A stretch of DNA of 64,000 nt from an uncultured Oscillospiraceae bacterium. Its GTDB lineage: Bacteria > Bacillota > Clostridia > Oscillospirales > Oscillospiraceae. Numbering within the stretch: the first letter of the stretch is position 1; every line of letters begins with the position of its first letter. The notes below the pieces were generated by a model, which was not told where the DNA came from, did no database searches, and worked only from the letters and a program-made list of their open reading frames with translations. Shown in pieces: positions 1 through 64,000 of this stretch. The DNA lies in NCBI GenBank assembly GCA_947631595.1, contig CANRLZ010000003.1:16425-80424 (forward strand), in the 5' to 3' direction. Made by a program: the position numbers and the translations under genes.

Positions 1-522
1 CTGGAGGGTCTGGGGGGTGTCGTCCTCCCGAATGGCCACGGCCTTTTGGGCGATGATGGGGCCTCCGTCCGGCTCGGCGGTGACAAAGTGGACGGTGGCG
101 CCGGTGACCTTGACGCCGTATTCCAGCGCCCGCTCATGGACCCGCAGGCCGTAGAATCCCTCCCCGCAGAAGGAGGGGATGAGGGCGGGGTGGACGTTCA
201 AAATGGCGTTTTCAAAGGCGTTCACAAATTCCTCGGTGAGGATATGCATGAACCCCGCCAAAATAATGAGATCCGCCTTCCACGCCCGGCACCGCTCCAG
301 CAGGGTCAGGGAGTAGGCGCGGTGGTCGGGGTAGTCCCGCCGGGGGACCACCTCGCCGGGCACCCCCGCCTGGGCGGCTCGCTCCAGGGCGTAAGCCCCC
401 TCCTTGGAGGAGATCACGGCGACGATCTCACCGCCGGTGAGTTCGCCGCGTTTTTGCGCGTCCAGCAGGGCCTGGAGGTTGGTGCCGCCGCCGGAGACCA
501 GGACGACGATCCGCTTCAGCAT
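1..522 (-). CDS. purN: phosphoribosylglycinamide formyltransferase (3' part runs off the window edge)
   Basis: Reverse-strand reading MLKRIVVLVSGGGTNLQALLDAQ...ILAGFMHILTEEFVNAF...NVHPALIPSF; overlaps the purM stop by a few nt; purine operon context. Confidence 0.93.
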   Translation of the reverse strand, partial: MLKRIVVLVSGGGTNLQALLDAQKRGELTGGEIVAVISSKEGAYALERAAQAGVPGEVVPRRDYPDHRAYSLTLLERCRAWKADLIILAGFMHILTEEFVNAFENAILNVHPALIPSFCGEGFYGLRVHERALEYGVKVTGATVHFVTAEPDGGPIIAQKAVAIREDDTPQTLQ

Positions 523-1553
523 AGCGCCACCTTCTCCTTCCCCCAGACGATCTCCCCCAGGACGTAGGCATTCACGCCGTTCTCCCCCAGGGCGGCCAGG
601 GCACGGTCGGCGGTGTCCGGGGAGACCACCAGGGTCATGCCCACGCCCATGTTGAAGGTGTTGAACATATCCCGCTCCGGGATGTTCCCCATCCGCTGGA
701 TGAGGCCGAAGATGGGCAGGGTGCGGACGGCGGCCTTTTCCAGCCTGGCGCACAGCCCGTCTGGGATGCAGCGGGGGATGTTCTCGTAGAACCCACCGCC
801 GGTGATGTGGCTCACGCCCTTCACGTCGGCGGCGGCCAGGGCGGCCAGCACGGGCTTGACGTAGATGGCGGTGGGGCGGAGCAGAACTTCGCCCAAGCTC
901 CCGTCCAGCTCGTCGTAGCGCTTGCCCAGGTCGGTCCGCTCCACGTCAAAGACCTTGCGCACCAGGGAGAAGCCGTTGGAGTGTACGCCGGTGGAGGGGA
1001 GGGCCAAAACCACGTCCCCAGGGGCCATCCGGCCCTGGTCGATGACCTTGGCCCTGTCCACGATGCCCACGGAGAAGCCCGCCAGGTCGTAGTCGTCCGG
1101 GGCCATGGTGCCGGGGTGCTCGGCGGTCTCCCCGCCGATGAGGGCGCACCCGGCCTGTACACAGCCCTCGGCCACGCCGGAGACCAGCTGGGCCACCTTT
1201 TCCGGGATGTTCTTGCCGATGGCGATGTAGTCCAGGAAGAAGAGGGGCTTTGCCCCGCAGCAGATAATGTCGTTGACGCACATGGCCACGCAGTCGATAC
1301 CCACGGTGTCGTGCTTGTCCATGAGCTGGGCGACGCGCTGTTTGGTGCCCACCCCGTCGGTGCCGGAGACCAGCACCGGCTCGGACATACCGGAGATGTC
1401 GGGGGCGAACAGGCCGCCAAAGCCGCCCAGGTCGGAGACCACACCGGGGATGAAGGTGCGCTCCACGTGCTTTTTCATCAGCTTGACGCCCTCATAGCCC
1501 GCCTGAATGTCCACCCCGGCGGCGGCGTAGGACGCGGAATGACTTTCGCTCAT
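516..1553 (-). CDS. purM: phosphoribosylformylglycinamidine cyclo-ligase (AIR synthetase)
   Basis: 345 aa ORF; YAAAGVDIQAGYEGVKLMK, SGTDGVGTK, GETAEHPG motifs. Confidence 0.97.
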   Translation of the reverse strand: MSESHSASYAAAGVDIQAGYEGVKLMKKHVERTFIPGVVSDLGGFGGLFAPDISGMSEPVLVSGTDGVGTKQRVAQLMDKHDTVGIDCVAMCVNDIICCGAKPLFFLDYIAIGKNIPEKVAQLVSGVAEGCVQAGCALIGGETAEHPGTMAPDDYDLAGFSVGIVDRAKVIDQGRMAPGDVVLALPSTGVHSNGFSLVRKVFDVERTDLGKRYDELDGSLGEVLLRPTAIYVKPVLAALAAADVKGVSHITGGGFYENIPRCIPDGLCARLEKAAVRTLPIFGLIQRMGNIPERDMFNTFNMGVGMTLVVSPDTADRALAALGENGVNAYVLGEIVWGKEKVALC

Positions 1554-2977
1554 GTGTCGATCTCACTTTCAAAGATATTTTTTTCCGCCTGATCGGGCAC
1601 TTCCATGGGGTAGTTCCCGGAGAAGCAGGCGTCGCAGAAGTGAAGGCGGCAGCCCCGGGCGATCTTGTCTACCGCGTCCAGGGAGAGGAAGCCCAGGGTG
1701 TCCGCGCCGATGATCTGGCGCATCTCCTCCACCGTGCGGCCGTAGGCCAGAAGCTCCCGGCTGGCGGGGATGTCCACCCCGAAGAAGCAGGGGTAGCGGA
1801 AGGGGGGCGCGGAGATGCGGAGGTGGACCTCCTTGGCCCCGGCGTCCCGTACCAGCTGGATGAGCCGGGCGCAGGTGGTGCCCCGGACGATGGAGTCGTC
1901 CACCAGGATGACCCGCTTGTCCCGGACCGCCTCCCGCAGGGCGTTCAGCTTGAGGCGCACCGAGCGCTCCCGCTGGTCCTGGCTGGGCTGGATGAAGGTG
2001 CGGCCAATGTAGCGGTTTTTGATAAGCCCCACGCCGTAGGGGATGCCGGAACACTTGGCGTAGCCGATGGCGGCGGGGATGCCGGAATCCGGCACGCCCA
2101 TGACCATGTCCGCCCCTACGGGGTGTTCCAGGGCGAGGTACTTTCCCGCCTCCTGGCGGGCAAGTTCCACCGACGCGCCGTCGATGACCGAGTCGGGGCG
2201 GGCAAAGTAGATGTACTCAAAGACGCAGACGGCGCTCTCCGCCTGGGCCTTGGCCCGGAGGGAGCGGATCTGCCCGTCAGGGCTGACCACCACCACCTCG
2301 CCTGGGTCCACGTCCCGGACAAACTCGGCGCCCAGCGCGTCCAGAGCGCAGGACTCGGAGGCGAAGACCACCGCGTCTCCGATGCGCCCCATGCACAGCG
2401 GCCGCATCCCACGGGGGTCACGGGCGGCGATGAGCTTCTGGGCGGACATGACGCACAGGGAGTACGCCCCCTGGATCACGCCCATGGTGTTGGCCACCGC
2501 CTCCTCGATGGACCCGGCCTTCAGCCGCTCCTGGACCAGGGTGTAGACCAATACCTCTGTATCCGAGGAGGAGCGGAAGATGCCGCCCTTCAGCTCCAGC
2601 GCCCGGCGCAGCGCCCCGGCGTTGACCAGGTTGCCGTTGTGGGCCAGGGCCAGGTTGCCCTTCACATGGGAGATGGCAAGGGGTTGGGCGTTCTCCGGGC
2701 GGGGTTCGCCGGTGGTGGAGTAGCGCACATGGCCGATGGCCATATTCCCCGGCATGGCGTCCAGCCGCTGTTGGCTGAACACCTCCCCCACCAGTCCAAC
2801 GTCCCGGTGGCAGCGGATCACGCCCTTGTGGTTGACGGCGATGCCGCAGGCCTCCTGGCCCCGGTGCTGGAGGGCAAACAGGGCGGCGTAGGTCTCGTGG
2901 GCCGGGTCGAGTTTAGAACCGGGCGGCGTCCAAATGCCGAAGACGCCGCACTCCTCGTGGAGTTCCTCTTGGCTCAT
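1550..2977 (-). CDS. purF: amidophosphoribosyltransferase (canonical, nucleophile Cys present)
   Basis: 475 aa; EECGVFGIW N-terminal nucleophile after a short propeptide, HRGQE, HNGNL, VILVDDSIVRGTT PRPP loop, C-terminal FCDACFSGNYP. Confidence 0.97.
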   Translation of the reverse strand: MSQEELHEECGVFGIWTPPGSKLDPAHETYAALFALQHRGQEACGIAVNHKGVIRCHRDVGLVGEVFSQQRLDAMPGNMAIGHVRYSTTGEPRPENAQPLAISHVKGNLALAHNGNLVNAGALRRALELKGGIFRSSSDTEVLVYTLVQERLKAGSIEEAVANTMGVIQGAYSLCVMSAQKLIAARDPRGMRPLCMGRIGDAVVFASESCALDALGAEFVRDVDPGEVVVVSPDGQIRSLRAKAQAESAVCVFEYIYFARPDSVIDGASVELARQEAGKYLALEHPVGADMVMGVPDSGIPAAIGYAKCSGIPYGVGLIKNRYIGRTFIQPSQDQRERSVRLKLNALREAVRDKRVILVDDSIVRGTTCARLIQLVRDAGAKEVHLRISAPPFRYPCFFGVDIPASRELLAYGRTVEEMRQIIGADTLGFLSLDAVDKIARGCRLHFCDACFSGNYPMEVPDQAEKNIFESEIDT

Positions 2978-2981
2978 GGGA

Positions 2982-4403
2982 TCATTCCTTCCCGTTCCAG
3001 CAGTAGGTGCAGACCTTGTCCGGGTCCACGCCGATGGCCTCCAGCAGACCGTCCAACGACTGGTAGCCCAGGGAGGCGAAGCCCAGGGTCTCGCAGATGG
3101 TCTTGAGCATACACTGGCCGCGCTCCGTGGTGGCGTCGGCGTACTCCTCCAGATGCTCCTGCCCCTCGTCGCCCTCCAGCTTCTGGATGGTGGAGCGGGC
3201 GAGCAGGTCCATGTCCGAGTTGCTGCGGGAGAAGTTCAGGTACTTGCACCCGTACATGATGGGCGGGCAGGCCGAGCGCATATGGACCTCTTTGGCGCCG
3301 GAGTCGTAGAGGAACTCCACCGTCTCCCGCAGTTGGGTGCCCCGGACGATGGAGTCGTCCACAAAGAGCAGGCGCTTGCCCTCGATGAGTTCCGGGACGG
3401 GGATCTGCTTCATCTTGGCCACCTGGTTGCGCATCTCCTGGTTGGCGGGCATGAAGGAGCGCGGCCAGGTGGGGGTGTACTTCACAAAGGGCCGGGCAAA
3501 GGTCATGTGGGCCTGGTTGGCGTAGCCGATGGCGTGGGGGACGCCGGAGTCGGGGATCCCGGCCACGTAGTCCACCTCGGGGATGCCGCCGCGGGCGGCC
3601 TCGTCCCTGGCCATGACCTCGCCGTTGTGGCAGCGCATGACCTCCACGTTCACCCCCTCGTACCGGGAGTTGGGGTAGCCGTAGTAGGTCCACAGAAAGG
3701 CGCAGATCTTCAGATCCTTCCCGGCGGGGGAGAGGGTCTCGTACCCGTCCGCGGTGAGGCGGACGATCTCCTGGGGACCCAGCTCGTAGGCGTCCTCGTA
3801 GCCCAGCTTGTGGTAGGCGAAGGACTCAAAGGAGGCGCAGCAGCCGTCTTCTGATCTTCCGATCAGGATGGGCAGCCGCCCAAACTTGTCACGGGCGGCG
3901 ATGATGCCTGTTTCGGTGAGGATGAGGATGGTGATGGACCCGTCGATCTCCTCCTGGGCGTAGCGGATGCCCTCCACAAGGTCGCCCTTCTGGTTGATGA
4001 GGGCGGCCACCAGTTCCGACTCGTTCACCTTCCCGGAACTCATGGCCATAAACTGGTGACCGGGCTTGTCGAAGTGGCGGGAGACCAGCTCCTCGGCGTT
4101 GTTGATGCGCCCCACGGTGCTGATGGCGTAGATGCCCAGGTGGGAGCGGATGAGCAGGGGCTGGGGGTCGCTGTCGCTGATGCAGCCGATCCCGGCGGTG
4201 CCGGAGAAGTCGTGGAGGTCCCGTTCAAACTTGGTGCGAAACGGGGTGCCCTCGATGTTGTGGATCTGGCGCTGGAACCCGCCCTGGGGGGAGTAAAAGA
4301 CCATGCCGCCCCGGCGGGTGCCCAGATGGGAGTGGTAGTCGGTGCCGAAGAAAACGTCCAGCACTACGTCGCGCTTGGCGACCGCGCCGAAAAATCCGCC
4401 CAT
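2982..4403 (-). CDS. PurF-like paralog with degenerate glutaminase domain
   Basis: 473 aa; RLLFVDDSIVRGTQLRETV PRTase motif; Fe-S type cysteines retained (KICAFLWTYYGYP, CPPIMYGCKYL, VCTYCWNG); N-terminus MGGFFGA instead of MCG/ECG. Confidence 0.85.
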   Translation of the reverse strand: MGGFFGAVAKRDVVLDVFFGTDYHSHLGTRRGGMVFYSPQGGFQRQIHNIEGTPFRTKFERDLHDFSGTAGIGCISDSDPQPLLIRSHLGIYAISTVGRINNAEELVSRHFDKPGHQFMAMSSGKVNESELVAALINQKGDLVEGIRYAQEEIDGSITILILTETGIIAARDKFGRLPILIGRSEDGCCASFESFAYHKLGYEDAYELGPQEIVRLTADGYETLSPAGKDLKICAFLWTYYGYPNSRYEGVNVEVMRCHNGEVMARDEAARGGIPEVDYVAGIPDSGVPHAIGYANQAHMTFARPFVKYTPTWPRSFMPANQEMRNQVAKMKQIPVPELIEGKRLLFVDDSIVRGTQLRETVEFLYDSGAKEVHMRSACPPIMYGCKYLNFSRSNSDMDLLARSTIQKLEGDEGQEHLEEYADATTERGQCMLKTICETLGFASLGYQSLDGLLEAIGVDPDKVCTYCWNGKE

Positions 4404-4404
4404 C

Positions 4405-5111
<707 letters not shown>

Positions 5112-5115
<4 letters not shown>

Positions 5116-5609
5116 TTTGCCTGCTCCTCCTGTAAAGTTTTATCCTTTTCCATCACAGCGCGTTCCATATCCGCCTTGTGTTCCCGCAGCTTCTCCGTCA
5201 GGGCCGGGTCTCCCAGGGCCAGGATCTGGGCGGCCAGGATGGCGGCGTTGCCGCCCCCGTCCACCGCCACGCAGGCCACCGGGATGCCGGAGGGCATCTG
5301 CACCATGGACAGCAGGGAGTCCAGCCCGCCCATCATGGAGGTCTTCATGGGCACGCCGATGACGGGGAGGGTGGTGTAGGCGGCCAGGACCCCGGCCAGG
5401 TGGGCGGCCTTCCCGGCGGCGGCGATGATGACGCCGAAGCCGTTGTCCGCCGCCGCGGAGGCGAAGGCCTCCGCCTGGGCGGGGGTGCGGTGGGCGGAGA
5501 TGACCCGCGCCTCATAGGGGATGCCGAAGCGCTTCAGGGCGCGCAGACAGGGCTCCATCGCGGGGAGATCGGAGTCCGAACCCAGGACGACAGCAACTTT
5601 TCCAGCCAT
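5112..5609 (-). CDS. purE: 5-(carboxyamino)imidazole ribonucleotide mutase
   Basis: [18 protein letters not shown]...[14 protein letters not shown]...; start chosen at the ATG with an AAGGAGG SD rather than the longer ORF start at 5645. Confidence 0.95.
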
Positions 5610-5650
5610 TGGACGCCTCCTTATACACATAAAAAATGAATGCACCCTAT

Positions 5651-5679
5651 ATGATACCGAATTGTGGCGAAATTTTCAA
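5651..5679 (-). promoter_or_regulatory. sigma-A type promoter for the pur operon
   Basis: Minus strand TTGAAA - 17 nt - TATCAT, about 35 nt upstream of purE ATG (predicted start to ATG). Confidence 0.7.
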
Positions 5680-5812
5680 GGTGTACCGGGGAATTTGGTG
5701 GTTTTTCATGGTGCGGAGGCCCTGGGAGAGGCCTTCTTTGGGAGTTTCGCCCCATGGCCCCTGGTGGCAGGCCGGGCGCGGCGGCATAGGATGGGCCAGG
5801 GGAGTGAGTGCT

Positions 5813-6067
5813 ATGGTCTATGATTTCCTGATCTGTCGTTCCCTCACCTATGCCCAGCGCACCGCCTCCGCCCTGGGTCGGGCGGGCATTTCCGCCTATG
5901 TGACCCGAATTCCCCGCGCGATCTCCGGGGAGGGGTGCGGCTACGCGGTGAAGGTCTCCCAGCGCAAGCGCTCGGACGCACTGCGGGTACTGAGCCGGGT
6001 GGGGATCGCCCCCCTGCGGATCTATGCCCTGGAGCCGAGCGGGACCTACCGGGAGGTGACGGCGTGA
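5813..6067 (+). CDS. DUF3343 family protein (putative Se/S carrier-like)
   Basis: MVYDFLICRSLTYAQRTASALGRAGISAYVTRIPRAISGEGCGYAVKVSQRKRSDALRVLSRVGI; size and motif fit DUF3343; internal start of ORF 5636-6067. Confidence 0.75.
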   Translation: MVYDFLICRSLTYAQRTASALGRAGISAYVTRIPRAISGEGCGYAVKVSQRKRSDALRVLSRVGIAPLRIYALEPSGTYREVTA

Positions 6068-7194
6068 TCTATCTGGACAGCGCCGCCACCACGCTGCAAA
6101 AGCCCCAGGCTGTGGCGCGCGCCGCCGCCTGGGCGGTACGCGCCTGCGCAAGTCCCGGCCGGGGGAGCCACCAGCCCGCCGCTCTCGCCGCCGAGACCGC
6201 CTTCGCCTGCCGCCAGGCGGTGGCCGAGCTGTTGGGTGTGGGCGACCCGGAGCGGGTGGTCTTCACCTGCAACGCCACCCACGCCCTGAACCTGGCCATC
6301 GCCGCCCTGGTGTCCCCCGGGGACCCGGTGGTGATCTCCGGCTGGGAGCACAACGCCGTGACCCGTCCGCTGTACGCCCTGGGGGCGGAGGTGCGGGTGG
6401 CCGCCGGGCCGCTCTTTGACGCCGACGCCGCCCTGGACGCCTTTGACCGCCTGGTGACGGCGGAGGTCAAGTGCGTGGTCTGTACCCAGTGCTCCAACGT
6501 CTTCGGCATGGTTCTGCCTATCCAGGCCATCGCCGGGCTGTGCCGGCAGCGGGGGGTGCCGCTGATCGTGGACGCCTCCCAGAGCGCCGGGGCGCTGCCG
6601 GTGGACCTGGAGGGGTGGGGCGCCGCCTTCGTGGCCCTGCCGGGGCACAAGGGCCTCTATGGCCCCCAGGGCACCGGTCTCCTGCTGTGCGGGAAGGAGG
6701 CCGCCGTCCGCCCCGTCCTCTTCGGCGGGACGGGCAGCGCCTCCCTGCGCCAGGAGATGCCCGACTTCCTGCCCGACCGCCTGGAGGCGGGCACCCACAA
6801 CATCCCCGGCGTCGCCGGGCTGCTGGAGGGGGTGCGCTTCGTGGCGGAACGCGGGCCGGAGAACATTCTGGCCCACGAGCGGCGGCTGGTGGCCCTGACG
6901 CGGGACGGTTTGACCCAACTGCCCGGCCTGGAGGTCTTCGGCGGCGGCCTGGGGCCGGAGCAGGGGAGCGCCCTCTCCTTCCGGGTCCACGGCATGGACT
7001 GCGAGGCGGTGGCCGCCTGGCTGGGGGAGCGGGGCGTGGCCGTCCGCGCCGGGCTTCACTGTGCCCCTCTGGCGCACCGGACGGCGGGGACGCTGGACAC
7101 CGGCACCGTCCGGGTCAGCTTCTCCGCCTACAACTCCGCCATCGAGGTGGAGCGGTTTTTGTCCATCATGGAGCGCATGGTCCGCAAACGGTGA
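6064..7194 (+). CDS. class V aminotransferase / cysteine desulfurase family protein (TIGR01977-like)
   Basis: GTG start overlapping the DUF3343 stop (GTGA); VIYLDSAATTLQKP, DASQSAGALPVDLEGWGAAFVALPGHKGLYGPQGTG (PLP Lys), RAGLHCAPLAH (conserved Cys). Confidence 0.85.
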   Translation: MIYLDSAATTLQKPQAVARAAAWAVRACASPGRGSHQPAALAAETAFACRQAVAELLGVGDPERVVFTCNATHALNLAIAALVSPGDPVVISGWEHNAVTRPLYALGAEVRVAAGPLFDADAALDAFDRLVTAEVKCVVCTQCSNVFGMVLPIQAIAGLCRQRGVPLIVDASQSAGALPVDLEGWGAAFVALPGHKGLYGPQGTGLLLCGKEAAVRPVLFGGTGSASLRQEMPDFLPDRLEAGTHNIPGVAGLLEGVRFVAERGPENILAHERRLVALTRDGLTQLPGLEVFGGGLGPEQGSALSFRVHGMDCEAVAAWLGERGVAVRAGLHCAPLAHRTAGTLDTGTVRVSFSAYNSAIEVERFLSIMERMVRKR

Positions 7195-7207
7195 GAAAAC
7201 GTACAGG

Positions 7208-7238
7208 GGAGGGTTCGGGAGACCGGACCCTCCTTTCC
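7208..7238 (+). terminator. intrinsic terminator after class V aminotransferase gene
   Basis: GGAGGGTTCGG-gaga-CCGGACCCTCC stem (one wobble) followed by TTTCCTT. Confidence 0.5.
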
Positions 7239-7251
7239 TTGGAAATAGGGC

Positions 7252-7280
7252 TTGACTTTAACAGCTAAAAGTGCTAAAGT
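7252..7280 (+). promoter_or_regulatory. sigma-A type promoter upstream of aroF
   Basis: TTGACT - 17 nt - TAAAGT. Confidence 0.6.
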
Positions 7281-7305
7281 GTACGAACAAAGGAAGTGAA
7301 TTATT

Positions 7306-8322
7306 ATGGTCGTCATTCTCAAACCTGACCACACACAAGAACAGCTTCACGCCGCCGTTGCCGCCATGGAAGCCGGCGGGGTCAAGGTCATGATCTCCAA
7401 GGGCAGCGAGACCACCATCCTGGGCGCGGAGGGCAACGCCGCCGGCCTGGATGAGGAGCTTCTGGGCCAACTCCCCGGCGTAGATCGGGTCATGCGGGTG
7501 TCCGAACCCTTCAAGATGGCCAACCGCAAGTACCACCCCGACGACTCGGTGATTGACATCGGCCGGGGGGTGAGCGTGGGCGGAAAGCGCCTGACGGTCA
7601 TCGCCGGCCCTTGCTCCGTGGAGAGCGAGGAGCAGATGGTGGGCATCGCCCAGAGCGTGCAGAAGAGCGGCGCGCTGGCCATGCGGGGCGGCGCGTACAA
7701 ACCCCGCACCTCCCCCTATTCCTTCCAGGGTATGGGGGTGGAGGGCGTCCGCCTGCTCATGGAGGCCCGGGAGAAGACCAACATGCCCATCGTCACCGAG
7801 CTGATGAGTTCCGACCAGCTGCCCTTCTTTGAGGAGTGCGTGGACGTGATCCAGATCGGCGCCCGGAATATGCAGAACTTCGACCTTCTGAAGAAGGTTG
7901 GCCGGTGCAAGAAGCCGATCCTGCTGAAGCGGGGTCTGTCCTCCACCATCGAGGAGTGGCTGATGAGCGCGGAGTATATCATGGCCGAGGGCAACCTGAA
8001 CGTCATCCTCTGCGAGCGCGGCATCCGCACCTTTGAGACCTACACCCGCAACACCCTGGATCTGTCCGCGGTGCTGGCGGTGAAGAAGCTCTCCCACCTG
8101 CCCGTCATCGTTGACCCCTCCCACGCCTGCGGCAAGGCGTGGATGGTGGAGCGCATGGCCATGGCCGCCATCGCCGCCGGGGCGGACGGTCTCATCATCG
8201 AGGTACACAACGACCCGGAGCACGCCCTGTGCGACGGGGCGCAGTCCATCACCCCCCAGCAGTTCGAGGCCCTGATGCCCAAGCTGGACAGCGTCGCCAA
8301 GTGCGTGGATCGCTGTCTCTGA
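7306..8322 (+). CDS. aroF: 3-deoxy-7-phosphoheptulonate synthase (type I beta, N-terminal regulatory domain)
   Basis: 338 aa; VIAGPCSVESEEQM, MRGGAYKPRTSPYSFQGMG, VIVDPSHACGK. Confidence 0.95.
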   Translation: MVVILKPDHTQEQLHAAVAAMEAGGVKVMISKGSETTILGAEGNAAGLDEELLGQLPGVDRVMRVSEPFKMANRKYHPDDSVIDIGRGVSVGGKRLTVIAGPCSVESEEQMVGIAQSVQKSGALAMRGGAYKPRTSPYSFQGMGVEGVRLLMEAREKTNMPIVTELMSSDQLPFFEECVDVIQIGARNMQNFDLLKKVGRCKKPILLKRGLSSTIEEWLMSAEYIMAEGNLNVILCERGIRTFETYTRNTLDLSAVLAVKKLSHLPVIVDPSHACGKAWMVERMAMAAIAAGADGLIIEVHNDPEHALCDGAQSITPQQFEALMPKLDSVAKCVDRCL

Positions 8323-8335
8323 GAGGGTAGGGGAG

Positions 8336-9202
8336 ATGGGCGGCAAGACCGTGGCCGTGGTGGGCCTGGGTCTGATCGGAGGCTCGGTGGCCATGGCCCT
8401 GAAGGGCTTTGAGGACTACCGCGTTCTGGGGGCGGTGCGCTCCCAGAAGACCTACGACTTTGCCCTGGCCCACGGCGTCTGCGACCAGGTGACCCTGGAC
8501 GCCGCCCAGGCGGTCCGGGAGGCGGACGTGGTGTGGCTCTGCCTCCCGCCGGAGGCGATCCTGGACTTTTTCCAGACCCATAGAGACGACTTCAAGCCCG
8601 GCAGCCTGGTCACCGACGTGTGCGGCGTCAAGACCGCCATCGTCCAGGGCGCGAAGGAGAGCCTGCCCGACACGGTGGACTTCATCGGCTGCCACCCCAT
8701 GGCGGGCAAGGAGGTCTCCGGCGTTGCCAATGCCGACCGCGACCTCTTCCGCAACGCCCACTGTATCCTCACCCCCGACGACACCAACGACCCCGCCCAC
8801 GTGGCGCTCCTGGAGCGGATGGCCCGGTACATGGGCTTCCGGGACGTCGTCCGCACCACGCCCCAGCAGCACGACGCCATCATCGCCTACACCAGCCAGG
8901 TCATGCACATCATGGCCGTCGCGGTGTGCGACGACCCCGACCTCTTCGACTGCCAGGGGTTTGAGGGCGGCTCCTTCCGGGACTGCACCCGCGTGGCCGC
9001 CCTGGACGTGCCCCTATGGACGCAGCTCTTCTCTCTGAATGCCCCGGCGCTGTGCAAGGTCATCCAGACCCTGGAGGACAATTTGCGCGCCTACCGGGAG
9101 GCTATCGCCTCCGGGGATCGGGACGCCCTGGCCGCCAAGCTCCAGTACTCCTCCGACCGCAAGCGCCGGATGAATTTTGACAGCCCCGCGCCGGGAAAAT
9201 AA
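8336..9202 (+). CDS. tyrA: prephenate dehydrogenase
   Basis: KTVAVVGLGLIGGSVAMALK, GCHPMAGKEVSGVANAD. Confidence 0.9.
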   Translation: MGGKTVAVVGLGLIGGSVAMALKGFEDYRVLGAVRSQKTYDFALAHGVCDQVTLDAAQAVREADVVWLCLPPEAILDFFQTHRDDFKPGSLVTDVCGVKTAIVQGAKESLPDTVDFIGCHPMAGKEVSGVANADRDLFRNAHCILTPDDTNDPAHVALLERMARYMGFRDVVRTTPQQHDAIIAYTSQVMHIMAVAVCDDPDLFDCQGFEGGSFRDCTRVAALDVPLWTQLFSLNAPALCKVIQTLEDNLRAYREAIASGDRDALAAKLQYSSDRKRRMNFDSPAPGK

Positions 9203-9213
9203 CTGGAACTGCA

Positions 9214-9248
9214 AAAAGCACCTCACCAGGCGGTGAGGTGCTTTTTTT
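9214..9248. terminator. bidirectional terminator between convergent tyrA and clp
   Basis: AAAGCACCTCACC-aggc-GGTGAGGTGCTTTTTTT. Confidence 0.9.
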
Positions 9249-9261
9249 ATCCCCTTGTCTG

Positions 9262-11676
9262 TCAGACGCCCACCACGGTGATGCCGGACTCATCGGCGGT
9301 GGCGGTGATGGAGGAGATGGGGCTGGAGTAGCCGTCGATGAGGCGGGTGGCGATGGGGTCCTCCAGCTCCTTCTGGATGAGGCGGCGGAGGTTCCGCGCG
9401 CCGTAGAGGGTGGAGTAGGACTTGTTCACCAGGTACTCGGTCACGTCGTCGCCGCAGGTGAAGGTGATGCCCTTGTTGGCCATGACCTCCCGCAGCTCGT
9501 CCAGCATGAGGTTGCAGATGCCCTTGAAGTTTTCCTTTGTGAGCTGGTTGAAGTAGACGATCTCGTCCACCCGGTTGATGAACTCCGGCCGGAGGAAATC
9601 CTCCAGGGCCTTCATGGCGCGCTCCCTGCCCTGCTGGTTGGCGGTGCGGCCGAAGCCCACCGAGCCGGAGGCCTTGTTGGAGCTGCCGGCGTTGGTGGTC
9701 ATGACGATGACGGTGTTTTCAAAGTTGACCACCTTGCCGTGGGCGTCGGTGATGCGCCCGTCGTCCAGGATCTGGAGCAGGATATTCATCACGTCGGGGT
9801 GGGCCTTTTCGATCTCGTCGAAGAGAATGACGCAGTAGGGCTTGCGGCGCACCTTCTCGGTGAGCTGCCCGGCGTCGTCGTAGCCCACATAGCCCGGGGG
9901 AGACCCCACGATGCGGGAGACGGTGTGCTTTTCCATGAACTCGGACATATCCAGGCGAATGAGGCTGTCCGGGGTGTTGAACAGATCTTCGGCCAGGCGC
10001 TTGACCAGTTCCGTCTTGCCCACGCCGGTGGAGCCGACGAAGATGAAGGACACGGGCTTGCGCTTGGGGGAGATGCCCACCCGACCCCGGCGGATGGCGG
10101 CGGACACGGCCTTCACCGCCTCGTCCTGGCCGATGATGTGGGCCTTCAGCCGGTCCTCCAGCTGGGCCAGGCGCTGGTACTCCTGCTCCTGGATCTGGCT
10201 GGCGGGGATCTTGGTCCACAGCTCGATGACATGGGCCAGGTGCTCGGCGGTGAGGGGCGGCACTAGGGAGGGGGCGAGCTTGGCCTTCTCCTCGTTGAGC
10301 CGAACCTCGCTGGAGCGCAGTTCCGCCATGCGCTGATAGGCCCGCTGGTCCATCTCGTCGGCGGTGGGTTCGGCGGTGATCACCGCGGCGCTGCCGGCCT
10401 CGACGGCGGCGCCGGCCACGGGGGTGTGGACCTTGTTGGCGGAGGCCAGAATGACCTCCCGCTCCTTGGCGATGTCGGCCAGCTCCTTGTCGATCTCCAT
10501 GGTACGGGCCAGGGCCTTGTTGTGGAGGTTCACGTCGGAGCAGGCCTCGTCGATGAGGTCGATGGCCTTGTCGGGAAGGAAGCGGTCGGTGATGTACCGC
10601 TCGGACATGGTCACCGCCAGCCGGGCGATCTCCGGGGAGATGGAGACCTTGTGGTAGGACTCATAGTAGGGGGCGATGCCCTTGATGATCTCCACCGTGT
10701 CCTCCACCGACGGCTCCTCCACCATCACCGGCTGGAAGCGCCGCTCCAGGGCGGAGTCCTTCTCGATGTACTTGCGGTACTCGGTGAGGGTGGTGGCGCC
10801 GATGACCTGGATCTCCCCGCGGGAGAGGGCGGGCTTGAGGATGTTGGCGGCGTTCATGGATCCCTCCGCGTCCCCGGCGCCGACGATATTGTGCACCTCG
10901 TCGATGACCAGGATGATGTTGCCCAGCTTGCGGATCTCCTCGATGAGACCCTTCATCCGGCTCTCAAACTGCCCCCGGAACTGGGTGCCCGCCACCAGGG
11001 CGGTGAGATCCAGCAGGTAGACCTCCTTATCCCGGAGCTTGAAGGGCACGTCGCCGTTGTGAATGCGCATAGCCAAGCCCTCGGCGATGGCGGTCTTGCC
11101 CACGCCGGGTTCGCCGATGAGGCAGGGGTTGTTCTTCTGGCGGCGGTTGAGGATCTGGATGGTGCGATCCAGCTCGCTCTCCCGGCCCACGATCCGATCC
11201 AGCTTGCCGTCGGCGGCCTTCTGGCTCAGGGAGATGCAGTAGTTCTCCAGAAACTTCCGCTTCACAGGCCGCTCCCCGTTGGCGCGGTTGTTGGAGGCGG
11301 GGGAGTGGGCAGGGCCTTCCGGCTCGCGGTCCGGCTTGGAGCCGCCGTCCCGATCCGCCCCGCCGAAGAGCTTGTTGAGGAAGGGGAAGGTGGCGGTACG
11401 GCCGGTCTCCTCGTCGTCCTCGTCGTCCTCCTCGGGGACGGCAAGACCCTCCAAGCCCTCGGCGCCGCCAAAGGCGGAGAGCATCTCAGAGGTGATCCCG
11501 TCCAGGTCCTCCTCGGTGATGCCCATCTTCTTCATCATGTCCTCCACCGGGCCGATGTGAAGCTCCTTGGCGCACTTGAGGCACAGACCCTCGTTCTTGG
11601 TCTCGCCGTTTTCGATTTTTGTGATAAATACCACCGCCGGGTTCTTGTGGCAGCGGGAGCACAGAGTAGGCTGCAT
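9262..11676 (-). CDS. ATP-dependent Clp ATPase with N-terminal McsA-like zinc finger
   Basis: 804 aa; [34 protein letters not shown] at N-terminus; two AAA modules ([35 protein letters not shown]); VGF loop (SGSVGFGRT) compatible with ClpP docking. Confidence 0.9.
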
Positions 11677-11787
11677 AGCGTTTCTCCTTCACAGCCGCCC
11701 ATCACGGGCGGATCTTATGTACCAGTCGGGAGTATAGCACAGATTTGTGAACACAGTGTTAAACCCGCCGAGCCAATGTCTGGCACC

Positions 11788-12450
11788 TTATCCGGCCAGA
11801 AGTGCCAGGATGGGGTTGCAGGCGGTGAAAAAGCGCAGGAGGTAGGAGCTGGACAACACCTCCGCGTCCGGCCGGAAGGTGGAGGACATGAGGGCGGCCA
11901 CCGCCACGAACACCACGATCGCGCCCTTCAGAAGGCCGATGACGCCGCCGCCCAAGTGGTTGCAGAACTTCAGCCCCGGCAGTTTGGCCACGAGATCCAG
12001 CGCGTGGAGCGCCAGGGTGAGCAGAACGTAGAGCAGCACAAAGGCCAGGGCGAAGAGGACCATGTTGGCCATGCGCTGGGCCAAAAACTGCGCGGCGGCG
12101 TTGGAGATGTCCGAGATGTTGGGGAGGATCTCCTGTTCCTCCAGGGCTTTCTCCACCGCGTCGGCGGCCCAGGGAAAGACCCCGTCCTCCTCCCGGAGAA
12201 GCCCCACCGCGTTGTCGGAGGTCTCGCCGCCCTTGGCGGTCAGACGGGTCTCAATGGTCTGGGCCAGCCGCGGAACGATGGCGTCGGCCACTGGCCCGTC
12301 CAGCGTGTCGGCCAAAAATCCGGCGCCCAGCAGGGACGCCACCGCCACCGCCAGCCCGCACAGCGAGAGCAGCAGCCCCCGGTGCCAGCCCAGGCCGGCG
12401 AACAGCAGCAGCACCGCCAGGATGACGCCGTCAAAGATGAGAAAGGTCAT
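11788..12450 (-). CDS. CvpA family membrane protein
   Basis: 220 aa; DGVILAVLLLFAGLGWHRGLLLSLCGL, multiple TM segments. Confidence 0.75.
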   Translation of the reverse strand: MTFLIFDGVILAVLLLFAGLGWHRGLLLSLCGLAVAVASLLGAGFLADTLDGPVADAIVPRLAQTIETRLTAKGGETSDNAVGLLREEDGVFPWAADAVEKALEEQEILPNISDISNAAAQFLAQRMANMVLFALAFVLLYVLLTLALHALDLVAKLPGLKFCNHLGGGVIGLLKGAIVVFVAVAALMSSTFRPDAEVLSSSYLLRFFTACNPILALLAG

Positions 12451-12466
12451 GTCCCGTTCCTCCTTT

Positions 12467-13657
12467 TCAGCCGGGCAGGCACAGCCACGCGGCGTCCCGT
12501 GTGGCCAGATAGGCCGAGCCGTCGGACAGCATCACGAGGTTGGTGGCGTCCTGGTCGTTCTCCACGGTGGCGTAGAGCTTCAAGTCCCGTGTGTAGATGT
12601 TCAGCTCCTGGCTGGTGAGCACCCCGATATACTTCCCCGCGGCGCTGACGGCGGAGACAGGCCGGTTCAGCTCCAGGGACGCGGAGACCTCCCCGGTGCG
12701 GCCGATCACCTCCAGAGTGGTCTGGCTGCCGGAGCGGTAGGGGCTGGTGAGCACCACAAAGCAGTCGTCCGCCAGGAGGGAGAACTGCTTCAGGTAGCGG
12801 TCCGACCAGCTAAAACTCCCGGTCTGGCTCCACGCGCTGTTGGCGGCCAGGGCGGCGTACTGGCTCACCACCCGCACCCCGCGCCCGTCCCAGACGAGGT
12901 CCAGGGGGAGGTTGTCGTCCAGGGACCAGGTGTTCTTGGCCACGGGGGCGGCGGGGTCCAGGTCGGCAAAGACGTACTGGGCCAGGGTGCTGTGGAAGAA
13001 GCGGTTTTCCTGCCCGGCGGTGACCACCAGCAGGGAGCGGTCGTCCGGGGCGACCACCGCGTCCAGCACGTAGGCCGAGGAGAGCTGAAGGGTCATGTAG
13101 AGCTTGTAGTCGCCGTCGTAGACGGAGACGGCGCCCTTGTAGCCGCTGGAGCGGGTGACCACCGCCAGATACCCGTCGTCGTTGAGCCGGGCGCTGAGGA
13201 TGGTGGCCTCGCTGTTGTCCAGGTCGAAGACCTGGGCGCGGTCTTTGTACACCCGCAGGGCGGAGCCGCCCACGTCGTAGACCACGGCGGCCTTACCGCT
13301 CACTTGACAGACGGGGTCGTCCATGCTGAAGGTGTCCTCCACATAGGCCACCCCGCCGGGGCTGTACAGCCGCGCGCCGGTCTGGGACACGGCCAGCAGG
13401 TCGCCGCCGCAGGCGCGCAGGGTCAGCGACCCGCCGCCCTGATAGGAGAAGGGTTCGCCGCCGCCCACGTCGTCGCTGGACAGGGAGCGGTAGGTGAACC
13501 ACCGCTTCAGGGCGTCAAAATTCAGTTTGTCCCGGTTGACCACCAGCAGCACAGCCCCCGCGATCAAGGCCAGCGTGAGGAGAAATGCCAGAAACCGCAC
13601 GAGGCGGCTGGGCCGTTTTTTGGGAGGCGGCGTCTCCTTTTTCACTTCTCTGATCAT
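12467..13657 (-). CDS. DUF5711-type membrane-anchored beta-propeller-like protein
   Basis: 396 aa; single N-terminal TM then repeated beta-rich segments; operon context with CvpA and TruA. Confidence 0.6.
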   Translation of the reverse strand: MIREVKKETPPPKKRPSRLVRFLAFLLTLALIAGAVLLVVNRDKLNFDALKRWFTYRSLSSDDVGGGEPFSYQGGGSLTLRACGGDLLAVSQTGARLYSPGGVAYVEDTFSMDDPVCQVSGKAAVVYDVGGSALRVYKDRAQVFDLDNSEATILSARLNDDGYLAVVTRSSGYKGAVSVYDGDYKLYMTLQLSSAYVLDAVVAPDDRSLLVVTAGQENRFFHSTLAQYVFADLDPAAPVAKNTWSLDDNLPLDLVWDGRGVRVVSQYAALAANSAWSQTGSFSWSDRYLKQFSLLADDCFVVLTSPYRSGSQTTLEVIGRTGEVSASLELNRPVSAVSAAGKYIGVLTSQELNIYTRDLKLYATVENDQDATNLVMLSDGSAYLATRDAAWLCLPG

Positions 13658-14409
13658 AGCACATCCTCTTTATACCAGAGTTTGGACAGGAACAATCCCC
13701 CCGGCGGGGCGGTGGGGCCGGCGGCGGTGCGGTCCCGGCGCTCCATGATGCGGGGCAGGTCCTCCGGCGCCAGCTTGCCCTCGGAGGCGTAGACGCAGGT
13801 GCCCACCATGGCCCGGACCATATTGTAGAGAAATCCGTCGGCGCAGACCTTGCACTCGATAAGGTCGCCGTCCCGGGCGATATCGAAGTAGTGGACCGTC
13901 CGCACAGTGGTTTTGGTCTCGGTGCCCACGCTGCGCAGGGCGGCGAAGTCGTGGGTGCCCACCATCTGGTCGGCGCAGCGCTGCATGAGCGTCTCATCCA
14001 GCCGCTTGGGGTAGAACCACACCCGATCCACCAGAAAGGCGTTGCGGATGCGGGAGTTGTAGATGCGGTAGGTGTACTCCTTCTTGAGGCAGGAGCCGAT
14101 GGCGTTGAAGTCCGGGGGCACCTGGGTGGCGCGGATGACCACGATGTCCTCCGGCAGACGGGTGTTCACCGCCAGGGGCAGCCGCTGGCAGGGGATGGAG
14201 GAGGTGGTGCGGAAGTTGGCGACATAGGTCAGGGCGTGGACGCCGGCGTCGGTTCGTCCGGCGCCAACGCACTTGACCGGGTGACCCACCACCCACTCCA
14301 GCGCCTTTTCCAGGGTGGACTCCACGGTCACGCCGTTTTTCTGGGTCTGCCAGCCGTGGTAGGCCGTGCCCACGTACATCAGGCTCAGGGCGATATTTCT
14401 CTCCTCCAT
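13654..14409 (-). CDS. truA: tRNA pseudouridine(38-40) synthase
   Basis: MEERNIALSLMYVGTAYHGWQTQKNGVTVESTLEKAL...GAGRTDAGVHAL; start trimmed from ORF 13654-14547. Confidence 0.95.
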   Translation of the reverse strand: MEERNIALSLMYVGTAYHGWQTQKNGVTVESTLEKALEWVVGHPVKCVGAGRTDAGVHALTYVANFRTTSSIPCQRLPLAVNTRLPEDIVVIRATQVPPDFNAIGSCLKKEYTYRIYNSRIRNAFLVDRVWFYPKRLDETLMQRCADQMVGTHDFAALRSVGTETKTTVRTVHYFDIARDGDLIECKVCADGFLYNMVRAMVGTCVYASEGKLAPEDLPRIMERRDRTAAGPTAPPGGLFLSKLWYKEDVL

Positions 14410-14411
14410 GG

Positions 14412-15230
14412 CTACACCCCCATCCGGCCCAGCAGGAAAATGCCCACGCACAGGACAAGGCCCAGAAGCAAAACCAGGTAGTCCGAACGGGCAAAGCGCA
14501 GTTGGCGCAGTTTGGTGCGCCCCTCGCCGCCGTGGTAGCACCGGCACTCCATAGCCACGGCCAGCTCGTCCGCCCGGCGGAAGGCGGAGATGAACAGGGG
14601 CACCAGCAGGGGGACCAGGGCCTTTGCCCGCTGGAGGAGGTTGCCGGTGTCAAAGTTGGCGCCCCGCGCCTTCTGGGCGGACATGATCTTGTCCGTCTCC
14701 TCCACGAGGGTGGGGATGAACCGCAGGGCGATGGACATCATCATGGCAAGCTCGTGTACCGGCACCTTGATCTTCTTCAGCGGCCCCAGCAGGGACTCCA
14801 GGGCGTCGGTGATGAGGATGGGGGAGGTGGTGTAGGTGAGCAGGAAGGTGCAGGAGATGAGCAGGGCGATGCGCAGGATCATAAAGGCGGCCGCCCGGAC
14901 GCCGGCGGGGTAGATACGGAAGATCCAAAAGGCGACCAGGGGCGTCTCCCCCGGCCCGGCGGGGGTATAGAAGAGGTTCAGAATGCCGGTGATGAGGATG
15001 ATGATAAGCACCGCCCGCATACTCCGCAGCAGCACGGAGGGGCTGATCTTGGAGATGGCCACGCACAGCGCCAGCACCGCCACCAGGACGGCGTAGGAGA
15101 CAACGCCGTTTGCCAAAAACAGGGCGATCATGTAGAGGACGGTGAACAGCAGCTTCGTCCGGGGGTCCAGGCGGTGGATGGCGGTATTTCCGGGGAAATA
15201 CTGCCCCAGGGTGATATCCTTGATGGCCAT
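14412..15230 (-). CDS. ecfT: energy-coupling factor transporter transmembrane protein EcfT
   Basis: 272 aa; IHRLDPRTKLLFTVLYMIALFLANG; C-terminal membrane segments; adjacent to two ECF ATPases. Confidence 0.93.
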   Translation of the reverse strand: MAIKDITLGQYFPGNTAIHRLDPRTKLLFTVLYMIALFLANGVVSYAVLVAVLALCVAISKISPSVLLRSMRAVLIIILITGILNLFYTPAGPGETPLVAFWIFRIYPAGVRAAAFMILRIALLISCTFLLTYTTSPILITDALESLLGPLKKIKVPVHELAMMMSIALRFIPTLVEETDKIMSAQKARGANFDTGNLLQRAKALVPLLVPLFISAFRRADELAVAMECRCYHGGEGRTKLRQLRFARSDYLVLLLGLVLCVGIFLLGRMGV

Positions 15231-16094
15231 TCACTCCGCCCCCTTTCCCAGGGCGGCCAGAATGGCCCGCCGGGCCTGCTCCACGGTGTAGACCGAGGGG
15301 TCCACCTCCGCGCCCATGGCCCGGAGGCGGTGGAAAACGCGGGTGATCTGGGGGATGCCCAGGCCCATGTTCTCCAGTTCAGACTCGTGGGCAAACACCT
15401 CTCCGGGAGCGCCCTGGAGGGGGATGGCGCCGTTGTGGATGACCACCAGGCGATCCACCGTCCGGGCCATCTCCTCCATGGAGTGGGAGACGATGATGAT
15501 GGTGGCGTTTTTGGAGTTATGATACGCCTGGAGGTTGGCCAAAATGCGCTCCACCCCCGCGGGGTCCAGCCCGGCGGTGGGTTCGTCCAGAATGAGGACG
15601 CTGGGTTCCATGGCGATCACCCCGGCAATGGCCACCCGGCGCTTCTGCCCGCCGGAGAGTTCAAAGGGGGAGGTCTGCAAAACATCCTCCGGCAGCTCCA
15701 CAAAGGCCGCCGCCTCCCGGACCCGGCGGTCGATCTCGTCCTTGTCCAGACTCATATTCTTGGGGCCGAAAGCGATATCCTGATAGACCGTCTCCTCAAA
15801 GAGCTGATACTCCGGGTACTGGAACACCAGCCCCACCTGGAACCGGGCAGCGCGGGTGGCCTCTTTGGAGGCCCAGATGTCCGAGCCGTGGAGCAGCACC
15901 TGGCCGGAGGTGGGCTTCAGCAGGCCGTTGAGGTGCTGGATGAGGGTGGATTTGCCCGACCCGGTGCGGCCGATGATGCCCAGGGTCTCCCCGGGGTAGA
16001 CCGCCAAGTCCACCCCCAGCAGCGCCCCGTGTTCAAAGGGGGTGTTGGGGGAGTAGACGTGGGTGAGTTGTCGCGTTTCCAAAATGGGGTCCAT
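15231..16094 (-). CDS. ecfA2: ECF transporter ATPase
   Basis: MDPILETRQLTHVYSP...GRTGSGKSTLIQHLNGLLKPTSG, LSGGQKRRVAIAG; start trimmed. Confidence 0.93.
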   Translation of the reverse strand: MDPILETRQLTHVYSPNTPFEHGALLGVDLAVYPGETLGIIGRTGSGKSTLIQHLNGLLKPTSGQVLLHGSDIWASKEATRAARFQVGLVFQYPEYQLFEETVYQDIAFGPKNMSLDKDEIDRRVREAAAFVELPEDVLQTSPFELSGGQKRRVAIAGVIAMEPSVLILDEPTAGLDPAGVERILANLQAYHNSKNATIIIVSHSMEEMARTVDRLVVIHNGAIPLQGAPGEVFAHESELENMGLGIPQITRVFHRLRAMGAEVDPSVYTVEQARRAILAALGKGAE

Positions 16095-16137
16095 AGATAA
16101 CGTCCTTTGCATAGGGTGGTGCGTGTCCCCGGCGGGA

Positions 16138-17001
16138 TCACGCCCGTTGGCGCTGGGCGAGCAGGGAATAGAGAGCTTGGGCGCAGGTCTCAACGTCCAG
16201 GCAGTCCAGGGGGAGGGACAGCCCGCCCTCCCGGTTGAGCTGCCGGCACAGTTCCACCGTGTCCGGCGCGGCCAGACCCACGGCCTCCAGCTCGTCCACC
16301 CGGCTGAACACCGCCTTGGGCGGGCCGTCCAGGATGATCTTCCCCTGGGACATGACCACCACCCGCCCGGCCTGGGCCGCCTCGTCCATGTGGTGGGTGA
16401 TAAGTACCACGGTCATGCCGTACCAGCGGTTCAGGGACTTCACCGTCTCCATGACCTCCTGGCGGCCCACCGGGTCCAGCATGGCGGTGGGTTCGTCCAT
16501 GACGATGCACTTGGGGCGCATGGCGATCACCCCGGCGATGGCCACCCGCTGCTTCTGCCCGCCGGAGAGGAGGTGAGGGGCGTGGGTGGCGTACTCGCTC
16601 ATGCCCACCGCCTTCAAAGCCTCGTCCACCCGCTTTCGGATGCCCTCAGAGGGGACGCCCAGGTTTTCGGGGGCGAAGGCCACGTCCTCCTCCACCACGT
16701 TGGCCACGATCTGGTTGTCCGGGTTTTGGAAGACCATCCCCACCGTCCGGCGGATGTCCAGGAGCTTTTCCTCCTCCGCGGTGTCCATCCCGGCCACATA
16801 GACCTTGCCGCCGGCGGGGAGCAGAATGGCGTTCAGGTGCTTCGCCAGGGTGGATTTCCCCGAGCCGTTGTGGCCCAGAACGGCCACAAAGGAGCCGGGG
16901 GCGATCTCCAGATCCACCCCGTCCAGCACGAGGGGGGTTCCCCCCTCGGCGCCTGTGTAGGAGAAGCGAAGCTCCTCCGTTTTGATGATGGGCGTCTCCA
17001 T
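16138..17001 (-). CDS. ecfA1: ECF transporter ATPase
   Basis: METPIIKTEELRFSYTGAEGG...GHNGSGKSTLAKHLNAILLP, LSGGQKQRVAIAG; start trimmed. Confidence 0.93.
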   Translation of the reverse strand: METPIIKTEELRFSYTGAEGGTPLVLDGVDLEIAPGSFVAVLGHNGSGKSTLAKHLNAILLPAGGKVYVAGMDTAEEEKLLDIRRTVGMVFQNPDNQIVANVVEEDVAFAPENLGVPSEGIRKRVDEALKAVGMSEYATHAPHLLSGGQKQRVAIAGVIAMRPKCIVMDEPTAMLDPVGRQEVMETVKSLNRWYGMTVVLITHHMDEAAQAGRVVVMSQGKIILDGPPKAVFSRVDELEAVGLAAPDTVELCRQLNREGGLSLPLDCLDVETCAQALYSLLAQRQRA

Positions 17002-17024
17002 GGGATCGCACCTCTTTTCTCGTG

Positions 17025-17888
17025 TCAGTCCGCTGTCCAGCGCCCGGTGGCGCCGCAGGGGAGGACCAGGCCGGTCTCCTCCACCGGCAGCCCCACCTCG
17101 TCGCTCACCGTATGGCCGCCGAAGCGGGGGGTGACCAGCGACTCCAGAAGGTAGGTCAGCACCGAGGGGGCAAGGCCGGTGGTGTAGGAGTTGATGAGGA
17201 AAAACAAGGGCCGGTCGGATAGGACCTGGGTCACCAACTCCACGAAGGGCCACAGGTTTTCCTCCAACTTCCAGATCTCCCCGGAGGGTCCCCGGCCGTA
17301 GCTGGGGGGGTCCATGATGACGCCGTCATACCGCCGGCCCCGGCGGATCTCCCGCTCTACGAACTTGGCGCAGTCGTCCACGATGTAGCGGATGGGCGCG
17401 TCCTCCAGCCCGGAGGACTTGGCGTTCTCCTTGGCCCAGGCCACCATGCCCTTGGCCGCGTCCACGTGGCAGACCTTCGCCCCCGCCGCGGCGCAGGCCA
17501 CGGTGGCCCCGCCGGTGTAGGCGAAGAGGTTGAGTACATTGACCTCCCGCCCCGCGCCCTGGATGCGCCGGCGCAGGAAGTCCCAGTTCACCGCCTGCTC
17601 CGGGAAGAGGCCGGTGTGCTTGAAGTTCATGGGCTTGACGTTGAAGGTCAGATCCTGATAGGAGACGGTCCAGCGCTGGGGCAGGCGGGCTTTGTCCCAC
17701 TGCCCGCCGCCGGAGGAGGAGCGGGCGTACCGGGCGTCCGCCCTGCGCCAGCCGGGGTGGTTCCGGGGCGTGCGCCAGATGGCCTGGGGGTCGGGGCGAA
17801 TGAGGGTATAGTCGCCCCAGCGCTCCAGCTTCTCCCCGCTGCCGCAGTCCAGCAGCCGGTAGTCCTTCCACCCATCCGCCACCCACAT
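17025..17888 (-). CDS. class I SAM-dependent methyltransferase (RlmI/RlmK-type)
   Basis: 287 aa; VLNLFAYTGGATVACAAAGAKVCHVDAAKGMVAWAKENAKSSGL, VIMDPPSYGRGPSGEIW. Confidence 0.88.
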   Translation of the reverse strand: MWVADGWKDYRLLDCGSGEKLERWGDYTLIRPDPQAIWRTPRNHPGWRRADARYARSSSGGGQWDKARLPQRWTVSYQDLTFNVKPMNFKHTGLFPEQAVNWDFLRRRIQGAGREVNVLNLFAYTGGATVACAAAGAKVCHVDAAKGMVAWAKENAKSSGLEDAPIRYIVDDCAKFVEREIRRGRRYDGVIMDPPSYGRGPSGEIWKLEENLWPFVELVTQVLSDRPLFFLINSYTTGLAPSVLTYLLESLVTPRFGGHTVSDEVGLPVEETGLVLPCGATGRWTAD

Positions 17889-18060
17889 GGGCCGACGCCC
17901 CCTTTCTCCGGAAAATACCGGCGATCCCGCCGGTTTGGAACTTTTTCACATAGGCCCCTTATTATACCACTTCCGGCGCTGTGCCGTCAATGGGAAGGGG
18001 GGAAGTTGCATGAGAAAGGTGGGACGGGGGAAATTTAATTGGCGCGCGGGGAAGTTCCTC

Positions 18061-18089
18061 TTGTCAGAATGGAAAGAACATGGTAGAAT
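18061..18089 (+). promoter_or_regulatory. sigma-A type promoter upstream of divIVA-like gene
   Basis: TTGTCA - 17 nt - TAGAAT. Confidence 0.65.
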
Positions 18090-18138
18090 GTAGAGGTAAT
18101 TTTGGGTTCATTTGCCGCCTTGTCAGCAGAGAGGATGA

Positions 18139-18813
18139 ATGGATATGAGCGGGGGAGAATACCGGTTTCACAGCTCCTTTTTCGGCTTTAACCGCCAGGA
18201 CGTGATCCGCTACATCGAGGCGATCCACAAGGACTATGCCGCCAAGCTGGATGGCGTCCGCCAGGAACTGGCCCAGGAGAAGGACCAGCGCTCCCAGGTG
18301 GAGGAGCAGGGTTCCCTCGCCAGCGAGGAAGCCGCCGCCGCCGGGAAGGACGCCCAGCGCTCCCGGGAGGAGCTGACCCGCGCCCAGGAGGAGCTGCGCC
18401 AGGCCCAGAGCGAGCGGGAGGAGTTCCGTCTGAAGCTCCAGGCGGTGACCCAGGAGCTAAATAAGCTCCAGGCCGACGTGGAGCGCATGGCACCCGCCGC
18501 GCAGGCCTACGAGTCTCTGAAGGAGCGTGCCGCCGGGATCGAGCTGGACGCCCACAACCGCGCCCAGACCATCATCCGGGAGGGGGAGGCCAAAGCCGCC
18601 CAGACCCGGCAGCAGGTGGCCCTTTGGCTGCGCCAGGTGGAGTCCAGCTACACCCGCCTGCGCTCCGATGTGGCCGCGTCCCTGACCCACGCCAAATCGG
18701 AGTTGGAGCGCACCTCCCGCTCCCTGGACACGGTGAACGCCGAGCTGGAGAGCCACGGCCAGAGCCTGACGGAGATCACCGAACAGCCCGCCGATCCCGC
18801 CCAGGAGGATTGA
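18139..18813 (+). CDS. DivIVA-domain coiled-coil protein
   Basis: YRFHSSFFGFNRQDVIRYIEAIHKDYAAKL followed by a long coiled coil. Confidence 0.75.
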   Translation: MDMSGGEYRFHSSFFGFNRQDVIRYIEAIHKDYAAKLDGVRQELAQEKDQRSQVEEQGSLASEEAAAAGKDAQRSREELTRAQEELRQAQSEREEFRLKLQAVTQELNKLQADVERMAPAAQAYESLKERAAGIELDAHNRAQTIIREGEAKAAQTRQQVALWLRQVESSYTRLRSDVAASLTHAKSELERTSRSLDTVNAELESHGQSLTEITEQPADPAQED

Positions 18814-18818
18814 CCGCT

Positions 18819-19358
18819 ATGGCGATGCGAGAGATCAGGCTGCGCACCGAGGAGCTGACCAGGGAGCGGGCAGCCCAGCTGCGGGCGGGCGACCGGGTGC
18901 TGCTCTCCGGCACGGTCTACACCGCCCGGGACGCCGCCCACAAGCGCATCTTCGCCCTCCTGGACGCCGGGCAGGAGCCGCCCTTCCCCCTGGAGGGCGC
19001 GATCATCTACTACGCCGGCCCCACCCCCGCCCAGCAGGGGATGGCCGTGGGTTCCTGCGGCCCCACCACCTCCGGGCGGATGGACCCCTTCGCCCCCCGC
19101 CTGATGGACCTGGGTCTCCGGGCCATGGTGGGCAAGGGCGACCGCGGCGACGCGGTGGTGGACGCCATCGTCCGCAACAGCGGGGTGTACTTCGCCGCCG
19201 TGGGCGGCGCCGGGGCGCTCATCGCCCGGTGCATCCGCTCCAGCCAGGTGGTGGCCTTTGACGACCTGGGATGCGAGAGCGTGAAGCGCATGGAGGTGGA
19301 GGACCTCCCCCTCACCGTCGCCATCGACAGCCAGGGTCGCGACCTCTACCGCCGCTGA
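18819..19358 (+). CDS. class I fumarate hydratase / Fe-S hydro-lyase, beta subunit
   Basis: REIRLRTEELTRERAAQLRAGDRVLLSGTVYTARDAAHKR, YAGPTPAQQGMAVGSCGPTTSGRMDPFAPRLMDLGL. Confidence 0.9.
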   Translation: MAMREIRLRTEELTRERAAQLRAGDRVLLSGTVYTARDAAHKRIFALLDAGQEPPFPLEGAIIYYAGPTPAQQGMAVGSCGPTTSGRMDPFAPRLMDLGLRAMVGKGDRGDAVVDAIVRNSGVYFAAVGGAGALIARCIRSSQVVAFDDLGCESVKRMEVEDLPLTVAIDSQGRDLYRR

Positions 19359-19368
19359 ACCGAAAAGC

Positions 19369-19402
19369 AACGCCCGGAGCGCGGCCTCCGGGCGTTTTTT
19401 TG
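19369..19402 (+). terminator. intrinsic terminator
   Basis: AACGCCCGGAG-cgcggc-CTCCGGGCGTTTTTTT. Confidence 0.9.
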
Positions 19403-19495
19403 TCTGTTTTCGCCAAGACGGGGCGCCCTCCGGGACGAAAATGAAGGCAGAAAAATATAATCTTTCATTTTGGGCCGGATTTGAAAAAGTTTCCC

Positions 19496-19524
19496 TTGCA
19501 ATTTTGCAAGAGTGAGAATATAAT
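19496..19524 (+). promoter_or_regulatory. sigma-A type promoter upstream of aminotransferase
   Basis: TTGCAA - 17 nt - TATAAT (consensus -10). Confidence 0.8.
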
Positions 19525-19561
19525 ATGTCACAACGTTTGGGAAAGGAGCGGTCATACCAAG

Positions 19562-20752
19562 ATGAAAGAGCTGTCTCAACTGGCCAAGGGGGTCCACGCC
19601 TCGACCACCCTGGCGATCGATAGTATGTTCAAGCAGATGCGTGCCCAGGGGGTGGACGTCATCGGCTTTGGCGCCGGGGAGCCGGACTTTGACACCCCGG
19701 AGCGGATCAAGGACGCGGCCATCGCCGCCATCCACGCCAACAAGACCAAGTACACCCCCGCCGCCGGCATCATGGAGCTGCGCCGCGCGGTGTGCGACCG
19801 GCTGAAAGCGGACTGCGACCTGGACTACACCCCCGCCCAGGTGGTGGTGGCCAGCGGCGCCAAGCACAATGTCTACATCGCCCTGCGTACCCTGTGCGAT
19901 CCGGGGGACGAGGTGATCCTGCCCGCCCCGTACTGGGTCAGCTACTATGAACTCATCCGCATGGTGGGCGCCACCCCCGTGGTCATCGACTGCGGCGAGG
20001 CCGAGGACTTCAAGCTCTCCCCGGCCAAGCTCTCCGCCGCCGTCACCCCCAAGACCAAGGCCATCATCCTCAACAACCCCTCCAACCCCACCGGCATGAT
20101 GTACACCAAGGCGGAGCTGGAGGCGCTTGCCGAGGTGGTGGTGGAGAAGGACCTCTACGTGATCTCCGACGAAATCTACTACTGCCTGGCCTACGACGGG
20201 CGGCAGTTCACCTCCTTCGCCTCCCTCGGGGAGGAGGTCAAGCGCCGCACCATCCTCATCAACGGCGTGTCCAAGTCCTACGCCATGACCGGCTGGCGGG
20301 TGGGCTACGCCGCCGCGGAGGAGTCCATCGCCAAGGTGATGGCCAACTACCTCAGCCACTCCACCGGCGCGCCCAGCTCCATCTCCCAGTGGGCCGCGGT
20401 GGAGGCCATGGAGGGTTCCCAGGAGGACGTGCAGGTCATGCGCCGGGAGTTTGAAGCCCGGCGGGACTACATCGTGGAGCGGATGAACACCATCCCCGGC
20501 GTGAGCTGCATCAAGCCCCACGGCGCTTTCTACATTATGATGAACGTGGAGAAGCTGATCGGCCGCGAGCTGGGCGGCGTGGTCATCCGGGACGGCGACG
20601 ACTTCGCCCAGGTCTTCCTGGAGAAGGCCCTGGTGGCGGTGGTGCCCTGTTCCGGCTTCGGCGCACCCAACTTCGTCCGCTGGTCCTACGCCACCTCCCT
20701 GGGCAACATCAAGGAGGGTCTGGATCGCCTGGAGAAATTCCTGGCCCAGTGA
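19562..20752 (+). CDS. pyridoxal phosphate-dependent aminotransferase (aspartate aminotransferase family)
   Basis: FGAGEPDFDTPERIKDAA, NNPSNPTGMMYTKAEL, NGVSKSYAMTGWRVGY; start trimmed to ATG 19562. Confidence 0.93.
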   Translation: MKELSQLAKGVHASTTLAIDSMFKQMRAQGVDVIGFGAGEPDFDTPERIKDAAIAAIHANKTKYTPAAGIMELRRAVCDRLKADCDLDYTPAQVVVASGAKHNVYIALRTLCDPGDEVILPAPYWVSYYELIRMVGATPVVIDCGEAEDFKLSPAKLSAAVTPKTKAIILNNPSNPTGMMYTKAELEALAEVVVEKDLYVISDEIYYCLAYDGRQFTSFASLGEEVKRRTILINGVSKSYAMTGWRVGYAAAEESIAKVMANYLSHSTGAPSSISQWAAVEAMEGSQEDVQVMRREFEARRDYIVERMNTIPGVSCIKPHGAFYIMMNVEKLIGRELGGVVIRDGDDFAQVFLEKALVAVVPCSGFGAPNFVRWSYATSLGNIKEGLDRLEKFLAQ

Positions 20753-20769
20753 CCTCCGGCGGAACATCC

Positions 20770-20801
20770 AAGACGCCTGGCTCTTGCCAGGCGTCTTTTT
20801 T
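20770..20801 (+). terminator. intrinsic terminator
   Basis: AGACGCCTGGC-tctt-GCCAGGCGTCTTTTTT. Confidence 0.92.
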
Positions 20802-20888
20802 GCGCCCAACTTTTGGGACAAGTCCGCTTCTAAAGTGGGACAGGCGTTCATAGACTGTTGGCACGTGAGGAAAAAGGAGGGATGCGCC

Positions 20889-21812
20889 GTGGAGACCGCG
20901 CGGGCGGCGGAGCGGCTGGACCAGGCGGCGCGGCTGCTGCCGGGGCCTCTTCGCCAGCGGGTGGCGGCGCTGCCCCTGGAGCGGCGGGCGGAGGTGGAGG
21001 AGCTGCGGCTGCGCCGGGGCCGGCCGCTGTCCTTTCTCACTTCCGAGGGGGAGATATTTTTGCCGGACACCGCCGTCACCGGCCGGGACCTGGACACGGT
21101 TTTGGAGCTGGCCAGCGCCTCGTCGGTGCACACGGTACTGGCACAGGTGAAAAACGGCTTTGTGGCCGTCCCCGGCGGACATCGGCTGGGCCTGTGCGGG
21201 ACAGGGGTGGTAGAGGGCGGCGCGCTGACCAACCTCCGGGAGCTGTCCTCTCTGTCCCTGCGGATCGCCCGGGAGTTCCGGGGTCTCTGCTGGGAGGTTC
21301 TGCCCAAGCTCTGGGGGGCGCGGGGGCTGGAGAGCACCCTGATCCTCTCGCCCCCCGGCGGGGGAAAGACCACGCTCCTACGGGATCTCATCCGGGCCAT
21401 CTCCGCCGGAGAGGGCTGCCCGCCCCGTCGGGTGGGGGTGGCCGATGAGCGGGGGGAGCTGGCCGCCGTGGCGAACGGCGAACCCGCCCTGGACATCGGC
21501 CCGCGGAGCGACGTGATGAGCGCCTGCCCCAAGGCGGTGGGGATGATGACCCTGCTGCGGGGGATGAACCCCCAGGTGTTGGCGGTGGACGAGATCACCC
21601 AGCCGGAGGATGTGGAAGCCATGCTCCAGGCGGCGGGCTGCGGGGTGGCGCTCCTGGCCACCGCCCACGGCGGGAGCCTGGCCGACCTGGATCGCCGCCC
21701 GCTCTACCGCCGCCTGATGGCCCAGGGGATATTCGGGCGGGTGGTGCTCATCGAAAACGCCGCGGACGGGCGGCGCTATTCCGTGACGGACGGGGAGGGG
21801 CGGCCATGGTGA
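20889..21812 (+). CDS. spoIIIAA: stage III sporulation protein AA
   Basis: ILSPPGGGKTTLLRDLIR, VADERGELAAVANGEPALDIGPRSDVM; GTG start behind AAGGAGG; followed by AB-AH. Confidence 0.93.
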   Translation: METARAAERLDQAARLLPGPLRQRVAALPLERRAEVEELRLRRGRPLSFLTSEGEIFLPDTAVTGRDLDTVLELASASSVHTVLAQVKNGFVAVPGGHRLGLCGTGVVEGGALTNLRELSSLSLRIAREFRGLCWEVLPKLWGARGLESTLILSPPGGGKTTLLRDLIRAISAGEGCPPRRVGVADERGELAAVANGEPALDIGPRSDVMSACPKAVGMMTLLRGMNPQVLAVDEITQPEDVEAMLQAAGCGVALLATAHGGSLADLDRRPLYRRLMAQGIFGRVVLIENAADGRRYSVTDGEGRPW

Positions 21813-22318
21813 AGCTGTTGGGCGCCGCCTGCGTGATGGCGGGGGCGCTGCGGTGCGGATTTGGGGCGGTGGGCCGGCTGTGGGGGCGGCTCCAGACGTT
21901 GGAGGAGCTGCACGCCGCCCTTGCCTGGCTGGAGGAGGAGCTGACCTTCCGTCTGACCCCGCTGCCCCGGCTTTTGGAAGAACTTGGCCGGACGCGCAAG
22001 GGCGCGGCGGGGCGCTTTTTTCAGGAGACCCTGCGCCGTCTTCAGGCGGACCCGGAGGGCGGGGTCTACCAGAGCTGGCGGCAGGCGATGGTGCAATGTC
22101 TGCCCGACCTCCAGCCGGAGGAGCGGCAGACGCTATTGGAGGTGGGCCAGACCCTTGGCCGCTTTGACGCCCAGACCCAGCGGCAGGCGCTCCTGCGGGG
22201 GCGGCAGCGGCTGGCCGCCTTTCGGGACGAGGCCAGGGGGGAGGCCCGTCGCCTGGGGCGGGTGTACGCCGCCCTCAGCCTGACGGGCGGAACGGCCATC
22301 ATTCTATTGCTGATCTAG
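21806..22318 (+). CDS. spoIIIAB: stage III sporulation protein AB
   Basis: 170 aa in operon position; LHAALAWLEEELTFRLTPLPRLLEELG. Confidence 0.9.
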   Translation: MVKLLGAACVMAGALRCGFGAVGRLWGRLQTLEELHAALAWLEEELTFRLTPLPRLLEELGRTRKGAAGRFFQETLRRLQADPEGGVYQSWRQAMVQCLPDLQPEERQTLLEVGQTLGRFDAQTQRQALLRGRQRLAAFRDEARGEARRLGRVYAALSLTGGTAIILLLI

Positions 22319-22330
22319 GGGGGCGGAGAC

Positions 22331-22525
22331 GTGAACGTGGATCTGATTTTCAAAATTGCCGCCATCGGCATCCTGGTCTCCGTCCTCAACCAGGTCTTGA
22401 CCCGTTCCGGCCGGGACGAGCAGGCCACCATGACCACCCTGGCCGGGCTTGTGGTGGTGCTGATGATGGTGGTCCGGGAGATCAGCTCCCTCTTTGACCT
22501 GGTCAAGGACCTCTTCGGGCTGTAA
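22331..22525 (+). CDS. spoIIIAC: stage III sporulation protein AC
   Basis: MNVDLIFKIAAIGILVSVLNQVLTRSGRDEQATMTTLAGLVVVLMMVV. Confidence 0.95.
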   Translation: MNVDLIFKIAAIGILVSVLNQVLTRSGRDEQATMTTLAGLVVVLMMVVREISSLFDLVKDLFGL

Positions 22526-22527
22526 CG

Positions 22528-22914
22528 GTGGAGCTGGCGACACGGGTGGCGGTGCTGGCGGCGGTGGGCGCTGTCTGCGCGGCCACGGTGAAAAAGCAGG
22601 TCCCGGACCTGGCCCTGGTGCTGGCGCTCTGCGCCGTCACCCTCATTTTGGGCCTGGCCATGACCGCCTTTCGCCCCATCCGGGAGGTGCTGGACGACCT
22701 GGCGGAGCGGGCTGGGCTGACGGCGGAAGTCCTGGGGCCGGTGGTGAAGACGGTGGGGGTATCCCTGCTCACCCGTGTCTCCTCGGAGCTGTGCAAGGAC
22801 GCGGGGGAGGGAGGCCTGGCGGCGGCGGTGGAGATCGCGGGCGGAGCCTGCGCCCTGCTGGTCTGCCTGCCCCTTTTTGAGGCGGTAGTTGGGCTGCTAT
22901 TTTCTCTACTTTAG
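22528..22914 (+). CDS. spoIIIAD: stage III sporulation protein AD
   Basis: GTG start; 128 aa membrane protein in operon position. Confidence 0.93.
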   Translation: MELATRVAVLAAVGAVCAATVKKQVPDLALVLALCAVTLILGLAMTAFRPIREVLDDLAERAGLTAEVLGPVVKTVGVSLLTRVSSELCKDAGEGGLAAAVEIAGGACALLVCLPLFEAVVGLLFSLL

Positions 22915-22923
22915 GAGCGGATC

Positions 22924-24027
22924 ATGGTGCGTGCGCGAGGTTTTATCTTGGCCTTCGTCCTCTTTTTGCTCCTCTCTCCCTCAGCCCGTGGGGCGTGGGA
23001 GGCCGACGTGGGGCCGGGGGAACTCCCCGCCCTGGAGGATCTGGAGCGCTCGGCGGGAGAGTACGGCGCGGGGCTGGACCTGGACGGGGAGATCAGCCTG
23101 GACCAGGGGCTGGAACAGCTGGTGCGCACCGGGACCGACCAGGTCTTTGGCATTTTGCGCACCGCCCTGCGCAGCGGGACGCTGCTGCTTGCCATCACCC
23201 TCTTCTGCGCCCTGGCCCAAGGGGCGGCGGAGCCGGGGAGCGGGACTTTCCAGGCCGCACCCATCGCGGGGGTGCTGGCGGTGTGCGCGGTGTCCCTGGC
23301 CGACGTCCACTCCCTCATGGGCCTGGGCCGGGAGAGCATGGAGCGCCTGGCGGCGTTCGGCCAGGCGCTCCTGCCCACCCTGGCCGCCGCCGCGGCCGCC
23401 GGGGGCGCCCCCGTGGGCGCCGCCGCCCGGCAGATGGCCACGGTGCTCTTTTCCAACCTCCTGCTGCGGCTCATCACCGACCTGCTCATCCCCATGACCT
23501 ACCTCTATGTGGCGGCAGGGGCCGTCCACGCGGCGGTGGGGAACGCCGGGGTGGACCGACTGGGCAAGACCCTGAAGGGGGCGGTGGCGGGGGTGCTCAC
23601 CGCCGTGATGTTGGCCTTTACCCTCTACCTCTCCATCAGCGGCGCTGTGGCCGGGACCAGCGACGCCGTGGCGGTGAAGACGGCGAAGTTCGCCATCTCC
23701 GGCGCGGTGCCGGTGGTGGGCGGCGTGCTGTCCGACGCGGCGGAGAGCGTGCTGGTGAGCGCCGGACTGCTGCGAAACTCCGTGGGCGTCTTCGGAACGC
23801 TGGTGATTTTGGGGATGTGCCTGACCCCCTTTCTGCGCATGGGCGTCCACTATCTCGTCTATAAGCTGACATCGGCCTTGGCGGCCACCGTCTGGGACGG
23901 CGGCGTGACCAAGCTCATCGACGCCATCAGCGGCGCCTTCGCCCTGGAGCTGGGCATGACGGCGTGCTGTGCGCTGATGCTGCTCTTTTCCGTTGTTTCG
24001 TGTCTTTCAGCGGCGGGGGTGACGTAG
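22924..24027 (+). CDS. spoIIIAE: stage III sporulation protein AE
   Basis: 367 aa multi-TM protein; operon position. Confidence 0.93.
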   Translation: MVRARGFILAFVLFLLLSPSARGAWEADVGPGELPALEDLERSAGEYGAGLDLDGEISLDQGLEQLVRTGTDQVFGILRTALRSGTLLLAITLFCALAQGAAEPGSGTFQAAPIAGVLAVCAVSLADVHSLMGLGRESMERLAAFGQALLPTLAAAAAAGGAPVGAAARQMATVLFSNLLLRLITDLLIPMTYLYVAAGAVHAAVGNAGVDRLGKTLKGAVAGVLTAVMLAFTLYLSISGAVAGTSDAVAVKTAKFAISGAVPVVGGVLSDAAESVLVSAGLLRNSVGVFGTLVILGMCLTPFLRMGVHYLVYKLTSALAATVWDGGVTKLIDAISGAFALELGMTACCALMLLFSVVSCLSAAGVT

Positions 24028-24028
24028 A

Positions 24029-24511
24029 ATGGAGTGGGTGAAGGACTGGATGCTCTCCGTGGTCTGCGCCGCCCTCCTGGCCGCCCTGGCCGGGGCGCTG
24101 TGCCCCGCCGGGCGGGGGCGAAAGCTCACCGGTCTGGCCGGGGGATTGCTGCTGCTGTTTGTGATGCTGAAGCCCCTGGCGCGGCTGGGGGCGGGGAGCG
24201 AGGCCCTGGCGGAGTTTCAGAATGCTTTGACCGGCCAGGCCCAGACCGCTGAGGCGGAGGAACTGCGGAAAGATATCATAGCCCAACAGACCGCCGCATA
24301 TATTTCGGACAAGGCGACGGCGCTGGGCATCGTGGACCCCCAGGTGCAGGTGCGCTGCCGCTGGACCGAGGACGGCTTCCCCGCGCCGGAGTCGGTCCAG
24401 GTACGGGGAAGTGGGGACGGGGAGGCGTGGCGGGCCTTACAGCGGGCGATCACCGCCGATTTCGGCCTGGACGCGTCCCACCAGATGTTGGAAAGGACGG
24501 ACGTGCCATGA
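24029..24511 (+). CDS. spoIIIAF: stage III sporulation protein AF
   Basis: 160 aa; two N-terminal TMs then soluble domain; operon position. Confidence 0.85.
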   Translation: MEWVKDWMLSVVCAALLAALAGALCPAGRGRKLTGLAGGLLLLFVMLKPLARLGAGSEALAEFQNALTGQAQTAEAEELRKDIIAQQTAAYISDKATALGIVDPQVQVRCRWTEDGFPAPESVQVRGSGDGEAWRALQRAITADFGLDASHQMLERTDVP

Positions 24512-25050
24512 GGGAGATCCCGTGGGAGACGTGGCGGGAAAAGGGTCTGGAACTGCTGAAAAAGTACCGGTATGTCCTGCTGATCCTGCTGGTGGGGGTG
24601 GTGTTGCTGCTCTGGCCCAGCGGCGGGGGAAAAGGGGAGACGGAGACCGCCCCGGCGGCGTCCGGCGGCGCGGTGCAGGAGGATTTCTCCGTGTCCGCCC
24701 TGGAGGAAAAACTCTCCGACGCCCTCTCCCGCATTCGGGGGGCTGGGGACGTGACCGTGATGCTCACCGTCCAGGGCGGATCCCGGCAGGTGCTGGCCAC
24801 GGATGAGAAAAGCGTCCGGCGATCGGACGGGGGAAGTGAGACCCAGAGCGCCACGGTGGTGGTCTCCGGCGCCTCGGCGGCGGGGAGCGGCCCTGTGCTG
24901 ATCCAGCAGCTCTACCCGAGGTTCCAGGGGGCGCTGGTGGTCTGTTCCGGCGGAGCGGACGCCGGGGTGCGGCTCAAACTCATGGAGGCGGTCAGCGCGC
25001 TCACCGGCCTGGGAACGGATAAAATTTCAATTTGTCAAGGAAAGGGTTGA
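24508..25050 (+). CDS. spoIIIAG: stage III sporulation protein AG
   Basis: MREIPWETWREKGLELLKKYRYVLLILLVGVVLLLW; EEKLSDALSRIRGAGDVTVMLTV ring-forming domain; overlaps AF stop (ATGA). Confidence 0.9.
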   Translation: MREIPWETWREKGLELLKKYRYVLLILLVGVVLLLWPSGGGKGETETAPAASGGAVQEDFSVSALEEKLSDALSRIRGAGDVTVMLTVQGGSRQVLATDEKSVRRSDGGSETQSATVVVSGASAAGSGPVLIQQLYPRFQGALVVCSGGADAGVRLKLMEAVSALTGLGTDKISICQGKG

Positions 25051-25058
25051 GGGAAGAC

Positions 25059-25661
25059 ATGAAGATCTGGAAACGCAACGCGGTGGTGGCCGCAATCGTC
25101 CTGTTCGTGTGCGCGGCGGTGTACTTAAACTGGTCCTACTCCCAGGACGGCTCCAACGTGACTGTGGACGCGCTGCCCACGGGGAAGCTGCTGGGAGGCG
25201 CGGCGGAGGTGAGCGCCACCGGCGCGGCGGAAAACGAGGCGAGCCAGAGTCCAACTCCCAGCGCCCAGCCCAGCGGGGCGGCGGAGGAACCCGGCCAGAC
25301 CACCGCCAACGACTACTTCTCCAGCGCCCGGATCAACCGCCAGCAGGCCAGGGACTCCGCCCTCAGCCTCCTGGAGGAGGCGGCGGCCAACAACGACGCG
25401 GAGCAGACCATCCGTGACCAGGCCAACGCCTCCATCCAGGTCATGGCCGACTGCACCATGGCCGAGGCCCAGATCGAGAACCTGGTCATCGCCAAGGGGT
25501 ACGCCAACTGCGTGGCCTTCGTGGGCGAGGACAGCGCCTCGGTGGTGGTCTCCCTGGATGAGGGGCAGTTGACCGAGACGGACACGGCGAAGATCATGGA
25601 GATCACCATGGAACAGACCGGCCTGGAGGCCGGTCAGATCAAAGTCATCCAGGCGGAGTAA
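25059..25661 (+). CDS. spoIIIAH: stage III sporulation protein AH (SpoIIIAH-like)
   Basis: MKIWKRNAVVAAIVLFVCAAVYLNWSYSQ; C-terminal SpoIIQ-binding-type domain; operon position. Confidence 0.92.
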   Translation: MKIWKRNAVVAAIVLFVCAAVYLNWSYSQDGSNVTVDALPTGKLLGGAAEVSATGAAENEASQSPTPSAQPSGAAEEPGQTTANDYFSSARINRQQARDSALSLLEEAAANNDAEQTIRDQANASIQVMADCTMAEAQIENLVIAKGYANCVAFVGEDSASVVVSLDEGQLTETDTAKIMEITMEQTGLEAGQIKVIQAE

Positions 25662-25680
25662 CGCGGCCGGACAGAGCCGG

Positions 25681-25718
25681 GGGCCGCCGGGGCGGCCGGC
25701 CCGTCCCGGCGGCCCTTT
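25681..25718 (+). terminator. GC-rich terminator-like hairpin after spoIIIA operon
   Basis: GGGCCGCCGGG ... CCCGGCGGCCC then TTTGT; short U-tract. Confidence 0.55.
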
Positions 25719-25753
25719 GTCCCCCCGTGGGCCGGGGGCGCACAGGCCGCCGC

Positions 25754-25782
25754 TTGACATTTTTTGGCGAAGTGGGTACTAT
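25754..25782 (+). promoter_or_regulatory. sigma-A type promoter upstream of lipoprotein gene
   Basis: TTGACA - 17 nt - TACTAT. Confidence 0.75.
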
Positions 25783-25812
25783 GGTTTCAAAAAGAGAGGG
25801 GAGGGGGCGCTC

Positions 25813-26685
25813 ATGGTGAAACGAACTCTGGCCGCGCTGTTGGCCGTCCTGACGCTGTTTGACCTGTCCGGCTGCGGACTGGGGGAGAAGGAGGAACCCG
25901 CCGCCTCGCCCCCGCCGGAGACCGCGGCCTTCGCCGCCTTTTTGGCGGGGGAGACCACCGCCCAGGTGGACGACGGCTTCCGCACCGACCTGGACTTTTT
26001 GGGCGCCGTCCCGGCGGAGGGTGTCGGGGAGTTCTCCATTCAAGATCTGACCCAGATGGTGCGTGACGCCGTCCCGGCGGACGTCGAGCTCCAGACTCTA
26101 AAGGTCTTCTACGCCCAGCCGAAGACCCTCAGCGGGCGGCAGATGCTGGCCCTGGAGTACGCGGGGACCCTGGCGGACAGCCAGCCGTTTACGGCGTATC
26201 TCATCCTGGGCGACTACGACGGCCAGGTCCGCCTGACCTACGCCACCGACTCCTTCTACCGCAGCTTTACCCAGCTGGATCAAAACCTGATCTTTTCCGG
26301 GCACGGCTCCGGCGGCGCGGGGGATGAGTTCGACTGGCTGGGCTACATCGACGACGCCGGTCACTACCGCTCCGTCTACCAGGTGGAGACCCTCTACGAC
26401 CAGTGGGTGGCCATGTACGCCTTTGACGTCTTTGGAATGGATACCCAGTGGGCGGTGGGGTGTACGTGCTGCATTCTGACCACCGAGGACGGCGTGTTCT
26501 ACCAGCTGGACGTGGGGGAGGGCACCGACCCGGAGAAGGTGGCCCTTCTGCGGGAGTACCTGGCCGGACAGGGCATGACCGAGATCGACAGCGTGGCCGA
26601 CCGCGTCGCCCAGCTCAAGGCGGAGCGGGGCATCGGAGAGACGACCCCCTTTGAGGACTGGATCCCCTTAGAGCCGGAGGGCTAA
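25813..26685 (+). CDS. putative lipoprotein of unknown function
   Basis: MVKRTLAALLAVLTLFDLSGCGLGEKEEP signal with lipobox LSGC; 290 aa, no family recognised. Confidence 0.75.
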   Translation: MVKRTLAALLAVLTLFDLSGCGLGEKEEPAASPPPETAAFAAFLAGETTAQVDDGFRTDLDFLGAVPAEGVGEFSIQDLTQMVRDAVPADVELQTLKVFYAQPKTLSGRQMLALEYAGTLADSQPFTAYLILGDYDGQVRLTYATDSFYRSFTQLDQNLIFSGHGSGGAGDEFDWLGYIDDAGHYRSVYQVETLYDQWVAMYAFDVFGMDTQWAVGCTCCILTTEDGVFYQLDVGEGTDPEKVALLREYLAGQGMTEIDSVADRVAQLKAERGIGETTPFEDWIPLEPEG

Positions 26686-26701
26686 ATTGGCCAGAAGGGT
26701 C

Positions 26702-26730
26702 TTGCAATTTCAGGCTGGACAGGATAAAAT
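26702..26730 (+). promoter_or_regulatory. sigma-A type promoter upstream of glnS
   Basis: TTGCAA - 17 nt - TAAAAT; -10 lies inside the left arm of the 19-bp inverted repeat. Confidence 0.6.
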
Positions 26731-26767
26731 ATACAGGTTACCGATGGGGGTAACCTGTATATTTTAT
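26724..26767. repeat. 19-bp perfect inverted repeat, 6-nt loop
   Basis: ATAAAATATACAGGTTACC-gatggg-GGTAACCTGTATATTTTAT. Confidence 0.95.
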
Positions 26768-26787
26768 TTTGCGAGGAGTTGAGGACC

Positions 26788-28473
26788 ATGGCGGAAGAAC
26801 AGGCTGCCGGGATGTCCCAGAATTTTATCCACGACTTTATTGACGAGGAGCTTGCCCCCGGCGGGCGTTGCGAGGGGATGCAGGTTCACACCCGTTTCCC
26901 GCCCGAACCCAACGGCTATCTCCACATCGGCCACGCCAAGGCCATCTTCGTGGACTTCGGCACGGCGGAGAAGTACGGGGGGCTGTGCAACCTCCGCATG
27001 GACGACACCAACCCCACCAAGGAGGACGAGGAGTTCGTAGACGCCATCCAGGAGGACATCCACTGGCTGGGCTACGACTGGGGCGACCGCTTTTTCTACG
27101 CCTCGGACTACTTTGAACAGATGTACGACTTCGCCGTGGAGCTTATCAAAAAGGGCCTGGCCTACGTCTGCCAGCTGACCCCGGAGGAGTTCAAGGAGTA
27201 CCGGGGGGATGTGAACACCCCCGCCCGCTCCCCCTGGCGGGATCGGCCCGTGGAGGAGTCCCTGGACCTCTTTGCCCGGATGCGCGCCGGGGAGTTCCCC
27301 AACGGGGCGTACACCCTCCGGGCCAAGATCGACCTGGCCAGCGGCAACTTCAATATGCGCGACCCGGTGATCTACCGCATCAACCACATGCGCCACCACA
27401 ACACCGGGGACAAGTGGTGCATCTACCCCATGTACGACTTCGCCCACCCCATCGAGGACGCCCTGGAGGGGATCACCCACTCCCTGTGCACCCTGGAGTT
27501 TGAGGACCACCGCCCCCTCTACGACTGGGTGGTGGATCACATCACCCTGCCCTACGCCAAGCCCCGGCAGATCGAGTTCGCCCGCCTGGGCATCAACTAC
27601 ACCGTCATGAGCAAGCGCAAGCTGCGCTATCTGGTGGAGTCCGGGGTGGTTTCCGGCTGGGACGACCCCCGTATGCCCACCATCTGCGGCCTGCGCCGCC
27701 GGGGCTATACCCCCGCCGCCATCCGGGCCTTCTCCGAGCGCAACGGCGTGTCCAAGGCGGCCTCCACGGTGGAGTACGCCTTTTTGGAGCACTGCCTGCG
27801 GGAGGATCTGAACGAGCACGCCCAGCGGGTCATGGCGGTGCTGCGGCCGGTGAAGCTGGTCATCACCAACTACCCCGCCGGCCAGAGGGAGGAATTTGAG
27901 GTGGAAAACCTCCCCGGCAAGCCGGAGGCGGGCACCCGGAAGGTGTCCTTCTCCCGGGAGCTGTGGGTGGAGGCGGAGGACTTCCTCCCCGAGCCGGTGC
28001 CCAAGTACAAGCGTCTCTACCCCGGCGGGCCGGAGTGCCGCCTGAAGGGGGCGTACCTCATCCGGTGCGTGGGCTACGAGACGGACGACCAGGGCAACGT
28101 GACCCAGATCGCCGCCGAGTACGACCCGGACAGCCGGGGGGGCGACCCCGCCGACGGCCGGAAGGTGAAGGGGGCCACCCTCCACTGGGTAGACGCCGCC
28201 ACCGCCCTGGACGCGGAGGTGCGCCTCTACGACAACCTCTTCTCCGTCCCCGACCCCGACGCGGCGGACAAGGACTACCTGGAGTGCCTGAACCCCAACT
28301 CCCTGGAGGTGCTCGAAGGCGCGAAGGTGGAGGCCGGTCTGTCCGACCCCCAGCCCGCCGACCGTTTCCAGTTCATGCGCCAGGGCTATTTCTGCGCCGA
28401 CAGCCGGGACTCCCGCCCCGGCCACCTGGTCTTTAACCGGGCGGTGAGTCTGAAGGACAGTTTTAAGCTGTAA
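26788..28473 (+). CDS. glnS: glutaminyl-tRNA synthetase
   Basis: RFPPEPNGYLHIGHAKAIFVDFG, LRMDDTNPTKEDEEFVDAI, VMSKRKL. Confidence 0.97.
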   Translation: MAEEQAAGMSQNFIHDFIDEELAPGGRCEGMQVHTRFPPEPNGYLHIGHAKAIFVDFGTAEKYGGLCNLRMDDTNPTKEDEEFVDAIQEDIHWLGYDWGDRFFYASDYFEQMYDFAVELIKKGLAYVCQLTPEEFKEYRGDVNTPARSPWRDRPVEESLDLFARMRAGEFPNGAYTLRAKIDLASGNFNMRDPVIYRINHMRHHNTGDKWCIYPMYDFAHPIEDALEGITHSLCTLEFEDHRPLYDWVVDHITLPYAKPRQIEFARLGINYTVMSKRKLRYLVESGVVSGWDDPRMPTICGLRRRGYTPAAIRAFSERNGVSKAASTVEYAFLEHCLREDLNEHAQRVMAVLRPVKLVITNYPAGQREEFEVENLPGKPEAGTRKVSFSRELWVEAEDFLPEPVPKYKRLYPGGPECRLKGAYLIRCVGYETDDQGNVTQIAAEYDPDSRGGDPADGRKVKGATLHWVDAATALDAEVRLYDNLFSVPDPDAADKDYLECLNPNSLEVLEGAKVEAGLSDPQPADRFQFMRQGYFCADSRDSRPGHLVFNRAVSLKDSFKL

Positions 28474-28570
28474 AGGCGTTTTCCTTGCGGGTAGATAAAT
28501 CCTAAAAATTCCAGGAAACAAATAGCCTGTAAAGGGAAATCGCTTTTCAGAAAATCCATTCCACCGCGAC

Positions 28571-28611
28571 AAAACGCGGGCGGGAATTTCCAAATTCCCG
28601 CCCGCGTTTTT
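28571..28611. terminator. bidirectional terminator between convergent glnS and dinB
   Basis: AAAACGCGGGCGGGAATTT-cc-AAATTCCCGCCCGCGTTTTT. Confidence 0.93.
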
Positions 28612-28620
28612 CCGGAAAAC

Positions 28621-29838
28621 TCACTCCATTTCCTCTCCCGGAGCGCTCTGAGGCGCCGTTCCGCCCAGGGCGATGGACCCGTCGCCGTACTTTGCCCGGA
28701 TGGTGTCCATGGCCGCCTCCAGGCGGGCTTGTTTCTTCCGCGCCCGGTCGTCCGGGCCGGGGAAGAGGCTGGTCTGCTCCCACGCCTCCTCCTGGGGGCA
28801 GAGGTTTTGGGCGGTGAGGGTGAGCGCCCGGATGGGGCTGCCCGGCCGCCAGCAGGCCTTTAAGATCTCCACGGCCTCCCCGGTGAGTTCCCGGGCGAAC
28901 TGGGTGGGGGTGGCCACCGGCCTCTGGCGGCAGATATCCTTGAAGTTCGGGTCCCGGAGGGTGACTTGCAGGGTTCGGCACACCATGGCGTTCTTCCGCA
29001 GTTCCGTAGCCACGCGGTCGGCCAGCAGCGCCGTGCCGCCCCGGACGGCCTCCCAGGTGGTGAGGTTTTTGGAGAAGGTAAGCCCGCTGCCCACCGACTT
29101 GGGCGGCGTATGGGCGTTTGCCAGGGCCACCGGCTCCGTGTCCAACCCGTTGGCGTACTGGTGGAGCTGGCGGCCCAGCTTGCCCAGCAGGGTCTCCAGC
29201 GAGCCGGGGTCGAAGGCCGCCAGGTCGCCGATGGTCCGCACCCCGTAGGGTTCCAGCGCCCGCTGGGTGGCCCGGCCCACGAACAGCAGCGCACCCACCG
29301 GGAGGGGCCACACCATCCGCTCCATATCCGCCCGGGCGATGACGGTGGTGGCGTCCGGCTTTTTGTAGTCGCTGCCCAGCTTGGCGAAGGTCTTGTTGTA
29401 GGACACCCCCACCGAGATGGTCAGCCCCAATTCCTCCCGGATGCGGCGGCGCAGGGTGTCCGCCAGCGCCTTGCCGTCCCCGCCGAAGAGGTGGATGGCG
29501 TCGGTCACATCCAGCCAGCTCTCGTCCACCCCGAAGGGTTCCACCCGGTCGGTGTACTCCTGGTAGATGGCGTTCACCAGCCGGGAGATGCGGCGGTACT
29601 CCCGGTGATGGGGCGGCAGGAGCAGCAGCTCCGGGCACTTGCGCCGGGCCTGCCAGATGGTCTCCGCGGTCTGCACCCCGAAGGCTTTGGCCGACTCGTT
29701 CTTGGCCAAAATGACCCCGTGGCGGCTGGTGGGGTCGCCGCAGACGGCCACGGGCAGGTCTCGAAGCTCCGGGTGCCCCAGCAGCTCCACCGAGGCGAAA
29801 AAGCAGTTGAGGTCGCAGTGGAGTATGGTTCGATCCAT
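28621..29838 (-). CDS. dinB: DNA polymerase IV (Y-family)
   Basis: MDRTILHCDLNCFFASVELLGHPELRDLPVAVCGD, GVDESWLDVTD, SVGVSYNKTFAKLGSDYKKPDA. Confidence 0.96.
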   Translation of the reverse strand: MDRTILHCDLNCFFASVELLGHPELRDLPVAVCGDPTSRHGVILAKNESAKAFGVQTAETIWQARRKCPELLLLPPHHREYRRISRLVNAIYQEYTDRVEPFGVDESWLDVTDAIHLFGGDGKALADTLRRRIREELGLTISVGVSYNKTFAKLGSDYKKPDATTVIARADMERMVWPLPVGALLFVGRATQRALEPYGVRTIGDLAAFDPGSLETLLGKLGRQLHQYANGLDTEPVALANAHTPPKSVGSGLTFSKNLTTWEAVRGGTALLADRVATELRKNAMVCRTLQVTLRDPNFKDICRQRPVATPTQFARELTGEAVEILKACWRPGSPIRALTLTAQNLCPQEEAWEQTSLFPGPDDRARKKQARLEAAMDTIRAKYGDGSIALGGTAPQSAPGEEME

Positions 29839-29893
29839 GTTCGACCGCCCCTTTCGCCCGGTGATTTTCGTTCAAACTATGGTCTTTGGAGAC

Positions 29894-29933
29894 AGTATAG
29901 CACACCTTTCCTGAGAAGTCAAACAAGTGTTCT
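29894..29933 (-). promoter_or_regulatory. dinB promoter with overlapping LexA-like box
   Basis: Minus strand TTGACT - 17 nt - TATACT (29922..29894); AGAACACTTGTTTG at 29933..29920 resembles the Gram-positive LexA box CGAACRNRYGTTYC. Confidence 0.6.
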
Positions 29934-29960
29934 AAATAGCCGCTGCTGGGAAATTGACCC

Positions 29961-29989
29961 TTGTACTTTCGGGCAAAGTGGCATATCAT
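29961..29989 (+). promoter_or_regulatory. sigma-A type promoter upstream of murI
   Basis: TTGTAC - 17 nt - TATCAT. Confidence 0.55.
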
Positions 29990-30024
29990 GGACAGAGTAG
30001 AACTTGTAGAGAGGAGGACACGCC

Positions 30025-30840
30025 ATGGACGATCGCGCCATCGGGGTCTTTGACTCCGGCGTGGGCGGCCTCACCGCGGTGCGGGAGCTAATCCGGCGCC
30101 TGCCGGGGGAGGACGTGGTCTACTTCGGAGACACAGGCCGGGTGCCCTACGGGAGCCGGGGCGTGGAGACCATCATCAAATACGCCCGGCAGGACGTGGC
30201 CTTTTTGCGCAGCTTTGATCTGAAGGCGGTGGTCATCGCCTGCGGCACGGTGTCCACCACCGCGCTGGACATTCTGGCCCAGGAGAACTCCCTGCCCGTC
30301 ATCGGCGTGGTGGAACCGGCGGCACGGGCCGCCGTGGCCGCCACCCGGACGGGGAAGATCGGGCTGGTGGGCACCAAGACCACCATCGCCAGCGGCGCCT
30401 ACGAGCGGACGGTGCGTCGGCTGATGCCCCAGGCGGAGGTGACCGCCCGGGCCTGCCCGCTCTTTGTGCCCCTGGTGGAAAACGGCCGCTATCAGCCGGG
30501 CGACCCCCTGGTGGAGCTGCTGGTGGCGGAGTACCTGGCGCCTTTCAAGGAGGCTGAGGTGGACACGCTGATCCTGGGCTGCACCCACTACCCCCTCCTG
30601 CGGGACGCCATCGCCGCCTATCTGGGGGAGGGTGTGACCCTCATCAGCTCCGGCGCCGCCTGCGTGGACACGGTGGCGGAGCTGCTGGAGGCCCAGGGGT
30701 TGAAAAACGCCAAGACCCAGGGCGGCGAGCACCTCTACTTTGCCAGCGACAGCGCCCAGGACTTCGGCGCCCTGGCCTCTATCTTCCTGGGCCAGGATAT
30801 CCAGGGCCAGGTGCGGCAGATCGCCATCGAGAACTACTGA
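30025..30840 (+). CDS. murI: glutamate racemase
   Basis: IGVFDSGVGGLTAVRELIRRLPGEDVVYFGDTGRVPYG, IACGTVSTTAL, LGCTHYPLL. Confidence 0.96.
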   Translation: MDDRAIGVFDSGVGGLTAVRELIRRLPGEDVVYFGDTGRVPYGSRGVETIIKYARQDVAFLRSFDLKAVVIACGTVSTTALDILAQENSLPVIGVVEPAARAAVAATRTGKIGLVGTKTTIASGAYERTVRRLMPQAEVTARACPLFVPLVENGRYQPGDPLVELLVAEYLAPFKEAEVDTLILGCTHYPLLRDAIAAYLGEGVTLISSGAACVDTVAELLEAQGLKNAKTQGGEHLYFASDSAQDFGALASIFLGQDIQGQVRQIAIENY

Positions 30841-30853
30841 GGAGAGAGCGGGA

Positions 30854-31852
30854 ATGAGAAAGCTGTGGTGCCTCCTCCTGGGTCTGGTCCTCCTGTCCGG
30901 CTGCGCCGCCGGGAGCCGGACGACCACCATCTTCGCCATGGACACGGTGATGGACCTGACCGCCTATGGCCCCAAGGCCCAGGACGCTCTGGAGCTGGCC
31001 CAGGACGAGGTGGATCGGATCGAGGCCCTGATCTCCGCCCAGCGGCCGGGCAGCGACCTCTACGCCGTCAACGCGCAGAGCGATGTGACCGCCCCCACGG
31101 TGGTCGCCCAGGAGACCGCCGACCTGCTGGCGCGGGCGCTGGCCCTGGGGGAGGATACCGCCGGCGCGCTGGACGTCACCATCTACCCCGCCGTGGAGGC
31201 CTGGGGCTTTTACAGCGGTGACTACCAGGTCCCGGACGCTCAGACGCTGGAGGCCCTGAAGGCCCGGGTGGACTTTCGGCAGGTCACCCTGGACGGTACC
31301 CAGGTGTTCGCCCAGGGGCACAAGCTGGACCTGGGCGCCGTGGGCAAGGGCTACGCCGCCGACCGCATCGTGGCGCTGTGGCAGGGCATGGGCCTCACCT
31401 CCGGGCTTTTGAACCTGGGGGGGAATGTCCAATGCCTGGGGGCGAAGCCGGATGGTTCGGACTGGGTGATCGGCATCCGGGACCCGGCGGACGAGGGCGG
31501 CACCCTCTGCACCGTCTCCGGCACGGACATGGCGGTGGTCACCTCCGGGGGCTACCAGCGCAACTTTACCCAGGACGGCGTGACCTACCACCATATTTTG
31601 GACCCCCACACCTGCGCCCCCGCGGACAGCGGCGCGGCCTCCGTCACCGTGATCGGCCCCAGCGGCCTCACCTGTGACGCCCTGTCCACCGCCCTCTTCG
31701 TCATGGGGCCGGACCGGGCGGCGGAGTACTGGCGGCAGCACCGGGACTTTGACCTGGTCTACTACACCCAGGAGGGCGAGCTGTGGTACACCGCCGGCCT
31801 GGAAGGCCGCCTGACGCTGCGGGACGGTCTGGAAGGACAGATGATCCCATGA
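30854..31852 (+). CDS. FAD:protein FMN transferase (ApbE family) lipoprotein
   Basis: Lipobox LLSGCAAG; FAMDTVMDLTAYG, DLGAVGKGYAADRI, GGNVQCLG, GIRDP. Confidence 0.93.
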   Translation: MRKLWCLLLGLVLLSGCAAGSRTTTIFAMDTVMDLTAYGPKAQDALELAQDEVDRIEALISAQRPGSDLYAVNAQSDVTAPTVVAQETADLLARALALGEDTAGALDVTIYPAVEAWGFYSGDYQVPDAQTLEALKARVDFRQVTLDGTQVFAQGHKLDLGAVGKGYAADRIVALWQGMGLTSGLLNLGGNVQCLGAKPDGSDWVIGIRDPADEGGTLCTVSGTDMAVVTSGGYQRNFTQDGVTYHHILDPHTCAPADSGAASVTVIGPSGLTCDALSTALFVMGPDRAAEYWRQHRDFDLVYYTQEGELWYTAGLEGRLTLRDGLEGQMIP

Positions 31853-32223
31853 AAGAGCGCAAGTTCCTGACCGCCCCGGAGGCCATCGCCCTGGGGGCGC
31901 TTGTCCTGGCGCTGATCCTCTGGCTGTGCTGGCCCAAGGGGACGGGCGGCCAGGCGGTGCTGACCCGGAGCGGGGAAGAGCTGGGGCGCTACGCCCTGGA
32001 TACGCCCTGCCGCGTCCCGGTGCGGGGCGCCGCCGGATTTTCCCTGGTGCTGGTGGTGGAGGACGGGGCGGTACACGTGGAGGACTCCACCTGCCCGGAC
32101 CTGATCTGCCAGCACCACAGACCCATCTCCAAGATGGGCGAGGCGATCATCTGCCTGCCTGGGCAGGTGACCATCACCGTGGAAGGGGGAGAGCGCCTTG
32201 GACAAGACGCCGTTTCCGGCTGA
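31849..32223 (+). CDS. NusG domain II-containing (DUF1312) protein, EetA-like
   Basis: 124 aa; one TM then NusG_II-like VEDGAVHVEDSTCPDLICQHHRPISKMGEAIICLPGQVTITVEGG. Confidence 0.85.
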   Translation: MKERKFLTAPEAIALGALVLALILWLCWPKGTGGQAVLTRSGEELGRYALDTPCRVPVRGAAGFSLVLVVEDGAVHVEDSTCPDLICQHHRPISKMGEAIICLPGQVTITVEGGERLGQDAVSG

Positions 32224-32725
32224 CACCCCCGCCCGGCGGGTGGCCCTGCTGGGGATGCTGTTGGCGCTGACGGTGGCCCTCTCCTGGCTGGAGCGGCTGC
32301 TGCCCACCGACGTGGTGGTGCCGGGCGCCAAGCTGGGTCTGGCCAACCTTGTGGTTTTGTGCGGGCTATACCTCTTTCCGCTTCCGTGGGCGGCGGGGCT
32401 GACGGGGCTGAAGATCGCTGTCACCGGCCTGCTCTTCGGGAACTTCTACTCCCTGGCGTACAGCGCCGCGGGCGGCGCGCTGAGCTTTTTGGCCATGGTT
32501 TTGTGCAAGCGCCGGGGCCGCTCCATGGGCTTTGTCAGCGTCATGGGCGGCATCTTCCACAACATCGGCCAACTCTGCGTGGCCCGTGTCATCCTGGGGA
32601 GCATGGGGGTGCTGGCGCACCTTCCCGCCATGCTGCTGGCCGGGGTGGGGGCAGGCGCCGCCGTGGGGGCGGTGGGAGCGTTGATCCTGGGCCGTCTGGA
32701 GGGCTTTTTCCGCAAACGGCCCTGA
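32198..32725 (+). CDS. Gx transporter family protein (heptaprenyl diphosphate synthase component I-like), EetB-like
   Basis: ARRVALLGMLLALTVALSWLERLLP...GAKLGLANLVVLCGLYLF...MGGIFHNIGQLCVA; overlaps upstream gene. Confidence 0.85.
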   Translation: MDKTPFPADTPARRVALLGMLLALTVALSWLERLLPTDVVVPGAKLGLANLVVLCGLYLFPLPWAAGLTGLKIAVTGLLFGNFYSLAYSAAGGALSFLAMVLCKRRGRSMGFVSVMGGIFHNIGQLCVARVILGSMGVLAHLPAMLLAGVGAGAAVGAVGALILGRLEGFFRKRP

Positions 32726-32730
32726 CCCCC

Positions 32731-32759
32731 TTTACTTTTTGGCCCATTCAGGGTATAAT
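32731..32759 (+). promoter_or_regulatory. sigma-A type promoter upstream of DUF1934-argS
   Basis: TTTACT - 17 nt - TATAAT. Confidence 0.6.
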
Positions 32760-32795
32760 CCCCCAAGTATGGATATTTCACGCAGAGGTCGAGTT

Positions 32796-33242
32796 ATGGA
32801 GCAACGAGTGATCATTTCCATTCAGGGTAGGCAGAGCTTCCCCCAGAGTGAGCCGGAGGTCATGGAACTTGTCACCCAGGGCATCCTGGAGGACAAGGGC
32901 GAGGCCGGGCTGTTCCTCAGCTATCAGGAGAGCGAGGTCACCGGGCTGGAGGGCACCTTGACCACCATCCAGGTGGAGCCTCAGCGGGTGACCCTCCTGC
33001 GGGTGGGGACGGTGAACTCCCAGATGGTCTTTGAGGAGGGCAAGCGCCACCTGAGCGTGTACGACACCCCCTACGGCGCGCTGGAGATCGGCCTGCGCAC
33101 CCGGAAGATCCGGACCTCCCTGGACAGCCGGGGCGGGGATCTGACCATCTACTACGCCCTGGAGATCGAGCACGGCGCGGCGGGAAACAGTATGTTCCGC
33201 ATCCACGTGCGCCAGGCTGCCCCGGAGGGGCTTGTACAATAG
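32796..33242 (+). CDS. DUF1934 (YwiB-like) protein
   Basis: 148 aa lipocalin-like; immediately upstream of argS as in other Firmicutes. Confidence 0.8.
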   Translation: MEQRVIISIQGRQSFPQSEPEVMELVTQGILEDKGEAGLFLSYQESEVTGLEGTLTTIQVEPQRVTLLRVGTVNSQMVFEEGKRHLSVYDTPYGALEIGLRTRKIRTSLDSRGGDLTIYYALEIEHGAAGNSMFRIHVRQAAPEGLVQ

Positions 33243-33274
33243 AGAGAACGCGAGATACAGCGAGGTGGGACGAG

Positions 33275-35020
33275 ATGAACATGATGGAAGCGGCTCGGCG
33301 TCAGGTGGAGACCCTGACCCAGCGGGCCTATGAGAAAGCGGCCCAGGCGGGCAAACTCCCCGCCGGGCAGGCGGTGAAGGGCCAGGTGGAGGTGCCCAAG
33401 GACCCCCGCAACGGGGATTGGGCCACCTCCTTCGCCCTGGCCGCGGCCAAGCCCCTGGGCCAGAACCCCCGGCAGATCGCCCAGGCGCTGCTGGAGGAGC
33501 TGGAGCTGGAGGGGAGCTATTTCTCCAAGGCGGAGATCGCCGGCCCCGGCTTTTTGAACTTCACCCTGGGGGAGCGCTGGCTGGGGGAGGTTTTGGCCGC
33601 CATCGAACTGGAAGGGGCGGACTACGGCCGCTGCGACGACGGGCGGGGCAAAAAGGTGATGGTGGAGTTCGTCTCCGCCAACCCCACCGGCCCCATGCAC
33701 ATGGGCAACGCCCGGGGCGGCGTGCTGGGGGACACCCTGGCCGCCATTCTGGACAAGCTGGGCTACGAGGTCTCCCGGGAGTTCTACGTCAACGACGCGG
33801 GCAACCAGATCGCCAAGTTCGCCCACTCCCTGGAGTGCCGCTACCTTCAACTCATCCGCGGCGAGGACGCCGTGGCCTTCCCCGAGGACGGCTACCAGGG
33901 GGAGGACATCCGGGAGCTGGCGGCGGCCTACCGGGCGAAATTCGGCGACGCCCTGGCGGACGCCCCGGAGGCCCAGCGGCAGGAGACCCTGGCCAAGTTT
34001 GGCCTGGAGGTCAACATCCCCAAGATGCGCGTCGATCTGGAAAAATACGGCATCCAGTACGACACCTGGTTTTTGGAGTCCACCCTCCACGACTCCGGCG
34101 CGGTGGCTGAGACGGTGGAGCTTTTGAACCAGAGGGGCTACCTCTACGAAAAGGAGGGCGCCCTCTGGCTCAACACCTCCCAGCTGCTCCGGGAGAAGTT
34201 TCTCCGGGAGGGGAAGACCCAGGAGCAGGTGGACAAGCTGGAACTGAAGGACGACGTGCTCCGCCGGGCCAACGGCTTTTACACCTACTTCGCCGCCGAC
34301 ATCGCCTACCACCGCAACAAGCTCCTGGACCGGGGCTACGACGCCGCCATCAACGTCTGGGGCGCCGACCACCACGGCCACGTCGCCCGGCTCCAGGCGG
34401 CGCTGGACGGCCTGGGCCTGGACGGTTCCCACCGGCTCGTCATCGTCCTCATGCAGCTTGTGAACCTGCTCCAGGACGGCAAGCCCGTGCGGATGTCCAA
34501 GCGCTCCGGCAAGGCCATCGCCCTCCACGATCTGCTGGACGAGGTGAGCGTGGACGCCGCCCGGTTCTTCTTCAACAGCTCCAAGCCCACCAGCCCCGTG
34601 GACTTCGACCTGGACCTGGCGGTGCGGGAGGACAGCGAGAACCCGGTCTACTACGTCCAGTACGCCCACGCCCGCATCTGCACCCTCATCGCCAAGCTGG
34701 CGGAGGAGGGCTTGACCGTCCCCGCCGCCAACCAGGTGGACGTGTCCCTGCTCTCCAGCCCGGAGGAGCTGGCCCTGTTGAAGACCCTGGCCCGGTTCCC
34801 GGAGGAGATTCGCGCCGCCGGACGCAGCCTGGACCCCTCCCAGCTCAACCACTACCTGGTCACCCTGGCCGGGGACTTCCACCGTTTCTACAACGCCAAC
34901 CGCATCAAAGGGGAGGCGGAGGCGGTGGCCCTGGCCCGGCTCAAGCTGGCCGACGCCACCCGGAGCGTCATCGCCAACGCCCTGGGCCTCCTGGGCGTGC
35001 GCGCGCCGGAGAAAATGTAA
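33275..35020 (+). CDS. argS: arginyl-tRNA synthetase
   Basis: VMVEFVSANPTGPMHMGNARGGVLGDTLA, VRMSKRSGKAI. Confidence 0.97.
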   Translation: MNMMEAARRQVETLTQRAYEKAAQAGKLPAGQAVKGQVEVPKDPRNGDWATSFALAAAKPLGQNPRQIAQALLEELELEGSYFSKAEIAGPGFLNFTLGERWLGEVLAAIELEGADYGRCDDGRGKKVMVEFVSANPTGPMHMGNARGGVLGDTLAAILDKLGYEVSREFYVNDAGNQIAKFAHSLECRYLQLIRGEDAVAFPEDGYQGEDIRELAAAYRAKFGDALADAPEAQRQETLAKFGLEVNIPKMRVDLEKYGIQYDTWFLESTLHDSGAVAETVELLNQRGYLYEKEGALWLNTSQLLREKFLREGKTQEQVDKLELKDDVLRRANGFYTYFAADIAYHRNKLLDRGYDAAINVWGADHHGHVARLQAALDGLGLDGSHRLVIVLMQLVNLLQDGKPVRMSKRSGKAIALHDLLDEVSVDAARFFFNSSKPTSPVDFDLDLAVREDSENPVYYVQYAHARICTLIAKLAEEGLTVPAANQVDVSLLSSPEELALLKTLARFPEEIRAAGRSLDPSQLNHYLVTLAGDFHRFYNANRIKGEAEAVALARLKLADATRSVIANALGLLGVRAPEKM

Positions 35021-35033
35021 ATAACCGCGGCGA

Positions 35034-35067
35034 AAACGGCACGGGCCTTGCGCCCGTGCCGTTTTTT
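35034..35067. terminator. terminator between convergent argS and sigE
   Basis: AACGGCACGGGC-cttgc-GCCCGTGCCGTTTTTT; overlaps the sigE stop. Confidence 0.9.
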
Positions 35068-35791
35068 ACGCCAGCTTCACGATCTCCCGCCGGAGCCGGG
35101 CGATGATGCGCTTTTCCAGGCGGGAGATGTAGGACTGGGAGATGCCCAGGCGGTCGGCCACCTCCTTCTGGGTGCGCTCCCCCTTGCCGTCCAGGCCGAA
35201 GCGCAGGGTGATGATGGTCTGCTCCCGTGGGTCCAGCTTCCGCAGGGCTTGCGCCAGGAGTTGGCGATCCACGTCCTCCTCCAACGGCTTGACCACCGTG
35301 TCCCCCTCGGTGCCCAGGATGTCGGAGAGGAGGAGTTCGTTGCCGTCGTAGTCGGCGTTCAGCGGCTCGTCAAAGGAGACCTCGTTTTTTGATCCGGAGA
35401 TCTTCCGCAGATGCATCAAAATTTCGTTTTCAATGCACCGGCTGGCGTAGGTGGCCAGCTTGATATTCTTATCTGGCTGGAAGGTGCCCACCGCCTTGAT
35501 GAGGCCGATGGTCCCGATGGAGATCAGGTCCTCAATGCCCACGCCGGTGTTTTCAAAGCGCCGGGCGATGTAGACCACCAACCGAAGGTTGCGCTCGATG
35601 AGGCGGCTTCGCACCCCCTCGTCCTCCAGGCGGGTGAGCAACTCCGTCTCCTCCTCCCGGGAGAGGGGCGGGGGCAGGGTGTCGCTGCCGCCGATGTACA
35701 TGACCTTGTCCGGCTCCGCCAGACCCAGGTGCGCCGCCAGGCGGGAGAGAGCCAGGCGGACGCGCTGGAAAACTGCCTCTTTCATGCTCAC
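35066..35791 (-). CDS. sigE: RNA polymerase sporulation sigma factor SigE
   Basis: [18 protein letters not shown] pro-region, [41 protein letters not shown]; downstream of spoIIGA. Confidence 0.95.
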
Positions 35792-35803
35792 AACTCCTTG
35801 TTC

Positions 35804-36607
35804 TCACTCCTCGAACACCAGGGCGTCAAAGCCCCCGCCGTCGCTCACCGGGGTGGGGGAGAGGGCCACCAGCCGCGGCCCCAGCTCCTTTCCCCCCACC
35901 GCCACCCGATCCGCCCGCACCGCCAGCAGCAGCCCCTGCTCCACCCCCACGCTGCGGTAGGGGAGCAGGCGGAACCGCCGGGGGTCCCGGAGGGCGGGCA
36001 GGGCCTGGCAGGGGTGGCGAAAGTCCGCCTCCGGGGGCAGGAGGGGCGCCAGGCGCTCCCCCTGGGCCACCACCACCCCCGCCCCGGTCAGGGGATCCCG
36101 GAGGGTGTTGCCGCTGTCCACCAGGGCGGTGAGGTCGGCGGTGCGCGGCCCCACCTGGACCACCACCCGCCGCAGCTCCCGCGGCCCGTGGCGGGCCAGC
36201 CCCCGTCCCACCAGGGAGAGGACGCAGTACGCGGCGGCGGCGAAGAGGAGGATGTACTGGGGCTCCAGCGTCACCGCCACCCCCATCAGCCCCAGGGCGT
36301 ACAGCCCGCCCCCCAGGGCGGCGCTCAGGGCGAAAAAGAGCGCCGCAAGGCGAAAAAGCCGCCGGCAGGTGCCGTAGGCGATGAGCACCATGAGCACCCC
36401 GGCGCAAATACGCACCAGGGGGTGGGCCAAAAAGGAAAGGCCCGGCAAACAGACCACCGCCCCGGCGTAGGCCGCTCCCAAGGCGGCGCCCAGAGTCAAA
36501 AACGGACGGCGCAGGGGCGCGCCTGCCACCCGTCCGGCCAGGAGCAGCAGGAGGTAATCCAGGATGAAATTGAGCAGGAGGAGCGAGTCCAGATAGATCA
36601 CCTGCAT
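35804..36607 (-). CDS. spoIIGA: sigma-E processing peptidase SpoIIGA
   Basis: MQVIYLDSLLLLNFILDYLLLLLAGR, five TM-like segments, aspartyl motif ALVDSGNTLRDPLTG. Confidence 0.93.
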   Translation of the reverse strand: MQVIYLDSLLLLNFILDYLLLLLAGRVAGAPLRRPFLTLGAALGAAYAGAVVCLPGLSFLAHPLVRICAGVLMVLIAYGTCRRLFRLAALFFALSAALGGGLYALGLMGVAVTLEPQYILLFAAAAYCVLSLVGRGLARHGPRELRRVVVQVGPRTADLTALVDSGNTLRDPLTGAGVVVAQGERLAPLLPPEADFRHPCQALPALRDPRRFRLLPYRSVGVEQGLLLAVRADRVAVGGKELGPRLVALSPTPVSDGGGFDALVFEE

Positions 36608-36714
36608 CCCCATCCCCTCCTTTGGCCGGAGATAAGTATACGACCGCCGGCGCCACAAAAAAGGTCAAACGGGGGACAGGCGGGAGGCAAATTCTCCCGG
36701 CGGCCTTTTGGCGC

Positions 36715-36752
36715 GAAAAAGAGGATGGCAGGCGCGGCGGCCTGCCATCCTC
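36715..36752 (-). terminator. terminator for glycosyltransferase operon
   Basis: GAGGATGGCAGGC-gcggcg-GCCTGCCATCCTC; minus strand continues CTTTTTC. Confidence 0.8.
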
Positions 36753-36768
36753 GTGTTTTTGATGTGTC

Positions 36769-37725
36769 TCAGTCCTGCTTGTCCAGAATTTCCCGAATGA
36801 GGAACCGGGGACGCGCCTTGGTCTCCAGGTAGATCTTGCCCAGATATTCCCCGATCACCCCCAGGGACAGGAGGATCAGTCCGCCGATGGCCCAAACTGA
36901 GCAGACCACGCTGGCCCATCCCGCCACCGTCATGCCCATGGCCCATTGGACGATGAAGGTGATGAGCATCACAATGGAGACGAAGAAGATGAGAAAGCCC
37001 AGGGCGGTGATCCACCGCAGGGGCTTGGTGGACAGGCTGGTGACCCCCTCCATGGCGAAGGCCAGCATCTTTTTCAGGGGGTACTTGCTCTCCCCGGCAA
37101 AGCGCTCGCCCCGCTCGTACTCCACGGTGGTGGAGGCGTAGCCCACCAGGGGCACCATCCCCCGGAGGAACAGGTTCACCTCCCGGAACTGGGAAAGCCC
37201 CTCCAGGGCGGCCTTGGACAGGAGGCGGAAATCCGCGTGGTTGAAGACGGTCTCCGCCCCCAGGGCGTTCATCACCCGGTAGAAGCCCTCGGCGGTGAAG
37301 CGCTTGAAGAAGGTGTCCTTTTTCCGGGAGGAGCGGACGCCGTAGACCACGTCAAACCCCTCGTGGTAGCGCGCCACCATGGCGTCGATGGCGTCCACGT
37401 CGTCCTGGAGGTCGGCGTCCATGGAGATCACCATGTCCGCCCGGTTCTTGGCGGTCATCAGCCCGGCCAGCAGGGCGTTCTGGTGCCCCCGGTTTCGGGT
37501 GAGATCCACCCCAGAGAAGAGGGGGGACTGGCCGTGGAGGTCCCGGATGATGGGCCAAGTGCGGTCCTTGGAGCCGTCGTTGACAAAGAGGACGCGGCTG
37601 TCGGCGGCGATCTGCCCGGCGGCGATCAACCCCTCCAGTTTCTCCCGGAGGCGGCGGGAGGTCTCGGGCAGGACCTCCTCCTCGTTATAGCAGGGGACGA
37701 CGACGTAGAGCCGGTTGGGACGCAT
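36769..37725 (-). CDS. family 2 glycosyltransferase with two C-terminal TMs (GtrB/DPM1-like)
   Basis: LYVVVPCYNEEEVLPET, ISMDADLQDDVDAIDAM, GVRSSRKKDTFFKR. Confidence 0.93.
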   Translation of the reverse strand: MRPNRLYVVVPCYNEEEVLPETSRRLREKLEGLIAAGQIAADSRVLFVNDGSKDRTWPIIRDLHGQSPLFSGVDLTRNRGHQNALLAGLMTAKNRADMVISMDADLQDDVDAIDAMVARYHEGFDVVYGVRSSRKKDTFFKRFTAEGFYRVMNALGAETVFNHADFRLLSKAALEGLSQFREVNLFLRGMVPLVGYASTTVEYERGERFAGESKYPLKKMLAFAMEGVTSLSTKPLRWITALGFLIFFVSIVMLITFIVQWAMGMTVAGWASVVCSVWAIGGLILLSLGVIGEYLGKIYLETKARPRFLIREILDKQD

Positions 37726-37743
37726 GGGGATCCCTCCAATTTT

Positions 37744-38694
37744 TTACAAATCTTGCTGGTTGAGCGCCCGGTCGAAGTGCTCGTTGATCTGCTGGGTGAA
37801 CTCCAGCGCGGCGTTGTAGCCCATCTTCTTCTGGCGGTTGTTCATGGCCGCCACCTCGATAATGACCGCCAGGTTTCGCCCAGGCTGGACGGGCACGGTG
37901 AGGGTGGGGATCTTCACGTCCAAAACCTCGGTGTAGAAGCTCTCCGCCCCCAGGCGGTCATAGACCTTGTCGTTGCGCCACTGCTCCAGGTTGATGATGA
38001 GGTCGATCTCCTGCTGTTCCTTCACCGCGCCCATGCCGAAGAGCTGGCGCACGTCCACCACGCCGATGCCCCGCAGCTCGATATAGTGGCGGATCAGCAC
38101 CGGGGCGGTGCCCTGGAGGCGGTTGCCGGCGCGCTTGATCTCCACGGCGTCGTCGGCGATGAGGCGGTGGCCGCGCTTGACCAGCTCAATGGCGGTCTCG
38201 CTCTTGCCGATACCCGACTCGCCCAGGAGCAAAACGCCCTCGCCGTAGATCTCCAGCAATACCCCGTGGCGGGTGATCCGAGGGGCCAGGGAGTGGTTCA
38301 GAAAACCGATCAGGGCACTCATGAAGGCGGAGGTGGTCTCGGAGGTGCGCAGGATGGTGCGGTCGTACTTCTCCGCCATCTCTATGCACTCCGGGTAGGG
38401 TTCCAGGGAGCGGGTGATGATGAGGGCGGGGATATCGTAGCTGAAGAGCTTGTCAAAGGCCGCCCGGCGCTCCTGGGGGCTGAGGCCGTGCAGGTAGGTG
38501 TACTCCACCAGGCCCAGCAGCTCGATGCGCTGGGGGTCGAAGTGCTCGAAGAAGCCGGTGAGGGGGAGTCCCGGACGGTTCACATCCTCCAGGACGATGG
38601 GGATGTCCTCGTACTGGGCGCCGCCCCGAAGGACCTCCAGCTTGAACTCCTCCACCAGGGACTTGAGCTTGACGCTGTACGTGATGCTTTCCAT
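37744..38694 (-). CDS. hprK: HPr kinase/phosphorylase
   Basis: LLGESGIGKSETAIELVKRGHRLIADDAVEI (P-loop), RGIGVVDVRQLFG. Confidence 0.97.
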   Translation of the reverse strand: MESITYSVKLKSLVEEFKLEVLRGGAQYEDIPIVLEDVNRPGLPLTGFFEHFDPQRIELLGLVEYTYLHGLSPQERRAAFDKLFSYDIPALIITRSLEPYPECIEMAEKYDRTILRTSETTSAFMSALIGFLNHSLAPRITRHGVLLEIYGEGVLLLGESGIGKSETAIELVKRGHRLIADDAVEIKRAGNRLQGTAPVLIRHYIELRGIGVVDVRQLFGMGAVKEQQEIDLIINLEQWRNDKVYDRLGAESFYTEVLDVKIPTLTVPVQPGRNLAVIIEVAAMNNRQKKMGYNAALEFTQQINEHFDRALNQQDL

Positions 38695-38733
38695 AGACGC
38701 GGCACATCCTTTCTATCCGATCAAGTATATCCG

Positions 38734-40128
38734 CTATCGCAACGCCAAAATACGCTTTTTGGCGGCGGTTTTGTAGAAGATAATGGTCAAAATCAGGGAC
38801 AGCCCCTCGGCGATGGGGAAGGCGTACCAGACCCCGGCGGGGTAGAGGAAGGTGAACAGCGCGGCGGTAGGCAGAAGGACGATCAGCGTCCGGGCCAGGG
38901 AACAGATCAGGCTGAAGACGGGAATGCCCAGGGATTGGAACACGCCGATGAGGATGATAGCGACGGCGGCCATGGGGAAGGAGAGGCTGATGGCCCGCAG
39001 GGCGGGCACCCCCGCCGCCAGCACCTGGGAGAAGGACAGGGAGGAGGTGGCCTGGGCCGCGTCGGTGGTCTTGAACACGGAGAGCAGAGGGCCGGGGATG
39101 GTCCAGAACAGGAGCAGGCCGAAGCACAAGATCGCCAGAGACAGCTTGAGGGAGAAGCGCACTGCCTGACGGATGCGGTCGGGTTCCCGGGCGCCGTAGT
39201 TGTAGCTGACGATGGGGATAACGCCGTTATTCAGGCCGAAGACGGGCATGAAGACGAAGGACTGGATCTTGAAGTAGGCGGTGAGGACGAAGACGTGGGC
39301 GTCGCTGATCTCCTGGAGGAGCAGATTCATGATGGAGACCATCACCGTGGTCAGCGACTGCATGGCGATGGAGGGCAGGCCGATGCGGTAGATGCTCCCC
39401 ACGATCCGGCCCTTGAATCGGAAATCCCGGAAGCGGAAGGGCACGACCTTGTTGCGCTTCACCAAGATCAGGCCCAGGATCATCCCCAGCCACTGCCCCC
39501 CGATGGTGGCGATGGCCGCGCCGGCAATCCCCAGCCTGGGGAAGGGGCCGATCCCGGCGATCAGCAGGGGGTCGAAGATGATGTTGAACAGCGCCCCCGC
39601 GCCCTGGATGAACATACAGGCCATGGAGTTGCCCGAGGCCTGGAGGATCCGCTCGGCGGAGAACTGCATACACATCCCGATGGAGCCGATGGCTACGATC
39701 CGCAGATAGCTGGCGCCGCCGGCCAGCACCACGGCGTTGTCCTTGGCGTACAGGCCGATGAAGGGCTTTGCCAGAAACAGGCCGAACAGGGCGAACAGCA
39801 CCCAGATGCAGAGGTAAATAAAGTAGCTGTGGGTGGCCACCTCCGCGGCCTCCGCCTGGTTTTTCTCCCCCAGCCGCCGGGCCAGGATGGCGTTCACGCC
39901 AACGCCGGTGCCGGCGCAGATGGCGATCATCAGCGACTGGACGGGGAAGGCGTAGCCCAGGGCCAAAAAGGCGTCGGGGCTGGCGTACTGGGCCACGAAA
40001 ACGCCGTCTACAATGTTGTAGAGGGCCTGGACCAGCATGGAGAGCATCATAGGCCAGGACATGACCAGAACCAGCTTTTTCACGGGCATCACGCCCATTT
40101 TGTTCTCTGTTTCGCTCAAGGTGAACAA
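38734..40128 (-). CDS. MATE family efflux transporter
   Basis: 464 aa, about 12 TM; MSWPMMLSMLVQALYNIVDGVFVAQY. Confidence 0.95.
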   Translation of the reverse strand: MFTLSETENKMGVMPVKKLVLVMSWPMMLSMLVQALYNIVDGVFVAQYASPDAFLALGYAFPVQSLMIAICAGTGVGVNAILARRLGEKNQAEAAEVATHSYFIYLCIWVLFALFGLFLAKPFIGLYAKDNAVVLAGGASYLRIVAIGSIGMCMQFSAERILQASGNSMACMFIQGAGALFNIIFDPLLIAGIGPFPRLGIAGAAIATIGGQWLGMILGLILVKRNKVVPFRFRDFRFKGRIVGSIYRIGLPSIAMQSLTTVMVSIMNLLLQEISDAHVFVLTAYFKIQSFVFMPVFGLNNGVIPIVSYNYGAREPDRIRQAVRFSLKLSLAILCFGLLLFWTIPGPLLSVFKTTDAAQATSSLSFSQVLAAGVPALRAISLSFPMAAVAIILIGVFQSLGIPVFSLICSLARTLIVLLPTAALFTFLYPAGVWYAFPIAEGLSLILTIIFYKTAAKKRILALR

Positions 40129-40136
40129 CTCCCAGG

Positions 40137-40700
40137 TTAGATTTCTCGAATGTACCGCAGATCCACGCAGACCACATGGTCGGGGAAGGGGATATCCGCG
40201 TAGGTGCCGTCCCAGGAAAAGCCGTGGGCGGCGTAAAAGCGCCGTGCCCGTTGGTTTTCCCGCAGGACGAAGACGAACGCCCGGCGAAAGCCCATGTCCT
40301 TCAGCCGCCGCAGGGCCTCCTCCATCAAAATACCGCCGTAGCCGCGGCTGCGCTCGTCGGGGTGGGTGTAGAAGGAGGCGATCTCCCCGCAGTCCTCGTA
40401 CCCCTGGTTATCAAAGCGGCAGACCTCGCCCGGGTTGTAGTTCATCGTCCGGGCGGGGCAGTAGTTCAGGCAGGCCACCGGGGTGGAGCCTCTGTAAAGG
40501 AGAAGACCATGACAGCCGTTTTGGCTGCGATAGTTCTCCCGAAAGACCTCTACCCAGCGGTCGTCGGTGATCTCCCGCTTCAAATAGTCCGCGGGAAGGC
40601 AGTCCGCGTAGGTATCCCGCCAGCCCAGGGCGTGGATCAGGGACATGGCGCGGAAGTGCTCCTCCGTACAGGCGTCCACCAGATGTAAAGCTTCTTCCAT
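40137..40700 (-). CDS. GNAT family N-acetyltransferase
   Basis: SFYTHPDERSRGYGGILMEEALRRLKDMGFRRAFVFVLRENQRARRFYAAHGF. Confidence 0.92.
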   Translation of the reverse strand: MEEALHLVDACTEEHFRAMSLIHALGWRDTYADCLPADYLKREITDDRWVEVFRENYRSQNGCHGLLLYRGSTPVACLNYCPARTMNYNPGEVCRFDNQGYEDCGEIASFYTHPDERSRGYGGILMEEALRRLKDMGFRRAFVFVLRENQRARRFYAAHGFSWDGTYADIPFPDHVVCVDLRYIREI

Positions 40701-42017
40701 TTACACCGCCGCCCCCTGCGTGGCGGCCTCCCGCTCGCCCTGGGCTTCCGCCGCCTGACGGGCCAAGGCCTTGGCGTTGGCCAGCATGAGCTTGATGCGG
40801 TTTTCCTGGTTGATCTGGGTGGCGCTGGGGTCGTAGTCGATGGCCACGATGTTGGAGTAGGGGTAGTCGTCCTTCAACCGGCGGATCATCCCCTTGCCCA
40901 CGATATGGTTGGGCAGGCACCCGAAGGGCTGGGCGCAGACGATGTTGGGCACGCCGGTGTGGATCAGCTCCAGCATCTCGGCGGTGAGGAGCCAGCCCTC
41001 GCCCATCTTGTTGCCGTCTCCCAGGTAGCCCCGGATGGAGCGGTGGAGGTCGTCAAAGGTGCCGGGGACGCGGAAGTGCCCGGAGCGCTTCAGCGCGGCG
41101 ATCATATCCCGCTGGCAGGCCTGCATATAGCCCATGCCCGCCTTGCAGAAGGCGCGCTTCAGGGCGCTGCCGCCGTAGAGCTGCACGTCGGCTACCCGGT
41201 TGTAAAATTTGAAGATAATAAAATCCGCCAGGCCGGGGACCACCGGCTCGGCGCCCTCGGAGAGCAGGAATTTCTCCAGCCCGTTGTTGCCCAGGGCGGA
41301 GAACTTCACGTAGATCTCCCCCACGATGCCCACCCGGACCTTCTGCTCCCCGGAGACGGGGATGGCGGCGAAGTCGGCGATGATCTGGTCGAAGAGGGCG
41401 CGCATCTGCTTGCGGTTCATCCCCTTGCCCCGGGTGAAGCCGTCGATGAGCCTGTCCGACCAGGTCTCCACCATCTTGTCGGCGTCGCCGGGGGTCACCT
41501 CGTAGGGGCGGACTTGATTTGCCACCCACATGATGAGGTCGCCGTACATCATGCCGTAAATCAGCCGGCGCACCAGTTCCAGGGTCAGGTGGAACCCGGG
41601 GTTGTGCTCCAGACCGAAGGAGACGGAAATGACGGGGATGTAGTCCATCCCGGCCTTTTTCAGCGCCTTGCGCAGCAGGTGGATGTAGTTGGAGGCCCGG
41701 CAGCCGCCCCCGGTCTGGGTGATGAGCAGCGCCACCTTATGGGGGTCGTAGCCGCCCTGCTTGATGGCGTCCATAAACTGGCCGATGACCAGCAGAGCGG
41801 GGTAGCAGGTGTCGTTGTGGACGTACTTCAAGCCCTCGTCCACCACCGCCCGGCCGCCGTTGTTGAGCTGGTCCACCCGGTAGCCCTCCAGTTCCAGGAG
41901 TTTTTTGAACATCCCGAAGTGGATGGGCAGCATCTGGGGGATGAGGATGGTGTACTCCTGCTTCATCTCGCGGGTGAAGAGGAGGCGGCCTGTCTTATCG
42001 TATTGCAGTTCAGCCAT
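40701..42017 (-). CDS. 2-hydroxyacyl-CoA dehydratase-related protein (C-terminal portion of the large activase-dehydratase family)
   Basis: 438 aa; HNDTCYPALLVIGQFMDAI, TQTGGGCRASNYIHLLRKALKKAG, CAQPFGCLPNHI. Confidence 0.8.
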   Translation of the reverse strand: MAELQYDKTGRLLFTREMKQEYTILIPQMLPIHFGMFKKLLELEGYRVDQLNNGGRAVVDEGLKYVHNDTCYPALLVIGQFMDAIKQGGYDPHKVALLITQTGGGCRASNYIHLLRKALKKAGMDYIPVISVSFGLEHNPGFHLTLELVRRLIYGMMYGDLIMWVANQVRPYEVTPGDADKMVETWSDRLIDGFTRGKGMNRKQMRALFDQIIADFAAIPVSGEQKVRVGIVGEIYVKFSALGNNGLEKFLLSEGAEPVVPGLADFIIFKFYNRVADVQLYGGSALKRAFCKAGMGYMQACQRDMIAALKRSGHFRVPGTFDDLHRSIRGYLGDGNKMGEGWLLTAEMLELIHTGVPNIVCAQPFGCLPNHIVGKGMIRRLKDDYPYSNIVAIDYDPSATQINQENRIKLMLANAKALARQAAEAQGEREAATQGAAV

Positions 42018-44943
42018 TTTTTCTCGCCTCCATCGCGGCCATCAGGGAGCGGGTGCGGATACGCACCGCGCCCAGGTTGCTCACGTCGTCGATCTTGAGC
42101 TGGGTGTAGAGCTTGCCGTGATCCTCCAGGATGGAGCGCATCTCATCGCCGGTGATGGCGTCGGTGCCGCAGCCGAAGGAGACCAGCTGCACCAGCTGCA
42201 TATCCTCCTGCTCGCACACATACCGGGCGGCCTGGTACATCCGGGCCTGGAAGGTCCACTGGTTCAAAACCGCCCGTGTCTCATACCCCTCGTGCCAGGC
42301 CACCGCGTCCTCGGTGATGAGGGTGAAGCCGTAGGAGGTGATAAGCTCGTTGATGCCGTGGTTGATCTCCGGGTCGATGTGGTAGGGCCGGCCGGCCACC
42401 ACCAGAATGGGCTGGCCCTGGGTCCGGGCGGACTGGATGTACCGCTCGCCCTCGGCGCGAAGATCCTGCTTGTAGTCCTCATAGGCGCGGTAGGCTGCCC
42501 GGACGGCGGCCATGGTCTCCCGCCGGGGGACGGAGAACTCCGCCTCCATGAACCGGGCCAGGCGCTTGGCGCAGTCCTTGGGGCGGTGCAGCCCCACGTA
42601 GGGGGTGAGGTAGCGGACGTTCTTTAGCTTGGGCACGTTGGCGCCCAGCAGCTCGGGGTAGTAGGCCACCACCGGGCAGTTGTAGTGGTTGTCGCTGATC
42701 TTCTCGTCGAAGTTGTAGGACATACAGGGGTAGAAGATGGTGGTGACCCCGGAGTCCACCAGGGCCTCCACATGGCCGTGCATGAGCTTGGCGGGGTAGC
42801 AGACCGTGTCGGAGGGGATGGTGTGCTGGCCGTAGAGGTAGAGCTTCCGGGAGGACTCGGGGGAGAGGACCACCTGGAAGTTGAGGCTGGTGAAAAAGGC
42901 GAACCAGAAGGGGAGATTTTCATAGAAATTCAGCCCCATGGGGATGCCGATCTTCCCCCGGCTGCCGTCCCCTTTGCCCACGCCGCCCATCTTGCGGAGC
43001 TTTTCGTACTTATAGGCCATGAGATCCGGCCGTTTCACCTTCTCCTGGCCCAGAGGGCGGGAGCAGCGGTTGCCGGAGATGAAGCGGCGGCCGCCGTCAA
43101 ACTGGTTGACGGTGAGGGAGCAGTGGTTGGTGCAGAGGTTGCAGGTGACGGGCTTGGCGGTGTGGGTGAACCGCTTCAGGTCGGCCTCGGTGAGCAACCC
43201 GGAGCGCTCCAGGTGAGCGTCCCGGGCGGCCAGGGCCGCGCCGAAAGCGCCCATGAGTCCGGCAATGGTAGGACGGGTCACGTTGCGCCCCAGCTCCAGC
43301 TCAAAGGCCCGGAGGACGGCGTCGTTGAGGAAGGTGCCGCCCTGGACCACGATATGCTGGCCCAGGTCGTCCGCCGAGACCGCCCGGATGACCTTGTAGA
43401 CGGCGTTTTTCACGATGGAGATGGACAGGCCCGCGGAGATATCCGCCACGCTGGCCCCGTCCTTCTGGGCCTGCTTGACGGAGGAGTTCATAAAGACGGT
43501 ACACCGGGAACCCAGGTTTACCGGGTTGGGGGTGAGCAGGCCCATCTGGGAGAAGGTGGCGATGTCGTAGCCCAGGGCCTTGGCGAAGGTCTCGATGAAG
43601 GAGCCGCAGCCGGAGGAGCAGGCCTCGTTGAGCATGATGGAGTCCACCGTGCCGTTGCGGATCTTGAAGCACTTCATGTCCTGGCCGCCGATGTCGATGA
43701 TAAAGTCCACCTGGGGGTTGAAGTGGGCGGCGGCCTTGTAGTGGGCCATGGTCTCCACCAGCCCCAGGTCGCAGTGGAAGGCGTTTTTGATCAGATCCTC
43801 GCCGTAGCCGGTGACCGCCGCGCCCATGATCTGGATGCGGTCGCCGCAGAGCGCGTAGATCTTCTTGAGTTCTTCCAGCACGATGGCCACGGGGTTGCCC
43901 AGGTTGGAGTGGTAGTAAGTATAGAGAAGCCCGCCGGTGGGTTCGATGAGGACCACCTTGGTGGTGGTGGATCCGGCGTCGATGCCCAGATAGGCCGGGC
44001 CGCGATAGGTGGCGAGGTCCACCTCCGGGGGGTGGGAGGCGTTGTGCCGGGCCAGGAACGCCTGGTATTCATCCTGGCTGGTGAAAAGAGGGGGGAGGGT
44101 ATTCACAAGGTCGGTGTTCTCCACCGACTCCTCCAGCTGACGGAACACCTGGTCAAAGGGCCGGGCGGGGTAGTCCCCGGCGCACAGCGCCGCGCCGATG
44201 GCGGCAAAACAGTCGCCGTCTTCGGGAAAGACGGCGTGTTCCTCGTCCAGCTTCAGCGTCTCCACGAACCGGGCGCGCAGGCCCTTGAGGAAGTGGAGCG
44301 GCCCGCCCAGAAAGACGATCTTGCCCTTCAGCTCCCGGCCCTGGGTGAGGCCGCCCACGGTCTGGTCCACCACCGCCTGGAAGATGGAGGCGGCGACGTC
44401 CTCTTTCCGTCCGCCCTGGTTCAGGATGGGCTGGATGTCCGTCTTGGCGAAGACGCCGCAGCGGGAGGCGATGGGGTAGATCTTCTCGTGGCGCAGGGAA
44501 AGCTCGTCCAGCTCGTCCACCGTCACGTCCAGGAGGGTGGCCATCTGGTCGATGAACGCGCCGGTGCCCCCGGCGCAGGAGCCGTTCATCCGCTCCTCCA
44601 GGGCGCCGCCGAAGAAGATGATCTTGGCGTCCTCGCCGCCCAGTTCGATGACGGCGTCGGTGTCGGGGATGAAGGCGCCCACCGCCGCGGCGGTGGCGTA
44701 GACCTCCTGAACAAAGTCCAACCGGCAGGCCTTGGCTACGCCCAGACCGGCCGAGCCGGTGATGACCAACTGCACGTCCTTGCCCTCCAGCTTGTCCCGG
44801 ATGCCCCGGAGGGTCTCGCAGGCCCGCTCCCGGGCCATGGAGTAGTGCCGCTCATAGGAGCGGAAGAGCAACTGGTTATCCTGATCCAAAACCACCACCT
44901 TGACGGTGGTAGAACCGATGTCAATGCCGATGCGAAGGCTCAT
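42010..44943 (-). CDS. acyl-CoA dehydratase activase (tandem BadF/BcrA ATPase domains + DUF2229)
   Basis: 977 aa; two ASKHA modules (RIGIDIGSTTVKVVVLD; LGIDAGSTTTKVVLIEP), CSSGCGSFIETFAKALG; overlaps next gene by 8 nt. Confidence 0.9.
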   Translation of the reverse strand: MSLRIGIDIGSTTVKVVVLDQDNQLLFRSYERHYSMARERACETLRGIRDKLEGKDVQLVITGSAGLGVAKACRLDFVQEVYATAAAVGAFIPDTDAVIELGGEDAKIIFFGGALEERMNGSCAGGTGAFIDQMATLLDVTVDELDELSLRHEKIYPIASRCGVFAKTDIQPILNQGGRKEDVAASIFQAVVDQTVGGLTQGRELKGKIVFLGGPLHFLKGLRARFVETLKLDEEHAVFPEDGDCFAAIGAALCAGDYPARPFDQVFRQLEESVENTDLVNTLPPLFTSQDEYQAFLARHNASHPPEVDLATYRGPAYLGIDAGSTTTKVVLIEPTGGLLYTYYHSNLGNPVAIVLEELKKIYALCGDRIQIMGAAVTGYGEDLIKNAFHCDLGLVETMAHYKAAAHFNPQVDFIIDIGGQDMKCFKIRNGTVDSIMLNEACSSGCGSFIETFAKALGYDIATFSQMGLLTPNPVNLGSRCTVFMNSSVKQAQKDGASVADISAGLSISIVKNAVYKVIRAVSADDLGQHIVVQGGTFLNDAVLRAFELELGRNVTRPTIAGLMGAFGAALAARDAHLERSGLLTEADLKRFTHTAKPVTCNLCTNHCSLTVNQFDGGRRFISGNRCSRPLGQEKVKRPDLMAYKYEKLRKMGGVGKGDGSRGKIGIPMGLNFYENLPFWFAFFTSLNFQVVLSPESSRKLYLYGQHTIPSDTVCYPAKLMHGHVEALVDSGVTTIFYPCMSYNFDEKISDNHYNCPVVAYYPELLGANVPKLKNVRYLTPYVGLHRPKDCAKRLARFMEAEFSVPRRETMAAVRAAYRAYEDYKQDLRAEGERYIQSARTQGQPILVVAGRPYHIDPEINHGINELITSYGFTLITEDAVAWHEGYETRAVLNQWTFQARMYQAARYVCEQEDMQLVQLVSFGCGTDAITGDEMRSILEDHGKLYTQLKIDDVSNLGAVRIRTRSLMAAMEARKNG

Positions 44944-44973
44944 AGTTTCACCTCGTCTCAGAGTTGCCCATAC

Positions 44974-45002
44974 ATTATATAGGATTTCGACCTTTTTTAC
45001 AA
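44974..45002 (-). promoter_or_regulatory. sigma-A type promoter for activase operon
   Basis: Minus strand TTGTAA - 17 nt - TATAAT. Confidence 0.7.
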
Positions 45003-45079
45003 CCGCAAAATAGCGGAAAATCCGCCCGTAGCAAAAAGTTTACAAATCTCTCCGCCCGCCGGGCAGGCCCGTCCTTTTC

Positions 45080-45108
45080 TTGCCTTTTTTTCCGCCCTGT
45101 GATAAAAT
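45080..45108 (+). promoter_or_regulatory. sigma-A type promoter upstream of TIGR03960 gene
   Basis: TTGCCT - 17 nt - TAAAAT. Confidence 0.55.
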
Positions 45109-45138
45109 ATGCTCCACACAAGCTGTGGGGAGGACGTT

Positions 45139-46974
45139 ATGACAAAGGAATTGGAGAAGATCCTGCCCCTGGTGCAAAAGCCCGCCCGGTATACCGGCGG
45201 GGAGTACCGGGCGGTGGTGAAGGACAAGAGCCAGGTGGATTTCCGGGTGGCCTTCTGTTTCCCGGATTCCTACGAGATCGGCATGTCCAACCTGGGTATG
45301 CGCATCCTCTACGGGGTGATGAACGGCCTGCCCGAGGTCTGGTGCGAGCGGGTCTTCGCCCCCTGGGGGGATATGGAGGAGCAGATGCGCGCCCACCACA
45401 TCCCCCTCTATGGCCTGGAGAGCGGCGACCCCATCGGGACATTCGACCTCATCGCCTTCTCCGTGGGCTACGAGATGGCGTACAGCAACATTCTCAATAT
45501 GCTGGACCTGGCCGGTGTCCCCGTCCGCCGGGCGGATCGGAATGGCTCCCACCCCCTGGTGATCGCGGGGGGCACCTGCTGCTATAACCCCGAGCCGCTG
45601 AGCGACTTTGTAGACGTCTTCTCCCTGGGAGAGGGGGAGGACGTGACGGTGGAGATGCTCCAGGTCTGCCGAAGGGCCAAGGCGGAGGGCTGGAGCCGGG
45701 AGGAGCTGCTCCGGGTGCTTGCCAAGGTGCCGGGCCTCTACGTCCCCAGCCTGGTGGACGTGACCTACAACGCCGACGGCACCATCCGGGCCATGACCCC
45801 CGCCGACGGGGTGACCTTGCCTGTTCTCAAGCGGATCGTCTCCGACCTGAACACCTCCTATTACCCCACCCAGACCATCGTCCCCTCCACCGAGATCGTC
45901 CACGACCGGGTGATGCTGGAGGTATTCCGGGGCTGTATCCGGGGCTGCCGGTTCTGCCAGGCGGGGTACGCCTACCGCCCCGTCCGGGCCAAGGACCCTG
46001 AGCTGCTGGTGCAACAGGGGATCGCGGCGTGCAAGGACTCGGGGTATCAGGAGATGACCCTGTCCAGCCTGTCCACCAGCGACTACCGCCCCTTGGAGGC
46101 GCTGTGCGACGGGCTGCTGGACTACTGCGCCCCCCGGGATATCAGCCTGTCCCTGCCCTCCCTGCGGGCGGACAACTTCTCCATGGGCCTGATGCAGCGC
46201 CTCCAGGCGGGTCGGAAGAGCGGCCTCACCTTCGCCCCCGAGGCGGGTACCCAGCGGCTTCGGGACGCCATCAACAAAAACGTCACCGAGGAGGACCTGA
46301 AGCAGTCCTGCCGCACCGCCTTCTCCGGGGGGTGGTCCAGCGTGAAGCTCTACTTCATGCTTGGCCTGCCCACCGAGACGGACGAGGACGTGCTGGGCAT
46401 CGCGGATCTGGCCAAGAAGGTCCTGGCCTGGGGCCGGGAGTACGGCCCACACCAGCGCGGGGGCGTCCGGGTCACCGTCTCCACCGCCTGCTTCGTCCCC
46501 AAGCCCCACACCGCGTTCCAGTGGGAGGCCCAGGTGGACATGGACGAGTATATGCGCCGGGTGACCCTCCTGCGGGAGAATATGCGGGAGCGGAACATCA
46601 CCTACAACTGGCACGACCCGGACACCAGCTTTCTGGAGGCGGTCTTCTCACGGGGCGACCGGCGGCTGGGGGCGGTGATCTGGGAGGCGTGGAAAAACGG
46701 GGCGAAGTTTGACGCCTGGAGCGAGTATTTTGACCTCCAGCGCTGGCTGGACGCCTTTGCCGCCTGTGGCCTGGATCCCCATTTCTACGCCAACCGGGAG
46801 CGGGGGAGAGAGGAGATCTTCCCCTGGGAGGTCACCTCCACCGGGGTGAGCCGGGCGTTTTTGGCCCGGGAGCGGGAGCAGGCCTATCGGGCGGTCATCA
46901 CCCCGGATTGCCGCAAGCAGTGCTCCGGCTGCGGGGCCAACCAGTTCTGCCCAGGGGGTGTGTGCGATGCCTAA
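45139..46974 (+). CDS. TIGR03960 family B12-binding-type radical SAM protein
   Basis: EVFRGCIRGCRFCQAGYAYRPVR (CxxxCxxC), PEAGTQRLRDAINKNVTEEDL. Confidence 0.93.
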   Translation: MTKELEKILPLVQKPARYTGGEYRAVVKDKSQVDFRVAFCFPDSYEIGMSNLGMRILYGVMNGLPEVWCERVFAPWGDMEEQMRAHHIPLYGLESGDPIGTFDLIAFSVGYEMAYSNILNMLDLAGVPVRRADRNGSHPLVIAGGTCCYNPEPLSDFVDVFSLGEGEDVTVEMLQVCRRAKAEGWSREELLRVLAKVPGLYVPSLVDVTYNADGTIRAMTPADGVTLPVLKRIVSDLNTSYYPTQTIVPSTEIVHDRVMLEVFRGCIRGCRFCQAGYAYRPVRAKDPELLVQQGIAACKDSGYQEMTLSSLSTSDYRPLEALCDGLLDYCAPRDISLSLPSLRADNFSMGLMQRLQAGRKSGLTFAPEAGTQRLRDAINKNVTEEDLKQSCRTAFSGGWSSVKLYFMLGLPTETDEDVLGIADLAKKVLAWGREYGPHQRGGVRVTVSTACFVPKPHTAFQWEAQVDMDEYMRRVTLLRENMRERNITYNWHDPDTSFLEAVFSRGDRRLGAVIWEAWKNGAKFDAWSEYFDLQRWLDAFAACGLDPHFYANRERGREEIFPWEVTSTGVSRAFLAREREQAYRAVITPDCRKQCSGCGANQFCPGGVCDA

Positions 46975-47635
46975 GGACCGTCTGCTGTTCGCCAAAGAGG
47001 GGAGAGCGTGCTACATCTCCCACCTGGACCTGATGCGCACCTTCCAGCGCGCCTTTTTGCGCGCCGACATCCCCATCAAGCACACCGAGGGGTTTCACCC
47101 CCACCCCTTCATCTCCATCGCCCTGCCCCTGTCCCTGGGTTTTTCCAGCGCGTGTGAGATCTTGGAGTTCGGCCTTTTGGCGGGCACGCCCCGCCGGGAG
47201 GTGCCCGCGCGGCTCAACGCCGTTCTCCCCGAGGGCGTTCGCGTGCTGGAGTGCTACGAGGGGACGCGGCCCATGCGGGAGCTTCAGGCGATCCGCTTCC
47301 AGATCCAGGTAGATTTTGCCGGGGACGTCCCCGGACTCTGCCAGGCGTGGGGGGAGCTGCTGGGCCGGGAGAGCTGGATCGTGGAAAAACCCTCCAAGAA
47401 AGCAAAGAGCGGGTCGGTAAATGTAGATATTCCAACGCTTGTAAAGGAATATAGCTTTACTGATTTGACCGAGAACGGCGTCACCCTTCTGGCGACGCTG
47501 TCCGCGCAAAACCCTGGATTGAACCCGAGTGTAATGGTGAAAGCCTTGACAGATGCCTGTCCCCAATTTCCCCCGGAATTTGTCCGCTACCGCCGGTTGG
47601 AGATCGTTGACGGGGATGGCAATATCTTTCGGTGA
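46967..47635 (+). CDS. DUF2344 / TIGR03936 family protein
   Basis: LLFAKEGRACYISHLDLMRTFQRAFLRADIPIKHTEGFHPHPFIS; overlaps radical SAM gene. Confidence 0.92.
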   Translation: MPKDRLLFAKEGRACYISHLDLMRTFQRAFLRADIPIKHTEGFHPHPFISIALPLSLGFSSACEILEFGLLAGTPRREVPARLNAVLPEGVRVLECYEGTRPMRELQAIRFQIQVDFAGDVPGLCQAWGELLGRESWIVEKPSKKAKSGSVNVDIPTLVKEYSFTDLTENGVTLLATLSAQNPGLNPSVMVKALTDACPQFPPEFVRYRRLEIVDGDGNIFR

Positions 47636-47653
47636 GAAAGATCGTGAAAAAGT

Positions 47654-47682
47654 TTGACAACTTTTTCGGGATGGGCTACACT
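47654..47682 (+). promoter_or_regulatory. sigma-A type promoter upstream of rex
   Basis: TTGACA - 17 nt - TACACT, with a 9-bp inverted repeat over the -35. Confidence 0.75.
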
Positions 47683-47717
47683 AAAATGGAACAAAGAGAG
47701 AAAGGGGGTGGGCCGGC

Positions 47718-48344
47718 GTGAAACGCGAGAAGGTCTCCACCGCTGTCATTCGCCGTCTGCCCCGGTACTATCGCCATCTGGAGGAACTGAGCCTGGCGGG
47801 GACGGAGCGCATCTCCTCCCAGGCGCTCAGCGCCGCCATGGGCCTCACCGCGTCCCAGATTCGTCAGGACCTGTCCTGCTTTGGGGAGTTTGGACTCCAG
47901 GGGTACGGGTACAACGTGGAAAATCTCCGCCGGGAGATCGGGGAGATCTTGGGCGTGAACCGTGGCCACCGGGCCATTCTCCTGGGCGCGGGCAACCTGG
48001 GCCGGGCGCTGATGGCGAACTTCCACTTTGACCGCTGCGGCTTCACCCTGGAGGCCGCCTTTGACGTGGACAAGGCGCTGATCGGCCAGACGGTGGCCGG
48101 AGTCCCGGTGCTGGACGTGGCCGAGCTTGAGACGTACTTAAAAAAGCATCCGGCGGACGTGGCGGCGCTCACCGTTCCCGGCCCTGTGGCCCAGGAGCTG
48201 ACCCAGCGGCTGGCCCAGGCCGGGGTGGGGGGGATCTGGAACTTCACCAACGTGGAGTTGGCCGTGCCCCCTACCACTGCGGTGGAGAGCGTCCACTTTG
48301 CCGACAGCCTGCTGACCCTGAGCTACATGATCTTGAAAGGATAG
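47718..48344 (+). CDS. rex: redox-sensing transcriptional repressor Rex
   Basis: VIRRLPRYYRHLEEL, ASQIRQDLSCFGEFGLQGYGYNVENL, LLGAGNLGRAL. Confidence 0.96.
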   Translation: MKREKVSTAVIRRLPRYYRHLEELSLAGTERISSQALSAAMGLTASQIRQDLSCFGEFGLQGYGYNVENLRREIGEILGVNRGHRAILLGAGNLGRALMANFHFDRCGFTLEAAFDVDKALIGQTVAGVPVLDVAELETYLKKHPADVAALTVPGPVAQELTQRLAQAGVGGIWNFTNVELAVPPTTAVESVHFADSLLTLSYMILKG

Positions 48345-48350
48345 CTTGCT

Positions 48351-49403
48351 ATGAAACATCGTTTGACGGCGGCGCTGGCCGCGGTGTTGCTGCTGGGCGC
48401 CGGGATCGCCCTGGCCGTGGGGAATATAAGCGACACGGCGATGATCTCCAAGAGCTACTATGAGGACACCTATCTCCCCGCCCTCCGGGAGAATTTGACC
48501 AAGCGGGCGCAGACCGCCTCCGCCCCCATCTATGAAAAGGCGGAGGCCGCCCTGAAGGGGCAGAGCCAGGCCGCCGGCGGCACGCCCTACACCTCCGCCC
48601 AGATGGGCGAGGGGGACGAGCTGAAGCTGGCGGCAGGGGGGAGCCTGCTGGTCTACAACGGCGCCGGTCGGTTGACCTCCGGCGCTCTGGCCGACGTGAC
48701 CGACGGCGTCTCCGTATCCGCCGGTTCGGCGCTGACCGCCGCCCACCGCTATATCGTCACCGATACATCCGGCGCCACGGTGCGGCAGACCGCCTCCGGC
48801 GCCCTGGGTTACCAGGGCACGGGGCAGGTGACCAAGGCCGCGGATCAGACCTTGCCCTTCGCCGACGTGACGGCGGGGGATTGGTTCCACGACGCGGTGG
48901 CCTACGTCTATCAGCACGGGTACTTTTCCGGCACCGGCGCCGGCACCTTCTCGCCCAACGCGCCCATGGACCGGGCCATGGTGGCCACGGTGCTGTACCG
49001 CCTCTCCGGAGACACGGCCAAAGGCGACGGAACAGACTTCTCCGACGTGCCCGCCGGGCAGTGGTACTCAGACGGCATCGCCTGGGCCAGCGCCCAGGGC
49101 GTGGTCAACGGCATGGGGAACGATCTCTACGCGCCGAATTTGGCGGTGACCCGGGAACAGCTTGTGACCATGCTCTACCGCTATGAGACAGCGTACCGCG
49201 AGACCACGGCTGCCGCCGCGGGGAGCAGCCTCGCCAAATTCCCGGATCAGGCCAGTGTCTCCGACTGGGCGCGGGAAGCTATGACCTGGGCGGTGAAAGA
49301 GGGATTGGTCCAGGGCCGGGACAACGGCTCGCTGGATCCCGCCGGAACCGCCACGAGGGCGGAGGTGGCCACCATCCTCCAGCGTTTTTCCCAGCGCCTT
49401 TAA
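48351..49403 (+). CDS. secreted S-layer homology (SLH) domain protein
   Basis: Signal-like N-terminus; three SLH units (FADVTAGDWFHDAVAYVYQHGYFSGTGAGTFSPNAPMDRAMVATVLYRL...). Confidence 0.9.
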   Translation: MKHRLTAALAAVLLLGAGIALAVGNISDTAMISKSYYEDTYLPALRENLTKRAQTASAPIYEKAEAALKGQSQAAGGTPYTSAQMGEGDELKLAAGGSLLVYNGAGRLTSGALADVTDGVSVSAGSALTAAHRYIVTDTSGATVRQTASGALGYQGTGQVTKAADQTLPFADVTAGDWFHDAVAYVYQHGYFSGTGAGTFSPNAPMDRAMVATVLYRLSGDTAKGDGTDFSDVPAGQWYSDGIAWASAQGVVNGMGNDLYAPNLAVTREQLVTMLYRYETAYRETTAAAAGSSLAKFPDQASVSDWAREAMTWAVKEGLVQGRDNGSLDPAGTATRAEVATILQRFSQRL

Positions 49404-49494
49404 GGCCCTGGGCGTCACCGAAGCCGCACCCTGGCATAAGATGGATTGAGCCGGTCGCAGACTGGGCTCCATCTTATCAGGGAGGTACTTCACT

Positions 49495-49635
49495 ATGGGT
49501 TGCAACAACGGTTGTGGCTGGGGCGGCAACAGCTGTCTCTGGATCATCATCATCCTCATCGTCCTCTTCGCCTGCGGCGGCAATGGCTGCTGCGGCAACT
49601 GCGGCTGCAATAACAACAACGGCTGCGGCTGCTAA
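49495..49635 (+). CDS. 46-aa Cys/Gly-rich single-TM peptide (high-cysteine family-like)
   Basis: MGCNNGCGWGGNSCLWIIIILIVLFACGGNGCCGNCGCNNNNGCGC; GGGAGG SD; own terminator downstream; not in the supplied ORF track. Confidence 0.75.
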   Translation: MGCNNGCGWGGNSCLWIIIILIVLFACGGNGCCGNCGCNNNNGCGC

Positions 49636-49676
49636 GGCGGACGGAGCGCATACACATCAGAATATCCGAAACCGGG

Positions 49677-49704
49677 CGGGGGAGTAATCCCCCGTCCATT
49701 TTTT
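49677..49704 (+). terminator. terminator after Cys-rich peptide gene
   Basis: CGGGGGA-gtaa-TCCCCCG then TCCATTTTTT. Confidence 0.75.
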
Positions 49705-49705
49705 A

Positions 49706-49742
49706 TGAAAAAGGCGTCCACCCATCACGGGTGGACGCCTTT
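49706..49742 (-). terminator. terminator of asd-dapA-dapB operon
   Basis: AAAGGCGTCCACCC-atcac-GGGTGGACGCCTTT; minus strand continues TTC after a T-run. Confidence 0.85.
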
Positions 49743-49758
49743 GCGTATTTTATTCCGC

Positions 49759-50523
49759 TCAGATGGCGGCCAGGACGTCTTTCATGGAGTACATCCCCGG
49801 CTGACCCACGGCGGCCATGAACTTGGCGGCCTTCAGGGCGCCCCGGGCGAAGACCTCCCGGGAGGCGGCGTGGTGGTGCAGCTCCACCACCTCCTGTTCC
49901 CCGGCGAAGATCACCTCATGGTCGCCCACGATGGTGCCGCCTCGGACAGCGGAAATGCCGATCTCCGTGTGCTCCCGGCCCTGGCGGCGGCTGTGGCGGT
50001 CGTAGATGTACTCCGGCTGGAAGGAGAGGCCGGACTTGGCGGCGTCCGCCAGCATGAGGGCGGTGCCGCTGGGGGCGTCCACCTTCTTGTTGTGGTGGCG
50101 CTCCACGATCTCAATGTCGAAGTCCTCCCCCAGCACCTGCGCCGCCCGCCGGGTCAGCTCCAGCAGGAGGTTGACCCCGATGGAGAGGTTGGCGGAGCGG
50201 AAGATGGGAACGGCCTTGGAGGCGGCCTCCATCTGCCCCAGCTGCTCGGGGCTGTACCCCGTGGCGGCCAGCACCAGGGGAAGGGACTTGGCCTTGGCCC
50301 AGGGGAGCAGCGCGCCCAGGGCGGCGGGGGAGGAGAAGTCCACCAGCGCGTCCGCCTCGATATCGCACTCCTCCGGGGTGGCGAAGACGGGGTAAGCGGT
50401 GGCGGCGGCGCTGCCCACCGGGTCGATGCCCGCCACAATGGTCAGATCTTCATCCGCCTCGCACAGGCGGGAGACCACCTGGCCCATCCGGCCCAGGCAG
50501 CCTGAGAGGATCAGTTTTGTCAT
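49759..50523 (-). CDS. dapB: 4-hydroxy-tetrahydrodipicolinate reductase
   Basis: LILSGCLGRMGQVVSRL, VERHHNKKVDAPSGTALMLA. Confidence 0.96.
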   Translation of the reverse strand: MTKLILSGCLGRMGQVVSRLCEADEDLTIVAGIDPVGSAAATAYPVFATPEECDIEADALVDFSSPAALGALLPWAKAKSLPLVLAATGYSPEQLGQMEAASKAVPIFRSANLSIGVNLLLELTRRAAQVLGEDFDIEIVERHHNKKVDAPSGTALMLADAAKSGLSFQPEYIYDRHSRRQGREHTEIGISAVRGGTIVGDHEVIFAGEQEVVELHHHAASREVFARGALKAAKFMAAVGQPGMYSMKDVLAAI

Positions 50524-50544
50524 CGGTGTAACCCTTCCTCCCGC

Positions 50545-51432
50545 TCAGATAAGGCCCATCCGCTGCATCGCGGCCTTCAGGACCTCCAGGTTCTTCTCCG
50601 AGATGTCGCACAGGGGCAGGCGCAGCGGCCCGGCCTCCTTGCCCATCAGGTTCATGGCCGTCTTCACGGGGATGGGGTTGACCTCCACGAACAGCGCGTC
50701 GATGAGGTCCATGTACTCCAGCTGGAGTTTGGAGGCGTCCAGAAAGCGGTCCTCCAGACAGAGGTGGGTCATCTTCACCATCATCTCCGGGGCGATGTTG
50801 GAGACCACGGAAATGACGCCCTTGGCCCCCATGCTCATCATGGGGACGACCTGGTCGTCGTTGCCCGACCAGATGTAGAAGTCGTCCGGGCAGATGGAGC
50901 GGGTGTGGGCCAGGAGGGAAAAGTTGCCGGAGGCCTCCTTGATGCCGTTGATCTTGGGGTTGGCGGAGAGGGTCTTGTAGGTCTCGGCGGTGAAGGAGAC
51001 GCCGGTGCGGCTGGGCACATTGTAGAGGATCATGGGGATGTCGATGCGGTCGGCGATGTACTCATAGTGGCGGATCAGGCCGTTCTGGGAGGCCTTGTTG
51101 TAGTACGGGGTGACCAGCAGCACCGCGTCGGCGCCGGAGTCCTGGGCGTGCTGGGAGAGGTAGACGGCGGCGGAGGTGTCGTTGCTCCCCGCGCCGGCCA
51201 CCACTTTGACCCGGTGGTCCACCTTCTTGATGCCGTACTCCAGCACGGCGATGTGTTCCCGCATGGAGAGGGTGGAGGATTCGCCGGTGGTGCCGCAGAT
51301 GCAGATGGCGTCCACGCCGCTGGCGATCTGCTCTTCCAGCAGGCGGCCAAAGGCGTCGAAGTTCACCGCGCCGTTTTCGTCAAAGGGAGTGATGATGGCA
51401 GTGCAGGTCCCGGTAAAGACTGGTTCACGCAT
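50545..51432 (-). CDS. dapA: 4-hydroxy-tetrahydrodipicolinate synthase
   Basis: GTCTAIITPFDENGAVNFDAF, CGTTGESSTLS, YNVPSRTG, GIKEASG; start trimmed to the ATG after AAGGAG. Confidence 0.96.
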   Translation of the reverse strand: MREPVFTGTCTAIITPFDENGAVNFDAFGRLLEEQIASGVDAICICGTTGESSTLSMREHIAVLEYGIKKVDHRVKVVAGAGSNDTSAAVYLSQHAQDSGADAVLLVTPYYNKASQNGLIRHYEYIADRIDIPMILYNVPSRTGVSFTAETYKTLSANPKINGIKEASGNFSLLAHTRSICPDDFYIWSGNDDQVVPMMSMGAKGVISVVSNIAPEMMVKMTHLCLEDRFLDASKLQLEYMDLIDALFVEVNPIPVKTAMNLMGKEAGPLRLPLCDISEKNLEVLKAAMQRMGLI

Positions 51433-51453
51433 GGGGAAAGACTCCTTTCTCAA

Positions 51454-52542
51454 TTACGCCTTGTGGTCGATGTAGCCCTCGGCGAAGAGCAGCTCGGCCA
51501 GCAGCACGCCGCCGCCTGCCGCGCCCCGGAGGGTGTTGTGGGAGAGGGAGACAAACTTGTAGTCGTACTGGGTGTCCGGGCGGAGACGGCCGACGCTCAC
51601 GGCCATACCGCCCTCCAGGTCACGGTCCAGCTTGGCCTGGGGCCGGTCGGGTTCCTCAAAGTAGTGGATGAACTGCTTGGGGGCGGTGGGCAGCTCCAGC
51701 TCCTGGGCGCGGCCCTTGAAGGAGGCCCAGATGGCCTTCATCTCCTCCTCGGTGGGCTTCTTTTCAAAGCTCACGAAGACGGCGGCGGTGTGGCCGTTGG
51801 AGACGGGCACCCGCAGGCACTGGGCGGTGATGGCAGGGGACTGGGCGGTGCGGATCACGCCGTTTTCCAGCGTGCCCCAGACCTTCAGCGGCTCCTGCTC
51901 GGACTTCTCCTCCTCGCCGCCGATGTAGGGGATGAGGTTATCCACCATCTCCGGCCAGGTCTGGAAGGTCTTGCCCGCCCCGGAGATGGCCTGGTAGGTG
52001 CAGGCCAGGACCTTGGTGATGCCGAACTGGCGCAGGGGGGAGAGGGCGGGGACGTAGCTCTGGATGGAGCAGTTGGACTTGACGGCGATAAAGCCCCGCT
52101 TGGTGCCCAGGCGCTTGCGCTGGGCGTCGATGACCTTGATGTGCTCGGGGTTCACCTCGGGGATGACCATGGGCACGTCCTCCGTCCAGCGGTGGGCGGA
52201 GTTGTTGGAGATCACGGGGCACTCGGCCTTGGCATAGCGCTCCTCCAGGGCGCGGATCTCGTCCTTTTTCATATCCACGGCGCAGAAGATGAAGTCCACC
52301 TCCGCGGCGATCTTCTCCACGTCCTCGGTGGCGTTCATGACGATCAGGTCGCGGGCCTTGGCCGGGATGGGCACGTCCATAGCCCACTTGGCGCCCACCG
52401 CGTCCTCGTAACGCTTTCCGGCGGAGCGGGCGGAGGCGGCGACCAGCTTCAGCTCAAACCAGGGGTGGTTGGCGAGCAGGGTGATAAACCGCTGGCCCAC
52501 CATCCCGGTGGCGCCCACCACGCCGACTTGACACTTTTCCAT
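51454..52542 (-). CDS. asd: aspartate-semialdehyde dehydrogenase
   Basis: MEKCQVGVVGATGMVGQRFITLLANHPWF, VKSNCSIQSYVPALSPL; start after AGGAGG. Confidence 0.95.
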   Translation of the reverse strand: MEKCQVGVVGATGMVGQRFITLLANHPWFELKLVAASARSAGKRYEDAVGAKWAMDVPIPAKARDLIVMNATEDVEKIAAEVDFIFCAVDMKKDEIRALEERYAKAECPVISNNSAHRWTEDVPMVIPEVNPEHIKVIDAQRKRLGTKRGFIAVKSNCSIQSYVPALSPLRQFGITKVLACTYQAISGAGKTFQTWPEMVDNLIPYIGGEEEKSEQEPLKVWGTLENGVIRTAQSPAITAQCLRVPVSNGHTAAVFVSFEKKPTEEEMKAIWASFKGRAQELELPTAPKQFIHYFEEPDRPQAKLDRDLEGGMAVSVGRLRPDTQYDYKFVSLSHNTLRGAAGGGVLLAELLFAEGYIDHKA

Positions 52543-52613
52543 TCTCATGTCCTCCTTTATCATCCTATGGCAACTCCGGGAAATCATTTCCTTGGCCGGT
52601 TTGCAAAAAACCG

Positions 52614-52642
52614 TTGAAAATGGTCAGACAGTCCAGTATAAT
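52614..52642 (+). promoter_or_regulatory. sigma-A type promoter towards SpoIID/LytB gene
   Basis: TTGAAA - 17 nt - TATAAT. Confidence 0.7.
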
Positions 52643-52664
52643 AAGGGTTGCACATTTGTAGTTA

Positions 52665-52693
52665 ATGTTAGCACACTATCCTTGCCGTGTCAA
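52665..52693 (-). promoter_or_regulatory. sigma-A type promoter for asd operon
   Basis: Minus strand TTGACA - 17 nt - TAACAT. Confidence 0.7.
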
Positions 52694-52721
52694 TTTTCTT
52701 TGGTAGAGATTGGAGCCTATT

Positions 52722-54395
52722 ATGAAGAAAAAACTGGCGAAATTGTTGGTCGCCGCCCTGATCCTCTCCGTTCTGGGAGGGCTGGCCCCCGCCCAGGCTG
52801 CCGGAGGCACCGTCAAGCGCATCGGCCTGATCTACGGCAGCAACGCCGCTGCCGCCGTCCAGTTGACCAATGTGAAGGGGTCTGGCTTCCGCCTGGGCTA
52901 TGTGGACGAGCAGGGGCGATTTTTCTCCCTGGCCAAGACGGGGGAGAAGGATATCCAGGTCCTGATCACCCAGAACCTCTACCTGAACAGCAAGGGCGGG
53001 TTTGGGTACTCTTCGGACGGCAGCCGCGGCGCGGTGGGGTGCTACCACGTCCAGCTGCCCACAGCCTACCCGGACTTTGACTCCGCCCTGGCCGCCGCCC
53101 AGCAGGTGGAAGGCGGCTTTGTGGCCTGGATCGACGGTACTTACTCCGTCCGCATGGGCGCCTACACCAAAAAGGATGACGCCGTGGCCGCCGCGGCGGC
53201 CTGCGCGGTCGCCGGAGCCGCGCTGGGGGAGACCAGCGGCTACGGGTACAGCGTGGTGGCCGCCGGGACCACCCGTGTCCTGTTCCAGTTTGACGCCAAC
53301 GTGGCGGGGGAGACGGGCGCTCTGGCCGTGCGCCCCGGCCTGGAGGACGGCGCGGACGCGGTGACCCAGCTCAACGGCGGGGATCAGTACAGGGGCGACT
53401 TCCGCTTTGAGCGCATCAACGGCGGCGCGTCCACGGTGGTCAACCTGGTGGATCTGGAGACCTACATCAAGGGCATCGTCCCCTATGAGATGACCACCTC
53501 CTGGCCTCTGGAGGCGCTGAAGGCCCAGGCGGTGTGCGCCCGGACCTACTCCATGAGTTCCTCCCGGCAACACGGGAGCGACCACTTTGACCTGTGCAAC
53601 ACCACCCACTGCCAGGCCTACCGGGGCGTGGAGCGGGCTGGGACGAACTCCGACCGGGCGGTGGACGAGACCGCCGGGCAGCTCATCTACTACAACGGAA
53701 AACCGGTCACCGACGCGGTGTACTACTCCAGCAACGGCGGCGCCAGCGAGGACGCCAAGAACGTCTGGGGCAGCGAGGTTGGCTATCTGAAGGGCAAACT
53801 GGACCCCTACGAGGCGGACATCGCCTCGGTGGCGGGGAATTACTCCTGGAGCAAGACCTACACCGCCGCTGAGCTGAAAGAGCGCTTCCACGCCAAGAAC
53901 TACGCCTGCGACGACATCGTGGACCTGACCACCAAGCTGAGCGCCACAGGCAACGTCATCGAGCTGAAGATCGTGGACGCCGCGGGGAAGAGCTACACCA
54001 TCTCCAAAGCGGACTCCATCCGAACCCTTCTGGGCCTCAACTCCATCCGCTTCACCGTCACCACCTCCGGCAGCGCCCAGGGGCAGGCCAACGGGGGCTA
54101 TGAAGTGGCCGGGGCGGAGAGTCCTGTTCCGCTGGACGGCCTGTACGCCCTGGGCGGAGACGGCAAGAGCGCGCCTGTGCCGTCCCAGAGCTACATTATC
54201 ACCGGGGACGGGGTCAAAGCCCTGGAGCCGGTGCGATCCGCCGCGGATGTGACCGGCGTGTCCTACACCTTCACCGGCACCGGCTGGGGCCATAGCGTGG
54301 GCATGAGCCAGTGGGGCGCCTACGCCATGGCCAAGCGGGGCTATACTTACCTGGACATTCTGAACTTCTACTACACCGGCATCACGGTTCAATGA
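52722..54395 (+). CDS. SpoIID/LytB domain-containing secreted protein
   Basis: Signal peptide; LVDLETYIKGIVPYEMTTSWPLEALKAQAVCARTYSM; C-term GTGWGHSVGMSQWGAYAMAKRGYTYLDILNFYYTG. Confidence 0.93.
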   Translation: MKKKLAKLLVAALILSVLGGLAPAQAAGGTVKRIGLIYGSNAAAAVQLTNVKGSGFRLGYVDEQGRFFSLAKTGEKDIQVLITQNLYLNSKGGFGYSSDGSRGAVGCYHVQLPTAYPDFDSALAAAQQVEGGFVAWIDGTYSVRMGAYTKKDDAVAAAAACAVAGAALGETSGYGYSVVAAGTTRVLFQFDANVAGETGALAVRPGLEDGADAVTQLNGGDQYRGDFRFERINGGASTVVNLVDLETYIKGIVPYEMTTSWPLEALKAQAVCARTYSMSSSRQHGSDHFDLCNTTHCQAYRGVERAGTNSDRAVDETAGQLIYYNGKPVTDAVYYSSNGGASEDAKNVWGSEVGYLKGKLDPYEADIASVAGNYSWSKTYTAAELKERFHAKNYACDDIVDLTTKLSATGNVIELKIVDAAGKSYTISKADSIRTLLGLNSIRFTVTTSGSAQGQANGGYEVAGAESPVPLDGLYALGGDGKSAPVPSQSYIITGDGVKALEPVRSAADVTGVSYTFTGTGWGHSVGMSQWGAYAMAKRGYTYLDILNFYYTGITVQ

Positions 54396-54410
54396 GGAGA
54401 CACTGAGAGC

Positions 54411-55433
54411 TTGAACACTTCCGATTTTTACTACGACCTTCCCCAGGAGCTGATCGCCCAGACCCCCCTGGAGCGCCGGGACAGCTCCCGGCTCATGACC
54501 CTGAACAAGGCCACGGGGGAAGTGGGTCACGCCCATTTTTACGACCTTCCAAGCTTCCTCCGCCCGGGGGACTGCCTGATCCTCAACGACTCCCGTGTGC
54601 TGCCCGCCCGGCTCATCGGCCGGCGGGAGACCGGCGGCGCCTGCGAGGTGCTGCTGCTCACCGACAAAGGGGATAAGACCTGGGAGTGCCTGGTGCGCCC
54701 CGGGCGCAAGCTGCGCCAAGGGGCAAAGGTGGTCTTTGGGGACGGGGAACTCACCGCGGAGATCGCCCAGGTGCTCCCCGACGGCAACCGCCTGGTGCGC
54801 TTCGACTATGAGGGGATTTTCCTGGAGGTGCTGGAGCGGCTGGGCAAAATGCCCCTGCCGCCCTATATCAAGGCGGAACTCCAGGACCAGGAGCGCTACC
54901 AGACCGTCTACTCCCGGGAGGTGGGTTCCGCCGCGGCGCCCACCGCCGGACTGCACTTTACCCGCGACCTGCTGGCCCAGGTGGAGGCCATGGGGGTGAA
55001 GGTCTGCTACGTCACCCTCCACGTGGGCCTGGGCACCTTCCGGCCGGTGTCGGAGACGGAGTTGGAGCGGCACGTGATGCACGCGGAATTCTGCACCGTC
55101 CCCCCGGAGACCGCCCAGGCGGTCAACGAGACCAAGGCCAAGGGCGGGCGGGTGATCTGCGTGGGCACCACCTCCTGCCGCACGGTGGAGAGCTGGGCGG
55201 GGGAGGACGGGCGGCTCCAGGTCGGCTCCGGCTGGACGGACATCTACATCTACCCCGGCTACCGCTTCAAGGTGCTGGACTGCCTGGTGACCAATTTCCA
55301 CCTCCCGGAGTCCACGCTTATCATGCTGGTGTCCGCCCTGGCGGGGCGGGAGCACGTGCTGGCGGCCTACCGGGAGGCGGTGGAGGAGCGCTACCGCTTC
55401 TTCAGCTTCGGCGACGCCATGTTCATCTACTGA
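54411..55433 (+). CDS. queA: tRNA preQ1(34) S-adenosylmethionine ribosyltransferase-isomerase
   Basis: TTG start; [44 protein letters not shown]. Confidence 0.96.
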
Positions 55434-55444
55434 GGAGACGATCT

Positions 55445-56581
55445 ATGTTTGAACTGCTGCGCACACAGGGCCGGGCCAGGCGGGGGGTGTTCACCTGCCC
55501 CCACGGCACCGCCCAGACCCCGGTCTTTATGAACGTGGGCACCCAGGGGGCCATCAAGGGGGCGGTGTCCGCCCCGGACCTTGTGGAGCTGGGGTGCCAG
55601 ATCGAGCTGTCCAACACCTACCACCTCCACCTCCGCCCCGGAGATGAGACGGTTCGGCGGATGGGCGGGCTGCACCGCTTCATGAACTGGAACGGGCCGA
55701 TCCTCACCGACTCCGGCGGGTTCCAGGTCTTCTCCCTGGCCTCCCTGCGGGACATCCGGGAGGAGGGGGTCACCTTTGCCAGCCACATCGACGGCCGCCG
55801 GGTCTTTATGGGCCCCGAGGAGTCCATGGCCATCCAGTCCAACCTGGGCAGCGACGTGGCCATGGCCTTTGACGAGTGCGTGGAAAACCCCTCTCCCTAT
55901 GAATATGTGAAAGCCTCCTGCGAGCGAACGCTGCGCTGGTTGGAGCGGTGCAAGGCGGAGCACGACCGGCTCAACGCCCAGCCCGGCTGCGTCAACCCCG
56001 GCCAGCAGCTCTTTGGCATCAACCAGGGCGGCACCTACCCCGACCTCCGGGTCTGGCACATGAAGGAGATCGCCAAGCTGGGCTGCGACGGCTACGCCAT
56101 CGGCGGTCTGGCGGTGGGGGAACCCACCCAGACCATGTACGACATCATTGACGCGGTGGAACCCTTCATGCCCGCGGACAAGCCCCGCTACCTCATGGGC
56201 GTGGGCACCCCGGGGAACATCATCGAAGGGGTCTGGCGGGGCGTGGACTTCTTCGACTGCGTCATGCCCGCCCGGAACGCCCGCCACGGCAAGCTCTACA
56301 CCTGGGGCGGCTGGATCAACATCAAAAACGAGTGCTACAAGACGGACGAGCGGCCCATCGACCCGGACTGTCAGTGTCCGGCGTGCCGCAACTTCTCAAG
56401 GGCCTACCTGCGCCACCTCTTCGTGGCCGGGGAGATGCTGGCCATGCGCCTTGCCGTCCAGCACAACCTCTGGTTCTACAACACCCTCATGGCGCGCATC
56501 CGCCAGGCCCTGGACGAGGGGGACTACGACGCCTTCCGCCAAGAATACGCCCAAAAGCTGGACGGGCGGCTGGAGGAATAA
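55445..56581 (+). CDS. tgt: queuine tRNA-ribosyltransferase
   Basis: LTDSGGFQVFSL, MAFDECVENPSPYEY, GGLAVGEPTQTMYD, Zn site CQCPACRNFSRAYLRHLF. Confidence 0.97.
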   Translation: MFELLRTQGRARRGVFTCPHGTAQTPVFMNVGTQGAIKGAVSAPDLVELGCQIELSNTYHLHLRPGDETVRRMGGLHRFMNWNGPILTDSGGFQVFSLASLRDIREEGVTFASHIDGRRVFMGPEESMAIQSNLGSDVAMAFDECVENPSPYEYVKASCERTLRWLERCKAEHDRLNAQPGCVNPGQQLFGINQGGTYPDLRVWHMKEIAKLGCDGYAIGGLAVGEPTQTMYDIIDAVEPFMPADKPRYLMGVGTPGNIIEGVWRGVDFFDCVMPARNARHGKLYTWGGWINIKNECYKTDERPIDPDCQCPACRNFSRAYLRHLFVAGEMLAMRLAVQHNLWFYNTLMARIRQALDEGDYDAFRQEYAQKLDGRLEE

Positions 56582-56588
56582 AAAAGGC

Positions 56589-56617
56589 TTGCCAAAGACC
56601 GGAAAAGCCGCTATAAT
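56589..56617 (+). promoter_or_regulatory. sigma-A type promoter upstream of yajC
   Basis: TTGCCA - 17 nt - TATAAT. Confidence 0.7.
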
Positions 56618-56657
56618 GTACAAGTCACGGAAACTACACGAGGAGGGAATTGGATCC

Positions 56658-56930
56658 ATGGAAATGATACTGCCTCTGGCATTGATGCTGGTACTGATGT
56701 ATTTTCTGCTCATCCGCCCGGAGAACAAGCGGAAGAAAGAGGCTGCCGCCATGCGGGACAGCCTGGCTGTCGGAGATGAGATCACCACCATCGGCGGCAT
56801 CATCGGCACCATCTGCGCGGTGAAGAAGAACACCATCGTCATCGAGACCGGCGCCGACCGGGTGCGCATCGAGCTGACCAAGTGGTCTGTCTCCTCCAAG
56901 GGCACCCAGTTCACCGAGGAGACCAAGTAA
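56658..56930 (+). CDS. yajC: preprotein translocase subunit YajC
   Basis: LPLALMLVLMYFLLIRPENKRKKEAAAMRDSLAVGDEITTIGGIIGTI. Confidence 0.95.
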   Translation: MEMILPLALMLVLMYFLLIRPENKRKKEAAAMRDSLAVGDEITTIGGIIGTICAVKKNTIVIETGADRVRIELTKWSVSSKGTQFTEETK

Positions 56931-56952
56931 AAAAGTTCCGGTATGAACCTGT

Positions 56953-56999
56953 CCCTCCCCGCATAGTCTTGTTCCAAAGACGTGAGGGGAGGGCTTTTT
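56953..56999 (+). promoter_or_regulatory. terminator-like hairpin containing the SD of the next gene
   Basis: CCCTCCCC ... GGGGAGGG then CTTTTTATG; inner GTCTT/AAGAC helix. Confidence 0.65.
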
Positions 57000-57410
57000 A
57001 TGGGCAAAATGGACGAGGAGCAGGGGGCGTGGCTGCGGTACATGACCCAGGTTCTCCTGGGCGCTGTGGTGGCCGCGCTGGTGGGGATGCTGTTCCTCCT
57101 GGTCTGCGCCGTGCTGATCTCCGGGGGGCGCCTGAGCCGGGACCACGCCGGCGCCTTGGGCGTTTGCGCCTGCGTGCTGGGCAGCCTGGTGGGCGGCACG
57201 GTGGCGGTGAGCCGGTGCAAGGGGCGGCGGCTGATCGTGGGGCTGCTCACCGGTGTGGCCCTCTTTCTCATTTTGCTCACCGCCGGGCTGCTGCTCTATC
57301 GCTCTGTGGCGATTGAGGAGCGGGGTCTGCCCCTGGGCTGTGGATGCCTGTGCGGCGGGGCGCTGGCCGGACTTCTGGGGGCGCGGCCCAAGAAAAAACG
57401 GCGAAAGTGA
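57000..57410 (+). CDS. TIGR04086 family membrane protein
   Basis: 136 aa, four TM-like segments; located immediately before scfA as typical for the family. Confidence 0.85.
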   Translation: MGKMDEEQGAWLRYMTQVLLGAVVAALVGMLFLLVCAVLISGGRLSRDHAGALGVCACVLGSLVGGTVAVSRCKGRRLIVGLLTGVALFLILLTAGLLLYRSVAIEERGLPLGCGCLCGGALAGLLGARPKKKRRK

Positions 57411-57439
57411 TTGAAATTTCCAAACGGGTGTGGTATAAT
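57411..57439 (+). promoter_or_regulatory. sigma-A type promoter for scfA
   Basis: TTGAAA - 17 nt - TATAAT. Confidence 0.75.
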
Positions 57440-57474
57440 CTCTCCCAACCAAGGAAAACGGGGAGGGAAAACCA

Positions 57475-57624
57475 ATGGAGCATATCCGCACCTTGAACGG
57501 CGCCACCCTGAAGAAGAGCGCCGCCCACGGTGGCTGCGGCGAGTGCCAGACGTCTTGCCAGTCCGCCTGCAAGACCTCCTGCACCGTGGCCAACCAGAAG
57601 TGTGAGAACGACGAGAACCGCTGA
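57475..57624 (+). CDS. scfA: SCIFF (six-cysteines-in-forty-five) ranthipeptide precursor
   Basis: MEHIRTLNGATLKKSAAHGGCGECQTSCQSACKTSCTVANQKCENDENR, six Cys; not in ORF track; next to its maturase. Confidence 0.95.
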   Translation: MEHIRTLNGATLKKSAAHGGCGECQTSCQSACKTSCTVANQKCENDENR

Positions 57625-57639
57625 CGCGGGCGGGAAACA

Positions 57640-57669
57640 AAAAGGGGTGGGCCGGCGCCCACCCCTTTT
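57640..57669 (+). terminator. hairpin/attenuator between scfA and scfB
   Basis: AAAAGGGGTGGGC-cggc-GCCCACCCCTTTT. Confidence 0.75.
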
Positions 57670-57701
57670 CCTTGCGAAAAACCGGAAAGGAACGAGAACG
57701 C

Positions 57702-59045
57702 ATGGTACATACCTTTGAAGCCCTGGGCGTCTTCGTCGCCGTGGATGTGAACAGCGGCGCTGTCCACGTGCTGGACAAGGCCGCCTTTGATCTTTTGAAC
57801 GACCTGATCGCCGCCCAGGGACAAAATCCCGACTTCTCCCAAAAACCCCAGGACGCCGGCCCCGCCTGGGAGGAGCTGAAGGCGCTCTACGACCAGGGCC
57901 TGCTGTTCACCCAGGACGACTACATCGACGCCCCCGCCATGGCCTATCTGGGGGAGGAGCCGCCCATCAAGGCCCTGTGCCTCCACGTCTCCCACGACTG
58001 CAACCTCCGCTGCCGCTACTGCTTCGCCTCCACCGGCGACTTCGGCACCGGCAAGCGCATGACCATGTCCTTCGAGACCGCCCGGCGGGCCATCGACTTC
58101 GTGGTGGAGAAATCGGGAAAGCGCCGAAATCTGGAGGTGGACTTCTTCGGCGGCGAGCCGCTGATGGCTATGGACACCGTACGGCGGACGGTGGAGTACG
58201 CCCGGAGCATCGAGGCCGCCCACAACAAGAACTTCCGCTTTACCATCACCACCAACGGCGTGCTCCTGGACGACGAGACCATCGACTACATCAACCGGGA
58301 GATGTCCAACGTCGTCCTCTCCCTGGACGGCCGCAAGGAGGTCAACGACCGTATGCGCCCTACGCCGGGAGGGCAGGGGAGCTATGACCTCATCGCGCCC
58401 AAGTTCCAGAAGATGGCGGCCTCCCGGGGCACCAAGGACTACTACGTCCGGGGCACCTTCACCCGGGAGAACCTGGACTTTGCCGCCGACGTGCTCCACT
58501 ACGCCGACCTGGGCTTCCGCAACGTGTCGGTGGAGCCGGTGGTGTCTGAGGCGGACAAGCCCTGGGCGCTGCGGGAGGAGGACGTGCCCGCCATCGAGGC
58601 GGAGTACGAGAAGCTGGCCGCCGCCCTGCGGGAGCGCCCGGAGGTGAACTTCTTCCACTTTAACGTGGACCTGAGCCAGGGTCCCTGCGTCATCAAGCGC
58701 CTCCGGGGCTGCGGGGCAGGGTGCGAGTATGTGGCCATTACCCCCGACGGGGACATCTATCCCTGCCACCAATTTGTGGGGAATGACGAATACCGCATCG
58801 GAAACCTCTACGACGGCACCTTTGACCGGGAGATCGCCAAGCGCTTCGCCGGGCTGAACATCTACACCCGCGAGGCGTGCAAGACCTGCTGGGCGCGCTT
58901 CTATTGCAGCGGCGGGTGCAGCGCCTCCAACCTGGCGGTGAACGGGGATATCCAGATCCCCCACGAGATCGGCTGCAAGCTGGAGCGCAAGCGGCTGGAG
59001 TGCGCCATCGCGTTGAAGGCCATCCGGGCGGGTATGTCAGAATGA
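57702..59045 (+). CDS. scfB: thioether cross-link-forming SCIFF peptide maturase (radical SAM, SPASM)
   Basis: HVSHDCNLRCRYCFASTGDFGTGKRMTMSFETARRAIDFVV, FFGGEPLM, SPASM-type CKTCWARFYCSGGCSASN. Confidence 0.96.
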   Translation: MVHTFEALGVFVAVDVNSGAVHVLDKAAFDLLNDLIAAQGQNPDFSQKPQDAGPAWEELKALYDQGLLFTQDDYIDAPAMAYLGEEPPIKALCLHVSHDCNLRCRYCFASTGDFGTGKRMTMSFETARRAIDFVVEKSGKRRNLEVDFFGGEPLMAMDTVRRTVEYARSIEAAHNKNFRFTITTNGVLLDDETIDYINREMSNVVLSLDGRKEVNDRMRPTPGGQGSYDLIAPKFQKMAASRGTKDYYVRGTFTRENLDFAADVLHYADLGFRNVSVEPVVSEADKPWALREEDVPAIEAEYEKLAAALRERPEVNFFHFNVDLSQGPCVIKRLRGCGAGCEYVAITPDGDIYPCHQFVGNDEYRIGNLYDGTFDREIAKRFAGLNIYTREACKTCWARFYCSGGCSASNLAVNGDIQIPHEIGCKLERKRLECAIALKAIRAGMSE

Positions 59046-59154
59046 AATATCACGGTTTGAAATAGATAAGGCAGCTCATTTCAAACTGAAATCCCCGATT
59101 TTCCCATATCTGGACCGATCCAAAGGAATGCGACACCACATCTAGTGACCGCGC

Positions 59155-59183
59155 GGGACGCCCTCTCCGGGCGTCCTTTTTTT
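59155..59183 (+). terminator. intrinsic terminator downstream of scfB
   Basis: GGACGCCC-tctcc-GGGCGTCCTTTTTTT. Confidence 0.88.
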
Positions 59184-59264
59184 ATGGGCGGAGGGGCAGT
59201 TGCGAAAGTTAACATAATGTCATTGACATAATCGCCAAAAATAAAAAAACACCCCCAAAACCCC

Positions 59265-59293
59265 TTGCCAGAAGGGGAAAAGAGGGGTATCAT
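59265..59293 (+). promoter_or_regulatory. sigma-A type promoter upstream of proC
   Basis: TTGCCA - 17 nt - TATCAT. Confidence 0.65.
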
Positions 59294-59323
59294 AACCATT
59301 ACATAAAAAGAGGGTGAAGCAGA

Positions 59324-60121
59324 ATGGAACGGACTTTGGGCGCCATCGGCGCGGGAAATATGGCCGGCGCGATCCTCTCCGGCGTCTTGGCGAAGGGCTT
59401 GGTGGAGCCGGAGGATATCTGGCTGTCCAACCCCTCTCCGGAGAAACTGGAGCCTTGGAAAAAACTGGGCGTTCATGTCAGTTCGGACAATGCCGATGTG
59501 GCGAAAAACGCCCAGGTGATCGTCCTGGGCATCAAGCCCCAGATCTTCGATGCGGTGCTCCCCCAGCTGGCGCCCCTGGTCCAGGGGAAGTGCGTGGTGT
59601 CCCTGGCGCCCGGCATCTCCATGGGGTATCTGCGTGAGCGTCTTCCCGGCGCTATGGTGATGCGGGTCATGCCCAACACCCCTATGAAGTTGGGAGAGGG
59701 CGCCACGGTGGTGGCCCAGGCGCCGGACGTTCCGGAGGACCTGTTCCGTTTCGTGGTCTCCCTCTTCGAGTCCGCGGGTACCGTGGCGGTGATCCCGGAG
59801 AGCCAGATGGACGACTTCATCGCCGTCAGCGGCTCCAGCCCCGCCTTTTTCTTCCGCATGGCGGCGGCGATGGTGGACTCGGCCAAGGCCGCGGGGATCG
59901 ACCCCGACCTGGCGCTGTCCATGGTCGCCCAGACCATGGTCGGCTCGGCGGCGATGTTGACCCGCACCGGCCTGACCGCCCAGGAGCTCACCCGGCAGGT
60001 CTGCTCCCCCGGCGGCACCACCCTGGCGGCCCTCACCGCCTTTGACGACTACCGTTTCGAGGAGATGATGGACCAGGCCGCCGCCCGGTGCGCCCAGCGC
60101 TCCCGGGAGCTGGGCAGGTAG
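59324..60121 (+). CDS. proC: pyrroline-5-carboxylate reductase
   Basis: LGAIGAGNMAGAILSGVLAKG, VMPNTPMKLGEGATVVA, AVSGSSPAFFFRM, SPGGTTLAAL. Confidence 0.96.
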   Translation: MERTLGAIGAGNMAGAILSGVLAKGLVEPEDIWLSNPSPEKLEPWKKLGVHVSSDNADVAKNAQVIVLGIKPQIFDAVLPQLAPLVQGKCVVSLAPGISMGYLRERLPGAMVMRVMPNTPMKLGEGATVVAQAPDVPEDLFRFVVSLFESAGTVAVIPESQMDDFIAVSGSSPAFFFRMAAAMVDSAKAAGIDPDLALSMVAQTMVGSAAMLTRTGLTAQELTRQVCSPGGTTLAALTAFDDYRFEEMMDQAAARCAQRSRELGR

Positions 60122-60162
60122 GGCTTCTATTTTGACGGCTTGTCTCATAGCATGGCTATGAG

Positions 60163-60780
60163 GTGAGCGCGGTGGCAAAAGAGAAGAAGGCGAGAGTCCG
60201 CGTCCCCCTGGCGCTGGCGGTCAATACGGCGGCCTTCGCCCTGGGCGGACTGGGCGGGTTCTGTCTGGCGGGCTGGTTGGCCGGGCGGGGCTGGCTCACG
60301 TTTTCCGGCTGGCTGGAGAGTTACGCTCTGGGCCTGGCGGAGATGAAGGCGTCCGGCGTCTCTTTTTTTGCCGTGCTGTGGGACGCGCTGCGCTGGCCCC
60401 TCTTCGTGCTGGCGCTGGGCTATACGGCCCTGGGCGTCTGGATGGTTCCTGTGATGTTCGCCCTACGGGGGTTTTTCCTCTGCTTTTCCGTGGCCGCCCT
60501 CTGCGGGGCGGGGCAGGGGGGCTTTCCCCTGGCCCTGGTCCTCTGGGGGCTGGGCGGGACGATCAAGCTCCCCGCCTTCTTCCTCCTGGGCACCCGCAGT
60601 TGGAGTCAGGCGGTGAGCTTGGGCGGACGGCCGTTGGCCCTGCCGGCGGACTGGGACGGGCGGTATCTGGCCCGGACGGGCTTAATTCTGGGCTGTGTGG
60701 CGGGCTGCGCCTGGGTGGAATTCTGGTGTGTGCCCGGCCTGTTGCAATGGATCGTTCCCCTCCTTCGGGCGGGGGGATAG
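60163..60780 (+). CDS. multi-TM protein, probable SpoIIM-like
   Basis: 205 aa, about 5 TM segments; directly upstream of xerD; weak family call from topology and neighbourhood. Confidence 0.5.
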   Translation: MSAVAKEKKARVRVPLALAVNTAAFALGGLGGFCLAGWLAGRGWLTFSGWLESYALGLAEMKASGVSFFAVLWDALRWPLFVLALGYTALGVWMVPVMFALRGFFLCFSVAALCGAGQGGFPLALVLWGLGGTIKLPAFFLLGTRSWSQAVSLGGRPLALPADWDGRYLARTGLILGCVAGCAWVEFWCVPGLLQWIVPLLRAGG

Positions 60781-60800
60781 ACGCGAGAGAGGAGGTGACC

Positions 60801-61685
60801 GTGCAAATGAACGAGACAGCGCTCTATGAGACATATCTGCGGGAGGAAAAGGGCGCGTCCCAGAATACGGTCAGCTCCTACCTTCGGGACGTCAACCAGT
60901 TCACCGCCTGGCTGGCCGGGGAGAAGATCGCCGTCACCAAGGCCAAGCCCGCGGATGTGGAGCGGTACACCCGCCACCTGAGCGGGGCGGGGAAGTCCCC
61001 GGCCACGGTGACTCGGTCGGTGGCCTCGTTGAAGTCCTTCTACGGCTTTTTGCAGCGGGAGGGGCGGGTCTCCTCCAACTGCGCCCGGTTCGTCACCACG
61101 GACAAGGTGGAGCGCAAGCTGCCCCAGATCCTCACCGGCAAGGAAGTGGAGCTTTTCCTGGAGCAGCCCCGGTGCGTGGACGCCAAGGGCTACCGGGACA
61201 AGGCGATGCTGGAGCTGCTGTACGCCACCGGCATCCGGGTCACCGAACTCATCGACCTGGACGTGGACAACGTCAACCTCTCCGCCGGACTGCTGCGGTG
61301 CGAGAGCCGGGGCAAGGAGCGGTTCATCCCCATCTATCCCGCCGCGGTGGCGGCGCTGAACGAGTATATCACCAAGGTCCGGCCTCAGCTGGTGGAGAGC
61401 GAGGATATCCCGGCGCTCTTTGTGAATATGAGCGGGGAGCGGATGTCCCGCCAGGGCTTCTGGAAGCTCATCAAGCACTACCAGGAGACCGCCGGCATCA
61501 AAAAGGAGATCACCCCCCAGACCCTGCGCCACTCCTTTGCCGCCCACCTGCTGGAAAACGGGGCGGATCTGAAGTCCATCCAGGAGATGCTGGGTCACGC
61601 CGACATCTCCTCCACCCAGATTTACACCCATCTGGTGGGGAAGAAACTGAAGGACGTCTACGCCAAGGCCCACCCCAGGGCATAA
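60801..61685 (+). CDS. xerD: tyrosine recombinase XerD
   Basis: ATGIRVTELIDLDVDNVNL, TPQTLRHSFAAHLLENGADLKSIQEMLGHADISSTQIYTHL; alternative ATG at 60807. Confidence 0.92.
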   Translation: MQMNETALYETYLREEKGASQNTVSSYLRDVNQFTAWLAGEKIAVTKAKPADVERYTRHLSGAGKSPATVTRSVASLKSFYGFLQREGRVSSNCARFVTTDKVERKLPQILTGKEVELFLEQPRCVDAKGYRDKAMLELLYATGIRVTELIDLDVDNVNLSAGLLRCESRGKERFIPIYPAAVAALNEYITKVRPQLVESEDIPALFVNMSGERMSRQGFWKLIKHYQETAGIKKEITPQTLRHSFAAHLLENGADLKSIQEMLGHADISSTQIYTHLVGKKLKDVYAKAHPRA

Positions 61686-61701
61686 AAGGCGGAAAAAACA
61701 C

Positions 61702-61730
61702 TTGCATTTTCCAAAATACTGTGGTACTAT
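61702..61730 (+). promoter_or_regulatory. sigma-A type promoter upstream of rpmB
   Basis: TTGCAT - 17 nt - TACTAT. Confidence 0.65.
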
Positions 61731-61784
61731 ACTCTCCGATGTTTTGACGCACGCATTGATTTGACCAGCGAGGAGGGAAGAAGA

Positions 61785-61973
61785 ATGGCTAAGTGCGCGT
61801 ACTGCGAGAAGGCTCTGGTGTTCGGGAATCAGGTTTCCCACTCCCACCGCCGCTCCAACCGCCCCTGGAAGCCCAACCTGAAGCGGGTGAAGGCGATTGT
61901 GGACGGTACCCCCAAGCACGTGTATGTCTGCACCCGCTGCCTCCGCTCCGGCAAGGTCACCCGCGCGGTGTAA
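61785..61973 (+). CDS. rpmB: 50S ribosomal protein L28 (zinc-ribbon form)
   Basis: MAKCAYCEKALVFGNQVSHSHRRSNRPWKPNLKRVKAIVDGTPKHVYVCTRCLRSGKVTRAV. Confidence 0.97.
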   Translation: MAKCAYCEKALVFGNQVSHSHRRSNRPWKPNLKRVKAIVDGTPKHVYVCTRCLRSGKVTRAV

Positions 61974-62007
61974 CCGGCTCGGAACGGCGTCGCGCAGAAA
62001 TACGTCT

Positions 62008-62036
62008 AAAAAAGCCGCCGATGGGCGGTTTTTTTA
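62008..62036 (+). terminator. intrinsic terminator after rpmB
   Basis: AAAAAAGCCGCC-gatg-GGCGGTTTTTTT. Confidence 0.85.
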
Positions 62037-62060
62037 GCGCCAAAATTCCCGGCGCGAGCC

Positions 62061-62090
62061 TTGACGCAGGGGCGGGAAATCTGGTATAAT
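62061..62090 (+). promoter_or_regulatory. sigma-A type promoter upstream of topoisomerase gene
   Basis: TTGACG - 18 nt - TATAAT. Confidence 0.65.
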
Positions 62091-62162
62091 GACCACAATG
62101 GAAAGTGTTGCCTCCTAGATGGGAAGCATAGATATTGTGTTTTGAGGGAGGGGTCCCCACCC

Positions 62163-64000
62163 ATGCCGAAAAGCAAGCAGTACGACAACCAATCCATCTC
62201 GTCCCTCAAGGGGGCCGACCGGGTCCGCAAGCGCCCCGGCGTCATCTTCGGCTCCGACGGGCTGGACGGCTGCGAGCACGCCGTCTTTGAGATTTTGAGC
62301 AACGCCATCGACGAGGCCCGGGAGGGCCACGGCGACCTGATCGTGGTCACCCGCTTTGCCGACCGGTCCATCCAGGTGGAGGACTTCGGCCGGGGCTGCC
62401 CGGTGGACTGGAACGAGAAGGAGGGGCGGTACAACTGGGAGCTGGTCTTCTGCGAACTCTACGCCGGCGGCAAATACGGCGGCGACGGGGACAACTACGA
62501 GTACTCCCTGGGCCTCAACGGCCTGGGTTCCTGCGCCACCCAGTACGCCAGCGAGTACTTTGACGCCACCATCTACCGGGACGGCTTTGAGTACAAACTC
62601 CACTTTGAGAAGGGGGAGAACGTGGGCGGCCTCCAGAAGACCCCCACCGACCGCAAAAAGACCGGCTCTATCTTCCATTGGAAGCCCGACCTGGATGTGT
62701 TCACCGACATCGACATCCCCTCGGAGTACTTCGTGGACGTGATGAAGCGCCAGGCGGTGGTAAACGCCCACGTCACCTTCCGCTTCCGGGACGAGGTGGG
62801 GGGCAAATTCGTCACCCGGGACTTCAGGTATGAAAACGGCATCCTGGACTACGTGACCGAGCTGGCGGGGGAGAAGGCCCTGACCGCCCCCGTCTTCTGG
62901 CAGGCCGAGCGCAAGGGCCGGGATCGGGCGGACAAGCCGGAGTACAAGGTCAAGCTGTCGGTGGCCTTCTGCTTCTCCAACACCGTCCAGGTCATCGAGC
63001 ACTACCACAACTCCTCCTGGCTGGAGCACGGCGGCTCCCCAGAGAAGGCCATGCGCTCCGCCTTTGTCTCCGCCCTGGACGGCTATCTCCGGGCCAAGGG
63101 GAAGTACCAGAAGACGGAGAGCAAGATCACCTTCAACGACGTCCAGGACGCCCTGGTGCTGGTCTCCAACAACTTCTCCACCCAGACCAGCTACGAGAAC
63201 CAGACCAAAAAGGCCATCAACAACAAGTTCATCCAGGAGGCCATGACCGACTTCCTCCGCGCCCAGCTGGAGGTCTACTTCATCGAAAACCCCTTTGACG
63301 CGGAGAAGATCGCCGAGCAGGTACTCATCAACAAGCGCAGCCGGGAGAGCGCGGAAAAGGCCCGGCTGAACATCAAAAAGAAGCTCTCGGGGAACGTGGA
63401 CATCGCCAACCGGGTGCAGAAGTTCGTGGACTGCCGAACCCGGGACACTGAGCGCCGGGAACTGTACATCGTGGAGGGGGACTCCGCCCTGGGCAGCGTG
63501 AAACTCTCCCGGGACGCGGAGTTCCAGGGCATCATGCCCGTCCGGGGCAAGATCCTCAACTGCCTGAAGGCGGACTACGGCAAAATTTTCAAGAGCGAGA
63601 TCATCACCGACCTGATGAAGGTTCTGGGCTGCGGGGTAGAGGTGCAGAACAAGCACGTCAAGGACCTGGCCGCCTTCGATCTGATGAACCTGCGCTGGAA
63701 CAAGATCGTCATCTGCACCGACGCCGACGTGGACGGCTACCAGATCCGCACCCTCATCCTCACCATGCTCTACCGCCTGGTGCCCACCCTCATTGAGCGG
63801 GGCTACGTCTACATCGCCGAATCCCCCCTCTACGAGATCACCTATAAGGAAAAGACCTGGTTTGCCTACACCGACAAGGAGAAAAACGACATCGTCAACG
63901 GCGAGCTGGCGGGGAAGAAGTGCACCATCAACCGCTCCAAGGGCCTGGGCGAGAACGAGCCGGACATGATGTGGCTCACCACCATGAACCCGGAGACCCG
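62163..64000 (+). CDS. divergent type IIA topoisomerase B subunit (GyrB/ParE-like), truncated by window end
   Basis: GADRVRKRPGVIFGSDGLDG, LYIVEGDSALGSVK, VRGKILNCLKA, CTDADVDGYQIRTLILTMLYR, RSKGLGENEPDMMWLTTMNPET. Confidence 0.9.
   Translation, partial: MPKSKQYDNQSISSLKGADRVRKRPGVIFGSDGLDGCEHAVFEILSNAIDEAREGHGDLIVVTRFADRSIQVEDFGRGCPVDWNEKEGRYNWELVFCELYAGGKYGGDGDNYEYSLGLNGLGSCATQYASEYFDATIYRDGFEYKLHFEKGENVGGLQKTPTDRKKTGSIFHWKPDLDVFTDIDIPSEYFVDVMKRQAVVNAHVTFRFRDEVGGKFVTRDFRYENGILDYVTELAGEKALTAPVFWQAERKGRDRADKPEYKVKLSVAFCFSNTVQVIEHYHNSSWLEHGGSPEKAMRSAFVSALDGYLRAKGKYQKTESKITFNDVQDALVLVSNNFSTQTSYENQTKKAINNKFIQEAMTDFLRAQLEVYFIENPFDAEKIAEQVLINKRSRESAEKARLNIKKKLSGNVDIANRVQKFVDCRTRDTERRELYIVEGDSALGSVKLSRDAEFQGIMPVRGKILNCLKADYGKIFKSEIITDLMKVLGCGVEVQNKHVKDLAAFDLMNLRWNKIVICTDADVDGYQIRTLILTMLYRLVPTLIERGYVYIAESPLYEITYKEKTWFAYTDKEKNDIVNGELAGKKCTINRSKGLGENEPDMMWLTTMNPET

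Follow-up and report, generated by a model that had tools for sequence, protein, structure and literature searches.

The window analysed here, a stretch of 64,000 nucleotides of DNA from an uncultured Oscillospiraceae bacterium, carries a SCIFF ranthipeptide locus in which the precursor gene scfA is closely followed by scfB, the gene for its radical SAM/SPASM maturase (Table 1). Going outward, the genes upstream of scfA are those for a small membrane protein of the DUF3792 family, yajC, tgt and queA, and a promoter, a terminator-like stem-loop and a leader element in front of the DUF3792 gene were recognised around them. The assembly to which the window belongs is 79% complete; judged by ScfB, its nearest relatives are MAGs of uncultured Oscillospiraceae that carry the label 'Lapin' (91% identity), followed by Pseudoflavonifractor and Flavonifractor, and the presence of spoIVA in the genome (E 4e-210) indicates that the host belongs to a spore-forming lineage.

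Table 1. Genes and regulatory features of the SCIFF locus and its upstream neighbourhood (positions are those of the window).
Feature	Position	Strand	Description and support
queA	54411-55433		precedes tgt
tgt	55445..56581	+	TIGR00430 497.7 bits (cut-off 306.75)
yajC	56658..56930	+	Sec translocase accessory subunit; TIGR00739 81.3 bits (cut-off 44.2)
DUF3792 leader element	56941..57002	+	hairpin covering the ribosome-binding site, with nested sigma-E-like promoter
DUF3792/TIGR04086 gene	57000..57410	+	small membrane protein, 136 aa; TIGR04086 61.5 bits (cut-off 30); PF12670 51.9 bits (cut-off 31.3)
scfA promoter	57411..57439	+	sigma-A-type, TTGAAA-17-TATAAT; 11/12 consensus matches
scfA ribosome-binding site	57460..57467	+	GGGGAGGG, 7 nt before ATG
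scfA	57475..57624	+	SCIFF precursor, 49 aa; TIGR03973 81.7 bits (cut-off 50); PF13165 84.1 bits (cut-off 27)
scfA-scfB stem-loop	57640..57669	+	terminator-like; 13 bp stem, CGGC loop, T4 (sequence and fold)
scfB	57702..59045	+	radical SAM/SPASM SCIFF maturase, 447 aa; TIGR03974 647.5 bits (cut-off 425)

The assignment of scfA and scfB to the SCIFF/ranthipeptide class is supported by their sequences, because both genes score well above the curated cut-offs, are separated by 77 bases on the same strand (within the ≤500 bp taken as adjacency for a SCIFF system) and encode all of the residues conserved in the family. The first-pass annotation of this DNA, which had placed a 49-residue precursor with six cysteines beside a radical SAM/SPASM maturase with CxxxCxxC and SPASM cysteines, between positions 57475 and 59045, agrees with these results. 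Its remark that no exporter or peptidase gene is adjacent is literally true, but left unmentioned the conserved small membrane-protein gene directly upstream, and it likewise overlooked the promoter of scfA and the stem-loop lying between the two SCIFF genes.

The translation of scfA is MEHIRTLNGATLKKSAAHGGCGECQTSCQSACKTSCTVANQKCENDENR, with cysteines at positions 21, 24, 28, 32, 36 and 43, and can be divided into a leader (approximately M1-G20) and a Cys-rich core (C21-R49); the 21-residue CteA leader that was crystallised with CteB (5WGG) aligns to its residues 1-21. The resulting C2C3C3C3C6C spacing is common to all 86 precursors compared from the sampled genomes, in which Cys32, Lys33, Thr34, Ser35 and Cys36 are invariant, and the positions of Cys32, Thr34 and Thr37 agree with those of characterised SCIFFs. 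For CteA, the cross-link has been published as Cys32-Thr37 in one study and as Cys32-Thr34 in another (PMC8326336, PMC8172795). Since residue 37 varies between Thr (65 precursors) and Gly (21 precursors) while Thr34 does not vary, we infer that Thr34, rather than Thr37, would be the general acceptor. Comparison with scfA of a same-genus genome revealed six synonymous codon changes and one conservative change (Asp to Glu), small numbers that nevertheless point to constraint on scfA at the protein level. Tandem double SCIFF units within single open reading frames were also encountered (L102 2610-2930, L103 2838-3119, L104 2323-2580 and L105 2800-3090), the second unit having a leader-like stretch of its own; in L105 a serine replaces one cysteine of the first unit.

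The closest structural matches of ScfB in the PDB are the CteB entries 5WGG and 5WHY (E 4.7e-166, residues 1-440), a similarity well beyond chance. Its radical SAM motif, CNLRCRYC (CX3CX2C), comprises C100, C104 and C107, and these three cysteines, together with those of the SPASM region, are invariant among 79 ScfB proteins, barring gaps and truncated ends; one or two substitutions occur at each of the last two C-terminal cysteines, and an additional cysteine, Cys341, varies freely in the same set. Residues 1-87 align with the leader-binding N-terminal region of CteB, in which an RRE is present (PMC8326336), so that an RRE in ScfB is assigned by homology only.

With respect to expression, scfA appears to possess a strong sigma-A-type promoter of its own, located 35 nt upstream of its start codon, and this arrangement is conserved in Clostridia: promoters with at least 10/12 consensus matches occur upstream of 48 of 88 scfA genes, mostly at a similar distance, compared with 1.9 expected from dinucleotide shuffles, which take no account of kinship among the genomes. 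Terminator-like hairpins are found in 19 of 25 scfA-scfB gaps class-wide (0.5 expected) and in 26 of 34 within the same family (1.6 expected). Among 14 related stem-loops, with the core registered by hand, four of nine core pairs have changed on both sides and pairing is intact in every sequence. The promoter and the covarying stem-loop together predict that the precursor is made in excess over the maturase; the fact that only four T follow the stem counts against this explanation. An Rfam scan yielded no match at gathering score, and a SAM-SAH riboswitch considered over the scfA leader (57437-57482) was rejected as most likely a chance similarity (20.2 bits versus a gathering score of 40).

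Few modified peptides of gut Clostridia are as widespread as SCIFFs. They were detected in 163 of 196 genomes of the class and in 139 of the 158 (88%) that are of good quality, and the claim in the first-pass annotation that they are near-universal in Clostridia is therefore sound for the class but too strong for the window's own family, in which 53 of 78 good-quality genomes (68%) have them; their absence from about one third of the good family genomes shows that they are not indispensable. Neither are the two genes always linked, the best scfB not adjoining scfA in 21 of 139 genomes. When 20 such scfA regions were re-read, 18 had no scfB in the downstream stretch (mostly 3-4.6 kb, with only 0.8 kb in L046), one lay at a contig edge and one did have scfB. 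In at least 18 of the sampled genomes the two genes are thus widely separated or lie on different contigs (scfA in L032-L048 and L050, scfB in L052-L068). TIGR03974 identifies seven of eight distant maturases tested as ScfB, and the other (L069) is closer to the not_ScfB model, just under its cut-off. A published survey took radical SAM genes at most 500 bp from scfA (PMC5300114), and genome mining based on such a rule would miss the lineages in which scfA and scfB are unlinked.

The gene directly upstream of scfA is positionally conserved: of the 75 class-sample genomes that have both genes on one contig, 68 have DUF3792 immediately before scfA and in the same orientation. Nevertheless, it does not co-occur with SCIFF, being found in 22 of the 33 genomes that lack SCIFF and in 124 of the 163 that have it (Fisher p = 0.28), and Bacillus subtilis has DUF3792 without SCIFF. 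Its leader, situated between yajC and the DUF3792 start (hairpin region 56947-57002), folds into a hairpin with the arms CCCTCCCC (56953-56960) and GGGGAGGG (56986-56993), the 3' arm being the DUF3792 ribosome-binding site. Hairpins covering the ribosome site precede 59 of 87 DUF3792 genes, compared with 2.7 expected from shuffles not corrected for kinship, and 7 of 12 consensus pairs show changes on both sides. A sigma-E-like promoter is nested inside the hairpin (GTATGAA at 56941-56947, N14, CATAGTCT at 56962-56969), the sigma-E consensus applied being that of B. subtilis. The spacing of N14 recurs in 50 of 59 sigma-E-like matches before DUF3792 genes and in 19 of 20 good matches to sigma-E-type promoters of spoIVA in the same family, the spoIVA promoter of the window's organism itself being TCATAAC-N14-CATAGAGT. 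The motif CATA is invariant in 27 aligned leaders, which had however been collected by a pattern containing CATA; an unselected scan gave 47 hits for CATA versus 0-12 for other four-base control motifs. Further conserved bases lie upstream, outside the RNA stem (GCATR, then CATANNNT); of 29 sequences, 26 have A-19 and 25 have T-18. The element is conserved in the family and is not in Rfam; a model built from it scores 60 bits at the window site and usually finds one strong place per genome in relatives.

This leader is a likely candidate for a sporulation-gated translation switch of the sigG type, by analogy with B. subtilis, in which the sigG hairpin blocks translation of read-through mRNA and not of mRNA from the gene's own promoter (PMC5942855). 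Messages reading through from yajC would have a blocked DUF3792 ribosome site, and those started by sigma-E inside the hairpin would be free. Since the scfA promoter is of the vegetative type and that of DUF3792 is sigma-E-like, expression of the two genes probably does not coincide in time, and this speaks against an exporter role of DUF3792 for SCIFF. Taken with the lack of co-occurrence and the presence of the gene in B. subtilis, this led us to reject it as a dedicated partner, and DUF3792 probably stands outside the SCIFF pathway. A literature search on DUF3792, TIGR04086 or yrzE with sporulation found nothing relevant. Of the side results of this work, the regulatory element in front of DUF3792 is the most novel. 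A similar CATA-containing hairpin (CTCATAGCATGGCTATGAGG) lies near the start of a gene at 60100-60780 of the window that encodes a SpoIIM-like membrane protein (25.8 bits, just below the Pfam cut-off of 26.9), and the same is seen before a similar gene in L134, L152 and L181; judged by sequence, such hairpins also occur before murA-like (L203, about 1514-1570) and dpaA/spoVFA-like (L204, about 1582-1638) genes. The CATA hairpin may represent a more general gating of sporulation genes in Oscillospiraceae.

It has been published that SCIFF relatives carry a thioether linkage and have a role in quorum sensing (PMC8326336, PMC11063209), the latter for solventogenic Clostridium (Chen et al. 2020, as cited in both of these works), and the peptide of this locus could accordingly be an exported quorum-sensing signal that leaves the cell through DUF3792 or a distant transporter. 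We consider this possible but rather unlikely. All 83 precursors examined have a glycine just before Cys21, and 71 of them have Gly-Gly there, as would suit a peptide cleaved on export, and a complete same-genus genome encodes one C39 peptidase protein; yet the residue at -2 can also be Ala, Lys, Ser, Met or Pro, which are unfit for strict double-glycine cleavage, that C39 protein lies on another contig than SCIFF, and the window's 79%-complete genome yielded no C39 peptidase, so that double-glycine/C39 processing was rejected. Moreover, no exporter, peptidase or sensor gene adjoins scfA or scfB, DUF3792 appears to be under sporulation control, and the core is nearly identical between species, which would be unusual for a signal that discriminates among them. 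Even less credible is that the six-cysteine peptide works without modification, for instance in buffering metals or redox state. The high expression predicted from its own promoter and a content of six invariant cysteines among 49 residues would suit such a function, but the maturase gene is present in the same genome as scfA in nearly all cases, the cysteines are no more invariant than Thr34 and other residues of the core, and modification of relatives has been published both for in vitro reactions and for E. coli (PMC8326336, PMC8172795); we therefore regard it as extremely improbable.

The gene neighbourhood raises a different possibility, namely that SCIFF has a functional tie to the Sec accessory block (yajC, DUF3792, secDF) and is a membrane-associated peptide with a housekeeping role, not a secreted signal. 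In its favour, besides the position of DUF3792 described above, scfA stays beside yajC in 16 of the 18 loci without a nearby scfB, and secD and secF come after scfA in the two such loci that were checked (L032 and L042). Against it, DUF3792 is present independently of SCIFF, scfA has a promoter distinct from the sigma-E-like one of DUF3792, and the gene block tgt-yajC-secDF is old, which means that inertia may account for the linkage. Furthermore, whole-genome searches found yajC but no SecD in either the window's genome (G000, 79% complete) or the same-genus genome rated 100% complete (G271), and the idea of a SecD next to the locus, an arrangement seen in some relatives, was accordingly discarded; a literature search for ranthipeptides with SecD found nothing relevant. 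This tie to the Sec block is thus quite improbable, and it is highly improbable in the stronger form of an abundant constitutive peptide, not a secreted signal, with the yajC/secDF block as its conserved partner and scfA embedded there even where scfB has moved away.

The reading that we prefer, and hold to be very probable, is that of a standard SCIFF ranthipeptide unit, with scfA expressed from its own sigma-A-type promoter, attenuated at the stem-loop, and its product given a thioether by ScfB; no test made here contradicts it. According to this model, scfA would be transcribed during growth and most transcripts would end at the stem-loop, while scfB would be supplied in smaller amounts by read-through. 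As in characterised relatives, ScfB would bind the leader peptide with its N-terminal recognition domain, and its radical SAM cluster would abstract a hydrogen from the acceptor residue, most likely Thr34, whereupon the thioether with Cys32 expected from those relatives would form with the help of the SPASM clusters. The product would probably then be trimmed, and exported or used by factors encoded elsewhere than at this locus. In conclusion, this is an ordinary SCIFF locus, a further member of a known family, with no new chemistry, and its host is an uncultured Oscillospiraceae bacterium of a spore-forming lineage. What is new is the vegetative-type promoter of scfA and the covarying stem-loop predicting precursor excess, the incomplete presence of SCIFF in the window's own family, the unlinked maturase lineages and the evidence against the neighbouring exporter candidate; the findings to carry forward are the expression layout, the unlinked pairs and the DUF3792 leader element.

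Among known systems, the locus most resembles CteA/CteB (thermocellin) of Clostridium thermocellum, with which it shares the Cys32/Thr34/Thr37 numbering of the precursor and a maturase alignable from the leader-binding N-terminal region onwards, including all cluster cysteines; unlike CteB, ScfB has the non-conserved Cys341 in place of a histidine, and its host is an uncultured member of the Oscillospiraceae. Tte1186a/Tte1186 of Caldanaerobacter subterraneus likewise consists of a SCIFF precursor and a dedicated maturase, compared here via published descriptions only, which place a thioether at Cys32 (PMC8326336, PMC8172795). PapA/PapB (freyrasin) of Paenibacillus polymyxa belongs to the same ranthipeptide maturase superfamily, but PapA carries Cys-X3-Asp motifs that are absent from ScfA, and ScfB reaches 276.8 bits with the PapB model, below its cut-off of 340, and a freyrasin-type assignment was rejected. 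The orphan maturases of NF040492 (not_ScfB) are related radical SAM/SPASM proteins, from which ScfB differs by its score (560 versus a cut-off of 855 bits), which rules out this identity, and by its adjacent precursor. The DUF3792 leader, as read here, resembles that of B. subtilis sigG in that read-through mRNA would be blocked by a hairpin unable to form in mRNA from the gene's own promoter (PMC5942855), and differs from it in the gene concerned and in a promoter that is sigma-E-like rather than of the sigma-F/G type.
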